DNA of 64,000 bases from Glandiceps talaboti. Lineage: Eukaryota > Hemichordata > Enteropneusta > Spengelidae. Position 1 is the first letter of the stretch. The number at the start of each line of letters is the position of its first letter. Below are positions 1 through 64,000 of the stretch, in pieces. The translations under genes and the position numbers were made by a program. The notes under the pieces were generated by a model. It saw only the letters and a list, made by a program, of their open reading frames with translations, was not told the origin of the DNA and searched no databases. The DNA is taken from the NCBI RefSeq assembly GCF_964340395.1, contig NC_135552.1:379001-443000 (forward strand). Reading direction: 5' to 3'.

Positions 1-716
1 ATTAACCGAAATGTGTGAATGACAACGTCTACACACTCATCAAACTCACAATTACCATAAACCGATAAGCCATAGTAATGACGTAAATGTGTTTGTCAAC
101 ACTTGCATGCAGAGATTCCCCGAGGTCATAGGTTATTGAATATATTAAAGTATATATATGCATACATGGCCCAACCCACCGCTCAATGTAATCTCAATGG
201 AATGTCCGGTCTGAAAATGACATTCGCTAGACTGTTCGGGCAGGCCCTCACATGCGAAATTCGTTCGCTAATAGTTTTAGCATCGAAAGAAAGCCCGAAC
301 GTCTAGCAGCAAGACTACCAGACTGCTTGCCTTGGTATTTGGCATAGACCTTACTTGTGGTGTCTAGTTGGGAAATTGTTCACAGCAATATGATCGCATC
401 ACAGGTATGTGATTTGGGTAAAAAAATGCCATTTTTGGTTTTAAAAATTTAAATTCGAAAACTACCAGTCATACTGGTCTGAAAATTGGTGGGAACGTTT
501 GTAGGGGTGTGTAGATTAAGATTTGTTCAGGACATGATGATTCCATCAGTAATATGAAGATTAGGACTAGAAATGTGTCTTTTTGGTCAAAAAATCTTTA
601 ATTCCAAAACCACTGAGCACATTGGGCTGAAATTGAATGGGGATGCATGCGTCTGGGGGTGTATCAATGAAGAAGTATTAAGCATATAATGATTTCATCT
701 GTGATATGCTAATTAG
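1..716. other. no gene or repeat structure recognised
   Basis: I see no coding exon, tandem repeat or element end in this stretch. The only open frame is short, begins at a TTG and resembles nothing I know. Confidence 0.5.
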
Positions 717-1970
717 TCCCCACTAGACGAAGTCCAGGACGGGGACTTATGGATTTGGTTCGGTGTGTCCGTCCGTGCGTCCGTCCGCAGCCGTTTCTTG
801 GAGATGCCTGGACTGATTTTTGCCATACTTGGTACGGGGGCAACATACAATGGCATACATATGCACGTCAATTTGTTTCATGATACGATCCAATATGGCC
901 ACCTAGCAGCCATTTTGTTTGCAAATTTTCCCTGTCTAAAGCCATAACTCAGACATGCTTGAACAGATCTCATTCAAAGTTGGTATTAGGACAGTGTTCT
1001 ATGACATACATGTGCATATTCATTGTTGTCATGATACGATCCAATATGGCCACCTACCATCCATTTTGTTTGTGAATTTTCCATGTCTAAAGCCATAACT
1101 CAAACATGCTTGAACAGATCTCATTTAAAGTTGGTATTAGGACAGTGTTCTATAACATACATGTGCATATTCATTGTTGTCATGATACGATCCAATACGG
1201 CCGCCTAGCAGCCATTTTGTTTGTGAATTTTCCATGTCCAAAGCCATAACTCAAACATGCTTGAACAGATCTCGTTCAAAGTTGGTATTAGGACAGTGTT
1301 CTATGACATACATGTGCATATTCATTGTTGTCATGATACGATCCAATATGGCCACCCAGCAGCCATTTTGTTTGCGAATTTTCCATGTCCAAAGCCATAA
1401 CTCAAACATGCTTGAACAGATCTCATTCAAAGTTAGTATTAGGACAGTGTTCTATGACATACATGTGCATATTCATTGTTGTCGTGATAAGATCCAAAAT
1501 GGCCGCCTAGCAGCCATTTTGTTTGTGAATTTTCCATGTCCAAAGCCATAACTCAGACATGCATGCTTGAACAGATCTCATTCAAAGTTGGTATTAGTTG
1601 GTTGTTCTATGACATACATTTGCATATTCATTGTTGTGATACGATCCAATATGGCCGCCTGGCAGCCATTTTGTTTGCGATTTTTCTATGTCCAAAGCCA
1701 TAACTCACACATGCTTGAACAGATCTCATTCAAAGTTGATATTAGGACAGTGTTCTATGACATACATGTGCATATCCATTTTCGTCGTGATACGATCCCC
1801 CATACCCGACCCATCCTTTAATGTTGTAGGCATGTTCCATGTCCAACAAGCAGACACAACATATCTAAGTCTGTTTGATTTAGGTTCACAAGTGTTGTTG
1901 CGTGATCAGAGTAGTGGTAATTCCTTAAAAAATAATCATAGCGGGGACTATGTCATTCTCAATGACTTGT
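717..1970 (+). repeat. dispersed element built of a ~151-bp tandem repeat
   Basis: The element opens with a GGGGACTTATGG block followed by a GTCCGTCC-rich stretch. It then runs through about six tandem copies of a unit containing CGATCCAATATGGCC, AAAGCCATAACTC and GAACAGATCTCATTCAAAG, and closes with AGCGGGGACTATG and CTCAATGACTTG. The GCCATAAC word recurs at about 941, 1092, 1243, 1395, 1545 and 1697, which gives a period of 150-152 bp. A second copy with the same start and end lies at about 58,985-60,970, and degenerate pieces occur near 50.4, 52.4-53.0 and 54.0 kb. I infer a non-autonomous transposon with an internal tandem array. The short open frames across it are not genes. Confidence 0.8.
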
Positions 1971-2066
1971 TAGTTGTAAAAATGTGAATTTTGGTCAAAA
2001 ACTTAGATCTGTAGGCAAATTGTAGAGGATCTAAGGTATCCTCTGTCATGGATATGATGAACGATT

Positions 2067-2730
2067 TCTTTTTTTAGCACAACTGAACTGATAAGGTTCA
2101 GTAGTGCTATAGGCATGGTACAGTGTCTGTCTATCTGTCTGTCTGTCTGTCTCAACAAGTACTTGGTCAATGAGACTGAAATTTGGCGAGATGTTTTTGG
2201 AAGTGACATTCTGCAGATTTTGTTCAAAACATTTTGACACAATTGGCCCTAGCAACCATGACCACGTGCTTAGCAAAAACCAAATGCCAGTATATTTTGA
2301 TAACACAACAACATGATCTGGTAGGTAAGTGATTGAACAATCAAAAATGTATTAAACCATATGACCACACCAATAGCAACAGCCAAACAAAAAGATAACA
2401 ATAGGGATTCTTCACAAGTGAACAAACATTCATAAAGTGTATGCAAATATGCCTAGCAACAAGACCATGCCCATAGCAACAGCAATATGATGATGTATAT
2501 CACAAAGATATCATCAGGTATTCATAGACAAATGAACGAACATTCAAAAAATGTATGCAAGTATGTCTAGCTACATGACCATGCCCATAGCAACAGCCAA
2601 AAGATCTCGTGTATTGCAAAGATAATAACAGGGTAAGATAGGCAACTGGATAATCATTCAGGAAATGAACGCATATACCATAATAACTGTACAGTTGTGC
2701 TACAATGCCATTGGCGCTATTTTTTCAAGT
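2067..2730 (+). repeat. dispersed repeat with hairpin-like start
   Basis: It begins with TTTAGCACAACTGAACTG followed by GGTTCAGTAGTGCTAT. These form an imperfect hairpin and are followed by a (CTGT)n run. It ends near TTGGCGCTATTTTTTCAAGT. A shorter relative with the same start and a GCGCTATTTTTAAGTA end lies at 34,797-35,045, so this is a mobile repeat family. The middle part (2,330-2,640) has three loose ~110-bp direct repeats containing CCCATAGCAACAGC. Confidence 0.6.
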
Positions 2731-3190
2731 GCTTTCATCATCATGAGAAGTGAGGGCTACAGGCCTGAAATAATTTGGTAGTTGTGGATTATTTCTTTTA
2801 GGAATTGAAATGACTGTTGAAGCCTTCCACATTGCCAGTATGGTAGCAGTGTTCAGGGAGATTTGGAAAAGGTGCTAAAGGACACCACTTAACTGGTCTG
2901 CACAGAATTTAAGAGAACGACCACAAATCCTATCAGGGCCTGGGCATTTGTTCACACTAATCAATTTCAAGGATTTGGTAACATGTTCCTCACTGATTAA
3001 GATGGTGTTTTCAGACAATAATGAAGATTTTCAAATTTGTAATTTCGGATGAAAAATCATGAGTTTCAAAATGGGTAAAGATTTAGTTAAAGACAACTGG
3101 TAACACCATGTCGGTTCCACCTTCTATGCTGACTTTGGAGTGTTTTGCCATATTCTTGATTTCCTGACAGGCCATATGAATGTTGCCTTG
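2731..3190 (-). pseudogene. non-LTR retrotransposon reverse-transcriptase fragment
   Basis: On the minus strand the stretch 2,731-3,010 reads, with several breaks, as the region just before and at the start of a LINE-type reverse transcriptase. A 'KCPGPDRI' motif is followed by an 'LFQISLNTATI' helix, then 'WKASTVISIPKRNN' and 'NYFRPVALTS'. In LINE polymerases this order corresponds to the linker and the first RT fingers motifs. An in-frame stop interrupts it. 3,010-3,190 may hold the preceding linker but is weaker. There is no downstream palm domain or poly(A) end, so this is a decayed internal fragment. The family could be CR1/L2-like or Jockey-like; I cannot tell. Confidence 0.7.
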
Positions 3191-3890
3191 GGTAATCTTT
3201 GATTCTATTTTGTTTTAATTTGTACTTCAGTTTAGCATTAAATGTTTCCCAATGGCCAGTCTAGCCTCCTTTAGTTATTCACTTCTTTCTTATCGCTCAT
3301 GCTACCCTTTTCTATTTGTTAACATATTTACCCTGTGTAGTCGCTAATTTAGTATGGTGCTAGTCATAGTCAAGCAGTCCACACTGAGTCACGGCCAATA
3401 TCAATACCTGTCATGTAAATATGATATATGGGAGGGGGATGATCAAGTGATGGGGGCCAGGGTGAGCTTGTTTTCGGGAGGGTGGTCAGTGATTTTTTGG
3501 CCTAATGGAAAAATTCACCAACCCAACCCACCACGCTGGAGAAACTGACCAGTCCCTTAAATTATATCCCCCACACATTAATGTTCTATCCAACAGCGGA
3601 ACTGTCACAAATGTTGAAGATATCCACAAGACACGATAGAAGAGAGAGAATCTAATATCTCACCGAGTGTTCTTGTTCTCCATGTTGTTCCTGTCTAGAC
3701 TTTGCCTGGACTGTATTATTCTTATACCAAATCGGATACTTAGCAATATTGGCCATGTATTTCTTGTTCACCTATTAAAGAGACATTTCTCATTTTAAGC
3801 TTCTCATTTTCAAATGAATGCAGAGATTCTTTGGTCATACTTCCATCCCTACACCTTTATGGTTTGTGGTCACAGAGTAAGGCTATATGT
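3191..3890. other. no gene recognised
   Basis: Non-repetitive AT-rich sequence with no supportable exon. The open frame at 3,354-3,548 has no homology that I recognise. Confidence 0.45.
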
Positions 3891-4696
3891 ATTCTTCAAA
3901 TTACTCACACAGTAAGTCTATGTATTCTACAAATTACTCACACAGTATATGTATTCTTCAAATAACTCAAACAATAAGTCTTAGACTGTCAGCAGTTGTC
4001 TTGACTTTTATGTAATTTATCTTTAATACTATTGTTGCCACTGAAATTAATAGAATTAAACATGGTGTGCGCAGGACATTCCATGAAGTCAAGATGACTG
4101 TCCTAACTCGCCATATTTTTATTTCTATGAATTATTCGTGAGTGTCCTCATCTATTTGCATAACAAAACAAATGTAGCATTTTTGTGTGCACATGACTAC
4201 GGATGACTGACATGTCGACAGGCAGGCGTAAAACATGCATTATGTCGTTCATTGACATAACTCACATATATACGGTTTACGGCCTCAGTAAAGAATGTTC
4301 AGTTCACTTCAGGGATAACGTTAGGTCTATCAAGACGACTGTCCTAACTCGCCGTACTTTCATTTCTAGTAGAAAGTCACATGCATGATTACGCGTCAAC
4401 AGCTGTTTGGCTGTCCACCATGATTATGTAAATTATATGTTAATCATGAATACAGTGTCTTTAACTTGCATGCCTGCACTAGGGGGTGTTTTGGAGGAGA
4501 TAGTACAGATACTAGATTATATTTTATGTGTTCCAATCCTCAGTGAGTGAGTAGTGTGCGTTCTGTATGCATGTGCATTGTGCATGCTGACTAATGGATT
4601 ATATACCATAGGTTATGTACTTGCAGACAACTAGTATTTAAATAAAACATTTCAGAATGTGTTTTAGGAATACAATTATATAATCTTGTCTGAATA
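3891..4696. other. edge of minisatellite and spacer with a small direct repeat
   Basis: 3,891-3,970 holds the first three degenerate monomers of the large minisatellite. 3,971-4,696 is unrelated spacer. Within the spacer a ~50-bp segment containing GACTGTCCTAACTCGCC occurs twice (about 4,093 and 4,337), which looks like a local duplication. No gene is seen. Confidence 0.55.
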
Positions 4697-6640
4697 CAGA
4701 CTAAGTCAGTCTCTGTATTCTACAAATTACTCACACAGTAAATCTTTGTATTCTACAATTACTCAAAGTAAGTCTATTCTACAAATTACTCACAGTAAGT
4801 CTATGTATTCTACAAATTACTCACACAGTAAGTCTGTATTCTACAAATCACTCACACAGTAAGTCTGTATTCTACAATTACTCACAGTACGTCTGTATTC
4901 TACAAATTACTCACACAGTAAGTCTATGTATTATACAAATTACTCACAGTAAGTCTATGTATTCTACAAATTACTCACAGTAAGTCTGTATTCTACAAAT
5001 TACTCACACAGTATGTATTCTACAAATTACTCACAGTAAGTCTGTATTCTACAAATTACTCACAAAGTAAGTCTGTATTCTACAAATTACTCACAGTAAG
5101 TCTATTCTACAAATTACTCACACAGTAAGTCTATGTATTATACAAATTACTCACAGTAAGTGTATGTGTTATACAAATTACTCACAGTAAGTCTATGTAT
5201 TCTGCAAATTACACAGTAAGTCTATGTATTCTACAAATTACTCACAGTAAGTCTGTATTCTACAAATTACTCACACAGTAAGTCTATGTATTCTGCAAAT
5301 TACACAGTAAGTCAATGTATTCTACAAATTACTCACACAGTAAGTCTGTATTCTACAATTACTCACAGTAAGTCTATGTATTCTGCAAATTACACAGTAA
5401 GTCTATGTATTCTACAAATTACTCACACAGTAAGTCTGTATTCTACAATTACTCACAGTAAGTCTATGTATTATACAAATTACTCACACAGTAAGTCTAT
5501 GTATACTACAGTTACTCACAGTAAGGCTATTTGTTCTACAAATTACTCACGGTAAGTCTGTATTCTACAGTAAGTCTATGTATTCTACAATCTACTCACA
5601 CTAAGTGAATTCTACACTTACTCACAGTAAGTCTGTATTCTACAAATTACTCGCACACTAAGTCTATTCTACAATTACTTACAGTAAGTGTGCATTTTAC
5701 AAAGCACTCACCGTAAGTCTGTATTCTACATTATTCACAGTAAGTATATGTATTCTACATTACTCACAGTAAGGCCATGTGTTTACAAATTACTCACAAA
5801 GCACAGTATGTCTATGTATTCTACAAATTGCTCACACAGTAAGTCTCTGTATTCCACAATTACAGTAAGGCTATGTGTTCTAAAAAGTACAGTAAATCTA
5901 TGCATTCTACAAATTACTCACACAGTATGTCGATGTATTCTACAAATTACAGTGTGAGTATGTATTCTACAAATCACACTAAGTCTATATTCTACAAATC
6001 ACAGTATGTCTATGTATTCTACAAATCACAGTATGTCTATGTATTCTTTAAATTACAGTGTGTGTGTATGTATTCTACAAATTAAAGTATGTACTCTGTA
6101 TTCTACAAATCATGGTATAGTCTATGTATTCTACAAAGCACAGTATGTCTTTGTATTCTACAAATTACGGCATGTCTATGCATTCTACAAACCACAGTAT
6201 GTCATCTATGTATTCTACAAATTACAGTGTGAGTATGTATTCTACAAATCACACTAAGTCTATATTCTACAAATCACGGTATGTCTATGTATTCTACAAA
6301 TCACAGTATGTCTATGTATTCTTTAAATTACAGTGTGTGTGTATGTATTCTACAAATTAAAGTATGTATGTATTCTACAAATTAAAGTATGTCTGTATTC
6401 TACAAATCATGGTATAGTCTATGTATTCTACAAATCACAGTATGTCTTTGTATTCTACAAATTACGGCATGTCTTTGTATTCTACAAATTACGGCATGTC
6501 TATGCATTCTACAAACCACAGTATGTCTATGTATTCTACAAATTACAATACATAGATCTATGTATTCTACAAATTACTCACAATAAGTCTGTGTATTCTA
6601 CAAATTACTCGCACATTAATTAGTCTGTGTATTCCACAAA
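4697..6640 (+). repeat. minisatellite, monomeric part (~31-33 bp unit)
   Basis: Tandem copies of a unit reading roughly TCTATGTATTCTACAAATTA followed by CTCACACAGTAAG. Units vary from about 23 to 33 bp through loss of CACA, of TCTATG, or of the CTCAC step. Near 5,900-6,420 a variant with ATCACAGTATG or ATTACAGTGTG replaces the standard 3' half. A ~275-bp block of that variant is itself repeated (about 5,928-6,085 and 6,203-6,360). Open frames here all read variants of YSTNYS or FYKSQ and are periodic artefacts. Confidence 0.95.
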
Positions 6641-9600
6641 TTACTCAGTAAATTTATGTATTGTACAAATTACTCGCACATTAATTAGTCTATGCATTCC
6701 ACAAATTACTCAATAAGTTTATGTATTCTACAAATTACTCACACATTAATTAGTCTAATGCATTCCACAAATTATTCAATAAGTTTATATGTATTCTACA
6801 AATTACTCACACATTAATTAGTCTATGCATTCCACAAATTACTCAATAAGTTTATGTATTCTACAAATTACTCACACATTAATTAGTGTATGCATTCCAC
6901 AAATTACTCAATAAGTTTATGTATTCTACAAATTACTCACACATTAATTAGTCTATGTATTCCACAAATTACTCAATAAGTTTATGTATTCTACAAATTA
7001 CTCACACATTAATTAGTCTATGTATTCCACAAATTACTCAATAAGTTTATGTATTCTACAAATTACTCACACATTAATTAGTCTATGTATTCCACTAATT
7101 ACTCAATAAGTTTATGTATTCTACAAATTACTCACACATTAATTAGTCTATGTATTCCACTAATTACTCAATAAGTTTAAGTATTCTACATATTACTCAC
7201 ACATTAATTAGTCTATGTATTCCACTAATTACTCAATAAGTTTATGTATTCTACAAATTACTCACACATTAGTCTATGTATTCCACAAATTACTCAATAA
7301 GTTTATGTATTCTACAAATTACTCACACATTAATTAGTCTAATGCATTCCACAAATTACTCAATAAGTTTATGTATTCTACAAATTACTCACACATTAAT
7401 TAGTCTATGTATTCCACAAATTACTCAATAAGTTTATGTATTCTACAAATTACTCACACATTAATTAGTCTAATGCATTCCACAAATTATTCAATAAGTT
7501 TATATGTATTCTACAAATTACTCACACATTAATTAGTCTATGCATTCCACAAATTACTCAATAAGTTTATGTATTCTACAAATTACTCACACATTAATTA
7601 GTGTATGCATTCCACAAATTACTCAATAAGTTTATGTATTCTACAAATTACTCACACATTAATTAGTCTATGTATTCCACAAATTACTCAATAAGTTTAT
7701 GTATTCTACAAATTACTCACACATTAATTAGTCTATGTATTCCACAAATTACTCAATAAGTTTATGTATTCTACAAATTACTCACACATTAATTAGTGTA
7801 TGCATTCCACAAATTACTCAATAAGTTTATGTATTCTACAAATTACTCACACATTAGTCTATGTATTCCACTAATTACTCAATAAGTTTATGTATTCTAC
7901 AAATTACTCACACATTAGTCTATGAATTCCACAAATTACTCAATAAGTTTATGTATTCTACAAATTACTCACACATTAGTCTATGTATTCCACTAATTAC
8001 TCAATAAGTTTATGTATTCTACAAATTACTCACACATTAGTCTATGTATTCCACAAATTACTCAATAAGTTTATGTATTCTACAAATTACTCACACATTA
8101 ATTAGTCTAATGCATTCCACAAATTACTCAATAAGTTTATGTATTCTACAAATTACTCACACATTAGTCTATGTATTCCACTAATTACTCAATAAGTTTA
8201 TGTATTCTACAAATTACTCACACATTAGTCTATGTATTCCACAAATTACTCAATAAGTTTATGTATTCTACAAATTACTCACACATTAATTAGTCTAATG
8301 CATTCCACAAATTACTCAATAAGTTTATGTATTCTACAAATTACTCACACATTAGTCTATGTATTCCACAAATTACTCAATAAGTTTATGTATTCTACAA
8401 ATTACTCACACATTAATTAGTCTAATGCATTCCACAAATTACTCAATAAGTTTATGTATTCTACAAATTACTCACACATTAATTAGTCTATGTATTCCAC
8501 AAATTACTCAATAAGTTTATGTATTCTACAAATTACTCACACATTAATTAGTCTATGTATTCCACAAATTACTCAATAAGTTTATGTATTCTACAAATTA
8601 CTCACACATTAGTCTATGTATTCCACTAATTACTCAATAAGTTTATGTATTCTACAAATTACTCACACATTAGTCTATGTATTCCACAAATTACTCAATA
8701 AGTTTATGTATTCTACAAATTACTCACACATTAATTAGTCTAATGCATTCCACAAATTACTCAATAAGTTTATGTATTCTACAAATTACTCACACATTAA
8801 TTAGTCTATGTATTCCACAAATTACTCAATAAGTTTATGTATTCTACAAATTACTCACACATTAATTAGTCTATGTATTCCACTAATTACTCAATAAGTT
8901 TATGTATTCTACAAATTACTCACACATTAATTAGTCTATGTATTCCACTAATTACTCAATAAGTTTATGTATTCTACAAATTACTCACACATTAATTAGT
9001 CTGTGTATTCCACTAATTATACAATAAGTTTATGTATTCTACAAATTACTCACACATTAATTAGTCTATGTATTCCACAAATTATACAATAAGTTTATGT
9101 ATTCTACAAATTACTCACACATTAATTAGTCTATGTATTCCACTAATTACTCAATATGTTTATGTATTCTACAAATTACTCACACATTAATTAGTCTATG
9201 TATTCCACAAATTACTCAATAAGTTTATGTATTCTACAAATTACTCACACATTAATTAGTCTATGTATTCCACTAATTACTCAATAAGTTTATGTATTCT
9301 ACAAATTACTCACACATTAATTAGTCTATGTATTCCACTAATTACTCAATAAGTTTATGTATTCTACAAATTACTCACACATTAATTAGTCTATGCATTC
9401 CACAAATTATACAATAAGTTTATGTATTCTACATATTACTCACACATTAATTAGTCTATGTATTCCACAAATTACAGTATGCCTATGTATTCTACTAAAT
9501 ACAGTATGACTATGTATTCTACAAATTACAGTGTGAGTATGTATTCTACAAATCACACTGTCTATATTCTACAAATCACAGTATGTCTATGTATTCTTTA

Positions 9601-12600
9601 AATTACAGTGTGTGTATGTATTCTACAAATTAAAGTATGTATGTATTCTACAAATTAAAGTATGTCTGTATTCTACAAATCACGGTATGTCTATGCATTC
9701 TACAAATCACAGTATGTCTATGTATTCTATGAATTACAATACATCTATGTATTCCACAAATTACTCAGTAAGATTATGTATTCCACAAATTACTCACAAT
9801 AAGTTTATGTATTGTACAAATTACTCACACATTAATTAGTCTATGCATTCCACAAATTACTCAATAAGTTTATGTATTCTACAAATTACTCACACATTAA
9901 TTAGTCTAATGCATTCCACAAATTATTCAATAAGTTTATATGTATTCTACAAATTACTCACACATTAATTAGTCTATGCATTCCACAAATTACTCAATAA
10001 GTTTATGTATTCTACAAATTACTCACACATTAATTAGTGTATGCATTCCACAAATTACTCAATAAGTTTATGTATTCTACAAATTACTCACACATTAATT
10101 AGTCTAATGCATTCCACAAATTATTCAATAAGTTTATATGTATTCTACAAATTACTCACACATTAATTAGTCTATGCATTCCACAAATTACTCAATAAGT
10201 TTATGTATTCTACAAATTACTCACACATTAATTAGTGTATGCATTCCACAAATTACTCAATAAGTTTATGTATTCTACAAATTACTCACACATTAATTAG
10301 TCTATGTATTCCACAAATTACTCAATAAGTTTATGTATTCTACAAATTACTCACACATTAATTAGTCTATGTATTCCACAAATTACTCAATAAGTTTATG
10401 TATTCTACAAATTACTCACACATTAATTAGTCTATGTATTCCACTAATTACTCAATAAGTTTATGTATTCTACAAATTACTCACACATTAATTAGTCTAT
10501 GTATTCCACTAATTACTCAATAAGTTTAAGTATTCTACATATTACTCACACATTAATTAGTCTATGTATTCCACTAATTACTCAATAAGTTTATGTATTC
10601 TACAAATTACTCACACATTAGTCTATGTATTCCACAAATTACTCAATAAGTTTATGTATTCTACAAATTACTCACACATTAATTAGTCTAATGCATTCCA
10701 CAAATTACTCAATAAGTTTATGTATTCTACAAATTACTCACACATTAATTAGTCTATGTATTCCACAAATTACTCAATAAGTTTATGTATTCTACAAATT
10801 ACTCACACATTAATTAGTCTAATGCATTCCACAAATTATTCAATAAGTTTATATGTATTCTACAAATTACTCACACATTAATTAGTCTATGCATTCCACA
10901 AATTACTCAATAAGTTTATGTATTCTACAAATTACTCACACATTAATTAGTGTATGCATTCCACAAATTACTCAATAAGTTTATGTATTCTACAAATTAC
11001 TCACACATTAATTAGTCTATGTATTCCACAAATTACTCAATAAGTTTATGTATTCTACAAATTACTCACACATTAATTAGTCTATGTATTCCACAAATTA
11101 CTCAATAAGTTTATGTATTCTACAAATTACTCACACATTAATTAGTGTATGCATTCCACAAATTACTCAATAAGTTTATGTATTCTACAAATTACTCACA
11201 CATTAGTCTATGTATTCCACTAATTACTCAATAAGTTTATGTATTCTACAAATTACTCACACATTAGTCTATGAATTCCACAAATTACTCAATAAGTTTA
11301 TGTATTCTACAAATTACTCACACATTAGTCTATGTATTCCACTAATTACTCAATAAGTTTATGTATTCTACAAATTACTCACACATTAGTCTATGTATTC
11401 CACAAATTACTCAATAAGTTTATGTATTCTACAAATTACTCACACATTAATTAGTCTAATGCATTCCACAAATTACTCAATAAGTTTATGTATTCTACAA
11501 ATTACTCACACATTAGTCTATGTATTCCACTAATTACTCAATAAGTTTATGTATTCTACAAATTACTCACACATTAGTCTATGTATTCCACAAATTACTC
11601 AATAAGTTTATGTATTCTACAAATTACTCACACATTAATTAGTCTAATGCATTCCACAAATTACTCAATAAGTTTATGTATTCTACAAATTACTCACACA
11701 TTAGTCTATGTATTCCACAAATTACTCAATAAGTTTATGTATTCTACAAATTACTCACACATTAATTAGTCTAATGCATTCCACAAATTACTCAATAAGT
11801 TTATGTATTCTACAAATTACTCACACATTAATTAGTCTATGTATTCCACAAATTACTCAATAAGTTTATGTATTCTACAAATTACTCACACATTAATTAG
11901 TCTATGTATTCCACAAATTACTCAATAAGTTTATGTATTCTACAAATTACTCACACATTAGTCTATGTATTCCACTAATTACTCAATAAGTTTATGTATT
12001 CTACAAATTACTCACACATTAGTCTATGTATTCCACAAATTACTCAATAAGTTTATGTATTCTACAAATTACTCACACATTAATTAGTCTAATGCATTCC
12101 ACAAATTACTCAATAAGTTTATGTATTCTACAAATTACTCACACATTAATTAGTCTATGTATTCCACAAATTACTCAATAAGTTTATGTATTCTACAAAT
12201 TACTCACACATTAATTAGTCTATGTATTCCACTAATTACTCAATAAGTTTATGTATTCTACAAATTACTCACACATTAATTAGTCTATGTATTCCACTAA
12301 TTACTCAATAAGTTTATGTATTCTACAAATTACTCACACATTAATTAGTCTGTGTATTCCACTAATTATACAATAAGTTTATGTATTCTACAAATTACTC
12401 ACACATTAATTAGTCTATGTATTCCACAAATTATACAATAAGTTTATGTATTCTACAAATTACTCACACATTAATTAGTCTATGTATTCCACTAATTACT
12501 CAATATGTTTATGTATTCTACAAATTACTCACACATTAATTAGTCTATGTATTCCACAAATTACTCAATAAGTTTATGTATTCTACAAATTACTCACACA

Positions 12601-13760
12601 TTAATTAGTCTATGTATTCCACTAATTACTCAATAAGTTTATGTATTCTACAAATTACTCACACATTAATTAGTCTATGTATTCCACTAATTACTCAATA
12701 AGTTTATGTATTCTACAAATTACTCACACATTAATTAGTCTATGCATTCCACAAATTATACAATAAGTTTATGTATTCTACATATTACTCACACATTAAT
12801 TAGTCTATGTATTCCACAAATTACAGTATGCCTATGTATTCTACTAAATACAGTATGACTATGTATTCTACAAATTACAGTGTGAGTATGTATTCTACAA
12901 ATCACACTGTCTATATTCTACAAATCACAGTATGTCTATGTATTCTTTAAATTACAGTGTGTGTATGTATTCTACAAATTAAAGTATGTATGTATTCTAC
13001 AAATTAAAGTATGTCTGTATTCTACAAATCACGGTATGTCTATGCATTCTACAAATCACAGTATGTCTATGTATTCTATGAATTACAATACATCTATGTA
13101 TTCCACAAATTACTCAGTAAGATTATGTATTCCACAAATTACTCACAATAAGTTTATGTATTGTACAAATTACTCACACATTAATTAGTCTATGCATTCC
13201 ACAAATTACTCAATAAGTTTATGTATTCTACAAATTACTCACACATTAATTAGTCTAATGCATTCCACAAATTATTCAATAAGTTTATATGTATTCTACA
13301 AATTACTCACACATTAATTAGTCTATGCATTCCACAAATTACTCAATAAGTTTATGTATTCTACAAATTACTCACACATTAATTAGTGTATGCATTCCAC
13401 AAATTACTCAATAAGTTTATGTATTCTACAAATTACTCACACATTAATTAGTCTATGTATTCCACAAATTACTCAATAAGTTTATGTATTCTACAAATTA
13501 CTCACACATTAGTCTATGTATTCCACAAATTACTCAGTAAGTTTATGTATTCTACAAATTACTCACACATTAGTCTATGTATTCCACAAATTACTCAATA
13601 AGTTTATGTATTCTACAAATTACTCACACATTAATTAGTCTAATGCATTCCACAAATTACTCAATAAGTTTATGTCTTCTACATATTACTCACACATTAA
13701 TTAGTCTGTGTATTCCACAAATTACAGTAAGTCTATGTATTCTACAAATTAGTCACACAG
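6641..13760 (+). repeat. minisatellite, dimeric part (65-bp higher-order unit)
   Basis: The array changes to a regular 65-bp unit made of two related monomers. One contains TTTATGTATTCTACAAATTA then CTCACACATTAATTAG. The other contains TCTATGTATTCCACAAATTA then CTCAATAAG. Common variants lack AATT after ACATT (61 bp), have TCTAATGCATTCC, or have CACTAATTAC. An island of the older monomer type interrupts at about 9,470-9,740 and again at about 12,819-13,089. Nothing here is coding. Confidence 0.95.
6741..13438 (+). repeat. 3,349-bp block of the minisatellite present twice in tandem
   Basis: The order of monomer variants in about 6,741-10,089 is repeated in about 10,090-13,438 at a constant offset of 3,349 bp. 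Shared landmarks include the ATTATTCAATAAGTTTATATG variant at the start, the AGTTTAAGTATTCTACATATT variant, the TCTATGAATTCC variant, and the non-dimeric island with TACAGTATGCCTATG and TAAATACAGTATGACTATG. Every landmark I compared matches. The copies diverge at the 3' edge (near 13,450), where the second continues into TCTATGTATTCC instead of TCTAATGCATTCC. This is a recent unequal exchange, or possibly an assembly duplication. Confidence 0.85.
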
Positions 13761-13770
13761 TAAAGCTATG

Positions 13771-14254
13771 TAGTCTGACTCGTGGAGTCTTTTGACCCAT
13801 CATTATTTAAGGATTATCTAGAGGCTGGTTTGACCCCTCTTGAATGTACTTATGACCTATGAACCAGTATTTTGGCCAATGTAATTTCCTATTTACCAAT
13901 TTTTAAATTTTCTGACACTTTTGGACAATGTACTTAGTATCCAAGTTGTTGGTTTACTCATTTTCCGAGACTCTGACACCAAGTTTCTGGCTTTGGCATT
14001 TTAGTTCCAGAGCATCCTCTAGGGGCGTCTGGAACCTTAATATTCTCTCAAATTCTTTGTTTCTATACTAACTTTATCATCATGATCATGGCTTCATTCT
14101 ATAGAGCACCCCCACGCAGGCAAAGCGTCAGTACCCAGAATGCACTGTTGCCATGACGATGCAGTTGTATGCCCTTTAGATGATTAGTTCTTGAGACATC
14201 CTTAAAAGGAGATCACCCAGCAGTTCAAAGTTTAAAATGGGGGTTTTGAAGTAA
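13771..14254. other. no gene recognised
   Basis: Unique-looking sequence between the minisatellite and the next mobile element, with no supportable exon or repeat. Confidence 0.5.
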
Positions 14255-15647
14255 GGGGGCGATCAGTTTTTACAGCCGGGGGGGGGGGGGTGGTAAATCA
14301 GGAGGATTAATTACCTTAATTTCGGACTCAAAGAATGGCGGGGGGGGGGGGGGGGGGTCATCATTTTTACAAAGTGAATAAGTGGGGGTCACCTTATTTT
14401 CAACAACTGAACGAAATTATGAACCACACTGCTGTACTTAAATTTCCACGCCACAAATGTATGTGCATACAATAAACCATAAACAATGGGTATAAGTATA
14501 TGTTCAAATATAACATAAACTCTTTGTCTCTTGATACATCCCAAGCATATGACATGGTGTCATAACATTGCACCTTTTAAGCAACGGTTTTGTTAGAAAT
14601 GACTTCTCAATATTGCAGGCCATGCATTGCATTGTGTCATCATGTGATATAAAATCTTGCATGTGTAGCTGTACACGTAACACATAAGAAATGAAATACC
14701 TTGAAATTTACTGGATGGACTGACTCTAAAATCTGTGCCTCTATTGACCTGAACATGTTGAATTGCACGCAAACATAGCCAACAGAGACACACTTTCAAA
14801 TAATTTAATGAATTTGTATCTCTAAATGGTAACTGACCTCCACTGTGCATGTTTTCCCCAAATTTTCTCACTTTCCACTACTTGATCTTTTTTAATATTA
14901 TTTGTGTCAATATGACTTGAAATGATTTAAACTTTTGAACTCTAAAATTAGTGATACTTTTATGATATAACTAAGTTGTGTTTTACTTCTGAATGGTGCT
15001 CTAAATGGCCTCCAAATGGTGTTCATTTTTCAAAAAGCTCTTATCGTGGAAGGGGGACCCCCCCTCCACCCCCACACTTGTATAGCAGGCACACACTTCT
15101 CCCCATACTCTTTCCAGTTCTCTCCCTACTTTGAAACTTACTGAAACCCCTAGGTTTACAATTATATTCACTCCATTGCTAATACTGTACTCTACAATTA
15201 GCTGAATTAATTTATAATGGTAATAGTTCACTCAATCTCAGAGATATCCTAGAACCTTTGATTACTAAACCATGAATATTTTGCATGTCCATGAACAGAC
15301 AATCATACTTTTCATAGGGTTCATGTCTTTAAAGAGCTTTATACATGTGAAGCAATGGATTTGGGATAGCAATTTACCAGATACACTTAAAGTTACTGTT
15401 AATGTAAGAAGTCAAATTAACTGTGCAATGTGCTGTACTGTGCTTTGAGAATCTATAGTGTCTTTTGCAAGCACAAGAAGAATATTCCTTGTCAACAGAT
15501 GTCGGGGGGGGGGGGTCTGTGTACTTTTTTTATTTGTCAGGGGGGGGGTTGGATTGTTTTGTGGATAAATCACAGGGGGCGTCACTATTTTTACAACACG
15601 AACAAGAAGTCACCCGCCCACCCCCGGCCGTAAAAACTGATCGCCCC
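14255..15647. mobile_element. non-autonomous DNA transposon with TIRs and TAA target duplication
   Basis: The left end reads GGGGGCGATCAGTTTTTAC followed by AGCCGGGGG. The right end is its near-perfect inverse (CCCCCGGCC, then GTAAAAACTGATCGCCCC). Both ends are flanked by TAA (14,252-14,254 and 15,648-15,650), so the target duplication is 3 bp. Long G runs lie just inside each end. The interior has no transposase frame. A TAA duplication fits PIF/Harbinger-type insertion, but the class is inferred from that alone. Confidence 0.8.
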
Positions 15648-15650
15648 TAA

Positions 15651-16147
15651 TTACGTAAATTAAATATGGGTTCTGCTCAGCGTGCGGTCAGCGGCTATTT
15701 GGGACACAATTTTCCCGTTTTGTTCATTTTATTGGTTATTGTCAGCGAAGTTTTCTTCCCACACAACATGCATATTGATTGATGTAAAAGAGACTATGAA
15801 GTATACAAAAGTCTTTGAGGAAGGAACAATGTAGACGACCATTAATTAGGGAACCTTCAGTATTTACAAGGGGACGGGGGAAATCACACATGGTCTGTTA
15901 AGCAAAACATGAACCTCCCCTCATTCTCCATTTGTAAAAAGTGACCCTCCCCTTTGTCCCATTTTATAAAACATGACCCTCCCCATGACAATTGCATATA
16001 CTGAACGTTAATCAATATTCCCATTATATGTATACATACATATTAAATGATTTTGACGCTGTATTAGAAAGCAATATTTCTACATATAAGTGACAAACAG
16101 TAAAAGACTTGCTAGTTACCTTTCTCTTTTAATTATACACGATCTAG
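15651..16147. other. G/C-run repeat region, no gene
   Basis: This part has GGGGACGGGGG and several ATGACCCTCCCC motifs near 15,870-15,990, then ordinary AT-rich sequence. The same ACCCTCCCC word recurs in the tandem repeat at 16.65 kb, so the block is probably part of the same mobile repeat. I cannot define its ends. Confidence 0.4.
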
Positions 16148-16346
16148 TTAGTATCTAAAACGTGCTTTACATGTTGTGCATACTCTGCCTGATCTGGTCA
16201 CTTGTAAAAGTTCCCTGATATCATTGTCATCATTATCACGTTCACCTTCAGTATTGCCATTATCAGTGTCACTCTAATCTGACTCACTGGTACTACTTGA
16301 GTCAGTACATGTATCACTGTCCGTGTTCTCTATGACATTCAAAACT

Positions 16347-16388
<42 letters not shown>

Positions 16389-16423
16389 CTGCTACAATCA
16401 CCATCATATTTTAACAACAACAT
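16148..16423 (-). pseudogene. acidic ORF with internal stop, possibly transposon-derived
   Basis: Read on the minus strand from the ATG at 16,423, the frame gives a short leader, a run of about 12 aspartates encoded by the (ATC)n microsatellite, and a Ser/Thr/Asp-rich segment. A TAG at 16,274-16,276 interrupts it. The same frame continues through another acidic stretch to 'VTRSGRVCTTCKARFRY' and a TAA at 16,148-16,150. That the frame stays open on both sides of one stop, with a basic Cys-containing tail, suggests a decayed C-terminus of a mobile-element protein. I cannot name the family. It lies downstream of the CFAP97 gene on the same strand, but its phase does not join that gene. Confidence 0.4.
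16351..16388 (+). repeat. (ATC)n microsatellite
   Basis: About 12 copies of ATC/CAT, inside the acidic open frame on the minus strand where they encode aspartates. Confidence 0.9.
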
Positions 16424-16639
16424 TCACGTACAGTGTGAGTGATAAGGTGAGATGGGTACACTCAACAAAATGCGTCGCTTTATTAAACAATTTTCTTACA
16501 ATATATGTATTTTAATTTGTGCATTTTGGCATATAAAGTACTCGTAAAAATAAATATTGAGTGCTCATCTCACTTTTACATCTCAAAACACACAAAAATT
16601 GACAATAATTGAATCTTCAATTTGGTCACAACTACGGAT

Positions 16640-16775
16640 TATAAAATGTGACCCTCCCCCAAACATTGCAATGCAAAATGTGACCCTCCCCCAAACATTG
16701 CAATGCAAAATATGACCCTCCCCCAAACATTGCAATGCAAAATATGACCCTCCCGCAAGAACATGTTTGTAAAAT
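16640..16775. repeat. 32-bp tandem repeat, four copies
   Basis: A unit of 32 bp containing GACCCTCCC, AAACATTGCAATG and CAAAATGT starts at about 16,650, 16,682, 16,714 and 16,746. It lies immediately 3' of the fourth CFAP97 exon and would supply the tail of the protein if that exon were read through. Confidence 0.9.
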
Positions 16776-16835
16776 GTGTGCTTCTGAATAATTGAAGTAT
16801 GTATCATTATCATCAATCAACATCTCCACTCTTAC

Positions 16836-18353
<1,518 letters not shown>

Positions 18354-19232
18354 TGCAAAACAGGGTTTTGTTCAGAAGAGATAGCGGAGAAATTATCTGC
18401 AACTTCGTAGTTCATTACAAAATATCACTCGGTCAGTAATAACTGAATAGAACAGAGTGAATCGATTTTGTACGCGCCACGCAAAGGGAATTTCGTAAAT
18501 TCTTAGCATCACGTGAAACCCAGCGTCACATGCGTTGACCGTTGTGTGTGTTCTATTAATGGAATACGAAGTAAACATGTAAAAGGGGCGACTGCACAAC
18601 ATGCACAATGTCACTACGCGCTGTTTAGGAGGGAGGGGGTGTCTGGCGTTAATGCGATTGTTTCAATCTTCATTTTCACACTTCAAAAAAATTCAAAAAA
18701 TTTTCACGACTAAAAGGACTGTAAGTTCATCACACGGGTCCATTACGCATGTAATCATGCAGTTCTCCACACAAACGACGTAATCATAACGTAATCCTGA
18801 ATAATTAACGACCAAGCTGAGAATCACTATCTTTATCGGTAAATACTGGTAAGACGTAAGACAAAAAAGAAATAAAACAAGGGTTGAATTGGATTACCGA
18901 GAGTAACTGTGCTGTTTACCATACCCGGTTGAAAAATACTGAATGAGTTGAATACAGGTTTGTATACTGTGCGTTTATATAATTTATAAACTGTAAATGT
19001 ACTTGCATGCCCCGTGACTCGAGTATTCACACAGCTGTGTTGTACTCAACACTAAATGTTTTTTTTCCACGTTCCATAAGTTACCGTTCAAAGTTTGACT
19101 AATATTCCAAGACATTGTGCCATGTATTTGTCAACAAAAAACATTCCGAGCCAATAATTATATTGCAAACGCATGCTACTGAGCTACGTGTTGAGGACTG
19201 TTTACTGTGGCCTGTTCACGTTCTGATCAGGG
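18354..19232. other. 5' flank of the CFAP97 gene, no other gene
   Basis: Upstream of the CFAP97 start codon I see no further exon with support. There is no clear TATA box. Several open frames on both strands have no recognisable similarity. Confidence 0.45.
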
Positions 19233-19920
19233 GCATGAGGCAACAATTCTGGTGAAACCCGAAAATGATAATGATGTGACAGGTAACAAAGGCCCAAGTT
19301 AGCTATGAGTCACATTTACATACTTCTTTATTTATAGTATATTTTAATAAACTCATTATACACGTTTACACATATTTGTTATTTTGGGTATAAGAAATGG
19401 AATGATTAAAAATATTATATGTATGTATGTACGTGTACATTTTCTGGTCTTTTAAAAAAATGAAACACTTTTAATAATCGCAGAAAAAGTTTATATAAAT
19501 ATGGAAGTCTCCTAAAAAGAATAAAGAAAAAGAAAGTATATGGATAGACATGGTGTAAAATGGACGCTTAGTGCGCTCGCGACAGCTGACGCGCTGCACT
19601 GCTTGGTGTGCTCGAGCTCAAACGTATTGGGTAGGAAACGGCATCGAATAAACCAATCAGGACCCTTGAAATCGAACATGTGACCCATGAATTTTCTCTT
19701 GAAGCTGTGAGCTTGATACCGCCTGCTGCCCTCTTGTGGTGAGATATATATTTCGCATGCTGCAGTACATTGTAGAGTTTGCGGGACATTACAACAGATT
19801 GCCGAAACGGCATATTATATGAACTGAAGCTCCAAAACGTTGCGTCTTTTGCGAGGGAAATAAACAAAAACACAATTGATAACATCTTGGTTTTATCAAT
19901 ATTTGGTGTGAAGAGTTGCA
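19233..19920 (-). repeat. dispersed repeat R, copy without the 8.8-kb insertion (empty site)
   Basis: 19,233-19,536 is the inverse of 41,002-41,275, sharing GGCATGAGGCAACAATTCTG, TTAGCTATGAGTCACATTTA and TTTATATAAATATGGAAG. 19,537-19,920 is the inverse of 31,745-32,209, sharing GACAGCTGACGC, ATGTGACCCATGAATTTTC and CTTTTGCGAGGGA. In the copy at 31.7-41.3 kb the same two halves are separated by 8.8 kb, whereas here they touch at TATAT (19,537-19,541). This copy therefore shows the sequence without the insertion. It has its own ~40-bp deletion just after the junction. A Y-shaped G/T homopolymer block follows at 19,950-20,090. Confidence 0.85.
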
Positions 19921-19949
19921 GTATATAGTGCTGCTTTCACAAAAACTTG

Positions 19950-20092
19950 TTGGGGGGGGGGGGGGTTCGGGAGATTTTTTTTTTTTTTTTTTTTTTTTTG
20001 GGGGGGGGGGCTTGAAAGTGTATGGATAGTGTGTGTGTGTGGGGGGGGGGGTACCTGAAAAAAATGTTGTGGGTTGTAGGGGGGGGAGGGGT
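19950..20092. repeat. homopolymer block: G runs, T run, GT run
   Basis: Several runs of 10-13 G, one run of about 21 T, and a short GTGTGTGT tract. Similar G-run/A-run blocks sit beside other copies of repeat R (29,870-29,920). Confidence 0.85.
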
Positions 20093-20166
20093 AACTGAAA
20101 ATAAATTGACATCATGACTTTTCAAACATGGGAAAATAAGATTTTAAAATGTTGGTCTTACTTTTT

Positions 20167-20167
20167 C

Positions 20168-20207
<40 letters not shown>
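20167..20207 (+). repeat. (CAA)n microsatellite
   Basis: About 13 uninterrupted copies of CAA. Confidence 0.95.
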
Positions 20208-21186
20208 GCTACAAACAACAGTTGCTCACAAGTTAGTAAAATGAAAAACAAAAACAGTCAAATTTTAATTTTCTTTTAATAAACTGTTAATGTAATGATA
20301 AATTGAAATGGGCGAATTGAGTGGTACAGATTGTTTTTTGTCTGAAAATACCAGTGTCTTTCATGTACACTACTATCTACTGAAATTTGGTTCATTTAAT
20401 GTGTGAAATTACCTTTACACTGTACTGAAAATATTCTTTGTGACATGACTGTGTTTTGGTTTGTGGTTATCACAATGATATGTAACTTTTTCATGTAAAT
20501 TCTTACTAGTATTAAATGACAGACAAATATGACAGACAACATTTTACATTTGCAGCTCTTGGCAGTTACAAAAAAAAGTTGGAAAAGGTTCATCTCAGCC
20601 TGCCATCAAAATGTAAAAGATGCACCTGCACTAAAACATACTTGACAAGTATTAAAAACTTCTGTGCAATGTATTTTTTCATCCTATAGATATGACTATA
20701 ATTTTCAACATAAACTTTTAATAACACATTCTAAATATTTCCTAAAATTAGCATATTGGTAACGTCTGCTACATTTGAAACAGAAGACAATATCTCACAA
20801 GCTGAGTTAACAGAGAAAAAGTAAAATAAGTTTTTTGCACATACTTTTCAACTTTGCATGAATATACTACTAGTATTACTTGTAAATATAAAGATAAATA
20901 AATAAACTTTGACATAACTATCAATATAAAGTTACCGTAAAGATATATGGCAGGAATGAGGTAGTGAACTAACACAATATATGAGCAAATACTCCAATAT
21001 AGTCTCAATAAACATTTTCATAAAGTAGTGTTTGCACAAACTGTGGATTTTTTTGGAATGCTTAAAACATGTCTCTGTAAAACATATCTGAATATATAAA
21101 TATTTGAAGCAGCACATAATAATAATTAAATAATAAGTATATAGTAATAATAATTTTTACAATAATCAAGTTTATTTCAATACTAA
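20208..21186. other. no gene recognised
   Basis: AT-rich sequence; the minus-strand open frames here are short and resemble nothing I know. Confidence 0.45.
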
Positions 21187-21249
21187 CCACCCTACCTGGG
21201 GTAGTTTTGTATGCTGAGTTCAAAATAGGGGGTCATTTTATGAACATCT

Positions 21250-21263
21250 GTTGCCATGGTAAC
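21250..21263. promoter_or_regulatory. palindromic RFX X-box-like site
   Basis: GTTGCCATGGTAAC matches the two-half-site X-box consensus bound by RFX factors. It lies in the first copy of the 340-bp duplication. A related palindrome, GTTTCCATGGAAAC, is at 21,414-21,427. The nearest gene I recognise is the ciliary CFAP97 gene about 2.9 kb away, whose start faces this side. The site lies in a repeat, so function is uncertain. Confidence 0.5.
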
Positions 21264-21584
21264 CAAAACCACCATAATATGTTAACCATTTTTTCCAAAA
21301 TTTGACATAAAACATTGAAAAAAAAGATAATACAGTGAAAAAATGCCCTTGTATTAGACATGTATGAGTTAGTGCTACCTGATGTAACATAAATTGTATA
21401 AAATTGGATAGCTGTTTCCATGGAAACGTATGGTAGACGTGAAAATTATGTTTTCATTATATACACATACATCTCACAAACAACATTATAAATCTGATAA
21501 ATATCTTTTTATTTGCACATTGACCCTACTACCAAGGGTACTTTGTCATGCTGAGTTCAAAAAAGCGGTCATTTAATAACATCG

Positions 21585-21598
21585 GTTGCCATGGTAAC
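21585..21598. promoter_or_regulatory. second palindromic RFX X-box-like site
   Basis: The same 14-bp palindrome recurs in the second copy of the duplication and is unchanged, although the surrounding sequence has diverged. Confidence 0.5.
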
Positions 21599-21755
21599 CA
21601 AAATAACCATATAACGTGAATTTTTGAAAAATTAGACATAAAACACTTTAAACATTTCAAATTTAGGAAAAAAACATTGTTGCTGTTGGAATGTATGGGT
21701 TGGTGATATCTGTTGTAACAAGGTTTCATGATTTTTGAAATTATCTGTATCAAAT

Positions 21756-22755
21756 CTATGCAATTCTAAAAGTAAAACTCTAAAAATCACCAGAATAAAT
21801 TGTAAATTTACTAAATACCTAAATACCAGCAGTCCTTGAGAATTCGAACTACACAACTTGGTTCAGTCTTTCATCACAAAATCTCCAAATGTGTACACAT
21901 ACATTTGAGTACAAGTTGACATACGCGACTCCATACTGTGTATCGTTTGTTTATGGATAGAAATTCAAAATCCGACAGTTTCAAAGATCGTCTGCTGCTC
22001 CAGCTGACACTGTTGTCACTGTATTGTGACAACTGCTTGATGTGTGTACATGCGTATGTACGTATTTCTGGGTCCCAAATTCAGACGATAACAGACACCG
22101 ATATTATTCATGTCATCGGGGACAAGTGACATCACGGTAGCATTCATTATTACAGGAATACTTATAAATTATCCAGAAATTCTCAGTCATAAGGCTTGCG
22201 AAGTGTCGAGTGTGAGAAATGGCGTCTGTTACTACGTGTGCGCGAGGTGAATGACGCCACTAGAATTGAATACAATGTAGCAATGTGCGTTACATTGTTG
22301 TATGTGTGCATGCGGTACCGCTGTACACACATCACATACAATATTACAAGTGAGATAGACAACGATAGAAACAAACTCACCAGCTTTAAATACAAATGTA
22401 TTGTTTACATGACTTTGCCGACGATGAGGAATAATCATCATTAATTTACATTAAGCTTAGTTGCTAAAATTATGGATGAGTTAAAACAGCAAGGGAGATT
22501 GCAAATATTTTTTTCCGACATTTCATAGGCGAATGTTATGCAGTGTTTTTTCGGAGTGTCTGCTGATCGACGTATGTTACCAGTACATTGTGCTGGTGAC
22601 AGGTGTGGGATATTTATGACATCAATTTGAAGAGTATTTCTATGAATAATAAACACTGGTTACCTTTGATAAACGGTTACCTAATAAAGTACATTGAATC
22701 CACTGAACTTTAACGATGTCTATATCGCGAGCAAACGTGAAACTGAGATGACCTG
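21756..22755. other. no gene recognised
   Basis: No supportable exon. The open frames at 21,938-22,129 and 22,183-22,444 overlap on both strands and resemble nothing I know. Confidence 0.45.
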
Positions 22756-22760
22756 GGGAA

Positions 22761-22932
22761 TGTAATAATCGACCAAACTGACTCAAGGGTACTGCAGAAA
22801 TGACAAACTTTATTCAAGATCAACACTTACTCACATATTAACATACATTAGCATACATAAGCATTGACGTCTTTCAAAGCAAGTATAGTATGGTGTTCAA
22901 TGACAGGTGTTCAATGACAGCTAATCATTACA
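22761..22932 (-). repeat. 3' LTR of the Ty3/gypsy element
   Basis: A 172-bp terminal repeat, 170/172 identical by eye to the copy at 27,246. The substitutions are at about 22,800 (A/C) and 22,924 (A/T). Confidence 0.97.
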
Positions 22933-22945
22933 TCTTCCTTCCTTT
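22933..22945 (-). promoter_or_regulatory. polypurine tract of the LTR element
   Basis: On the minus strand a purine-only run, AAAGGAAGGAAGA, directly abuts the 3' LTR. This is the expected place and composition for the plus-strand primer. Confidence 0.85.
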
Positions 22946-23228
22946 GTAAACGAGTCTGTAATACTCTTATGAACATTTGAATTATAATTGTCAATAGAAT
23001 TATCTCAAAGTTCCAAGTGATTTTAATTTCGTATTAACGAATAATCAGGTGACATCATGACTTGCTAACCATACTTCACATACATGCACCACAACATGAA
23101 ACATCAAACAACAAACAAAGTATTCTAAATCAAAGTTCCTAACTATTGAAGCATGGGGTGGACTATCCAGCTTCAGGACAAGTTGAGGATTATTCTGCCT
23201 CGTTGTAACTCATCCAACTATCCCTATC

Positions 23229-26200
23229 CTATGAAAAATATTCATCAAATCCAAATCGAAGAGGCTTTCTGATGACGCGTCCACTTACGCGACTGTTGAT
23301 TGGTTGCGTAGTCGATGTATTGGTGAGATATTGTGATGGTGAAGTTTCTTTCTTTGGTGAACTGTCCAGTATTTCTTTTGGAGAATGCCGGATGGGAGTC
23401 AGTGGTAACAAAGTCGGTGTACTGTCGTCTGGTAATTCATACTGTGGTACCAATGGCGTTTCCTTTGGTGTCAATAACAGGTCTCTCCGGTTTCTCCTAT
23501 ATTGTCTGTCTTCAGCTTTCACAATATATGACCGTGGTTTTGTTGTAGCTTTTATTACAATTCCAGGTTTCCATGTATTTTCCGGTGTGCGCAAGCGCAC
23601 CTGATCACCTGACTTTAAATCTGCAAGTGGTTTGGAACCTCGATCGTAATAAAACTTCTGCGTGACTTGGGTTTCTCTCAGTTTATGCTGCATGTTATTG
23701 CCCACTACTTTGGGATCAAGGAGTGATGTCTTTGTAGGAATCAGTGTCCTTGTCCGTCTACTCATTAACAGCTGAACTGGTGACCCCATTCCTTCCAGGG
23801 GTGTGTTTCTAAGTGCTAGTAGAGCAAGATATGGATCTTTATTATCATATTTCGCTTTCTTTAGTAACTTTTTCACCGTCTGTACTGCTCTTTCCACCAT
23901 CCCGTTGCTTTATGGGTATCTCGGGGATGATGTTATGTGTTCGAAATTGTATTGCTGAGCAAATATCTTGAATTCTGCACTGTCATACTGTGGGCCATTA
24001 TCCGATATCATCGTTTCAGGAATACCATGTCTAGCAAACTGTTCTTTGTGTTGTTTTATGATGGCTTTACTTGTGGTATCTGTGATTTCCGAGACTTCTA
24101 CATATTTTGAGAAATAATCTACGAGCAATAGATATTTTTCTTTGTTGCATTCAAAGAGGTCGGAGCCCACCTTTTGCCATGGTCGGTCTGGTATATCATG
24201 GTTTATGAGCGGTTCCTTCTGTTGTTGATTTCTAAACCGATTACATGTTGCACACCTGGTTATTACATCTGTTATTTGTGCACTCATTCCAGGCCAAAAC
24301 AGTACATCTCTTGCTCGTTTCTTACACTTTTCCACTCCGAGATGACTACTATGGATCTTTTCTACCATTTCTCGTCGTAGTGATGCTGGTACAAAGAGTT
24401 GTTCCCGTTTTAACAACAAACCATCCTCAACACTTATTTCATCTCTGAATTGCCAGTACTCTCTAATATCAGGATCCACACCATCTCTTTTATCCGGCCA
24501 TCCACTCATTACTGTAGATCTTAATTTCTGCAATACTGGATCATTCTTTGTTTCTTCTTTGAAAATCGATATTTTCTTGTGTGTGATTGGCATATTTGAC
24601 AAAGTGTGAACTTCGAATTCATCTGTACATTCCTCAGCTGTGTTCTTAATTGGTGATCTACTTAGAGTGTCTGCTATATGGAGATCCTTACCAGGTTGTA
24701 TTGGACGTTCAAATCATATCTTTGGATTTTGAGCATCATCCTTTGAATACGTGGCGGTGCAGCCGCAATAGGCTTCTTGTATAAACTTTCCAGTGGCTTA
24801 TGGTCCGTTTCTATGTAGATTTTACTCTTACCATATATGTACTGGTGGAATTTCGTGTATCCAAAGACGATAGCTAGCATCTCTTTTTCAATCTGTGCAT
24901 AATTCTTTTCAGAGATATTTAGAGAGCGAGAAGCATATGCCACTGGCTGATTTTCTTGCATTAAGCAAGCTCCTAAACCTACAGATGATGCATCAACTGA
25001 CAAAGTTACCGATTTGTTTAGGTCATAGTACTTCAGTACTGGTGCCTTGGTAATGACTGACTTCAATTCGTTAAAACATCGAGTGTGTTTTTCCTCCCAA
25101 TGCCATGCTACACCCTTTTGATTCAATTCCCTCAGTGGTTGGTTAATGGTAGAAAGGTTAGGGATAAATTTGGCTAGATAATTCACCATACCCATAAATC
25201 TTTGTAACTCTTGAGTGTTTTTTGGAACAGGCATTTCATTGATAGCTGTTATTTTCTCTTCATCAGGACTAAGTCCATCCGGTCCAAGTTTGTGTCCAAC
25301 ATACTTCACTTCTGATAATGCTATTTTACACTTTTTTCTATTCAGCTTTAAATTACTGTCACGTGTTCTTTCCATGACACTTCGTATTCTCGATACGTGT
25401 TGTTTTCTGTCATCTGAACTCCAGACAATTACGTCATCCATTATAGCATCTACACCATCAAGACCTTCATACGTCTGTGCAACAATTCGCTGGAAAACTT
25501 CCGGGGCTGATGAAATTCCAAAGGGAAGTCTCAGAAATCGATATCGGCCAAAAGGCGTGTTGAAGGTTAATAATTTGGAACTTTCGTCATCTACTTTCAC
25601 CTGCCAGAAGGCATTACCTGCATCCAAAACACTGAATATTTTAGCACCTGCTAGTTTTGCCGCCACTTCTTCTACAGTTTTCATTGGGTAATGTTCTCGT
25701 TTGACAGCTTTATTTAAATCACGGGGATCAATGCATATTCTGACCTTCTCACCCTTCTGTACAACAACCATTGAATTTACCCAATCTGTCGGTTCTGTTA
25801 CTCTGGCTATAACCCCCATTTCTTCCATTCTCGTTAACTCTGTTTTCACTTTGTCACGTAGGGCAAATGGGATTTTCCTGGGCGGATGCACGACTGGAGT
25901 TATAGTTGGATCAATTTTAATGTGATATTCTCCTTTTACACGCCCTAATCCTTCAAATACATCAGGATACTCATCCAAGATATTAACTGGGTTAATGGAA
26001 GTTTTACCTTCTTTGTCTGTTGTCACTTCAAACAGTCTCTTGATTAGATTCATTTCTGAACAGGTTTTCAGACCTAGGACTGGAGTAACATTAGCGTCAA
26101 CGATGTGAAACTCGGCGACATGATAACGACCTCTATAACATATAGTCATTTCATTTTTTCCATACACCTTCATCTTGTCACCCGAATACGTCACTAGTTT

Positions 26201-26560
26201 AGCTTTTGAACGTTTTAGTGGTTCTCCTGAGATTTTTTCATACATTGTTTTCTGCATTACATTACATTGTGCTCCTGTATCAAGTTTGAATGTGGCATTC
26301 CGACCATTTACATTTATGTTTACTTTCCACTCATTCTCTTCGGTGGTGATGTTGGAGTTTACCGAATCTATTATGAATTGCTCGTCGTCACTTTCTGTAT
26401 CAGTTTCATGAATAACGTGGACTTTTTGCCTCGGCCATGGGGAACGACACACTTTCGCAAAATGATTTTTCTTTCCACATTTATGACACGTTTGACCATA
26501 GGCGGGACATCGCATTCGTTCGTGTCTCCAACCACAATTTCTACACTGTGTACTGGGCAA
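23229..26560 (-). pseudogene. pol (with gag zinc knuckles): protease, RT, RNase H, integrase; disrupted
   Basis: The first frame (26,560-24,674, 628 residues) begins with two zinc knuckles, C-x2-C-x3-H-x4-C and C-x2-C-x4-H-x4-C. An aspartic protease with 'LDTGA' near residue 92 follows, then a reverse transcriptase with 'IMDD' in place of the usual Y/F-x-D-D, and an RNase H beginning 'SVDASS' with a later 'TDHKPL'. The frame is lost near 24,675. The integrase frame (24,602-23,910) has an H/C zinc-binding region, two of the three catalytic acids ('GSDLF', 'ISDNGPQ'), and ends at an in-frame TAA at 23,910-23,912. The same frame resumes directly after the stop with 'NGMVERAVQ', which holds the third catalytic acid, and runs to 23,229. 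One frameshift and one nonsense codon are therefore visible in pol. The interior of the 628-residue frame is intact. Confidence 0.95.
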
Positions 26561-26573
26561 ACTGCTAATACTG

Positions 26574-27224
26574 TTATTCTCTCACCGGGCTTTTACCATG
26601 GTTGTTATCAGATTTGTTTAGTGTACCTTGTTTGTGGTCTTTACCTGATACTGTATTCACTACTTTGTCATCGTGATTCTCGGTCAAATTTTTTATCTGT
26701 GTTTCACTAGCTTCTGCAGCACGACAAATGTCAATGGCCCTGACTAAAGTTAAGTCAGTATCTCTCAACAAACGAGCACGGACTTGATCATTTTGGATGC
26801 CACATACAATTCTATCGCGTATTAGTCAGCAAGTTGACCAAATTCACACGACTTTGCTTTCAATTTCAAGTCAGTTACATACATATCAATATGTTCTGAT
26901 GGACCTTGGTTCCTCGTATTGAAAACGTGCCTTTCATAGGTAATATTCTTACGTGGATTACAGTATTTCTCAAACTCTTCCATTACCTTATCAAGTTTTT
27001 CTTTGTCACCTTCGGCGCCCCATTGGAATATATTATATACTTCGACTGCTTCAGGACCGGCCACATGGAGCCTAGGAGTGCAGTGTCATGGCTTGCACTT
27101 TGTCATCTTTAGCACTAATACCACTTGCTACTAGATAGATTTCGAACTGTTGTTTAAACCTTCTCCAGTTCTCAGAAACATTTCCTTTGAAACTCAAGCT
27201 AGTAGGTGGTGCAAGCTGATCCAT
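26574..27224 (-). pseudogene. gag of the Ty3/gypsy element, disrupted
   Basis: The gag start is the ATG at 27,224, just after the primer site, reading 'MDQLAPPTSLSFKGN' and then 'NWRRFKQQFEIYL', a typical capsid N-terminus. A frameshift/stop falls near 27,075-27,090. A second frame (27,064-26,822) carries the capsid middle, including 'YCNPRKNITYERHVF'. Another break occurs near 26,820. A third frame (26,771-26,574) carries a charged C-terminal part and ends at a stop just before the zinc-knuckle frame. Gag is thus in three pieces and not translatable as it stands. Confidence 0.9.
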
Positions 27225-27231
27225 GTTGTTT

Positions 27232-27245
27232 CACTTCTGACACCA
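27232..27245 (-). promoter_or_regulatory. primer binding site, tRNA-Leu type
   Basis: Immediately inside the 5' LTR the minus strand reads TGGTGTCAGAAGTG. This is complementary to the 3' end, with CCA, of eukaryotic tRNA-Leu (CAG/CAA type), over 14 nt. Confidence 0.85.
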
Positions 27246-27417
27246 TGTAATAATCGACCAAACTGACTCAAGGGTACTGCAGAACTGACAAACTTTATTC
27301 AAGATCAACACTTACTCACATATTAACATACATTAGCATACATAAGCATTGACGTCTTTCAAAGCAAGTATAGTATGGTGTTCAATGACAGGTGTTCAAT
27401 GACAGCTATTCATTACA
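27246..27417 (-). repeat. 5' LTR of the Ty3/gypsy element
   Basis: A 172-bp terminal repeat followed on the right by the GGGAA target duplication. Confidence 0.97.
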
Positions 27418-27532
27418 GGGAACGGTTATTTACGTATACTTTCTAGGGAATTGCATAACATACATGTATATCCATGGCCGATACATGTATTTGACCTAAA
27501 ACCTGTTGTTCTGTATCTCTTTGTAACGTCGT

Positions 27533-27534
<2 letters not shown>

Positions 27535-27571
<37 letters not shown>
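27535..27571 (+). repeat. (TTG)n microsatellite
   Basis: About 12 uninterrupted copies of TTG. Confidence 0.95.
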
Positions 27572-27699
27572 AAAGATTCAGTTTGCTTCATCGTACATTA
27601 CAGTATAGCAAGTATACTAGTAGTATAGTATATGACAAGTTGAGAACTACACGACACGTCTGTTTACATGTAATACAGGCTTCAACATGTGCCTTATGC

Positions 27700-28050
27700 A
27701 GGAGTCAATGTCACCCCCCCCCCACCTCGGGGCATAGTGGGGGATTTGGAAATTAGTCTTATAAAATTTGTCAAATTCCCCACTCCCTGGGCATGGGGCA
27801 AGACATTCTGGAAAATCACCACCTAAAAGAAGTAATACTCCCAACATTTCCCCCACCCTAATGGGTGGGGCATTCACAAATTCTGACTGACACACAACCA
27901 CTCTTTTACGTCCGTGAAAATGACTAGGGGGTGAATATGAGGCAATTGCCCCACCCCTCGGGCATTGTTTCATGGCAAACACGGTCTAATCCCCCACATT
28001 TGTCTCGTATCGCCCGAGGTGGGGGTCCCTCGGGCATTACATTGACTCGT
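27700..28050. repeat. C/G-run repeat with internal inverted similarity
   Basis: CAATGTCACC followed by a C run and ACCTCGGGGCAT opens the block. GCCCGAGGTGGGGG and TCGGGCATTACATTG close it, giving loose inverted ends. CCACCC-CGGGCATTG words recur inside. It is probably a small non-autonomous element; the ends are approximate. Confidence 0.4.
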
Positions 28051-28259
28051 GCATTAGTAGGAGTACGTTGCGTTAGACTGGTTAGTACCTTGCCTTTACC
28101 ACGTTTCCAACCCGAATTAGCAATTACGATTTTATGTGCATTTCACCTGTTTCTATTTCAATCGTGCACAATGAACCAAGAAACACAACACTCTAAAAAA
28201 TATACACACTATACTTGCCAATGGTCATCACAATAAACTTTACCGATTCAACGAACGTT

Positions 28260-29000
28260 TTGAAGGCCAGCAGTAAATGTAACTGGTTCCCTGACCAATT
28301 TAGTAGTTCCCCGCTTGTGGCTCATGATCAAAGTGAAATCGAAAATTGTGTTTGAACTGATATAAAGAAGGCAAGTCAGCTTCATGATGATAGCAGACTA
28401 CCGAGAGTTGCTTTTATTTTGATACATAATTATAACATGTATCATTGTCGAAATCAACATAAAAAGACACAACGCTGTACTGATGTTGCAATTCAGTGTT
28501 GCCATATTGTTGTGTCTACCTGGATCATGGCAAACACAGGTTCATATAACATATATGGTCACAACACAGTACAGTCAATACGTCAAAACAAAATGATAAA
28601 TAGATAAAACAAAAATAAGACATTCCTAGCCATAGTTCTCTTCAGCATGTTCAAATTTTATTTTACAAGACAAAAATAGTCATAGACGATATACCATGCC
28701 ACATGTACAGTGAGTCTTCAGTACACGCACGGGACAGGAATTTTTTTGAAAGACAACGAAAATGCTTCGTGTCACTCTGTGGATGGTAATGAACCCAATC
28801 AAGAGAAAATCAAATAACGTGAGTACATAGTTTTCAAGGTGGCTGGTTATCAGACAAAACTAAAAAGCCCAAAGTGTAAAATAAGATATCTAGAAAATAT
28901 TTGACGATTACGCGGCAAAACAAGACTAGCAATGTTATCACGAGCGAAAGTGTTCTAGGTGAATTTAACCCTTGACCTATTTTCATAAGGACGTCGAAGG
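28260..29000 (+). repeat. dispersed repeat S, copy 1
   Basis: Shares an ordered series of words with 41,670-42,240: ATGATCAAAG, AAGCAAGT-AGCTTCAT, TAAAAAGAC-CAACGCT, TCACTCTGTGGATGGTAATG, TACATAG-TTTCAA and GGTTATC--ACAAAAC. I see no coding capacity or clear ends. Confidence 0.6.
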
Positions 29001-29925
29001 AAACGAGGTCAGTGTGACATCTCAAGCATGATCAACAACGTTTGCATGAGTGAGTACAACTAAATGTTGTCTAAACTTTAGTGGAAGAGAAATTCTGTTG
29101 ATCAGACACAGACTATTTTCAAATTCTTACAACATCTTGACGATAAGAAGCAAATGTGACATTGACAGACAGACTAGTCCGTCCGTACACCATACAGGAG
29201 GCACAAACATAACACATGTGCATCTGGTTGACTGGGATTGATTGTGATCACGTAATATTTAGCACTAACTAACTATTCTGTTAGATGTGTGAAATGTGGC
29301 TGGCATTTTTGAGTCATACATTTATTTTCTTTTGACATTATATTGAACTAATTTACATCAAACAAGAACGGGATACATGGCAATGCATTTTATTAAGAGT
29401 TTTTTCACTGTTATTAGACCAATTTGATTTCTTTTAGCACACATTTAGGAAACTGAACTGGAACAATACAGTATAAAACTCTCTTTAGATAACATGTGCA
29501 TCACAATATTTGCAAATACAACTAAAATGACATTCAACTGTAACACTACTAGTATAATGTACTAATACAATAATGAACAGAAAACAAAGACTCAGTTGGT
29601 CTGTTGATCATTTTACAAGAGTTATTCAAAGTGTAATTCATTTACAAGTATATGTTGTTTTTTGGAAAGGCAATGCACTGGTTAACATAACATTTTGTTT
29701 TAACTAGTGTTTGTGTATATATATACACACAATATACAAATTGATTATATATATAATGGACAAAGTTGGTATTAAGTGTATTATGTACAGTTTTGTACTT
29801 GGTATGGAATGTTAACGCACAGGAAGAGTATTCCAAAAATTTTTTTGGAATATGGCAGGGGGGTACTTGAAAAAAAAAATTAGGGTTTTACAAAAAATCT
29901 CTCCCCCCCCCCATCACAAGTTTTT
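29001..29925. other. no gene recognised
   Basis: AT-rich sequence with no supportable exon. An A/C homopolymer block (29,868-29,920) closes it, just before a copy of repeat X. Confidence 0.45.
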
Positions 29926-29929
29926 GTGA

Positions 29930-30200
29930 AAGTAGCCTAGGCTCGAAACGATTCCGATCTATATTATTTTCATAAAATTACGTAAAAATAATCATTAAAC
30001 AGTAGTCGTCATATCTGTGTCTCTTCAAAATATACACTTTTAATGAAGGAGAAAACGTAACAACATCAGTTGACTGATTAACAAATATTCGTAAGTTTGC
30101 CAGAAACAGAAAGCGTCCGTGAACGAGGACGATGTGGTTTCAATCTTACGACGAAAAAGAACAGTGTCCTACCCAAGGGCATGAGGCAACAATTCTGGTG
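29930..30200 (-). repeat. repeat X, inverted copy
   Basis: The inverse of 41,255-41,540 and of 31,459-31,735. Shared words include TTACGTAAAAATAATCATTAA, TTCTTTTTCGTCGTAAG (inverse), the ACGGACGCTTTCTG-like block, and GCATGAGGCAACAATTCTGG at its end. It leads directly into the duplication that follows. Confidence 0.8.
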
Positions 30201-31470
30201 TCTATCAACAATTGAATAACATGAATAAAGACAATATCAAAAAGTTCCGTCAAGTTTATAATTATGTTTATAATTACTTCATTATCTTGATTTAATAATT
30301 AATATTTACACAAAACGCGCTGAAATATAAATAGAATGCGGCGGACTCGTAGCAATAACATGCGTAATGCATGTCTAACTATGTATGCTGCATGTCACGG
30401 TGTATGCTGTGGTGTACCCATTGAGTGGCGCCCCCAACGGTCATATAAATTATCTGTCTTGTCGCGCGATCGCGAGCTCGAATGATTCGAATCTTTGCAA
30501 CCGTCCACTGGATTTTGAAAATTCAATCTCCACGAGCTCGGCATTTGCTCAATTCGCTCATTTGCTAAAAAAAGCAGTCGGAACAAGGGCATGAGGCAAC
30601 ACTGAATTCTGGTGTCTATCAACAATTGAATAACATGAATAAAGACAATAACAAAAAGTTCCGTCAAGTTTATAATTACTTCATTATCTTGAATCAATAA
30701 TTAATATCTAATTAAAATACACAGAAAAATACATACAGTAACTTGAAACGCGCTGAAATATAAATAGAATACGGCGGACTGGGACGTAACATGCATAATA
30801 GAGAGGTTTAGATACACGTTCGAACGCGTACGTCTACGGGAGCATGATAGTGCAGGCGTACAAGTAATGACGCGTACAAAATTGTGTTTAGTTATGCGTT
30901 CTAAACACAAACGTGAAAAACAGTGGAAAGTGAACGCGCGCGTTGACATCATCTTTCCAGAAGGCCAGACACGTCTTTGTTTTCTAAATTTGTCCGTAGT
31001 TTTGCCATTTTTCCTGCAACTACCCAAACCAAAAACCAAACAATTAGTTTAACGTTACGCCTCCGAACTTTGATATAAAAAATACGCCTTTGAATCGAAG
31101 AAAATGACAAAAACTCAACACGTATTTACAGATACGTGTAGACCGCCATTTTGACGTAGCGTCGTTTGATACAGAACGCCTGAGTTGCTTCGAATCACGT
31201 GACTATGACGCTACACGTATAGAACACACGTACATACGCGCATCTAAACCTCTCTAATGCATGTCTCGTCTAACGTGTGTGGAGCAGTGTACCGATTGTG
31301 TAGCGCCCCCAACGGTTATATAAATTATCTGTCTTGTCGCGCGCTCGCGATCGCGTGCTCGAATGATTCGAATCTTTGCAACCGTCCATAAAAGTACTGG
31401 ATTTTGAATATTCCATATGCACGAGCTCGACATTTGCTCAATTTGCTCAATTTGCTCAATTGCTAAAAAA
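30176..31470 (+). repeat. ~415-bp block duplicated in tandem; second copy interrupted
   Basis: Copy 1 (30,176-30,589) and copy 2 (30,590-31,470) share GGGCATGAGGCAAC, TCAACAATTGAATAACATGA, GCGCTGAAATATAAATAGAA, GCGCCCCCAACGGT, CTCGAATGATTCGAATCTTT and ACGAGCTCG-CATTTGCTCAA. Copy 2 is longer only because it contains a 454-bp insertion. Part of the unit also occurs inverted at about 49,020-49,135. Confidence 0.85.
30801..31254. mobile_element. 454-bp MITE inserted in a duplicated block
   Basis: The ends GAGAGGTTTAGAT and ATCTAAACCTCTC are exact inverses. They interrupt a sequence that is continuous in the neighbouring duplicate (ATGCGTAATGCATG), and TA or TAA stands on both sides, so the target duplication is 2-3 bp. 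Interior CG-rich words are partly inverse as well. No coding frame is seen. This is a Harbinger-like or Tc/mariner-like MITE; the class is not certain. Confidence 0.85.
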
Positions 31471-32209
31471 GGAAGGGTAGGACACTCCGATCCCAGAGGC
31501 ACTCCGGTGTTCTTTTTCGTCGTAAGATTGAAACCACATCGCTCTCGTTTACACGGACACTTTCTGTTTCGGGCAAACTTACGCGTTTTTGTTTACGCAG
31601 TCAAATGATGTTGTTACGTTTTCTCTTTCATTCAAAGGTATATTTTGAAGAGACACAGATATGACGAGTAATGTTTAATGATTATTTTTGCGTAATTTTA
31701 TGAAAATAATATAGACCGGAATCGACTGTGTGTTCGAGCCTACCGTAACTATACTGCATCAAATATTGATTAAACCAAGATATTATCAATTGTGTTTTTA
31801 TTTATATCCCTCGCAAAAGACGCACCGTTTCGGAGCTTCCGTTCATATAATATGCTGTTTCGGCAATAGGCTGTTTTACTGTCCCGCAAACGCCACAATG
31901 TACTGAAACATGCGAAATATATACCTCACCACAAGAGGGCAACAGGTGGTATCGAGCTTCGAGCGAAAATTCATGGGTCACATGTTCGAATTGAAGCGTC
32001 CCGATTAGTTTATTCGATGCCTTGTCCTACCCCTCTGTATTACAAGTTTAAGCAAGGAATGCGTTTGAGCTCGAGCTCGAGCACAGCAAGCAGCGCGTCA
32101 CGCATCGAAGCGTCAGCTGTCGCGAACGAACTAAGCGTCGATTTTGCATGCACCATGATCATGATGATCATGTTCCATTAAACCATTACAGACAAAATCT
32201 ATCCATATA
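31459..32209 (+). repeat. repeat R/X, left half, split by the 8.8-kb transposon
   Basis: 31,459-31,735 is repeat X and 31,745-32,209 is the B half of repeat R, inverse to 19,537-19,920. It ends in ATATA (32,205-32,209), the left target duplication of the large element. The matching A half starts at 41,002. Confidence 0.85.
32205..32209. repeat. left target-site duplication (ATATA)
   Basis: The 5-bp direct repeat matches 40,997-41,001. The uninserted relative has it once, at 19,537-19,541 on the other strand. Confidence 0.85.
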
Positions 32210-32231
32210 CAGTCTACAAGATCGCCATATA
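32210..32231 (+). repeat. left terminal inverted repeat
   Basis: 22 bp, of which 18 pair with the right end at 40,975-40,996; GATCGCCATATA is fully conserved. Further in, ATGAATATT and AACCAATCA are also shared between the two ends at loosely similar spacing. Confidence 0.85.
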
Positions 32232-32564
32232 TAGTCATGCTATTTTGCATATATGAATATTTATGATCGAATCGTTCCTAGGGAGATGTCTTTAATTTAA
32301 CCAATCACAGCTGTAAAATAATATTCAGTGTTCTATGAAGCATGTAAATAACGTGATTATTGACATCACCATACAAAAACAATTGTAGAAATTACAAATA
32401 TTGAGAGAAAATTACAAAATGTACACAAAATATTCTCCTACATCCTATTGGTCAATTGACAAATGATTGACAGTTAACGCTGCCGATCGATGATTATCTG
32501 TCATGATAGTCACTGAGCTCGAGCTTACAATAGCAGACGACACTTTTAAAGATAAGGTTCAACA

Positions 32565-34853
32565 ATGCAAACGCATCAATCTTTGTCAAGCCTTGCAGCA
32601 ATTATTTTAGCCTTTTTATTTTTAATTAGCATTATTGTGATCGTTGTGTTTGTTGGCCATGGCCCACAGAAGAAATGTAAAAACCCTTTCCATGAAAGGT
32701 GGAATAGAGGTTCTGAGCGTGAGAAAACCGGGGTTGAAATAGCGAAATATGTACGGAAGGACTTTCGCAATGCCTTCGCTAGACTTGGAGTTCATAGGAC
32801 AGCTAGTATCTGCACCAACTGCCTTCGTATGGCTCCAATGCGACGGGAATTTACGCAGCACTTCAATAATGTTGCGGAGCGGAAAGTTCAGGTATGTACA
32901 AAAGAGGTTGTTTTTTATAACTCTGAGGGCGATGTATATAATGACCTCTCACGTTTGACCGATGACCTTGTGCTTTGTTGTGAACTGATAATATGTTGAT
33001 ACACTGGATCCCACTTGCAATTTGCAGTCTGTCTCTGTGTTGTAACATACATGTAGTCAGAAATTTTCTTTGTACTGACCGAGCCTCGTCTCGTGCGGGA
33101 TCCGGAGCAGTCCTGTTTGACGACCGTGGACGGGACACAACTCTGACAAATAACAAATGTAGTCCTGCTTGTGATAATTGTGAACACTGACAAGAAACAT
33201 TACAGACACTGTCAGAATTGAGTCCCGACTTATTCCGGTTGCAGGACTAACAAATTCAATGTCTCTAAACACGGAGCTGAGAAGGAAAGGGACAATGTCA
33301 GCATTGAATCCCGACTTTCAAGTCTGCAAGCAGGACGAGTTTCGATGCAGCTGAGCAAACTAAGTTTACTTCTATATTCGTGGGAGCTTTTTTTGTAATG
33401 ATGATTTGCTCGTGTAACAGTAAATCAAATATGTATAGTTCTGTAGACTTATGTTGACAGTCAGTGTATAGTTAGCATGTGTAAAAACTTTATTGATGAT
33501 CACTGTACATTTGTAGTTGTTTGACGACTCGTTTAATAATTGGATACGAGGGGTGACACACCTACGAGTGATATGTACTATTTTGTGTATTTCATTTGTG
33601 TGATATTTGGAATTGCTTTCTTCACAGGCTGATCGCAAACGAAAGGAGACCCATGAAGAATCTCCAGCTACATGTATAGATATCGACTATATTCATGATA
33701 TTACACAGTCACAGGTTAGTCATATGATATAATTGGCTATAAGTAAGGTCAGGCCGTTTACATTATATAAACAGCTAGAAATCCACATGTAGATTACAGG
33801 ACATGCCTGTAACAGACCTCCTGCACCTCCTAAAACAGGGTATGTGAAAAAAGTGATGTTATATAGGGTCTATAAATCTGGTAAGATTTCATAGCTGTAC
33901 TAATAGACATGTGACAGCTAGCATATTAGATGTAAAATTATGACTACTGTGATCTGTTTGAAAAATTTCATGTACAAATGCAGTTACATGGTCTGTACAT
34001 TTCTGTACATCTTCTCAGAGATGTTTTCACAGTATGAGTGATGTAACTGGTCTGTTGATATAAGTATGTATACTTATCAGTTTGTATTATCTAAGAATAT
34101 GTACCAAACGATATATTAGTGTTTTAATTATAAACAGTGAAATGTTGATAAAATAAGATCTGCTAATACACCTGTATACACAATCCATGTATACAGTTAT
34201 ATCAACACAGATACAGCAACATGTAGAAAAAACATTATACTCTAATAGAAAATGACCCATCCTTGATTTTTCAGTAGACTTTTGAATAACAATGACTATG
34301 TACATGTGTGTGGGAGTGCATAACACACCCAAAACGAATATTTAGATTTGAAATGAGTTACTTTTGTTTTAAAATACTAATACCCAACTAGCAGTAATTG
34401 TTGATTTCACTAATCCCATACTTCCAGTATCCAATTATTCATAGTGTGCATATATATTTCTTGATTCTCACTAAATTCCCAATTCATGGGTTGATTTTTG
34501 CTGTATGATTTATTTAGTGTCCAAGCAAAGGATGTTCATCTATCCCAGGTCATATTACTCGTACATCACTCCAAAACCAAGCTATAGCTACGGTAACCCC
34601 AATTGATAGTCACACAAAGGTAAGATGCTATTTGTGTTGCATATTATTTAATATGTTACTTTATTGGCAATGGTAAAAATTTTAAAATTATACGAAATTT
34701 ACATGATACAGTACATATTTGCTGAACATGTTCTCAACAGTATTATATGTTGTACTTATAATTGTAAAATTGAATAAATGAAATCTATGTAGTGTTTTTT
34801 AGCACAACTGAACTGAGGTTCAGTAGTGCTATAGGGATCGCCCGGCATCTGTC

Positions 34854-34895
<42 letters not shown>

Positions 34896-35377
34896 CAACT
34901 GAAACTGGATTATGATGATGGAAATTAGGTATGAAAATTTTGTTTTGGTTTCAACTTTAAAACTTCAAAAAATTATATATCTATCATTGCCCTGAACATG
35001 AAGTTGTGCGGCAACGCAATATTTGCGCTATTTTTAAGTACTACATTTATGATTGACGATGTACATTGTGTACTTCATTATTATGGATGGCTGATATAAT
35101 ATATGCATGTATTTGTAACATCATGATATTGACAAATTCAATGAATTTTTTTTTTTAAGTATAATGGTGTTGCAGATACAACTGTCGTATTTCCTGAAGC
35201 AGCAAGAGGTGATACACTTTGTCCTGAAACAAAGGCAAGTCACAGTTACTGCTGTATGTTGCATATTTTATTTTAACGAGTAAGCTCAGCTGGCAGGATC
35301 ACGCTTGTTCGTATTCAGGGGATGTGGGTTCGACTCCTACATCCCTATATGTCTCACTTGTCTCTCCTTAATTTTCA

Positions 35378-35408
<31 letters not shown>

Positions 35409-38400
35409 CATACATACATGTATAATCTTGAAGGACTGGTTTATGTAATTAGTTCCAATGTATACATGAGCGAAAGATTCACTGATATGAAAGCGATTAC
35501 ATGACATAAAAATGACATGAATATACCAATTTTCCATCACTTGAACATGTAACCTGTAACACATGTAACATGTAGCACATAGTCAGTAGACCGATTCAAT
35601 AACATCATACATTTTGGTGTACACAGTACTACAGGCAATGATACCAAGCTATATTGTATGTTCCATTCATGTCTGCCATGTAGGTAGTTGTGACATAGTA
35701 ATTAAGAGTCATAAAATGAAATGAAAGTATGCAACTTCTAGAGATTTAACAGTTTTGTATTTTACACTTATTTCAGATACCAGAATATGCTAACATGTAC
35801 AACCTTGATGTTGTAGGCGAATACCAGCAACTAATTAGTGAGCTGAAAGATCAGGTAAAGTCCCTAATACTGGATGTAGATGAGTTAAGTGAAGAAGTGA
35901 CTACTCTTAGAAATGAAAATAAGGACCTGTTAGAAGATAAAAATAAACTAGAAGATGACAAGGATGAATTACAAAAGAAATTAGACAATATGTATGAAAC
36001 ACAAAAACAGAGGATTGAGGCAGTCAAACAAATAGGTTTCATAGAAAATAAGAATGTCTATGAAGAAACAACAAAACTGATCAGGGATAAAGATAGAAGG
36101 AGCTTAGATAATCTAATAGATGTCAATTTAGTCAGTCACATAAATTCTAGAAATCCTGTTGTTGTCGCATTTATAAATGCAATAACAGCTAAACAGACAG
36201 AAAGTGGGATTGGTTTAATAGGGAATAGTGAATCAGTTAGAACTAAGACCAGTGCCATGAGGTTGCAAGCCATTGATTGTATATATGCAAGTAGAAATTT
36301 AAATTATATTAGTGACCTTATGTTTAGAGTTCAGGCTGTCTTATACTCTCTGACACAGAGTGAAATGGCTTGCAATCTCATCAGCCATTGTACACCAGCT
36401 GGTTCATATGACACTGTGCAAAATTGGCTGAAAGCTATGAAAGATTCTTGTAAACCAGCCCCACATGGTCTCATTGAATATGCTTTTGATAATGAACAAA
36501 GACTACTGCGTACATGGCTTAGCCGAGATAGTAACAAACAAAAGTCTGAGGTCCTTACAACTATAATAGTAAATCAGTTGAGTGAGAAGTGTGATTTTCA
36601 GGAGAAAGCCACGTTTAAACCATGTAACTGGCCGAAGCCAACATCAGTAAAAACAATGGAGGCTTTGACACCTGAACTTGAAATGTTAGTCCATACTGAA
36701 CAGATACAGTTTATTTCAGAACAACTCACTAAGATAATGAATGAATCAACTGATGTTGTGGGAAACAAAGTAGAAAGTAATGCCACTGACATCTGTAGTG
36801 TATGTAATCACAGCCATCCAAAGGTTGAAAATAGAATTAAATGTGTAAATTGTGGTAACTTTGGTTTGAAAAGAAAGAGTAAAAAAGGTGTGGATACAAA
36901 GACATACAGGACAAAAAGCACTTGTGATGATAATACAATTGTATTTCATGAGTATACTGGCCACACAGTGACTAATGAGGGAGGTACCCAACGGGTAGTA
37001 ATGAAATATGAAGGAAAATCCCCAGACACTGAAAATGTACTTAACCAAGCTAGGAAGGCCAATATTAGTCTTGTAGACCCTATATTTGTAAACCCATCTT
37101 CTCTGGAAGCTATTGTAATAATTCTTAGGGCAATAGGGAAACATGCAGGGATTCATAAATACTGCAACGGTAAAGGAAAGAGGGAATGGACCATTGTAAG
37201 ATGTGATGGCTTACCCCAGCACATCATAAGAACAGCTATTCATAAGTATGGGGATGAGTTTGATTGGGTGGTTCTTCGCACTGGTCCAGGTCATGAAGAA
37301 ATGAATATGATAAGATCTTTTGCAGAAATGTATTGGGAAATTATCTATTCAGAGTTTGGGAAGACACAGGGTTTTGTGACTGAGAAGGCTCAGCTTTTCT
37401 TTAAGAGATGTGGGGACCACCATCAAAGTTTTGATAATTTCTGTAAATTCCATGAAGCTATCTATCAAGAGTTACTTTGGCCATATACGTGTGAGTCTCA
37501 AGTTCCATCACCTTATGACTTTTTGGAATGGATAAGGAACAAAAGTAGTGATGAAACGATACAGTTTGTTTGGACAACAATGCTGCAACATTGCCTTGGA
37601 ATTCATTTGTTCAGGAAGGGGGTCCGAAACAATGATACTAAACTTTTCAGAGCAGGGAGACAATTATTTTCTCCAGTTTGGTTTGGACGTTGTCACCCAA
37701 AATACCAGGAAATAGAGTCATGGGATGAGTATGATAGATTGTGTTGGCCAGAGGCCCTAAGGGAGGTATTAGAACAACATGAATCTGTTTCTAGATCTGG
37801 AAAGCCAAGTAAACACCAGGGTTTGGACTTTGTCCTTGAAGAATATAATAAATCAATCAAATCATGGATAGTGGGGACTCCTGACTATACTAAGTGGGAA
37901 AGGGTCATTCACAACCATGACAGTCTTGTATGTCTCCGTAACACCACATTGATGGCACTAGGAATGAGAGTTGATAATTCATTTGATCGCAATCTTCCTC
38001 CATATGAAAACGATCTTGTTAACTTCAAAGTGGTGTTAAGGTCCAAAGCATATCTTACACCTAACCCAGGTAGAACAATTACCAATATTCATGGGGAGGA
38101 TCTTGACATTGGTTTGCTAGATTTTAATAGCGAGGCAGGTATGAGAAGAATGAGATTTGTCACTGAGTATCTATGGGCCTCTAGGTTCCCTCAGAGAAGA
38201 GAACACGTCCCTGTAATTTTTGTTACTAAAGAAGAAAGGGCAAAATATAACAAACTAGAATCTAAATCTGTGGCACAATTAAAGTGTGAAATACAATCCT
38301 GCTTGTCAGTGATGTCTCCAGAAAGAAGAATAGAGTGGGATAGTAAAGTAACTAGACTGAGTAAAAGTAGGGTTGTTAAATCAACATGGTTAAAACTTGT

Positions 38401-38482
38401 CACAGAAATCCAGGATGCAATAATTAATGAAGTGGGGGAAAGTGATGGTAATGTAGATGGTATTTCTGAGGATGACAAGTGA
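32565..38482 (+). CDS. putative transposase of the 8.8-kb element, five exons, ~1,098 aa
   Basis: The exons are 32,565-32,891, 33,628-33,714, 34,518-34,619, 35,160-35,234 and 35,777-38,482. Every junction is phase 0 and every exon is open. The introns are GT-AG except the fourth, which uses a GC donor (AAG/GCAAGT). Exon 1 encodes a hydrophobic segment, then 'CKNPFHERW' and 'CTNC', a likely zinc-binding module. The large exon begins with a coiled coil (about residues 212-283), then has a CxxC/CxxC pair (537/540 and 553/556). The following domain contains 'WTIVRCDG' (D674), 'GPGHEEMNM', 'GDHHQSF', and 'VLEEYNKSIKSW' (E885/E886). Spaced acids of this kind suggest an RNase H-fold DDE/D nuclease, but that is inference. 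I recall similar uncharacterised multicopy proteins from invertebrate genomes. The hydrophobic start may be an artefact: the T-rich stretch before CCCACAG (32,669) could be an intron end, with the exon starting in phase 0 at 32,670 and the true first exon unseen. A possible AATAAA lies at 39,266-39,271. Confidence 0.8.
34797..35045 (+). repeat. short copy of the hairpin-start repeat (intron 3)
   Basis: The same start as the repeat at 2,067 (AGCACAACTGAACTG then GGTTCAGTAGTGCTATAGG) and the same GCGCTATTTTTAAGTA end, with a (GT)n tract at 34,859-34,892. It sits in the third intron of the transposase candidate gene, so it inserted later or travels with the element. Confidence 0.65.
35277..35420 (+). 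repeat. tRNA-like, SINE-like sequence with (CATA)n tail
   Basis: TAAGCTCAGCTGGCAGGATC resembles an A box. GTGGGTTCGACTCCTAC forms a T-arm with a 5-bp stem and a perfect TTCGACT loop. No acceptor stem pairs, so it is not an intact tRNA gene. A (CATA)n microsatellite follows at 35,379-35,419. This is the head-and-tail form of a tRNA-derived SINE remnant, located in intron 4. Confidence 0.45.
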
Positions 38483-39172
38483 GACAAATATTTGTTAAAG
38501 TGAAGATTAAAATTATCCAGTGAAATGTAACTATTTTGATGCTACAATGTGAAGTGTATCTTTTCATGATTACAAATATATATGTATAGACTCTGATAGT
38601 TTAAAAGATTAATGTAGAAAAATTAAATTTAGATTACATTAGAGTTGGTTTCTATAATATTTTATGCTAGATGTAAGTTTCACTGTTTATCTCAGCAATA
38701 ACATTTTTGCATTGTCTTTTTCAGGTATGGTGTTTGGGGTTCCACCTTTCATATACGAATCATAAATCTAAACATGGCTGATTTGGAGTAATTAATTCAT
38801 AGAAATAATGAACTGTCAAGTTGCTCTCTACATCTTTATACAAATATACCAAAGTCAAAACCAGACAAATGTCACTGTAGTACAAATTAACACATGACAC
38901 TGTGTTGAATAATTTTGTTGTTGGTGTAGGTCTGAAATACCATCATTATTAAAATAATTGGATTGTTTTTAACATTTTCTGTCCATTTTATATTTGTAGA
39001 CAACAAATAAGCATGAGGGCAAATTGACATTTCATGTAAAATTTCAAATGGAAATTGTCCAGTTATTAATGGTAATGGTGCATACATGTTTTTATATATC
39101 CAACTGATTCTGGTAGTACCTTACAGCACTCCTACTGAAGGCTTACATACATGTTCATACTATGCATTGTAT

Positions 39173-39197
39173 GTGTGTATGTATGTATGTATGTATG

Positions 39198-39227
<30 letters not shown>
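39173..39227 (+). repeat. (GTAT)n microsatellite
   Basis: About 13 copies of GTAT. Confidence 0.95.
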
Positions 39228-39228
<1 letters not shown>

Positions 39229-40362
39229 TACTTGTAAATGTTTCAATTCAGAAGTTTTATTTGAAAATAAAATTCATTGTACATCATAATTCATCGTCTG
39301 TCATTTTCATTCCCTTATAGATACATGCTTGCTTAGACATAATTTGATTGCAAGTTTGACTAGAAATAACGCCCAATTGTCCATCTTACCATCCCTTACC
39401 ACTCAACCATCTACCCATCAATACCTATTTAGCCCAAACTACATTCCCCAAAATAGTAAATAATGACAAACCAGTAGTTAATTGTGACAACTGTGTATAT
39501 AAACAGTTGAAGGTCGTAACACTACAAACAAGGAGTATGTGTAAAAAGAAATTAAGACATCAATTACAGTGTCCTTGCTAGTATTTCTAGTTTTCTCAGA
39601 TCAGAGATAAAATATTGAATTAATGAAATAAGTGACACAAGTAATATATTGTGCAAGTGACATCAAAAAAGACAATTTATTGTTTGTCTTTTTGATATCA
39701 TGTTAGAAAGGTGATGATGATCCCATCACACCAAAAAAATGAGAAATAAAGTAGTCTGTGACAAAAGTTATATCAATCAACATAATAGGGGTATCAAAAG
39801 TACAATGACATGTTTTGCAAATTAAGTATATTGCCAAGTAGTGCTTCGGATTTGTTTTAGAAACAGCTGTAAGTTGAAAGACCAAAGCATATCTCTTGTT
39901 AAATTAGAAATCATCATTAACACACCCACCTTAATTTTACACACATAACCAACCATTGAATCATAGAAATACATCACATGACCAAGGTTTGCCTGAAGTC
40001 AAAAACATGTACGTAATGGTCTGTCAAACAAGTGATGATTCCCCCCCCCCCCCTCCACGCCAAAACCAACGACATCAGCAAACACGAACTAGCTACAGTA
40101 TAGTCTCTGTATGTCACAACGATAACGTAATACTATACACATATGTGTTGTATCCTAATCAGCGTTTACTCAATAGCACAATGGTGACGGTAATCTGTGT
40201 AGTTTACCTACCTGTGATGTATTAAAATCAAAATTCAAACTTCGAACTCTACACTAAGTTAACATTTTGTGAATGTGCACAGAACAGCTTTCATAACACC
40301 ATGAAACCATGTAATTCACATTTCTACACACACACACACACATCACGCATTGATTACGGTAG

Positions 40363-40373
40363 TTCTCTTTTTG
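40363..40373 (-). promoter_or_regulatory. histone-downstream-element-like purine tract
   Basis: On the minus strand CAAAAAGAGAA lies about 10 nt after the stem-loop. It contains AAAGAG, the core that pairs with U7 snRNA in metazoan histone pre-mRNA 3' processing. Spacing and composition fit. Confidence 0.7.
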
Positions 40374-40383
40374 GAGGGTGTGT

Positions 40384-40399
40384 GGCCCTGAAAAGGGCC
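40384..40399 (-). terminator. histone-type 3' stem-loop after the HIRAN gene
   Basis: The minus strand reads GGCCCTTTTCAGGGCC, a 6-bp stem with a TTTC loop, flanked by AAAAC upstream and ACACA downstream. This matches the replication-dependent histone mRNA 3' consensus at every conserved position I know. It begins 20 nt after the HIRAN stop codon, the short 3' UTR typical of histone mRNAs. Confidence 0.88.
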
Positions 40400-40419
40400 G
40401 TTTTGATTTGGTTTGGTGT

Positions 40420-40812
40420 CTAGGGGAACAAGACAGGAAAACCCTGGTTCAGGACTATGTCCTTTGCCCGAGTGACGTCCTCTGTCTTCACCATGAAGCC
40501 GGCCGTACACATCTGAACTTTACCATACCGCCGAGAATGGAAGAAACAACGGCCCTTTGGCTTCAAATAATACCGTCCATTTGAAGCTAGACGTGCATCA
40601 ATCACTTTTGATAGTAACTGAGCAGCGTCTCTCTTCAAATGGCCGAGTACTTTTGGATGTTGTTCCATTCCATTCTCGACGATACCGCAAGCATTCGGAT
40701 CATGCACGTTATTCAATTCATGGATGATGTTGTATCCTCTCCCTGGCGTTAGTTCCCCCGAATAATGGTGCATTCCCACAGCAATTACGTTTCTGATGAT
40801 GACTTTCGGCAT
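40420..40812 (-). CDS. stand-alone HIRAN-domain protein, 130 aa, intronless
   Basis: The start is the ATG at 40,812; upstream codons in frame have no earlier ATG. The protein begins 'MPKVIIRNVIAVGMHHYSGE', followed by 'LNNVHDPNACGIV' and 'VLGHLKRDAAQLLSKVID'. This is the order of the HIRAN fold: a first strand with G-x-x-x-Y, the N-x-x-D-x-x-A loop, and the VG-L---A helix. HIRAN domains, as in HLTF, bind DNA 3' ends and usually come fused to helicases. Here the domain fills the protein and is followed only by about 45 basic and aromatic residues. The gene lies 184 bp inside the right end of the 8.8-kb transposon and converges with the transposase candidate. It has histone-like signals on both sides. 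I infer an accessory DNA-end-binding protein made in S phase. Confidence 0.85.
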   Translation of the reverse strand: MPKVIIRNVIAVGMHHYSGELTPGRGYNIIHELNNVHDPNACGIVENGMEQHPKVLGHLKRDAAQLLSKVIDARLASNGRYYLKPKGRCFFHSRRYGKVQMCTAGFMVKTEDVTRAKDIVLNQGFPVLFP

Positions 40813-40883
40813 CGTGATTAAAACTTTGTTGTGGTTTTGCTCTGGTTCAGCAGACGATAAGAAAAACAAAAGTAAGCGCGCCT

Positions 40884-40891
40884 ATTTGCAT
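40884..40891 (-). promoter_or_regulatory. octamer motif upstream of the HIRAN gene
   Basis: On the minus strand an exact ATGCAAAT lies 72 nt before the ATG, followed by a GGCGCGC word. The octamer is the hallmark of histone H2B promoters (bound by POU factors). Confidence 0.6.
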
Positions 40892-40921
40892 AACCTATGA
40901 CCCAAACTTTCTGTGACGCTG

Positions 40922-40926
40922 ATTGG
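40922..40926 (-). promoter_or_regulatory. CCAAT box upstream of the HIRAN gene
   Basis: AACCAATCAGCG on the minus strand lies about 110 nt before the ATG. An AACCAATCA also occurs inside the left end of the element (near 32,300), upstream of the other gene. Confidence 0.5.
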
Positions 40927-40974
40927 TTGAAATGAAGAGTAGAACGTACTACTTAATATTCATGACTAATTCCT

Positions 40975-40996
40975 TATATGGCGATCGACTTGACTG
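40975..40996 (-). repeat. right terminal inverted repeat
   Basis: The inverse partner of 32,210-32,231, with 18 of 22 positions matching. Confidence 0.85.
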
Positions 40997-41001
40997 ATAT
41001 A
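40997..41001. repeat. right target-site duplication (ATATA)
   Basis: The 5-bp direct repeat of 32,205-32,209. Confidence 0.85.
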
Positions 41002-41554
41002 GCTTCTTTTCCTTTATTCTTTTTTGGAGTCTTCCATATTTATATAAACTTTTGCTGCGATTATTAAAAATGTTTCATTTTTTAAAAGACCAGAAAGTGT
41101 ACAAATACATACCCAAAATAACAAATATGTGTAGACGTGTATAATGAGTTTATTAAAATAAACTACAAATAAAGAAGTAAGTATGTAAATGTGACTCATA
41201 GCTAACTTGGGCGTTTATAACCTGGATATCATTATCATTTTTGGGTTTCACCAGAATTGTTGCCTCATGCCCTGAAGGAAGGGTAGTACACTTTGGTGTT
41301 CTTTTTCGTCGTAAGCTTAAAACCACATCGCCCTCGTTCACGGACGCTTTCTGTTTTGGGCAAACTGACGAGTATTTGTTTACTCAGTCAAATGATGTTG
41401 TTACGTTTTTTCCTTCATTCAAAGTGTATATTTTGAAGAGACACGGATATGACGACTAATGTTTAATGATTATTTTTACGTAATTTTATGAAAATAATAT
41501 AGACCGGAATCGACTGTGTGTTCGAGCCTACCGAAACTCTACGGCACCAAACAT
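41002..41554 (+). repeat. repeat R (A half) followed by repeat X
   Basis: 41,002-41,275 is inverse to 19,233-19,536 and is the other flank of the 8.8-kb insertion. 41,278-41,540 is repeat X in the same orientation as 31,459-31,735. Confidence 0.85.
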
Positions 41555-41669
41555 ATAACTGAGTAGGTAATAATGGGTGAAGGCAGTTGAAATCACGTAA
41601 AAACTGGACAGTGACGCCATACAGTGAAAGTCGGTAAATGTTACCGGGGCCGGGGTTCTCCACGCCACC

Positions 41670-42240
41670 GGTGTAGCCATGATCAAAGCGAAAAAAGGAA
41701 GACAAATAAAATAATTTGAAATGATGTTTTCAAGAAAGCAAGTTAGCTTCATAAAATATTTTCATTACGATAGCATTTGTTTTTAAACAATGCGTAGTCC
41801 GATTGTATGTTTTGATTTCCATGTTGCTGGGAGTCGGAATCATATCAAAGTAAAAAGACGCAACGCTCATTATAATGTTGCTATTTTTGTTTCCGTTGTT
41901 TTGTCTACATGAACAATTACCGTGTCATGCCAATCACATGTCAAAAGTGGATGGACACAGCAAAGCACAGTCAGCACTAAGCTTCACGCTCCCAGGTCAA
42001 ATAACTTCCACAACGTAAGACATGTCTATCCATAAAAAACTCAAACAAAAATGGTCGGAGACAATACACAATACACCACAGTACGGCCGGCTTCAGTGAA
42101 CATGGGCCGTGCTTTGAAAGAAGATGAAACCACTTCATGTCACTGTGTGGATGGTAATGAACGCAGTAAAAATGAAATAAAGTACGTGTACACATAGCTT
42201 TCAAGAGGGACGGTTATCCAACAAAACGTTCTGGACAACG
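41670..42240 (+). repeat. dispersed repeat S, copy 2
   Basis: Ordered similarity to 28,260-29,000. It lies within a ~1.4-kb stretch (41,555-42,960) that separates repeat X from its usual B half and so looks like inserted sequence. I could not define clean ends. Confidence 0.6.
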
Positions 42241-42964
42241 AATTTGTGGGTCTACTTTCGCGAAGATTTTGAATGGTCATAGATTGAATGTACTGTTACA
42301 ACACGCTACATTTGAACAACTTGAGAGAATATTATGGGGAACTCTTGAAGCCATTCTCATTCTCTGTATGTTTGATGGGTATGGAAATATTACATAATTT
42401 TCGTTTCGATTACATTGTCTGCAGGAGCTGTTTTCCACCCATTGAATAGTTATGTCAACAAAGGACGCTGATAACAGCATCACTTTATGTAAACAACACG
42501 GCTTCACTTGGACATACTCATTCACTACCAGAGGAACTATCGTTACTGATAGCGGTCGGTTCGAATGAATTTGGCTAAATCACACCATCAGATGTTAATG
42601 CTGGAGTGTATTGCTCTACGCTTGAGGAATCTGATCAATATTCAACGTCGGGTTCTGGCGAAAACGGGTTTTGAAGTTGACCTTCTGGTTCGACCATAAT
42701 GGCTTTGCATGTAAAGATACACTGACGAATGCGTTTTTGTTCCCGAAGTGACGTCATAAAGTTCCAAATCCTGTCCTATCCATATGCAAATGAGAGGTAC
42801 TTACCTGAAGGTGCTCTGTGGCTGAGCCAAGAGTGCCTCATTTTTCGCGCAATTTCTCGTGTTAGAATTATATTGTACTATTACAAATTTAAACCCGATT
42901 TCCTTTATTTTTATGGCAAAATAAACATAATTATGAAAAAAAGTATGTACCTTTGCATGTACAC

Positions 42965-43231
42965 TTTAAACCAAGATATTATCAATTGTGTTTTTGTTTA
43001 TATCCCTCGCAAAAGACGCGCCGTTTCAGAGCTTCAGTTCATATATTATGCTGTTTCGGCAATCTGTTTTACTGTCCCGCAAACGCCACAATGTATTTCA
43101 ACATGCGAAATATATATCTCACCACAAGAGGGCAGCTGGTATCAAGCTTCGAGAGAAAATTCATGGGTCACATGTTCGATTTGAAGCGTCCTGATTGGTT
43201 TATTCGATGCCATGTCCTACCCCTCTGTATT
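42965..43231 (+). repeat. repeat R, B half, third copy
   Basis: Matches 31,775-32,040 closely: ACCAAGATATTATCAATTGT, CCTCGCAAAAGACGC, GTCCCGCAAACGCCACAATG and ACCCCTCTGTATTACAAGTT. It ends abruptly at CAAGTTTAA. Confidence 0.85.
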
Positions 43232-43339
43232 ACAAGTTTAATTTATTTTCACAAGGGAAGTCATGTTTACAATAAAATGTTCTTTGTGACTGAATGCTGT
43301 TTGTATTGCATATTACACACACATATATGCACACGCAGA

Positions 43340-43371
43340 CACAGACAGATAGACAGACAGACAGACAGACA

Positions 43372-43435
<64 letters not shown>
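43340..43435 (+). repeat. (GACA)n and (GT)n microsatellites
   Basis: GACA repeats at about 43,342-43,370 run into about 30 copies of GT. Confidence 0.95.
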
Positions 43436-43439
<4 letters not shown>

Positions 43440-43699
43440 TAAACATGGGGCATGGAATAAAGTACCCTGGGCGAGGGGCGTATATGATTCCTATCATTTC
43501 CAAGTGGGGAGGGGGCATCAAAATAATAAATCAGAAATATAGAAATTCTCCGGTAATGATATGAAGAAAGTATGGGACGGACTGAAACTTATGAGTGGTT
43601 ACTCTAATGGTAGCAAAAACACCAATGTTACAGGAGACAATTCAACATACATATATTGTACATGTATTTGACTGTTTCGTACAATGAATGCTTCACTTA

Positions 43700-43810
43700 T
43701 ATTACACTTTGGGGCAAAAGTGAACTTGAAGGTTTCGTAATGGTAATCTTGATAGATAGTTTATAAAAGAAGTTAATCTAAATTGTTCTACTCTTTAGTA
43801 TGAAGTATGA
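43700..43810 (-). repeat. dispersed repeat, inverse copy of 54,110-54,225
   Basis: CACTTTGGGGCAAAAGTGAA, AATGGTAATCTTGATAGATA and GTTTATAAAAGAAG are inverse counterparts of the block at 54.1 kb. No coding capacity. Confidence 0.7.
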
Positions 43811-43986
43811 TTAATACTCATTGTGTTAATATTACTCCTTGTCAGGATAGTCTGAACAATATCACGTATCACAATATCACAATATCTGATATTGTAGACG
43901 ACAGAGATTTATACCTTGTACTTGGTCCAAACACAATATATGTATGTGCACCAGTTTATGCCAGACACTGTTTGACCATTGGCAAA

Positions 43987-44160
<174 letters not shown>

Positions 44161-44164
44161 TGGT

Positions 44165-46588
44165 GCCATAGAGGGCGCTTGTGGGCTTCCAAGTACGGAG
44201 CATAGGGGCGTGTAATATTTCCTAGATTGTTCCCCCCCCCCCAGGTCTACAGACTAAATATAACAACCTTTTGACTATATACTCCTACCTGTAAGGAGAA
44301 AAGGAAATATTTCTACTAGAATAGAGATTGATACATTTGTAGCAGCAGAATTCGTCCGATATTTTCCTAAGAAAACGGCAATCTAAGCAATAATACGTGC
44401 CCCTGTGGCCCGGAGTCGACATTAGGCCAAGTCTCTGGGCGACAACAGAAAGGTTCTTGCGATCTTCCCCATGCATAGTGATTATTTTATTAACTTCTGT
44501 ATTTTTTCTCGTATCGCTTTATTTGAAGAATAACCTCATAAGCAATGTATCAAATATCAAATGATATATAAACGTGTCACCTCTGTTTCTCACCAATGTC
44601 GCTATCTCTGCTTTATGTCCAACGTTACGTAGTAAATGTTCAGCTAACTATACATTACTTTCAAAATTACTCTTAATTGCACCGAATCACACGAGGACAC
44701 AGCTCAACGGACATAGATAGCATAACAAACATAGATTTATGGTTCGCCAGTTACCTCTCCGAACGAGATACACTGTAGTTACTTTTTTCCTTTTCTCCTA
44801 CTTTTCTGGCATGTACTTTAAGAAAGTTCATTTAAATTATATTATTAAACAATCATCCTATGCGATCGAGCGATCGATTGGTTGTAAGTAAACGATGAAG
44901 ACATTGCTCATATTAGCACCCTTGATCTTGTAGCATTTTTGTATTTGTCATTTTGTAGTATTTCAGCCACAATAAATTGAGAAATTTATCTTCAACTTTT
45001 GATAATTTCTAAGGTTTCTAAATTTACAAGATACAAATATACCTTTACTCGCATTTTGAATTGTTACTATTGTTTCGTCCGTTTAAAGAGAAATTTGTAT
45101 CGAAACCTCCTCCCTGCGTCGCGTCGGAAGGCTTTTTTTTTGTTTCTCATCTCCAGTGGAATAGTCGGGCGGGGCGGGCGGGCGAAATAAAAAAAAGGGG
45201 GGGGCCAGAAAAAAAATCTGTATTTTTTCAGTTCTATTCTCTGTCCTTTCTGTCCTGTCAGTCTCTCTACAACTTCTTTTCTCTTCTCTTTATTGAATCC
45301 TTGTTACAGGTCTCTTTCCGTCATTTTAGCAAGGTTGACAAGTTCGTAGAACAACTTTGTAAGAAGATGAATACTTATCATCCTGATAGGTGTATATCTG
45401 TAGCCATGAAATATTGTATGATTTATCAGGAGTACTAATACATTTGTCCTATATAATCAAAGTGGCATTGACATCGCTAACAATTTTTTCAAGTTATCCA
45501 ATTTAAACTTTAGTATGTAACTTTTTGAAACACTTGCGTGATTGTCATCAGTGTGCTAGAGGAATTTTCATTTATATAAATCATTACTTTTATGAAACAT
45601 TTTTCTTCAGTGTGAACTTGTCAAAATAATCAGATAACATGTAAACATTTCTTGAACTCAGAATTCCTTTGGGATTTACTGTTTAAAAGTAATTAAAAGT
45701 AATAATGTAAACCTCGAACGTCTTCCAAGGTCATGTATGTCATAGGTCATGAAACGCATTACCATTATGGAGTCTGTCATTTCCCCGATGATACAACTGA
45801 TTTAAAGCTAAAAACTGGTCAAGAAATTGTGTTTTTTTTAGGAATGCTAGGAATGCAGTATGACTTTTACCAATTTTAAGCATAATTTTGAAAATGATGG
45901 AAATATTCTGAGCTATTATTACATGCAGCAAAATGTACCGCGCGACGGCATTAATTTCGAGCCCTGTCCCTCATCAAACCTCAACGACTTCAGCCATGAA
46001 AGACCCATACTAAGGGGGTGGGGGCCGGGGGTAGACGGCAGTGTTCTGCCAAGGTTTCCAACAAGTGGGGACAAAGGCCCCTTGGTTGCAAAATGTGGTG
46101 TCATTTGACAGGGAGTGGGGTCAATTATTATTGTCTATGAAATATTATTTTCTGATTTGCACACCAAGTTCATTCTTCATATCTGACCGGGCACACATGC
46201 ATCGGCCGACTATAGTGGCCAGTGTATTTGACGCCGAAACACGTCGTAATGGATGTTAAAGGTCACGCCTGTCACGAGCACGACAGCACCGGGTACGAGC
46301 ACGACGTGCTCTTCCCTCTCCTGAGAACGTCGTGGAGGACTCCCTACTGTCGCCGCCAAGACCTCTCGTGATGGACGTAGTTCTATGACGCAGTGATCAC
46401 GGCGCCCTCTGGAGAGGCAAGGACAGAGATGTGACAGAGAAGTCATGCAGAGAAGTAAATGTTACGACCGTTGATGGCGCTATTCAATCGTTCACTCCAC
46501 AGCGCACGCAGCGTCCCCTGATATTGTATTCCAGCGCGATCGAGTTAATTAATTGTATTTCTCTGTGTATTATAATTAGATACTAAGG
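44165..46588. other. no gene recognised
   Basis: A run of 11 C near 44,232 and a G/C-rich patch at 45,160-45,210 are the only landmarks. Open frames at 44,285-44,476, 45,061-45,438 and 46,210-46,446 resemble nothing I know and lack supporting splice signals that I could verify. Confidence 0.4.
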
Positions 46589-47134
46589 GACCGGACAGAA
46601 TTTACGGCAGGGGGGGGGGGGCCTGGGGAGAAATTGGGGGGTGGGCATGAAAAAAATGGGAGGCTTGAAGGGGGGGCCATGAAAATTCTCATGGTTTGAA
46701 AGGGGGGGCCGCGAAATATTTTGTCATTGAAAAAAATTAATATGTTAGAAAATTTAGCATTGCATGAGATAGCACTTGATATCGCCTTTAATATTGAATG
46801 TCAACACTTTCATTTATGTATTAAAATGGAAGTATGTACGTTTGTATGTACCTATTTAGTGAAGCATAAAAACACTACTCAAGATTAATTTGATACACCC
46901 TGAATTACTCTTATATACTCCAAGTTGTTCACACACACTTACACACACACATATGTATACATACATACATACATACATACATACATACATACATACATAC
47001 ATACATACATACATACATACATACAGATTGCAGATTGATACTCACCGAGTTACATACATACATACATTTTAGCACTGTGTAAACAGGTTCAGTGTGTAAT
47101 TACCATCAAGGATACATATGTGTATATACTAGTA

Positions 47135-47192
<58 letters not shown>

Positions 47193-47222
47193 TAGTATAT
47201 CACATAAATTACAGGGCCTATG

Positions 47223-47316
<94 letters not shown>

Positions 47317-47387
47317 TAATTCAGTGTAAGAGGTAAGTCATAAACTGAAGGAAAAGCGCTCAATACTGAGAAGTAGAGCTGTATTAC

Positions 47388-47518
47388 ACAAAATACACAA
47401 GTTATGGTACGGAGCCGTTACTCAGAGTTTAACGCTTGAATGCGATCTTCGGACGACCGAAGATCGCATTCAAGCGTGAAACTCTGAGTAACGGCTCCGT
47501 ACCATAACTTGTGTATTT

Positions 47519-47521
<3 letters not shown>
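47388..47521. repeat. 65-bp-arm foldback palindrome 1
   Basis: Arms 47,388-47,452 and 47,457-47,521 pair at 64 of 65 positions with a 4-nt loop (ACGA). They include TTATGGTACGGAGCCGTTAC. (TA)n abuts the right side directly. Confidence 0.95.
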
Positions 47522-47612
<91 letters not shown>

Positions 47613-47670
47613 TCGGTGAGTATCAATCTGCTAAGACAGTGCTCTATACCGCAGTGGCAGAGCGCAATAG

Positions 47671-47946
<276 letters not shown>

Positions 47947-48149
47947 TAATATACTAGCATAGGACCTGAAATTTATGTGATTAAAAAGTGACCTTTTGGT
48001 GAAAAATGTAAATACAAATATTCAAGATTATGAATAAAGGGATTGTATTGCAAAGGCTATTCATCATTGACACTGCACTTCAAGCTTAATGTGAATGGTT
48101 TAGAAAACTGTGAGTAATACTCATCTGATCACTGTACAGTGTATTGAAT

Positions 48150-48440
48150 ACAATTCTGAATTTGCTGTCCCCATCATGAAGTCACAAATGCCTGACACTA
48201 TAAATATGTATGGTTTTGGAACTGAAACTTTGAAAGCATATTGATTACATCTAAGTATTCCACAACATTCTGAATTTCTTTGCACTTTCATGAAGTCACA
48301 AATGTCTCACATTTACATGTGTATTGGTAATGCATTTGGTGTAGGAAAGTGAAAGCTATATTTGTCAGACCTCAGTGTGCATAAAATCCTTAGTTTGCTA
48401 GCACTTCATGACATCACAAGTGTCTGACATTAGATAGTTA
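48150..48440 (+). repeat. ~118-bp tandem repeat, three copies
   Basis: The word CATGAAGTCACAAATGCCTG and variants recur at about 48,174, 48,290 and 48,409, with GAACTGAAA/GGAAAGTGAAAGC and ACATCTAAG/ACCTCAG words between. Copies are diverged and non-coding. Confidence 0.7.
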
Positions 48441-49009
48441 TTGTGTTATGAGTATAAATAGATATTTGAATACACTATGTAGGTGATGTGATGTCCTTAG
48501 ATACTCCCCACAAATGTCCCCACTACAGTTTTTCACAAATCACGCATGTGAATGTGTGTTTACTCTGTGTCTGTGTTTCTGTGTATGTATCAGTGAATGA
48601 CAGTTAAAACCACCACATCAAATGCCTTGGTATTAAGTGATGACTACTTATGGTGTCTAGTTGGTAAATAAACAAGATTATACCACATGTGTATGATTAC
48701 ATGTATGGTCAAAATGTTTTATTTTGTTTTGTTTTCTAAAAAACTTCTACAACTACTAAGTTGTTTGGGCTGAAATAGTAACATAATAGTAGTACCAAAA
48801 GAAATATGCAGTTGTGCTACAGTAACAAAAAAAATTGTTCTCTTTTTAGTTATTGTAGGGGGCAGAATATTGTGCACTTTTTTTCTTCTTCTTTTTTGGA
48901 GGGGGGGGGGGCATGAAATTTTTATACTTTTGAAAGGGGGGGGGGCTGTGAAATTTTGGTCACAGTGGATGCCCCCCCCCCCCCTCCGTAAATTCTGTCC
49001 GGTCATTAA

Positions 49010-49945
49010 TTAGCGATTCAAGATACTGAAAGAATTATAAACAAGAACTTGACGGAACTTGTTGATGTTGTCTATATTCACGTTATTCAATATTGTATAG
49101 ACACCAGAATCGTTGCCCCAAGCCCTTGTTCTGATCTAGCTCTCACTGTCTCAGTCCTAGAGTAAGCATATGCGTTCCGATAGTCCGATCATAATGGTAT
49201 GATATGTCGTAGTATCGCGGCGCAAATATCCAGTGTTAGGTTCTGATCCTGATTATCGCCAACATGCTCGATTGTCACATGAAATAAGTGTACTTGAGTG
49301 CCGTTTATTTATTTTTCAGAGTTTGATTTTATTCTTGATGAATCTTTTCGGATGTCTGAGCATAGCATTATTACAAGAAACTTCGAGAATTTGCATTGAG
49401 TAGTTTGAATCAAACGTAAAGAGAACGTCCGTGTGACCATAGACCCTGCTGCACATGGTGCTGAACGTCAGTGTGGGTACAAGTTCATCAACAGAGAATA
49501 AGATGGACATTTGGGAATTTTACAAATTTGATAAAAGCTTCTGTATTTACTAGTGAGATATTCATAAGTTGATAAAATGTACTTCTAATGTGAGATACAA
49601 AGCTGGGTTTCCAGTAGTATTTTGATCATCACTAAACATGTTCAAAAGGTTTTAACTTCATGTTTACCATCATGTTTTTACATTGCATCGATTATAGTGA
49701 CGTGACCGCTACAATGTTAATCATGGTTTACATCGTATATAAACGTGATGTCACACTTGTGAGCGTTGTTTAGGGGGATGGGTTTTGTCCTAAACGAACG
49801 GTATGTGTTTATTGAACTTGTGCGACATTGTGCGGTCGTTCCCTAAACAACATTCGATTTTGAAAAAGAACTCCGAGGGCATCAAACTTTGTGAACTAGT
49901 TTTGACCTTACACTTTACACGTGATTTTCACCGAAAAGGTAAAAT
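49010..49945. other. fragment of the 30.2-kb repeat, then no gene
   Basis: 49,020-49,135 is the inverse of the start of the duplicated block at 30.18-30.29 kb (AACTTGACGGAACTT, GACACCAGAATCGTTGCC). The rest has no supportable gene. Confidence 0.55.
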
Positions 49946-49946
49946 T

Positions 49947-50053
<107 letters not shown>

Positions 50054-50373
50054 TTGGATTGACACATTTTTATCCCTTGCGCGAGGCCGGTATACCACGT
50101 TGCACCGCGCTGAACGTACTCACGTGACTCCGGAGTCCGTTAATACGAACGCAGTTCTAGTGATGTTCTGAGCGTAAAATAACTTTGGCTCGGTTATCAA
50201 CATTCCAACAACTGGAAAGCAAGCGATCGCAATGTATGTCATGACCAATCTTACTAGAGTGCTTCTACGGTTATTTTAGGGGTAAGACATACAAACATCA
50301 CATCTTGACTAAACTAGTATTCGTTAGTCTTGAATATCATGCGAGACCCAGTCCTATTTCCTACCCTTTTCTA

Positions 50374-50399
50374 GGGGGGGGGGGGGGGGGGGGGGGGGG
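50374..50399 (+). repeat. 26-bp G homopolymer
   Basis: An uninterrupted run of 26 G. It abuts a degenerate copy of the 151-bp repeat family (50,400-50,600: CCGGGCCATTTCTCGG, CCAATATGGCCGCC). Confidence 0.9.
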
Positions 50400-50600
50400 C
50401 TTATAGATTGGGATGGGCTCCGTGCATCCGCCGGGCCATTTCTCGGAAATGACTAGACCGATTTCTCGCAAACTTGGCACAAGTACAACACACTATGGAA
50501 TACATACAATACAAATCAATTTATTTTGTACTAATACAATCCAATATGGCCGCCAGACAGCCATTTTTACCTCCCTTATGTTATATTTATAAAGGGTACC

Positions 50601-51404
50601 GTAATATCATAACTAGGCAAAGCCCATAGGCTCGAGCAGGGTAGATTCATTTGTGAGCGACTGCCTTGGCCAGGGTTCGTACACTTGGGTCATTTGGGTC
50701 ATTTTCCAGGGGTGTTGACGATCAAAATTTATTTTTATTGAATGACATCTAATTCTCTGACATGGACGAGAAGTAAAGAAAGTCAACACTCTATGCAGTT
50801 GTTGGTTTCAAAAACCATCATAGCCATTAGATTAATATTGTTCATTTTCAATCAGCCAACTTATCATAGACCCTCCACCAACGTTGGTCTTTGTACAAAT
50901 GTTTTGTTGACATGTTGCCGAACACCGCGATTTCTCAATTCAACTGGATGATTTAGGAATGTTACTGTACCAAAAAACATAGGAAAGTAGTGATTCTTTT
51001 TAGAACATGTAAAAACAATTCAATTATCAACAATATAAATGTCAAACCCGCACTTCCACAACCCGGAAATTCAACTGCTCTATGTCACCAGTGGTCCCTA
51101 TCACGTACTGTGCGTCAAACTTCCAAATAGTATAACAATTTCTTCTAGGGGGACAGTAATGCCCTGATACTCGTTACAATGTTACGATAATCATGCCAAC
51201 AGGCCTACTGTTACTATATTGCAATGCAAGGCGATGTTATTATATGTCGCCCATATGACGATACGGTGGCGCGTGGAGAATGCACATAGTATATGGAAGG
51301 CGCATGTGTAGTCACTGCGCGCTGCAATGCATCCCTGGGAGAACCACCAATTTTTTTTGCAGAGTATATACGACGCACATGCGTACTAGTCATTGAGCCG
51401 CTAC
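50601..51404. other. no gene recognised
   Basis: No supportable exon or repeat structure. Confidence 0.4.
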
Positions 51405-52300
51405 GCCATATAATTTAGTACATACGTTAACCATAAGAAAACACATATGTCCTATAAAGTTTGTTGATGTACCTTACAACTGTTAATGAATAATCATATT
51501 TAATGATTTTGGGTAATTAGGCTATATCTTAAGAATACATACTTCAATTTCAATATAATTCAGTACACACATTAACCATAATAATCGCATATGTAATCTT
51601 GTTGATGTACCTTTCAGTGTTAATGAATAATTTGCATAATTAATGATTCTTGGTAATTAGGCTATATCTTACAACTGCATACTTCAATTTCAATACAATT
51701 CAGTACATACATTAACCATAACAGAGTGCATATCTCCTATAAAAGTTGTTGATTTCGCTTGAAGATTTAGTGAATAATTTGCATAATTAATTATTTTCGG
51801 TAATTAGGCTATATCTTAAGACTGCATACTTCAATTTCAATATAATTTACTTCATACATTAAACATAACAAAGTTTATATGCCCTATAAAGTTTGTTGAT
51901 GTACCATTACAGTGTTAATAACTAATTTGCATGATTAATGATTTTCGGTAATTAGGACATATCATAAGAATGCATACTTGAACTTCAATATAATTTAGTA
52001 CATATGTTAACCATAACAAAGCGGATATGTCCTATAAAATTTGTTGATAGAGCTTACAGTTTTAATGAAAAATTTGCATAATTAATGATTCTTGGTAACT
52101 AGGCTGTATCTTAAAAATGCAAGCTTCAAATTTCGTATAATATGGTACATATATCAACCATAATAATACGCACCTGTCTTATGAAGTTTGTTGCTACAAC
52201 TTTTACCTTTAATGAGTATTTTGAATAATGAACGATATTCTGTAATTAAGCAGTATCATGCACTCTTCAAATTCCATATAATTTGGCACATACACGCTTG
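51405..52300 (+). repeat. ~146-bp satellite, about six copies
   Basis: The word AATT-AGTACATACATTAACC recurs at about 51,411, 51,558, 51,697, 51,843, 51,991, 52,137 and 52,279, so the period is 139-148 bp. Each unit also has CCTATAAAGTTTGTTGATG, TTTGCATAATTAATGATT and GGTAATTAGGCTATATCTTA. Divergence increases toward the right end. Confidence 0.9.
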
Positions 52301-52379
52301 TCCAAAAACAAGCCTGTTACCATAGTTTTTTTAGTTTAATGAGTTATTTGCTTAATTAGTGATTCCCTTACGGGAGGCA

Positions 52380-53000
52380 TTCAGTTTAAATCTGGTTTTA
52401 CAATTTTTCATGTCCAAAGCCATTATGTATATACAGACATGCCTGAACAGATCTCATGCAAAGTTGGTATAAGGACAGTGTTCTATTACATACATATACA
52501 TGTCAATTTATGTTGTGATACAATCTAATATGACCACCGGGCAGCCATTTCTTTAAAGATTCTTTTCATGTCCAGAACCATTACTGGACATGACAAACTT
52601 GGTACAAGGACAGCACACTATGGCATACATATACAATTCAATTTATTTTGTGATACGATCCAATATAGCTGCTGGGTGGCCATTTTGTTACCATTTTTTC
52701 ATGTCCAGCGCCATTACTTTGATGTGTCTGAAGCGATTCCCTTCAAACTTGGTACAGGGGTAAAGATTGTACCATATTCTTCATATGCATGTCAACTTGT
52801 GTGATGATACGATCCAATATAACCACTGGGTGAACATGAACAAATTCCATCAAAACTTTACACAAAGACAATGTACTATGATGTATATATGTATGTATGT
52901 CAACTTGTGTCACGATACGATCCAACATGACTGCTAGGCGGCCATTCTGTTTTAACTGATTCCCTTTAAACTTGATACAAGGTCTGAGGTTGGCTTGAAT
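52380..53000 (+). repeat. degenerate copies of the 151-bp repeat family
   Basis: About four units with CATGTCCA-AGCCATTA, GATACGATCCAATAT and AACTTGGTACA. These are diverged from the copies at 1 kb and 59 kb. Confidence 0.75.
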
Positions 53001-53830
53001 TTCCAGCCACAAACCTGACATGGTTAATAGTTGTCTGAGGTTGGCTTGAAATTCCAGCCACAAACCTGATATGGTTCATAGGCATCTGTGGATACTATCA
53101 ATACTCAACATAGAGGTACAGTCTACTATCAAGACTCAACATAGAGGTACAGTAATCAATACAGTATCTCTATGTTGAGTCTTGATAGTAGACTGTAACG
53201 CTATGTTGACACTGCTCATCATTGTAACAACAGCCTCTTTTATAAATTATAGCACCCTTCATGATGCACCACAAAAAGGCTAGTTATAGCTACATAGCTA
53301 ATTTTGTCATTATATTTTGTACATCAACACTACAACCAATCAGACTGCCTCATACAAACCATGTGATATACAATGCCTTGGTATGATAGTACACCACATT
53401 AACCTGACTTGGACAAGTTGAGTTCTTGTTGGCGAAATTCAATTTTGTCATTTTTACGGACATTAGCTTGGAATGATGTGAACAGAATATAATTTTGTCA
53501 TCCTACGGACAAGCTTAGCATAATATGAACAGAAAATAACGACTGACAACTCTTGCCTGGAAGTATCAAATAGGGTTTGTGAGAGCATGGATTTCACTGA
53601 TGCTGTGTATCGTCAGATATGATCACGAGGTTTGTAGTAAGTTAGACAACGGCAGTACTAACTTACAAGTAGGGTATAGGTACATAACAAGCCACAAACC
53701 TGATATGATTAATAGGTGTCCGAGGTTGGCTTGAAATTCCAGCCACAAACCTGATATGATTAATAGGTGTCTGAAGTTGGCTTGAAATTACAGCTACAAA
53801 CCTGATATGGTTCATAGGCATCTGTGGATG
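52981..53830 (+). repeat. scattered ~57-bp repeat
   Basis: GAGGTTGGCTTGAAATTCCA then GCCACAAACCTGATATGGTT recurs at about 52,986 and 53,038, and again at about 53,690, 53,725 and 53,780. Two tandem patches are separated by unrelated sequence. Confidence 0.75.
53118..53196. repeat. perfect 29-bp inverted repeat
   Basis: Arms 53,118-53,146 and 53,168-53,196 (right arm CTCTATGTTGAGTCTTGATA and on) are exact inverses around a 21-nt loop. A partial extra copy of the left arm precedes it at 53,092-53,116. Confidence 0.9.
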
Positions 53831-54109
53831 GCTTGAATTTCATTTTGAGTCAACATGACAAAATTCTCGAGGTTCATAAACTTTTTAGAAGAATATGGGG
53901 ACAAATTTATCAAAAAGTTAAGTCATTATGCCTTGGAAAAGGTCAATCCACTTTGGACTCAATAAATAAATAATATATATTGTACTATAATTTTCACATG
54001 CATATCAACTTGTGTCACGATATGATCCAATATGGCCACTGGGCAAACATTTGACATTGTCCTTATTACCAACTTTGAATGAGATCTGTGTATTAATCCC
54101 TTCTGACAA

Positions 54110-54225
54110 GATGACATACTGAGAAGTAGAATAATTTAGATTTATTTCTTTTATAAACTATCTATGAAGATTACCATTACAAAATATTCAAGGTCACCTT
54201 TGGCCCAAAGTGCAATATAAGGGAA
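54110..54225 (+). repeat. dispersed repeat, partner of 43,700-43,810
   Basis: TTTATAAACTATCTATGAAG and ATTACCATTACAAAATATTC match the inverse of the 43.7-kb block. Confidence 0.7.
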
Positions 54226-56223
54226 ACATTGATTATGAAACAGCGAAGCATTTACATGACATCTTCTGTAAGTAGTGTGGTAGCTTGGTAATACATATAT
54301 ATGACTTGTGTATAGTTAAGTTTGAACTCTTATTACACAGGGTGTTCAAAAGTTTTTGAAATAGGTGGGCAACTGACTGAAATAGATGGACAGCTTGGTG
54401 GCTGTTGTGACCAGCTTGCTGGTCGTGGGGGGAGGGTTCCACACCCCCTCCCTGAGTAAGAATTGTTTAGCTCTGCTGTCAGCGAAAGCTGAAAGCATAG
54501 CTTTAGGTATAGGTGGGTATAGAGGTATAGAGTATAAGTGAATCATTGGTGTCCGTCAACTTTTTTTATTTTCATCATCTGCTCCGAAAGTGACAGTCAG
54601 AATACTTTGATATTTGGTGTGCATGTTCCCTGGGGGGAGGCTATTCAGATTTCTTCATGCCAAGTTGATCTGTGCCATTTTCAATTTGTTATGACTTTTT
54701 TTCAAAAAATGATATTTTCATCATCTTCTCAAATACTACTTGTCAGATTGCTTTGATATCTGGTGTGTTGATGCGCAGAGGGTAGCTTACTCAGATTTGT
54801 TTATTTCAAGTCAGCACATCTTCTTTTCTATTTTTTATGATTTTTTTTGGTAATTTAACAACAAAATTAATATGTTAATGAGCATTGTGACCACAACCAT
54901 ATTGGAAATCAGTCCACGAGACTTTAAGTAAACTGCCACTTTTCAAAAGACACTATTGACGTCAAACAAGCAATGTAATATGTGCTATAGTCATAATTCT
55001 ACGCATTGTGTGCCCGAATGACAAGTGTTTGTTCGAAACAGAGTTGTAAACTTCAAGTCCAAATTCTGCACCCCTTCTACATAATCAGCCAGTCCGCAAT
55101 ACCCTCATTTGCATACAATCTATCCTCCAGATAGCGACCGTTACACTTTGATTTTCCGACGAATTCGGCCGCATACTTGAGGCCCTGAAACTTCGACCCG
55201 GTTTTTCACTCATAGTTTCCTTAATACGGACCGGAAAGTTTACAAATTTCACAAAAATGTGGATTTTTATGTGTTTTAAATAACCATGACAAGTTAATTT
55301 AGTAGGATCGTTGTGTAACGGTCCGTTCAAGAATTTTTGGTAGAAAACGACTGATTTGACCCGGAAGTTGCAGCTGACCTCGTTTGACCGGGCGATTTTC
55401 CACAGCAAGCAGCAAACACAGGAGTTCTTGGTACTCACTAAAATCACACTTCAGACCCACTATAAAAGTTTGATGTTTTCAGATAACATGTAACTTGTGA
55501 TTAATTCTATATTGTCGTGCAATTTGGAGTGACAGTGAACTAGAATGAAGACAACTCGCATAAGCAAGGCAAGGCATGCCTAGGCCATAGCGTACATACA
55601 GTGAATCGACCAAACTTTGTTTATTGGCCGACAGTTTACATGTAAACACAGATAACTAGTGTTAGTTATCCGTGATGTAAACGACATGAACATGTCTTGC
55701 CATTTCCAAAATGCAAATATTTGGCAAGTAAAAATAATTAAAATAATTACAACTTTAATTTGGCTGCAGACTTTGCATTATGTTTTGCGTATCTTTCCCC
55801 GTTTTACATGTAAATCCGGAAAGGTTCTCTCTGGTCATGTCAGTGATCATACCGGGACTGCTTTGAGTACGAGCGAGGTGAAGCATGTTGAGGTATTTTG
55901 TTGAGAATTATAAATATTGCGAAATGTCAAGTACAAGGTTTAAATACAATGGAATGATGAAAAAAAATTGGCCGAGTCTGCTGACAGGCGCTGGTCACAA
56001 CACGCTCCGTAAATTTAAATATTAGACGATGTTATATCTACTACAAGTTGAATGTTGTTGACAATTAAGCTTATGGACAGTATTTTTGGTAAATTTGTTA
56101 GAAAATTGAAATTCGAATTGCCTCAAAATTATTTTAGATCCCTAGTTTATTTCATTCATTATTAAAATTTTCCAGGGTTAAAGCTGTAAGACTGGAATTA
56201 TTTATAGCCAACCTCAAAAATCC

Positions 56224-56266
<43 letters not shown>

Positions 56267-56641
56267 ATTTCCCAGTCATTATTTTTCTGAGATTTTGTGT
56301 AATTTTCATAACAGTAAATTTTTTGATAAAATGGTGACTATGGTATAAAAATACCATATTTTACCAACTTTCTGTGTAAAATGTGTTTTATAGTGAGACA
56401 TCATATGAAACCACTAACCACTTTATTACATCGCTACCAAAATAAAAACTAAAAAGAACAGCGGAGCTATTCTGACCGATAGGTCGCTTGTTTAAAATTC
56501 AACTCAATTTGAAGGCATTTTGTGCACTTAGAGTTCATAGAAATTGCTTTAAAATGGGACCACAATTATGTACTTGAAATGAGAATCATTCTGAATCATA
56601 GTCACTGTTGTAATCAGAATCTGAGTCAAAGACCTGTAGGC
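54226..56641. other. no gene recognised
   Basis: A (GT)n microsatellite lies at 56,227-56,265. 54,560-54,790 contains two loose copies of a block with TTTTCATCATCT-CT, CAGA-T-CTTTGATAT-TGGTGTG. The minus-strand frame 55,085-55,447 (120 codons) has no similarity that I recognise. Confidence 0.4.
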
Positions 56642-58957
56642 CTAACTGTAAATATATGTTTTTGCAGAGTGAGATTCTGTCACATCCGTCTGAGGCTGCA
56701 CACAGTCTGAGTTATTCTCTATTTGTACAGAAGCATCCACTGAATATCCTTGTGTCTGGTGTGGTTTTCTTGTTTCCCTCCCTTTGATGTTCTGTGCAGG
56801 TAGCTTTGATCTTCTTTTCTGCTTGAGCCAGTTATCAACAGCACTAATTATAACTTTGTGACACTGATTTGTGTTGGGGCCATTGATGGTAACATGCATG
56901 ATTGCCTCAAGCATAGCATTTTCTAGTCTATTTCGGAGTCTAGTTTTAACTGTTTTCAGACAGCTAGCTCCTCTCTCAGGCCAAGCATTGCTGACTGGTA
57001 ATGCCAATGCTACTTCAGCTATGTATACCAGCTGGGGAAAGAATACAGCATATGTGCTCTTTCTTCTGACCAATTCTAGAAGAAACCACTCAGTGCTGGT
57101 CATTGGTGATTCATTGGTTTTGAGCTTAGTGGGCATAGACATTTTAATTTTGTCATTTATGTGGTATTTCATCTGCTGCCATTCAGTCGGCAACTGCTCT
57201 GTTTTCATTTGCTGTTCAGCATCACTGTCCACTTTGTAAAAGTGTACAGATAAGTCCTGGATTTTTTTATCCCAAAGGATGCAAAGCCAGGATCACAGGT
57301 ATCAACAACAGACAATGGGTCAAATACTTCTAGTGCACTTATAGAACAGCTATGCTGTCGGTGAACATTTGGGTCTATGTTTTCCACCAGTGCATCTACA
57401 TATTTGATCAGTAGGTTTTCAAGCTCACTATATGTATTTTTTGTGAACTTCAGGTCAGAACCAAGGCGGTCATACACATCTATATCTGCCTGCAGTTTTT
57501 GTAGTGGCTCCTTTTCTGTTTTCAGCTGGATGAGTTTTGTCTTTGTCCTTTCCAGTTGAGGTTTTATCATGGCAAAGTTGACCCCATCACCCTGAAACCT
57601 CTTAGACAACTCAGAAAGGACTGGCAGAACACCATGAAGGATGTATAGTGTTCCAACAAACTTCATATTCTTCATCCTCTTTACAAGCCCAAATGCTGTG
57701 GCATCTTTGTCTTGAAGTTAGTTGGTCAAGAGTCATCATTACAGCTTCATATTCTTTCACCAAAGCTGTCACAGAATGGTCGAAACTAAGCCATCTACTC
57801 TGACAGGCTTTCTTCAGTCTTCTTGTTACAGCAACTCTCCCCCTCTCTGACATTTCAAGATTTTTCAGTGTTGCTTGTATCTTGATATACAAGGCCATGC
57901 GCTTTGGAGAGTTTTCAAAGTATTGCCACAATTGCTGGAGAAGTTCTGCCACCTGTTTGATGTACCTAATGTCATTGTTTTTGTCTACACAAGCCAATGA
58001 AAGGCGATGACATACACCGTGGATATTTATGAGCAGGAGATTCAAATCTCTCAGCTTTTTGGCCACACCCCCTTTATAAACCATCATGACTGCAGCTCCA
58101 TCTGTTGACAGACCCATCATTTTTTCAATTGGTAAGTTGCATTTCTGTAGCTGCTGAACAAGTAGCTTGCTGAGATTTTCTGCATCAGCTACATTCCCCT
58201 CTTCAAAGACATTCTGTACAGACAAGAAATCTGTCTTTGTATGTCCTGACTGTATATCAAAGTAATAAATAAACGTTACAAGTTGTTCAAGTACTGCGAT
58301 GTCTGTAACTTCATCAGTCATAATACTAAAACACTTGGGCACTGTTTACTTTCTGAAGTGTAAGCTCTTTACCACACTACCAATAGTTAGAAATACATCC
58401 TGTATTGATCCCACTGACCTGTGCTGAAAGTACTTGAGTTCATCTACACCCATTATGCCTTCAATCATTTGCAGGAGTGGCAAGTACTTTCTGTTTGCGA
58501 TGAACTCCTTCATCAGGAAATATGCGGCACTAAATGCTTTATAGAGAACTTCTTTCTGTGTGGATGTTTTCACTTCAAATTCTTAATGGAACACAGATAC
58601 CTGCTGCAAGAGATCACTTTTGATAGCTGCTTCTTGACACTTTGATGTTATGTGACATTCCAGTGTATCCAACTTAAATCTGACACTTGGGCACTGTGAA
58701 AAGATGGTGGCCTTATTTCTGATATTTTTCATGTCATGTTTACGACATAATAAACAAAACATGCCTTCACCCTCTTTATAACAAAGCCACCGATTTCTGG
58801 GTGAAAATAGCCAAGAATGCTGGAATTTCTTGGGTGCAATTCTTTGTTTTTCAGATTCAGTAAGTGATGTGCAACCCTTTGTGGAACATACATATTGGTT
58901 ATGAACAATGTGTTGGTGATCTGAGTCACTTCTTTCAACAAAGGCAATCTGTATCAT
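56642..58957 (-). pseudogene. hAT-family transposase (ZMYM/KIAA1586-like), disrupted
   Basis: Reading right to left, the pieces form one hAT-type protein. The first (58,957-58,583) has a zinc-finger-like start with 'MFCLLCRKH'. The next two (to 57,7xx) carry 'SIMTDEVTD', 'MGLSTDGAAVMM' and 'CHRLSLAC', the catalytic core motifs with the first acids. 57,675-57,205 is the insertion/helical region. 57,232-56,642 ends with the dimerisation domain, 'LPVSNAWPERGAS' and 'TRLRNRLENAMLEAIMH', followed by an extra hydrophilic tail. Breaks are in-frame TAA stops at about 58,584 and 58,347 and frameshifts near 57,720 and 57,250. Total length suits a ~750-residue transposase. The upstream side abuts a copy of the 151-bp repeat family at about 58,985. 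Confidence 0.92.
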
Positions 58958-59505
58958 TTGCCGAGCAACATCAGGTGTAAAAGGACACTCATGCTACTTA
59001 TGGATTGGGTTCCGTCTGTCCGTACGTCCGTCCATCCGTCCAGAGCTGTTTCTTGGAGATGCCTGGACCAATTTTTTTCAAACTTGGTACAGGGGCAACA
59101 TATGCACGTCAATTTGTTGCATGATACGATACAATATGGCCGCTGAGCAGCCATTTTGTTTGCAAATTTTCCCTGTCTAAAGCCATAACTCAGACATGCT
59201 TGAACAGATCTCATTCAAAGTTGGTATTAGCACAGTGTTCTATGACATACATGTGCATATTCATTGTTGTCATGATACGATCCAATATGGCCGCCTAGCA
59301 GCCATTTTGTTTGTGAATTTTCCATGTCCAAAGCCATAACTCAGACATGCTTGAACAGATCTCATTCAAAGTTGGTATTAGGACAGTGTTCTATGACATA
59401 CATGTGCATATCCATTTTCATCGTGATACGATCCAATATGGCTGCCTGGCAGCCATTTTGTTTGCGAATTTTCCATGTCCAAAGCCATAACTCAGACATG
59501 CTTAA

Positions 59506-60715
59506 CCCTTTGACACTCAATTCGGAAAGAAACGGCCTCCATTTCCCACCCACTGAGATCCTGTATCGGCCTGAGACGGCCTAGCGCCCTCAACGATTGA
59601 AATCCCGTTTAGGATTCAAATGGCCTCATATGTAATACGTCATTAAAACGGTTGATTAACATTATACCCAAAATTTTATTTGTACACTTTTTTTGATGAC
59701 GATTAAATTAAGTTGCTTGGCAACCTAAAAAAGTATCAATGAACCAATCAGATGAGGTGTACTTTGAGCGGGAAATCATTTTCGCGGGCAAGCCTGTATA
59801 TTGCAACGCCATTTCCATTGCTGTTATACAAATAGGTTCACAGTTCACAGGTCAACTAAAAGTTCACCCTTTCATATTCAAAGTACTTTGAAGATGTTTT
59901 CAGTTAAACTTTAACCCTTTTGTTAAACTAATATCCTGTTGGCCTGTCTGAAGTGAAATAATGAATGTAAACACTGGAAATGGTACGGAAGTTTGAGCTA
60001 GTGGTGTGACAGCTGTTTTTACGTTATATCATTAATGAGCCTGATTGCGACACTGAATTTGAAGGTTTTACTCTAGAAGAAATAAATGAAGCTACTCTAA
60101 GACATGATTTGGAAGGGAGCAGCCGCGATGACGGCAGTGACATTGTTCCGAGTGAACTCATCTGTCTACTAGCAGGCGACCTGGGCACTTTGATCGCGAT
60201 GTCGCGGATAATGACAACTATGACACACAGGTAGCAACGGAACTACAGTGGACCAACGAAGTCAAAGAAATTGAAATTCCAGACTTTGATGAACTTTCAG
60301 GGCCAACTCACACTGTTGAATTTTCTGGCCAACCAGTTGATTTCTTTGAACTTTTTTTTCACTGACGACTTTGTGGATTTGTTAGTACGGGAAATAAACA
60401 ACTACGCGGAATTCAAACAAGATCAGTGGGGACGTGATGCACAGCAGTAAATGGATAACTTAATCTGTGCATAATTGTATATTGAAGATGAATTATTGTA
60501 AAGAAAATGACAAGAAAAGATATGCATTGGAATAAAATATTTTATTTCGCACTGAAAGAAACATTTGCCTTGTTTTTTCACCTTGTTGTATGATACCTGT
60601 CAGATCAGCTGTGAAAGTAAGAAAGCTGTGGGATTCTAAGGTATTCATATGCAATTAGCAATGGAGAGAAAGTGATAATTAGTATCAATTCAAAGGGTCA
60701 GTGGGGCTCATAGGG
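59506..60715 (+). mobile_element. piggyBac-type element, internally deleted, TTAA target site
   Basis: TTAA stands on both sides (59,502-59,505 and 60,716-60,719). It interrupts a repeat unit that is continuous elsewhere (CATGCTTGAACAGATC). The element starts CCCTTTGA and ends TCATAGGG, the CCC...GGG form usual for piggyBac. A second CCCTTTGAATTGAT-like word occurs inverted 20 bp inside the right end. At 1,210 bp it is too short for a full transposase and keeps only the 5' part of the gene. Confidence 0.92.
60030..60450 (+). pseudogene. piggyBac transposase N-terminal fragment
   Basis: In two shifted frames the stretch reads an acidic leader ('EEINEATLRHDLEG', 'SSRDDGSDIVPSE'), then 'FDELSGPTHTVEF', then 'PVDFFELFFTDDFVDLLV' and 'REINNYAEFKQDQWG'. 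This is the acidic N-terminus and start of the DDE_Tnp_1_7-type domain of PGBD-like proteins. It has at least one frameshift near 60,350 and stops at 60,448-60,450. The catalytic and C-terminal cysteine-rich parts are absent. Confidence 0.85.
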
Positions 60716-60999
60716 TTAACAGATCTCATTCAAAGTTGGTATTAGGACAGTGTTCTATGACATACATGTGCATATCCATTTTCTTCGTGATACGATCCCC
60801 CATACCTGACCCATCATTTATTGTTGTAGGCATGTTCCATGTCCAACAAGCAGACACAACATATCTAAGTCTGTTTGATTTAGGTTCACAAGTGTTGTTG
60901 TGTGATCAGAGTAGTGATAATTCCTTAAAACCCTATCATAGCGGGGGACTATGTCATTCTCAATGACTTGTGTTGTTTAGATATCAACAGTGGTGTACC

Positions 61000-61375
61000 T
61001 GGCTGACTAATTGATGACTGACTAACTGGTGACTGACTAACTGGTGACTGACTGACTGGTGACTGACTAACTGGTGACTGACAGGTGACTGACTGACTGG
61101 TAACTAACTGACTGACTGGTGACTGACTGACTGGTAACTGACTAACTGACTGTTGTACTACGTGATGGCTGCATGCTGACCGACAAGTGACTGACTGACT
61201 CCTTGTAATGTACTACTTGATGACTGATAGGTGACTGATTGACTGCCTCAGTTGTACTACAACATTTCTGACTGACTGGTGACTGTCCGACTCCTTCAGT
61301 TGTACTACATGATGGCTGACTAACTGGTGACTGACAGTGACTGACTGGTAACTGACTAACTACTTGTACTGTACA
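61000..61375 (+). repeat. imperfect (GACT)-rich minisatellite
   Basis: Units such as GACTGACTGGTGACTGACTA with ACTGGT spacers recur through the block, with longer inserts (GTTGTACTAC, ATGATGGCTG) at intervals near 61,140, 61,210 and 61,300. Confidence 0.9.
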
Positions 61376-61389
61376 TGTACTAGTCTCAG

Positions 61390-63076
61390 ATTATTGGTCT
61401 CTTCTTTATCTACAAATAAATTATGAAAGAGGATGTTATATACTTTTAATCACCCTACAAGAACATTTCACTGATCATTCTCCCAAAAGTGAACAGATGT
61501 TCTATCTACACTGCTGTACATCTACATGTAAATTATTTTGTGATTAGCTATTAAGGATCATGGATTTTTAAAACAAGTAGTGTATAACCATTCATTGTTG
61601 TCTGCATTTAGTTAAACAATGTTGGTTTAGAATTTCAATAATAAAAGTAAACACTTTCAAACTTCATACAATAGAACTGCTCACTCCATTTTATATAGTA
61701 GTGATACATAGTTGCTTCAAAAACAAGATTTCAAAAAGGTAACTTTATTATTATTAGTTTAAAACTTAACATTATTTTCAATGTTTGCACTTTACCAGAA
61801 AAATGAAACATCGCCAAAAACATTCAAAGATTTTCATATTCAAGATCCGTTGATCAATAAATTTATCGAAGTTGTCAACAAAAAATTAATTCACAGAAAT
61901 GGCTATAACTACATAATCAGTTAAACCAGTAAAAACATTCTAAATTAAAATTCAAAGCTCGCGTACATGTACGCCTTTGTACATGTAGTATGTAAACAAG
62001 TTTAGAGATAATGGAGTACATTTTTATCAGCGTCATCAATATTCAAAAAACAACACGTTTGTCATCTATTTGTAAACTCCGACAGGATTAAATACAAAAA
62101 TAATCATCACAGACGTCACTTAAATCACATGTACTTAAATGATCGCCTTCGTGTGACGCTGAACTAGAACTTAGTTGAACAGCTTAGTATGTTGCGATCT
62201 GTCAAACTACATTATCATGATTATATTTATAGTACTATTACTGCAACTTTGTCATATATCATGATCACGATCAGAAATCCTGTCATTTGTGTGATTTGTT
62301 ATTCAAATTATACAATTATATGAAAATTACTACACTCTGAACAGTGTTGCAACTCAACCTACCAAACTTAGTTCGACCTGTCTTTGAAAAACCAAAATTT
62401 TCAAGGGTATTTACAAGATGTACTGTACGTTTCTTAGATGACGCCATTTTGAATGCCGATCTTCAGATTTTCGGTAAGTTTCAGAAACAATCGGAAGCCA
62501 ATGCCTCCGTTCCATTTCTCAACGTTCGGTAATGTTCGATTCACACTCGTGCTCGATCGAGTAGATCTACGCACCCGTACGTCAACTCGGCAATGCAAAA
62601 ACTGATACTCCAAGTACGATAACATATTGAGTACGATCGATTCAGATCTTCTATATTTCGTTACTAATGCCAACGGAAATAACAGAGAGTTTATTTTTAA
62701 GGCTCTTCTTAGAAATTTGAAATAATCAAAGTACAAAACCAATTTTGCATGTAATTTGTAAATTTTTAGCAGCAATTTGTAAATTTTTAGCAGCTGAATA
62801 GCCGACCCAATTGACTGAATAGCCAGGCAATCTGGTCGGTGGCCGGCTTAAAATGAACACGCTGTTACATGAAGTGATATTAAAGAATTGATATAAGAAA
62901 CATGACCAGAACAAATATTTACATGTACCACATTTTAGACAAGGCTGTATGCCATTGTAAAAAGGGATTTTTTGATACCATCACAGGGATCATTAGCTCC
63001 CAAAGAGCGGGGGAGTATGTCATGTACGATGGCTTCTTTTTTTAAAAAAAACATGACTTGCAGTATATTGTGAAAG
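61390..63076. other. no gene recognised
   Basis: AT-rich sequence. The only structure is a direct repeat of AATTTGTAAATTTTTAGCAG at about 62,753 and 62,773. Frames at 62,344-62,532 and 62,434-62,775 overlap on opposite strands and resemble nothing I know. Confidence 0.45.
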
Positions 63077-63133
63077 ATGCTTGAAAATAATGAAATGATT
63101 TGTACAACCTTTATTGTTAGACAACATCAATTT

Positions 63134-63403
63134 ATGGAAATGGCTCGTCGTGGTCGTACACCTCTGGCAGCCTTCACAATTGCAGAAGTTGATGATGATG
63201 AGGTTGATGACAGTGCAGACCCACCGATGGCAATGAGCAATCATGAGCAAGCCGATGCAACTGAAATGGGCAGTGACGGTATCACTGGTGGATGGGAAGG
63301 TACACGTCGGAGGATGTCACTTTTACCAGAAGGTTTCAGTGCGGGTTGGACTCGACGAAGATCATCAATTGCGGACTCTATACGAAGGGTTGGTACCTTA
63401 TAA
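63134..63403 (+). CDS. candidate coding exon, product unknown
   Basis: This frame is compositionally unlike the AT-rich flanks. From the ATG at 63,134 (or 63,140) it reads 'MARRGRTPLAAFTIAE', an acidic stretch, 'GGWEGTRRRMSLLPEGFSAG' and 'RRRSSIADSIRR'. The last part contains basic Ser motifs of the kind phosphorylated by basophilic kinases. A TTGTTAG acceptor-like end precedes it at 63,120. It may continue by splicing at AGG/GTTGGT (63,390) or stop at the TAA at 63,401-63,403. I do not recognise the protein. It could be an internal or first exon of a gene extending beyond the window, or chance. Confidence 0.35.
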   Translation: MEMARRGRTPLAAFTIAEVDDDEVDDSADPPMAMSNHEQADATEMGSDGITGGWEGTRRRMSLLPEGFSAGWTRRRSSIADSIRRVGTL

Positions 63404-64000
63404 TAAAATTAACTTAGTAGCCAACAATGAACAAGTATAATCACAGGGCACTCAGGCTTGGTTAGTTATGTTTACGAAAACAAACAAGCAAACAAAATAA
63501 ACAAACAATAAATAAATAAATACATAAATGAATGAATGAATGAATAAATATTGACAAGCATCAACAAGAGAAATCATTATCAACAACAAGAATTACTATA
63601 TGTTTTGAATGGCCACAATTGTACATACCCCACAAGGGATGTGACTGATCCCTACCAAATGCGAGTAATATATTTGAAATCTTGAAATTATTACCAATTT
63701 GACTTCTGATCTGTAAAAATTTCTAGAACACACGTGCTTAGAACTCACATATTTGCCATGTGCCATTGATGTCATAGTCAACGAGAATGCAGCAATTCTG
63801 ATTATTTCTAAGCCTTACCATCTTGCATTGAAAAAATCTTGTTAGATGTTCATAACTCCCAGGCACTCAATTTGAATGGACCAATCACATAACCTGATTT
63901 GATCACTATGGCTGTGGCTGTTTGTCGTACAAGTTTGGGAATAACCATCTCTAATCAAAACATAGGAACCCGGTACACACAGTTACTAAACATGACACAC
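63404..64000. other. no gene recognised
   Basis: Holds an A-rich (AAAC/AATA/AATG)n stretch at about 63,477-63,550. No exon is supported. Confidence 0.45.

Follow-up and report, generated by a model that had tools for sequence, protein, structure and literature searches.

A two-gene DNA transposon of Glandiceps talaboti with CAGTC ends, 5-bp target duplications, a HIRAN partner gene and a transposase remotely related to DUF6589

The window analyzed here, a stretch of 64,000 nucleotides that forms part of contig C5 of Glandiceps talaboti, holds a DNA transposon with two convergent genes, one for a large putative transposase and one for a HIRAN protein, and at some distance a relative of the surrounding host repeat that lacks the insertion. 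The features are given below with window coordinates and, where one applies, the strand.

32210..40996: whole transposon, 8,787 bp
32205..32209: target duplication ATATA, left copy, 5 bp
40997..41001: target duplication ATATA, right copy, 5 bp
32210..32231, plus strand: left terminal inverted repeat, CAGTCTACAAGATCGCCATATA, first base identical in 13 of 13 copies
40975..40996, minus strand: right terminal inverted repeat, read inwards, CAGTCAAGTCGATCGCCATATA
32565..32891, plus strand: predicted transposase exon 1, hydrophobic segment and then a CxxPxH ... CxxC zinc-like motif
33628..33714, plus strand: predicted transposase exon 2
34518..34619, plus strand: predicted transposase exon 3
35160..35234, plus strand: predicted transposase exon 4, just upstream of a GC-AG intron
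35777..38482, plus strand: predicted transposase exon 5, with a coiled coil and a catalytic core of DUF6589 type
36488..36490, plus strand: codon of D238 (exon-5 numbering) in the FDNEQ motif, proposed first catalytic Asp
37205..37207, plus strand: codon of D477 in the CDGLP motif, proposed second catalytic Asp
37838..37840, plus strand: codon of E688 in the LDxxLEExNK motif, proposed catalytic Glu
40420..40812, minus strand: HIRAN protein gene, 130 aa, PF08797 E 1e-7, convergent with the transposase gene
19231..19908, minus strand: empty-site relative, a related host repeat without insertion and with a single ATATA (alignment of the joined flanks)

The element opens with CAGTC at 32210 and closes with GACTG at 40996, and ATATA stands on either side, so that the borders, ends and duplication put forward in an earlier note on this DNA proved exact to the base. 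A recount by hand gave the same 18 matching bases of 22 for the inverted tips, both of which contain GATCGCCATATA. When the flanks are joined with one ATATA, they align through the junction to positions 19908-19231 (75% identity, E 3e-170, with 138 gap positions of 770), and the host-repeat relative with a single ATATA, also claimed before, is thereby recovered. More partial copies of this host repeat, 89-92% identical, lie at window positions 42966-43241, 30200-29961, and 31500-31712. The large protein had been put at about 1,098 residues, and the five predicted exons, with splice sites taken from the sequence, together give 1,098 aa; the convergent HIRAN gene of the same note is likewise present.

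The genome searched comprises 590 Mb in 47 contigs, and searches of it with the two ends returned at least 28 match rows for the left end and at least 19 for the right. Borders first drawn from a single copy hold for all 13 copies with both ends in the fetched stretch (the window element and 12 others): each starts and ends at identical bases and carries an exact 5-bp duplication, and none carries one of 6 bp. This count leaves out L017, L022, L023, L027, and L028, each with one end only in the fetched stretch, and diverged right-end matches on C1, C2, and C10. The duplications of the 13 copies are A+T-rich 5-mers (ATATA and ATAAT twice each and nine others once each), and a wider set of 22, made up of 13 from the window family, 6 from mini-copies, and 3 from two other families described below, has 81% A+T compared with 63% in the flanks used as background. 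The mini-copies, eight in the genome, are 87-88 bp long and built of the two ends; the 5-bp duplication is exact in six of them and one base off in L026 and in L036. Inverted ends, a target duplication of fixed length, and nonautonomous derivatives are thus all present as traits of cut-and-paste transposition, and the window element is a genuine DNA transposon of the cut-and-paste kind that was active in the recent past.

Two subgroups can be distinguished among the copies. Within the first (the window element and L009-L013), aligned pieces are 98.1-99.9% identical and differ nearly always by gaps, with 1-12 mismatches per aligned piece of 573-6946 bp. In the second (L014-L016 and L018-L021), six copies have lost about 535 bp of the transposase gene in common and L016 has a larger loss, and D238 is gone from all seven. 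As the six copies with the common loss occupy different duplications, they moved after the loss, with transposase supplied in trans. L014 is a mosaic, with a left part of the second subgroup and a right part, including the HIRAN gene, of the first. All five transposase exons are free of indels in the window element and L012; L009 has a 4-bp deletion in exon 3, exon 5 alone is open at full length in 4 of 13 copies, and exon 1 is without a stop in all 13. Exon 4 is present in 11 of 13 copies, and all of these have the GC donor at 35235-35236. The copies are nearly identical, with the whole gene indel-free in 1 of the 12 others, which makes the element testable in cells.

The homologues found for the predicted transposase are few, at least 10, and are 25-41% identical; they come from a sea cucumber, Diversispora and Gigaspora fungi, a clam, and four others. 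D238-N239 and C476-D477-G478 are invariant in an alignment of eight sequences, and the motifs FDNxQ, CDGLP, and HxEMN recur, where the rows cover them, in the three families of this genome and in the fungal, sea cucumber, and clam homologues. A structure prediction of residues 215-735 (model 2, pLDDT 74.6, pTM 0.72; a first model was poorer, with pLDDT 56.6) shows D238 and D477 each preceded by strands and E688 on a late helix that follows an all-helical stretch, an order that can be read as an RNase-H-like core followed by helices. The order of elements and the conserved D, D, and E fit an RNase-H-fold core, and the fold matches are without significance: a structure search of PDB and BFVD gave no match at E <= 0.001, and the highest TM-score among the 50 matches listed belongs to a P-element transposase (0.22, E 2.7). 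Like P-element and hAT transposases, model 2 is helical between the second Asp and the putative Glu; those transposases make 8-bp duplications, in contrast to the 5 bp of the window element. A rival third acid is E508 of HxEMN, conserved across the clade wherever a row covers the position and at first favored as the catalytic Glu by helix order; it was set aside, as two classical DUF6589 proteins, L037 and L040, lack E508 and have E688 in common with the clade.

Sequence searches with the large protein gave no other transposase superfamily at its Pfam cut-off in the stretches scanned. A MULE match in the coiled-coil region reached E 0.13 and 13.2 bits against a cut-off of 27.6, and a match to a transposase zinc-ribbon in L029 reached E 0.82. 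A search of PDB sequences with the clade profile returned nine matches, none below E 0.36 and nearly all in a zinc-ribbon stretch, and a scan of viral contigs found no relative. The profile and structure searches of the large protein to which the earlier note had pointed thus yield a relation to DUF6589 by profile and no significant structure match in PDB or BFVD.

The genome contains two sister families. Transposase paralogues were located by searching with the window transposase (50 of 70 candidates were scored), and a search with the HIRAN protein found paralogues adjoining two of them in convergent orientation. The second family is represented by C4:6262728-6273939 (L029+L031), an element of 11,212 bp with CAGTC tips and the duplication ATGCC, for which one end was chosen by its CAGTC tip and the duplication was then found at the best-matching partner. 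Its tips match in 26 of 26 bases and lie inside an inverted repeat that aligns over 442 columns at 92.5% identity, its transposase is 36% identical to that of the window, and its convergent HIRAN gene is matched at E 1.1e-7. This element has a long inverted repeat of about 440 bp in place of short ends. In the four larger aligned pieces, L039 on C1 and the C4 element have 88-92% identity; either the ends of L039 fall beyond the fetched stretch or the end search missed them. The third family is represented by L030 on C6, 6,138 bp long, with tips matching in 21 of 25 bases and the duplication TATAA, which is no independent evidence as the end search required a 5-bp repeat. For comparison, the next-best pair in L030 matches in 13 of 25 bases, and chance pairs in L029 reach up to 15 of 25. 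L030 has an open exon of 964 residues, 45% identical to the window transposase, and at the same convergent position a HIRAN-like open reading frame that scores E 7.7e-4 and 19.7 bits against a cut-off of 24.7 and is absent from the matches of the genome search with the HIRAN protein. A second copy of this family, L042, has the same tips and the duplication AGTAT, identical in 5 of 5 bases in a search that allowed one mismatch. The end search gave no convincing pair in L041, and for the older relatives L043 (right end), L044, and L045, the second end was not found. The three families have in common their CAGTC tips, duplications of 5 bp, and a HIRAN gene convergent with the transposase gene, with the HIRAN match weak in L030, and the earlier description of a two-gene cut-and-paste transposon with these ends and this duplication is in this way extended from one element to three families.

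The window transposase is, as judged from sequence profiles, a divergent and remote relative of DUF6589 (PF20231, whose further accession we take to be IPR046496). The gathering cut-off of this Pfam family is 27 bits; the window protein remains below it at 25.0 bits, as do L029 (one exon piece, 19.1), P0001 (22.8), P0004 (23.2), and P0009 (26.6), whereas L030 (36.0) and P0005 (32.6) exceed it, and the Pfam scan lists no DUF6589 match for P0002, P0003, P0006, P0007, P0008, and P0010. The earlier expectation that the large protein would match no named superfamily is contradicted in part, by the Pfam family DUF6589. In a profile-profile comparison with hhalign, the clade (alignment A4, 10 sequences) and two classical DUF6589 proteins align over 260 columns with probability 94.3 and E 1e-7, with CDG placed over GDG (L037, L040) and LDxxLEE-NK over LDxxHEMxINK. 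The clade and the classical proteins share the Asp residues of DN and DG, a His that follows the fifth strand, and the LDxxLEExNK Glu, the first Asp of the classical proteins (VDN in L037 and L040) being matched by motif, as the alignment did not place it. A third classical protein, L038, has D at the position of E688, in a row whose alignment is unreliable.

Pfam lists DUF6589 as of unknown function, and a full-text search of a limited literature set found no paper on it. Classical DUF6589 matches number 20 in the same genome, 18 of them above the cut-off, and one lies within an element of 9,142 bp at C7:8358295-8367436 (L046+L037). The tips of this element, CAGTCGGATCGCTAGCCTGCGG and CAGTCAGATAGTTAGCCTGCAG, begin with CAGTC, are alike in 18 of 22 bases by hand count and 19 of 30 by script, and are flanked by a 3-bp duplication, TGT, in one copy, whose left end was chosen by a score that counted the duplication in its favor. 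A single open frame of 2,240 aa (L037:557-7279) carries DUF6589, a CXC domain, and a weak ubiquitin-like match in Pfam, and motifs that we take to be XPG-like and OTU-like; its nuclease part has no PDB match and no match to XPG or another nuclease in Pfam. Right ends were compared in 14 copies (L037 and 13 others): 12 agree at all 22 bases, and 2 have diverged. Left ends were sought at the expected distance for 10 copies with this type of right end and found for none, so that those copies probably differ in length and the 3-bp duplication rests on one copy; end searches confined to L037, L038, L039, and L040 yielded no convincing pair. The C7 element resembles the window element in its CAGTC tips, its DUF6589 core, and the matching DN, DG, and LD..E..NK motifs, and differs from it in the 3-bp duplication of one copy, the single 2,240-aa frame, and the lack of a HIRAN match there. 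DUF6589 elements with mapped ends and duplications suggest a function for the family, namely that of a transposase. On the basis of the CAGTC tips, the one-copy 3-bp duplication, and the motifs presumed to be XPG-like, DUF6589 may be the transposase of Academ elements.

For a placement beside Academ, PMC10045372 gives duplications of 3-4 bp for AcademX and 9-10 bp for AcademH and states that their length seems related to the encoded nuclease and helicase, respectively. By these traits, the C7 element agrees with AcademX. In contrast to AcademX, with its 3-4 bp and nuclease, and to AcademH, with its 9-10 bp and helicase, the window element has 5-bp duplications in all 13 copies and a HIRAN gene; neither helicase nor nuclease is matched in Pfam in the three stretches scanned (exon 5, the HIRAN gene, and the exon-1 frame). 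As the C7 element fits AcademX and the window element neither sublineage, the best reading is a third Academ-like lineage, marked by a HIRAN partner and duplications of 5 bp, placed beside AcademX and AcademH and set apart from them by what is described of both; the transposase superfamily is probably the same in all. The element is thus unusual, yet related to known families. The earlier note had held that it fits no superfamily; in the strong sense, this gives way to the remote kinship with DUF6589 and the classical DUF6589 element with the same CAGTC tips, and what stands is that, by the descriptions at hand, it fits neither AcademX nor AcademH. We consider it probable that the window element belongs to an autonomous, recently active cut-and-paste lineage with a divergent DUF6589-type transposase, of a family also found in an AcademX-like element. 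Our proposal that it forms a third Academ/DUF6589 branch, to be named separately and with a helper that tracks the duplication (nuclease with 3-4, helicase with 9-10, and HIRAN with 5 bp), is more tentative.

Other placements have to be weighed against this third lineage. Transib and ProtoRAG make 5-bp duplications, and a Transib/RAG-type element could on that likeness be considered; with other ends (CAGTC in the window), homology to DUF6589, and no RAG1 or Transib Pfam model at E <= 1 in the stretches scanned, such an origin is scarcely credible. An unnamed superfamily, the possibility raised in the earlier note, that shares only a remote ancestor with DUF6589 and Academ elements would accommodate a duplication length (5 bp) and a helper (HIRAN) of its own in three families, motifs of its own in families and homologues, and the lack of any other transposase superfamily at the Pfam cut-off. 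It is unlikely in view of the profile-profile E of 1e-7 to classical DUF6589, the sister protein L030 above the DUF6589 cut-off, and the classical element with the same CAGTC tips, and a Repbase rule that admits exceptions, as given in PMC4455052, is also against it: PSI-BLAST searches should not converge for transposases from different superfamilies. The DUF6589 kinship and CAGTC tips would, conversely, agree with a standard AcademX or AcademH element or with a family already in Repbase under Academ, but we regard this as quite improbable, given 5 bp in 13 of 13 copies against the 3-4 and 9-10 bp stated in PMC10045372, a HIRAN gene instead of the helicase or nuclease, and no open frame longer than 154 aa inside the element besides exon 5.

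The HIRAN gene itself could be a passenger, captured once and dispensable for transposition. Comparison of the copies shows no constraint (0-5 nucleotide differences; in L015, dN 0.010 and dS 0.011), which would suit a passenger and amounts to too few changes to judge selection. We find this reading doubtful, however, as the gene is convergent to the transposase gene in the window family and in both sister families, despite transposase identities to the window of 36% and 45% (with a weak HIRAN match in L030), and as its frame is open in 13 of 13 copies, including the seven that lack D238 and L010, which has lost exons 4 and 5, compared with 2 of 13 for an indel-free transposase gene. The presence of HIRAN in three families, weak as the match in L030 is, supports a function, and HIRAN is most likely a regular second component of the element, which would make this a transposon with a HIRAN protein as recurrent partner. 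The HIRAN domain of HLTF binds 3'-OH single-stranded ends. The small protein of the window element is also a HIRAN protein by Pfam, is matched weakly to the HLTF HIRAN sequence in PDB (E 0.034), and differs from HLTF in being a free-standing 130-aa protein without a helicase. HIRAN paralogues about 50% identical lie at C8:27479651, C1:11173812, and C13:455734, with no transposase match nearby.

It can be proposed that the large protein is an RNase-H-fold DDE transposase with a putative triad of D238, D477, and, after a helical insertion, E688, which would recognize and pair the inverted ends beginning with CAGTC and then excise the element, and that the 3' ends would be joined to A+T-rich target DNA across a 5-bp stagger. 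The HIRAN protein would most likely bind exposed DNA ends or aid their processing or repair; once the element is cut, it could hold or process the ends or bring in repair factors. A causal link between helper and stagger would imply that HIRAN works directly on the DNA ends that are cut or joined. These elements offer a natural comparison for the idea, published in PMC10045372, that links the Academ helper enzyme to duplication length.

Two smaller observations concern the transposase itself. Exon 1 of the window element (32565-32891) and that of L030 (L030:1078-1608) both encode, as judged by eye, a strongly hydrophobic, membrane-helix-like segment before the zinc-like motif, which is odd for a nuclear enzyme, and the motif ends in both with CxxC..AP..REFTQH. 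In the homologue P0006, a SAP domain (E 6.7e-9) is inserted directly after the second Asp motif.
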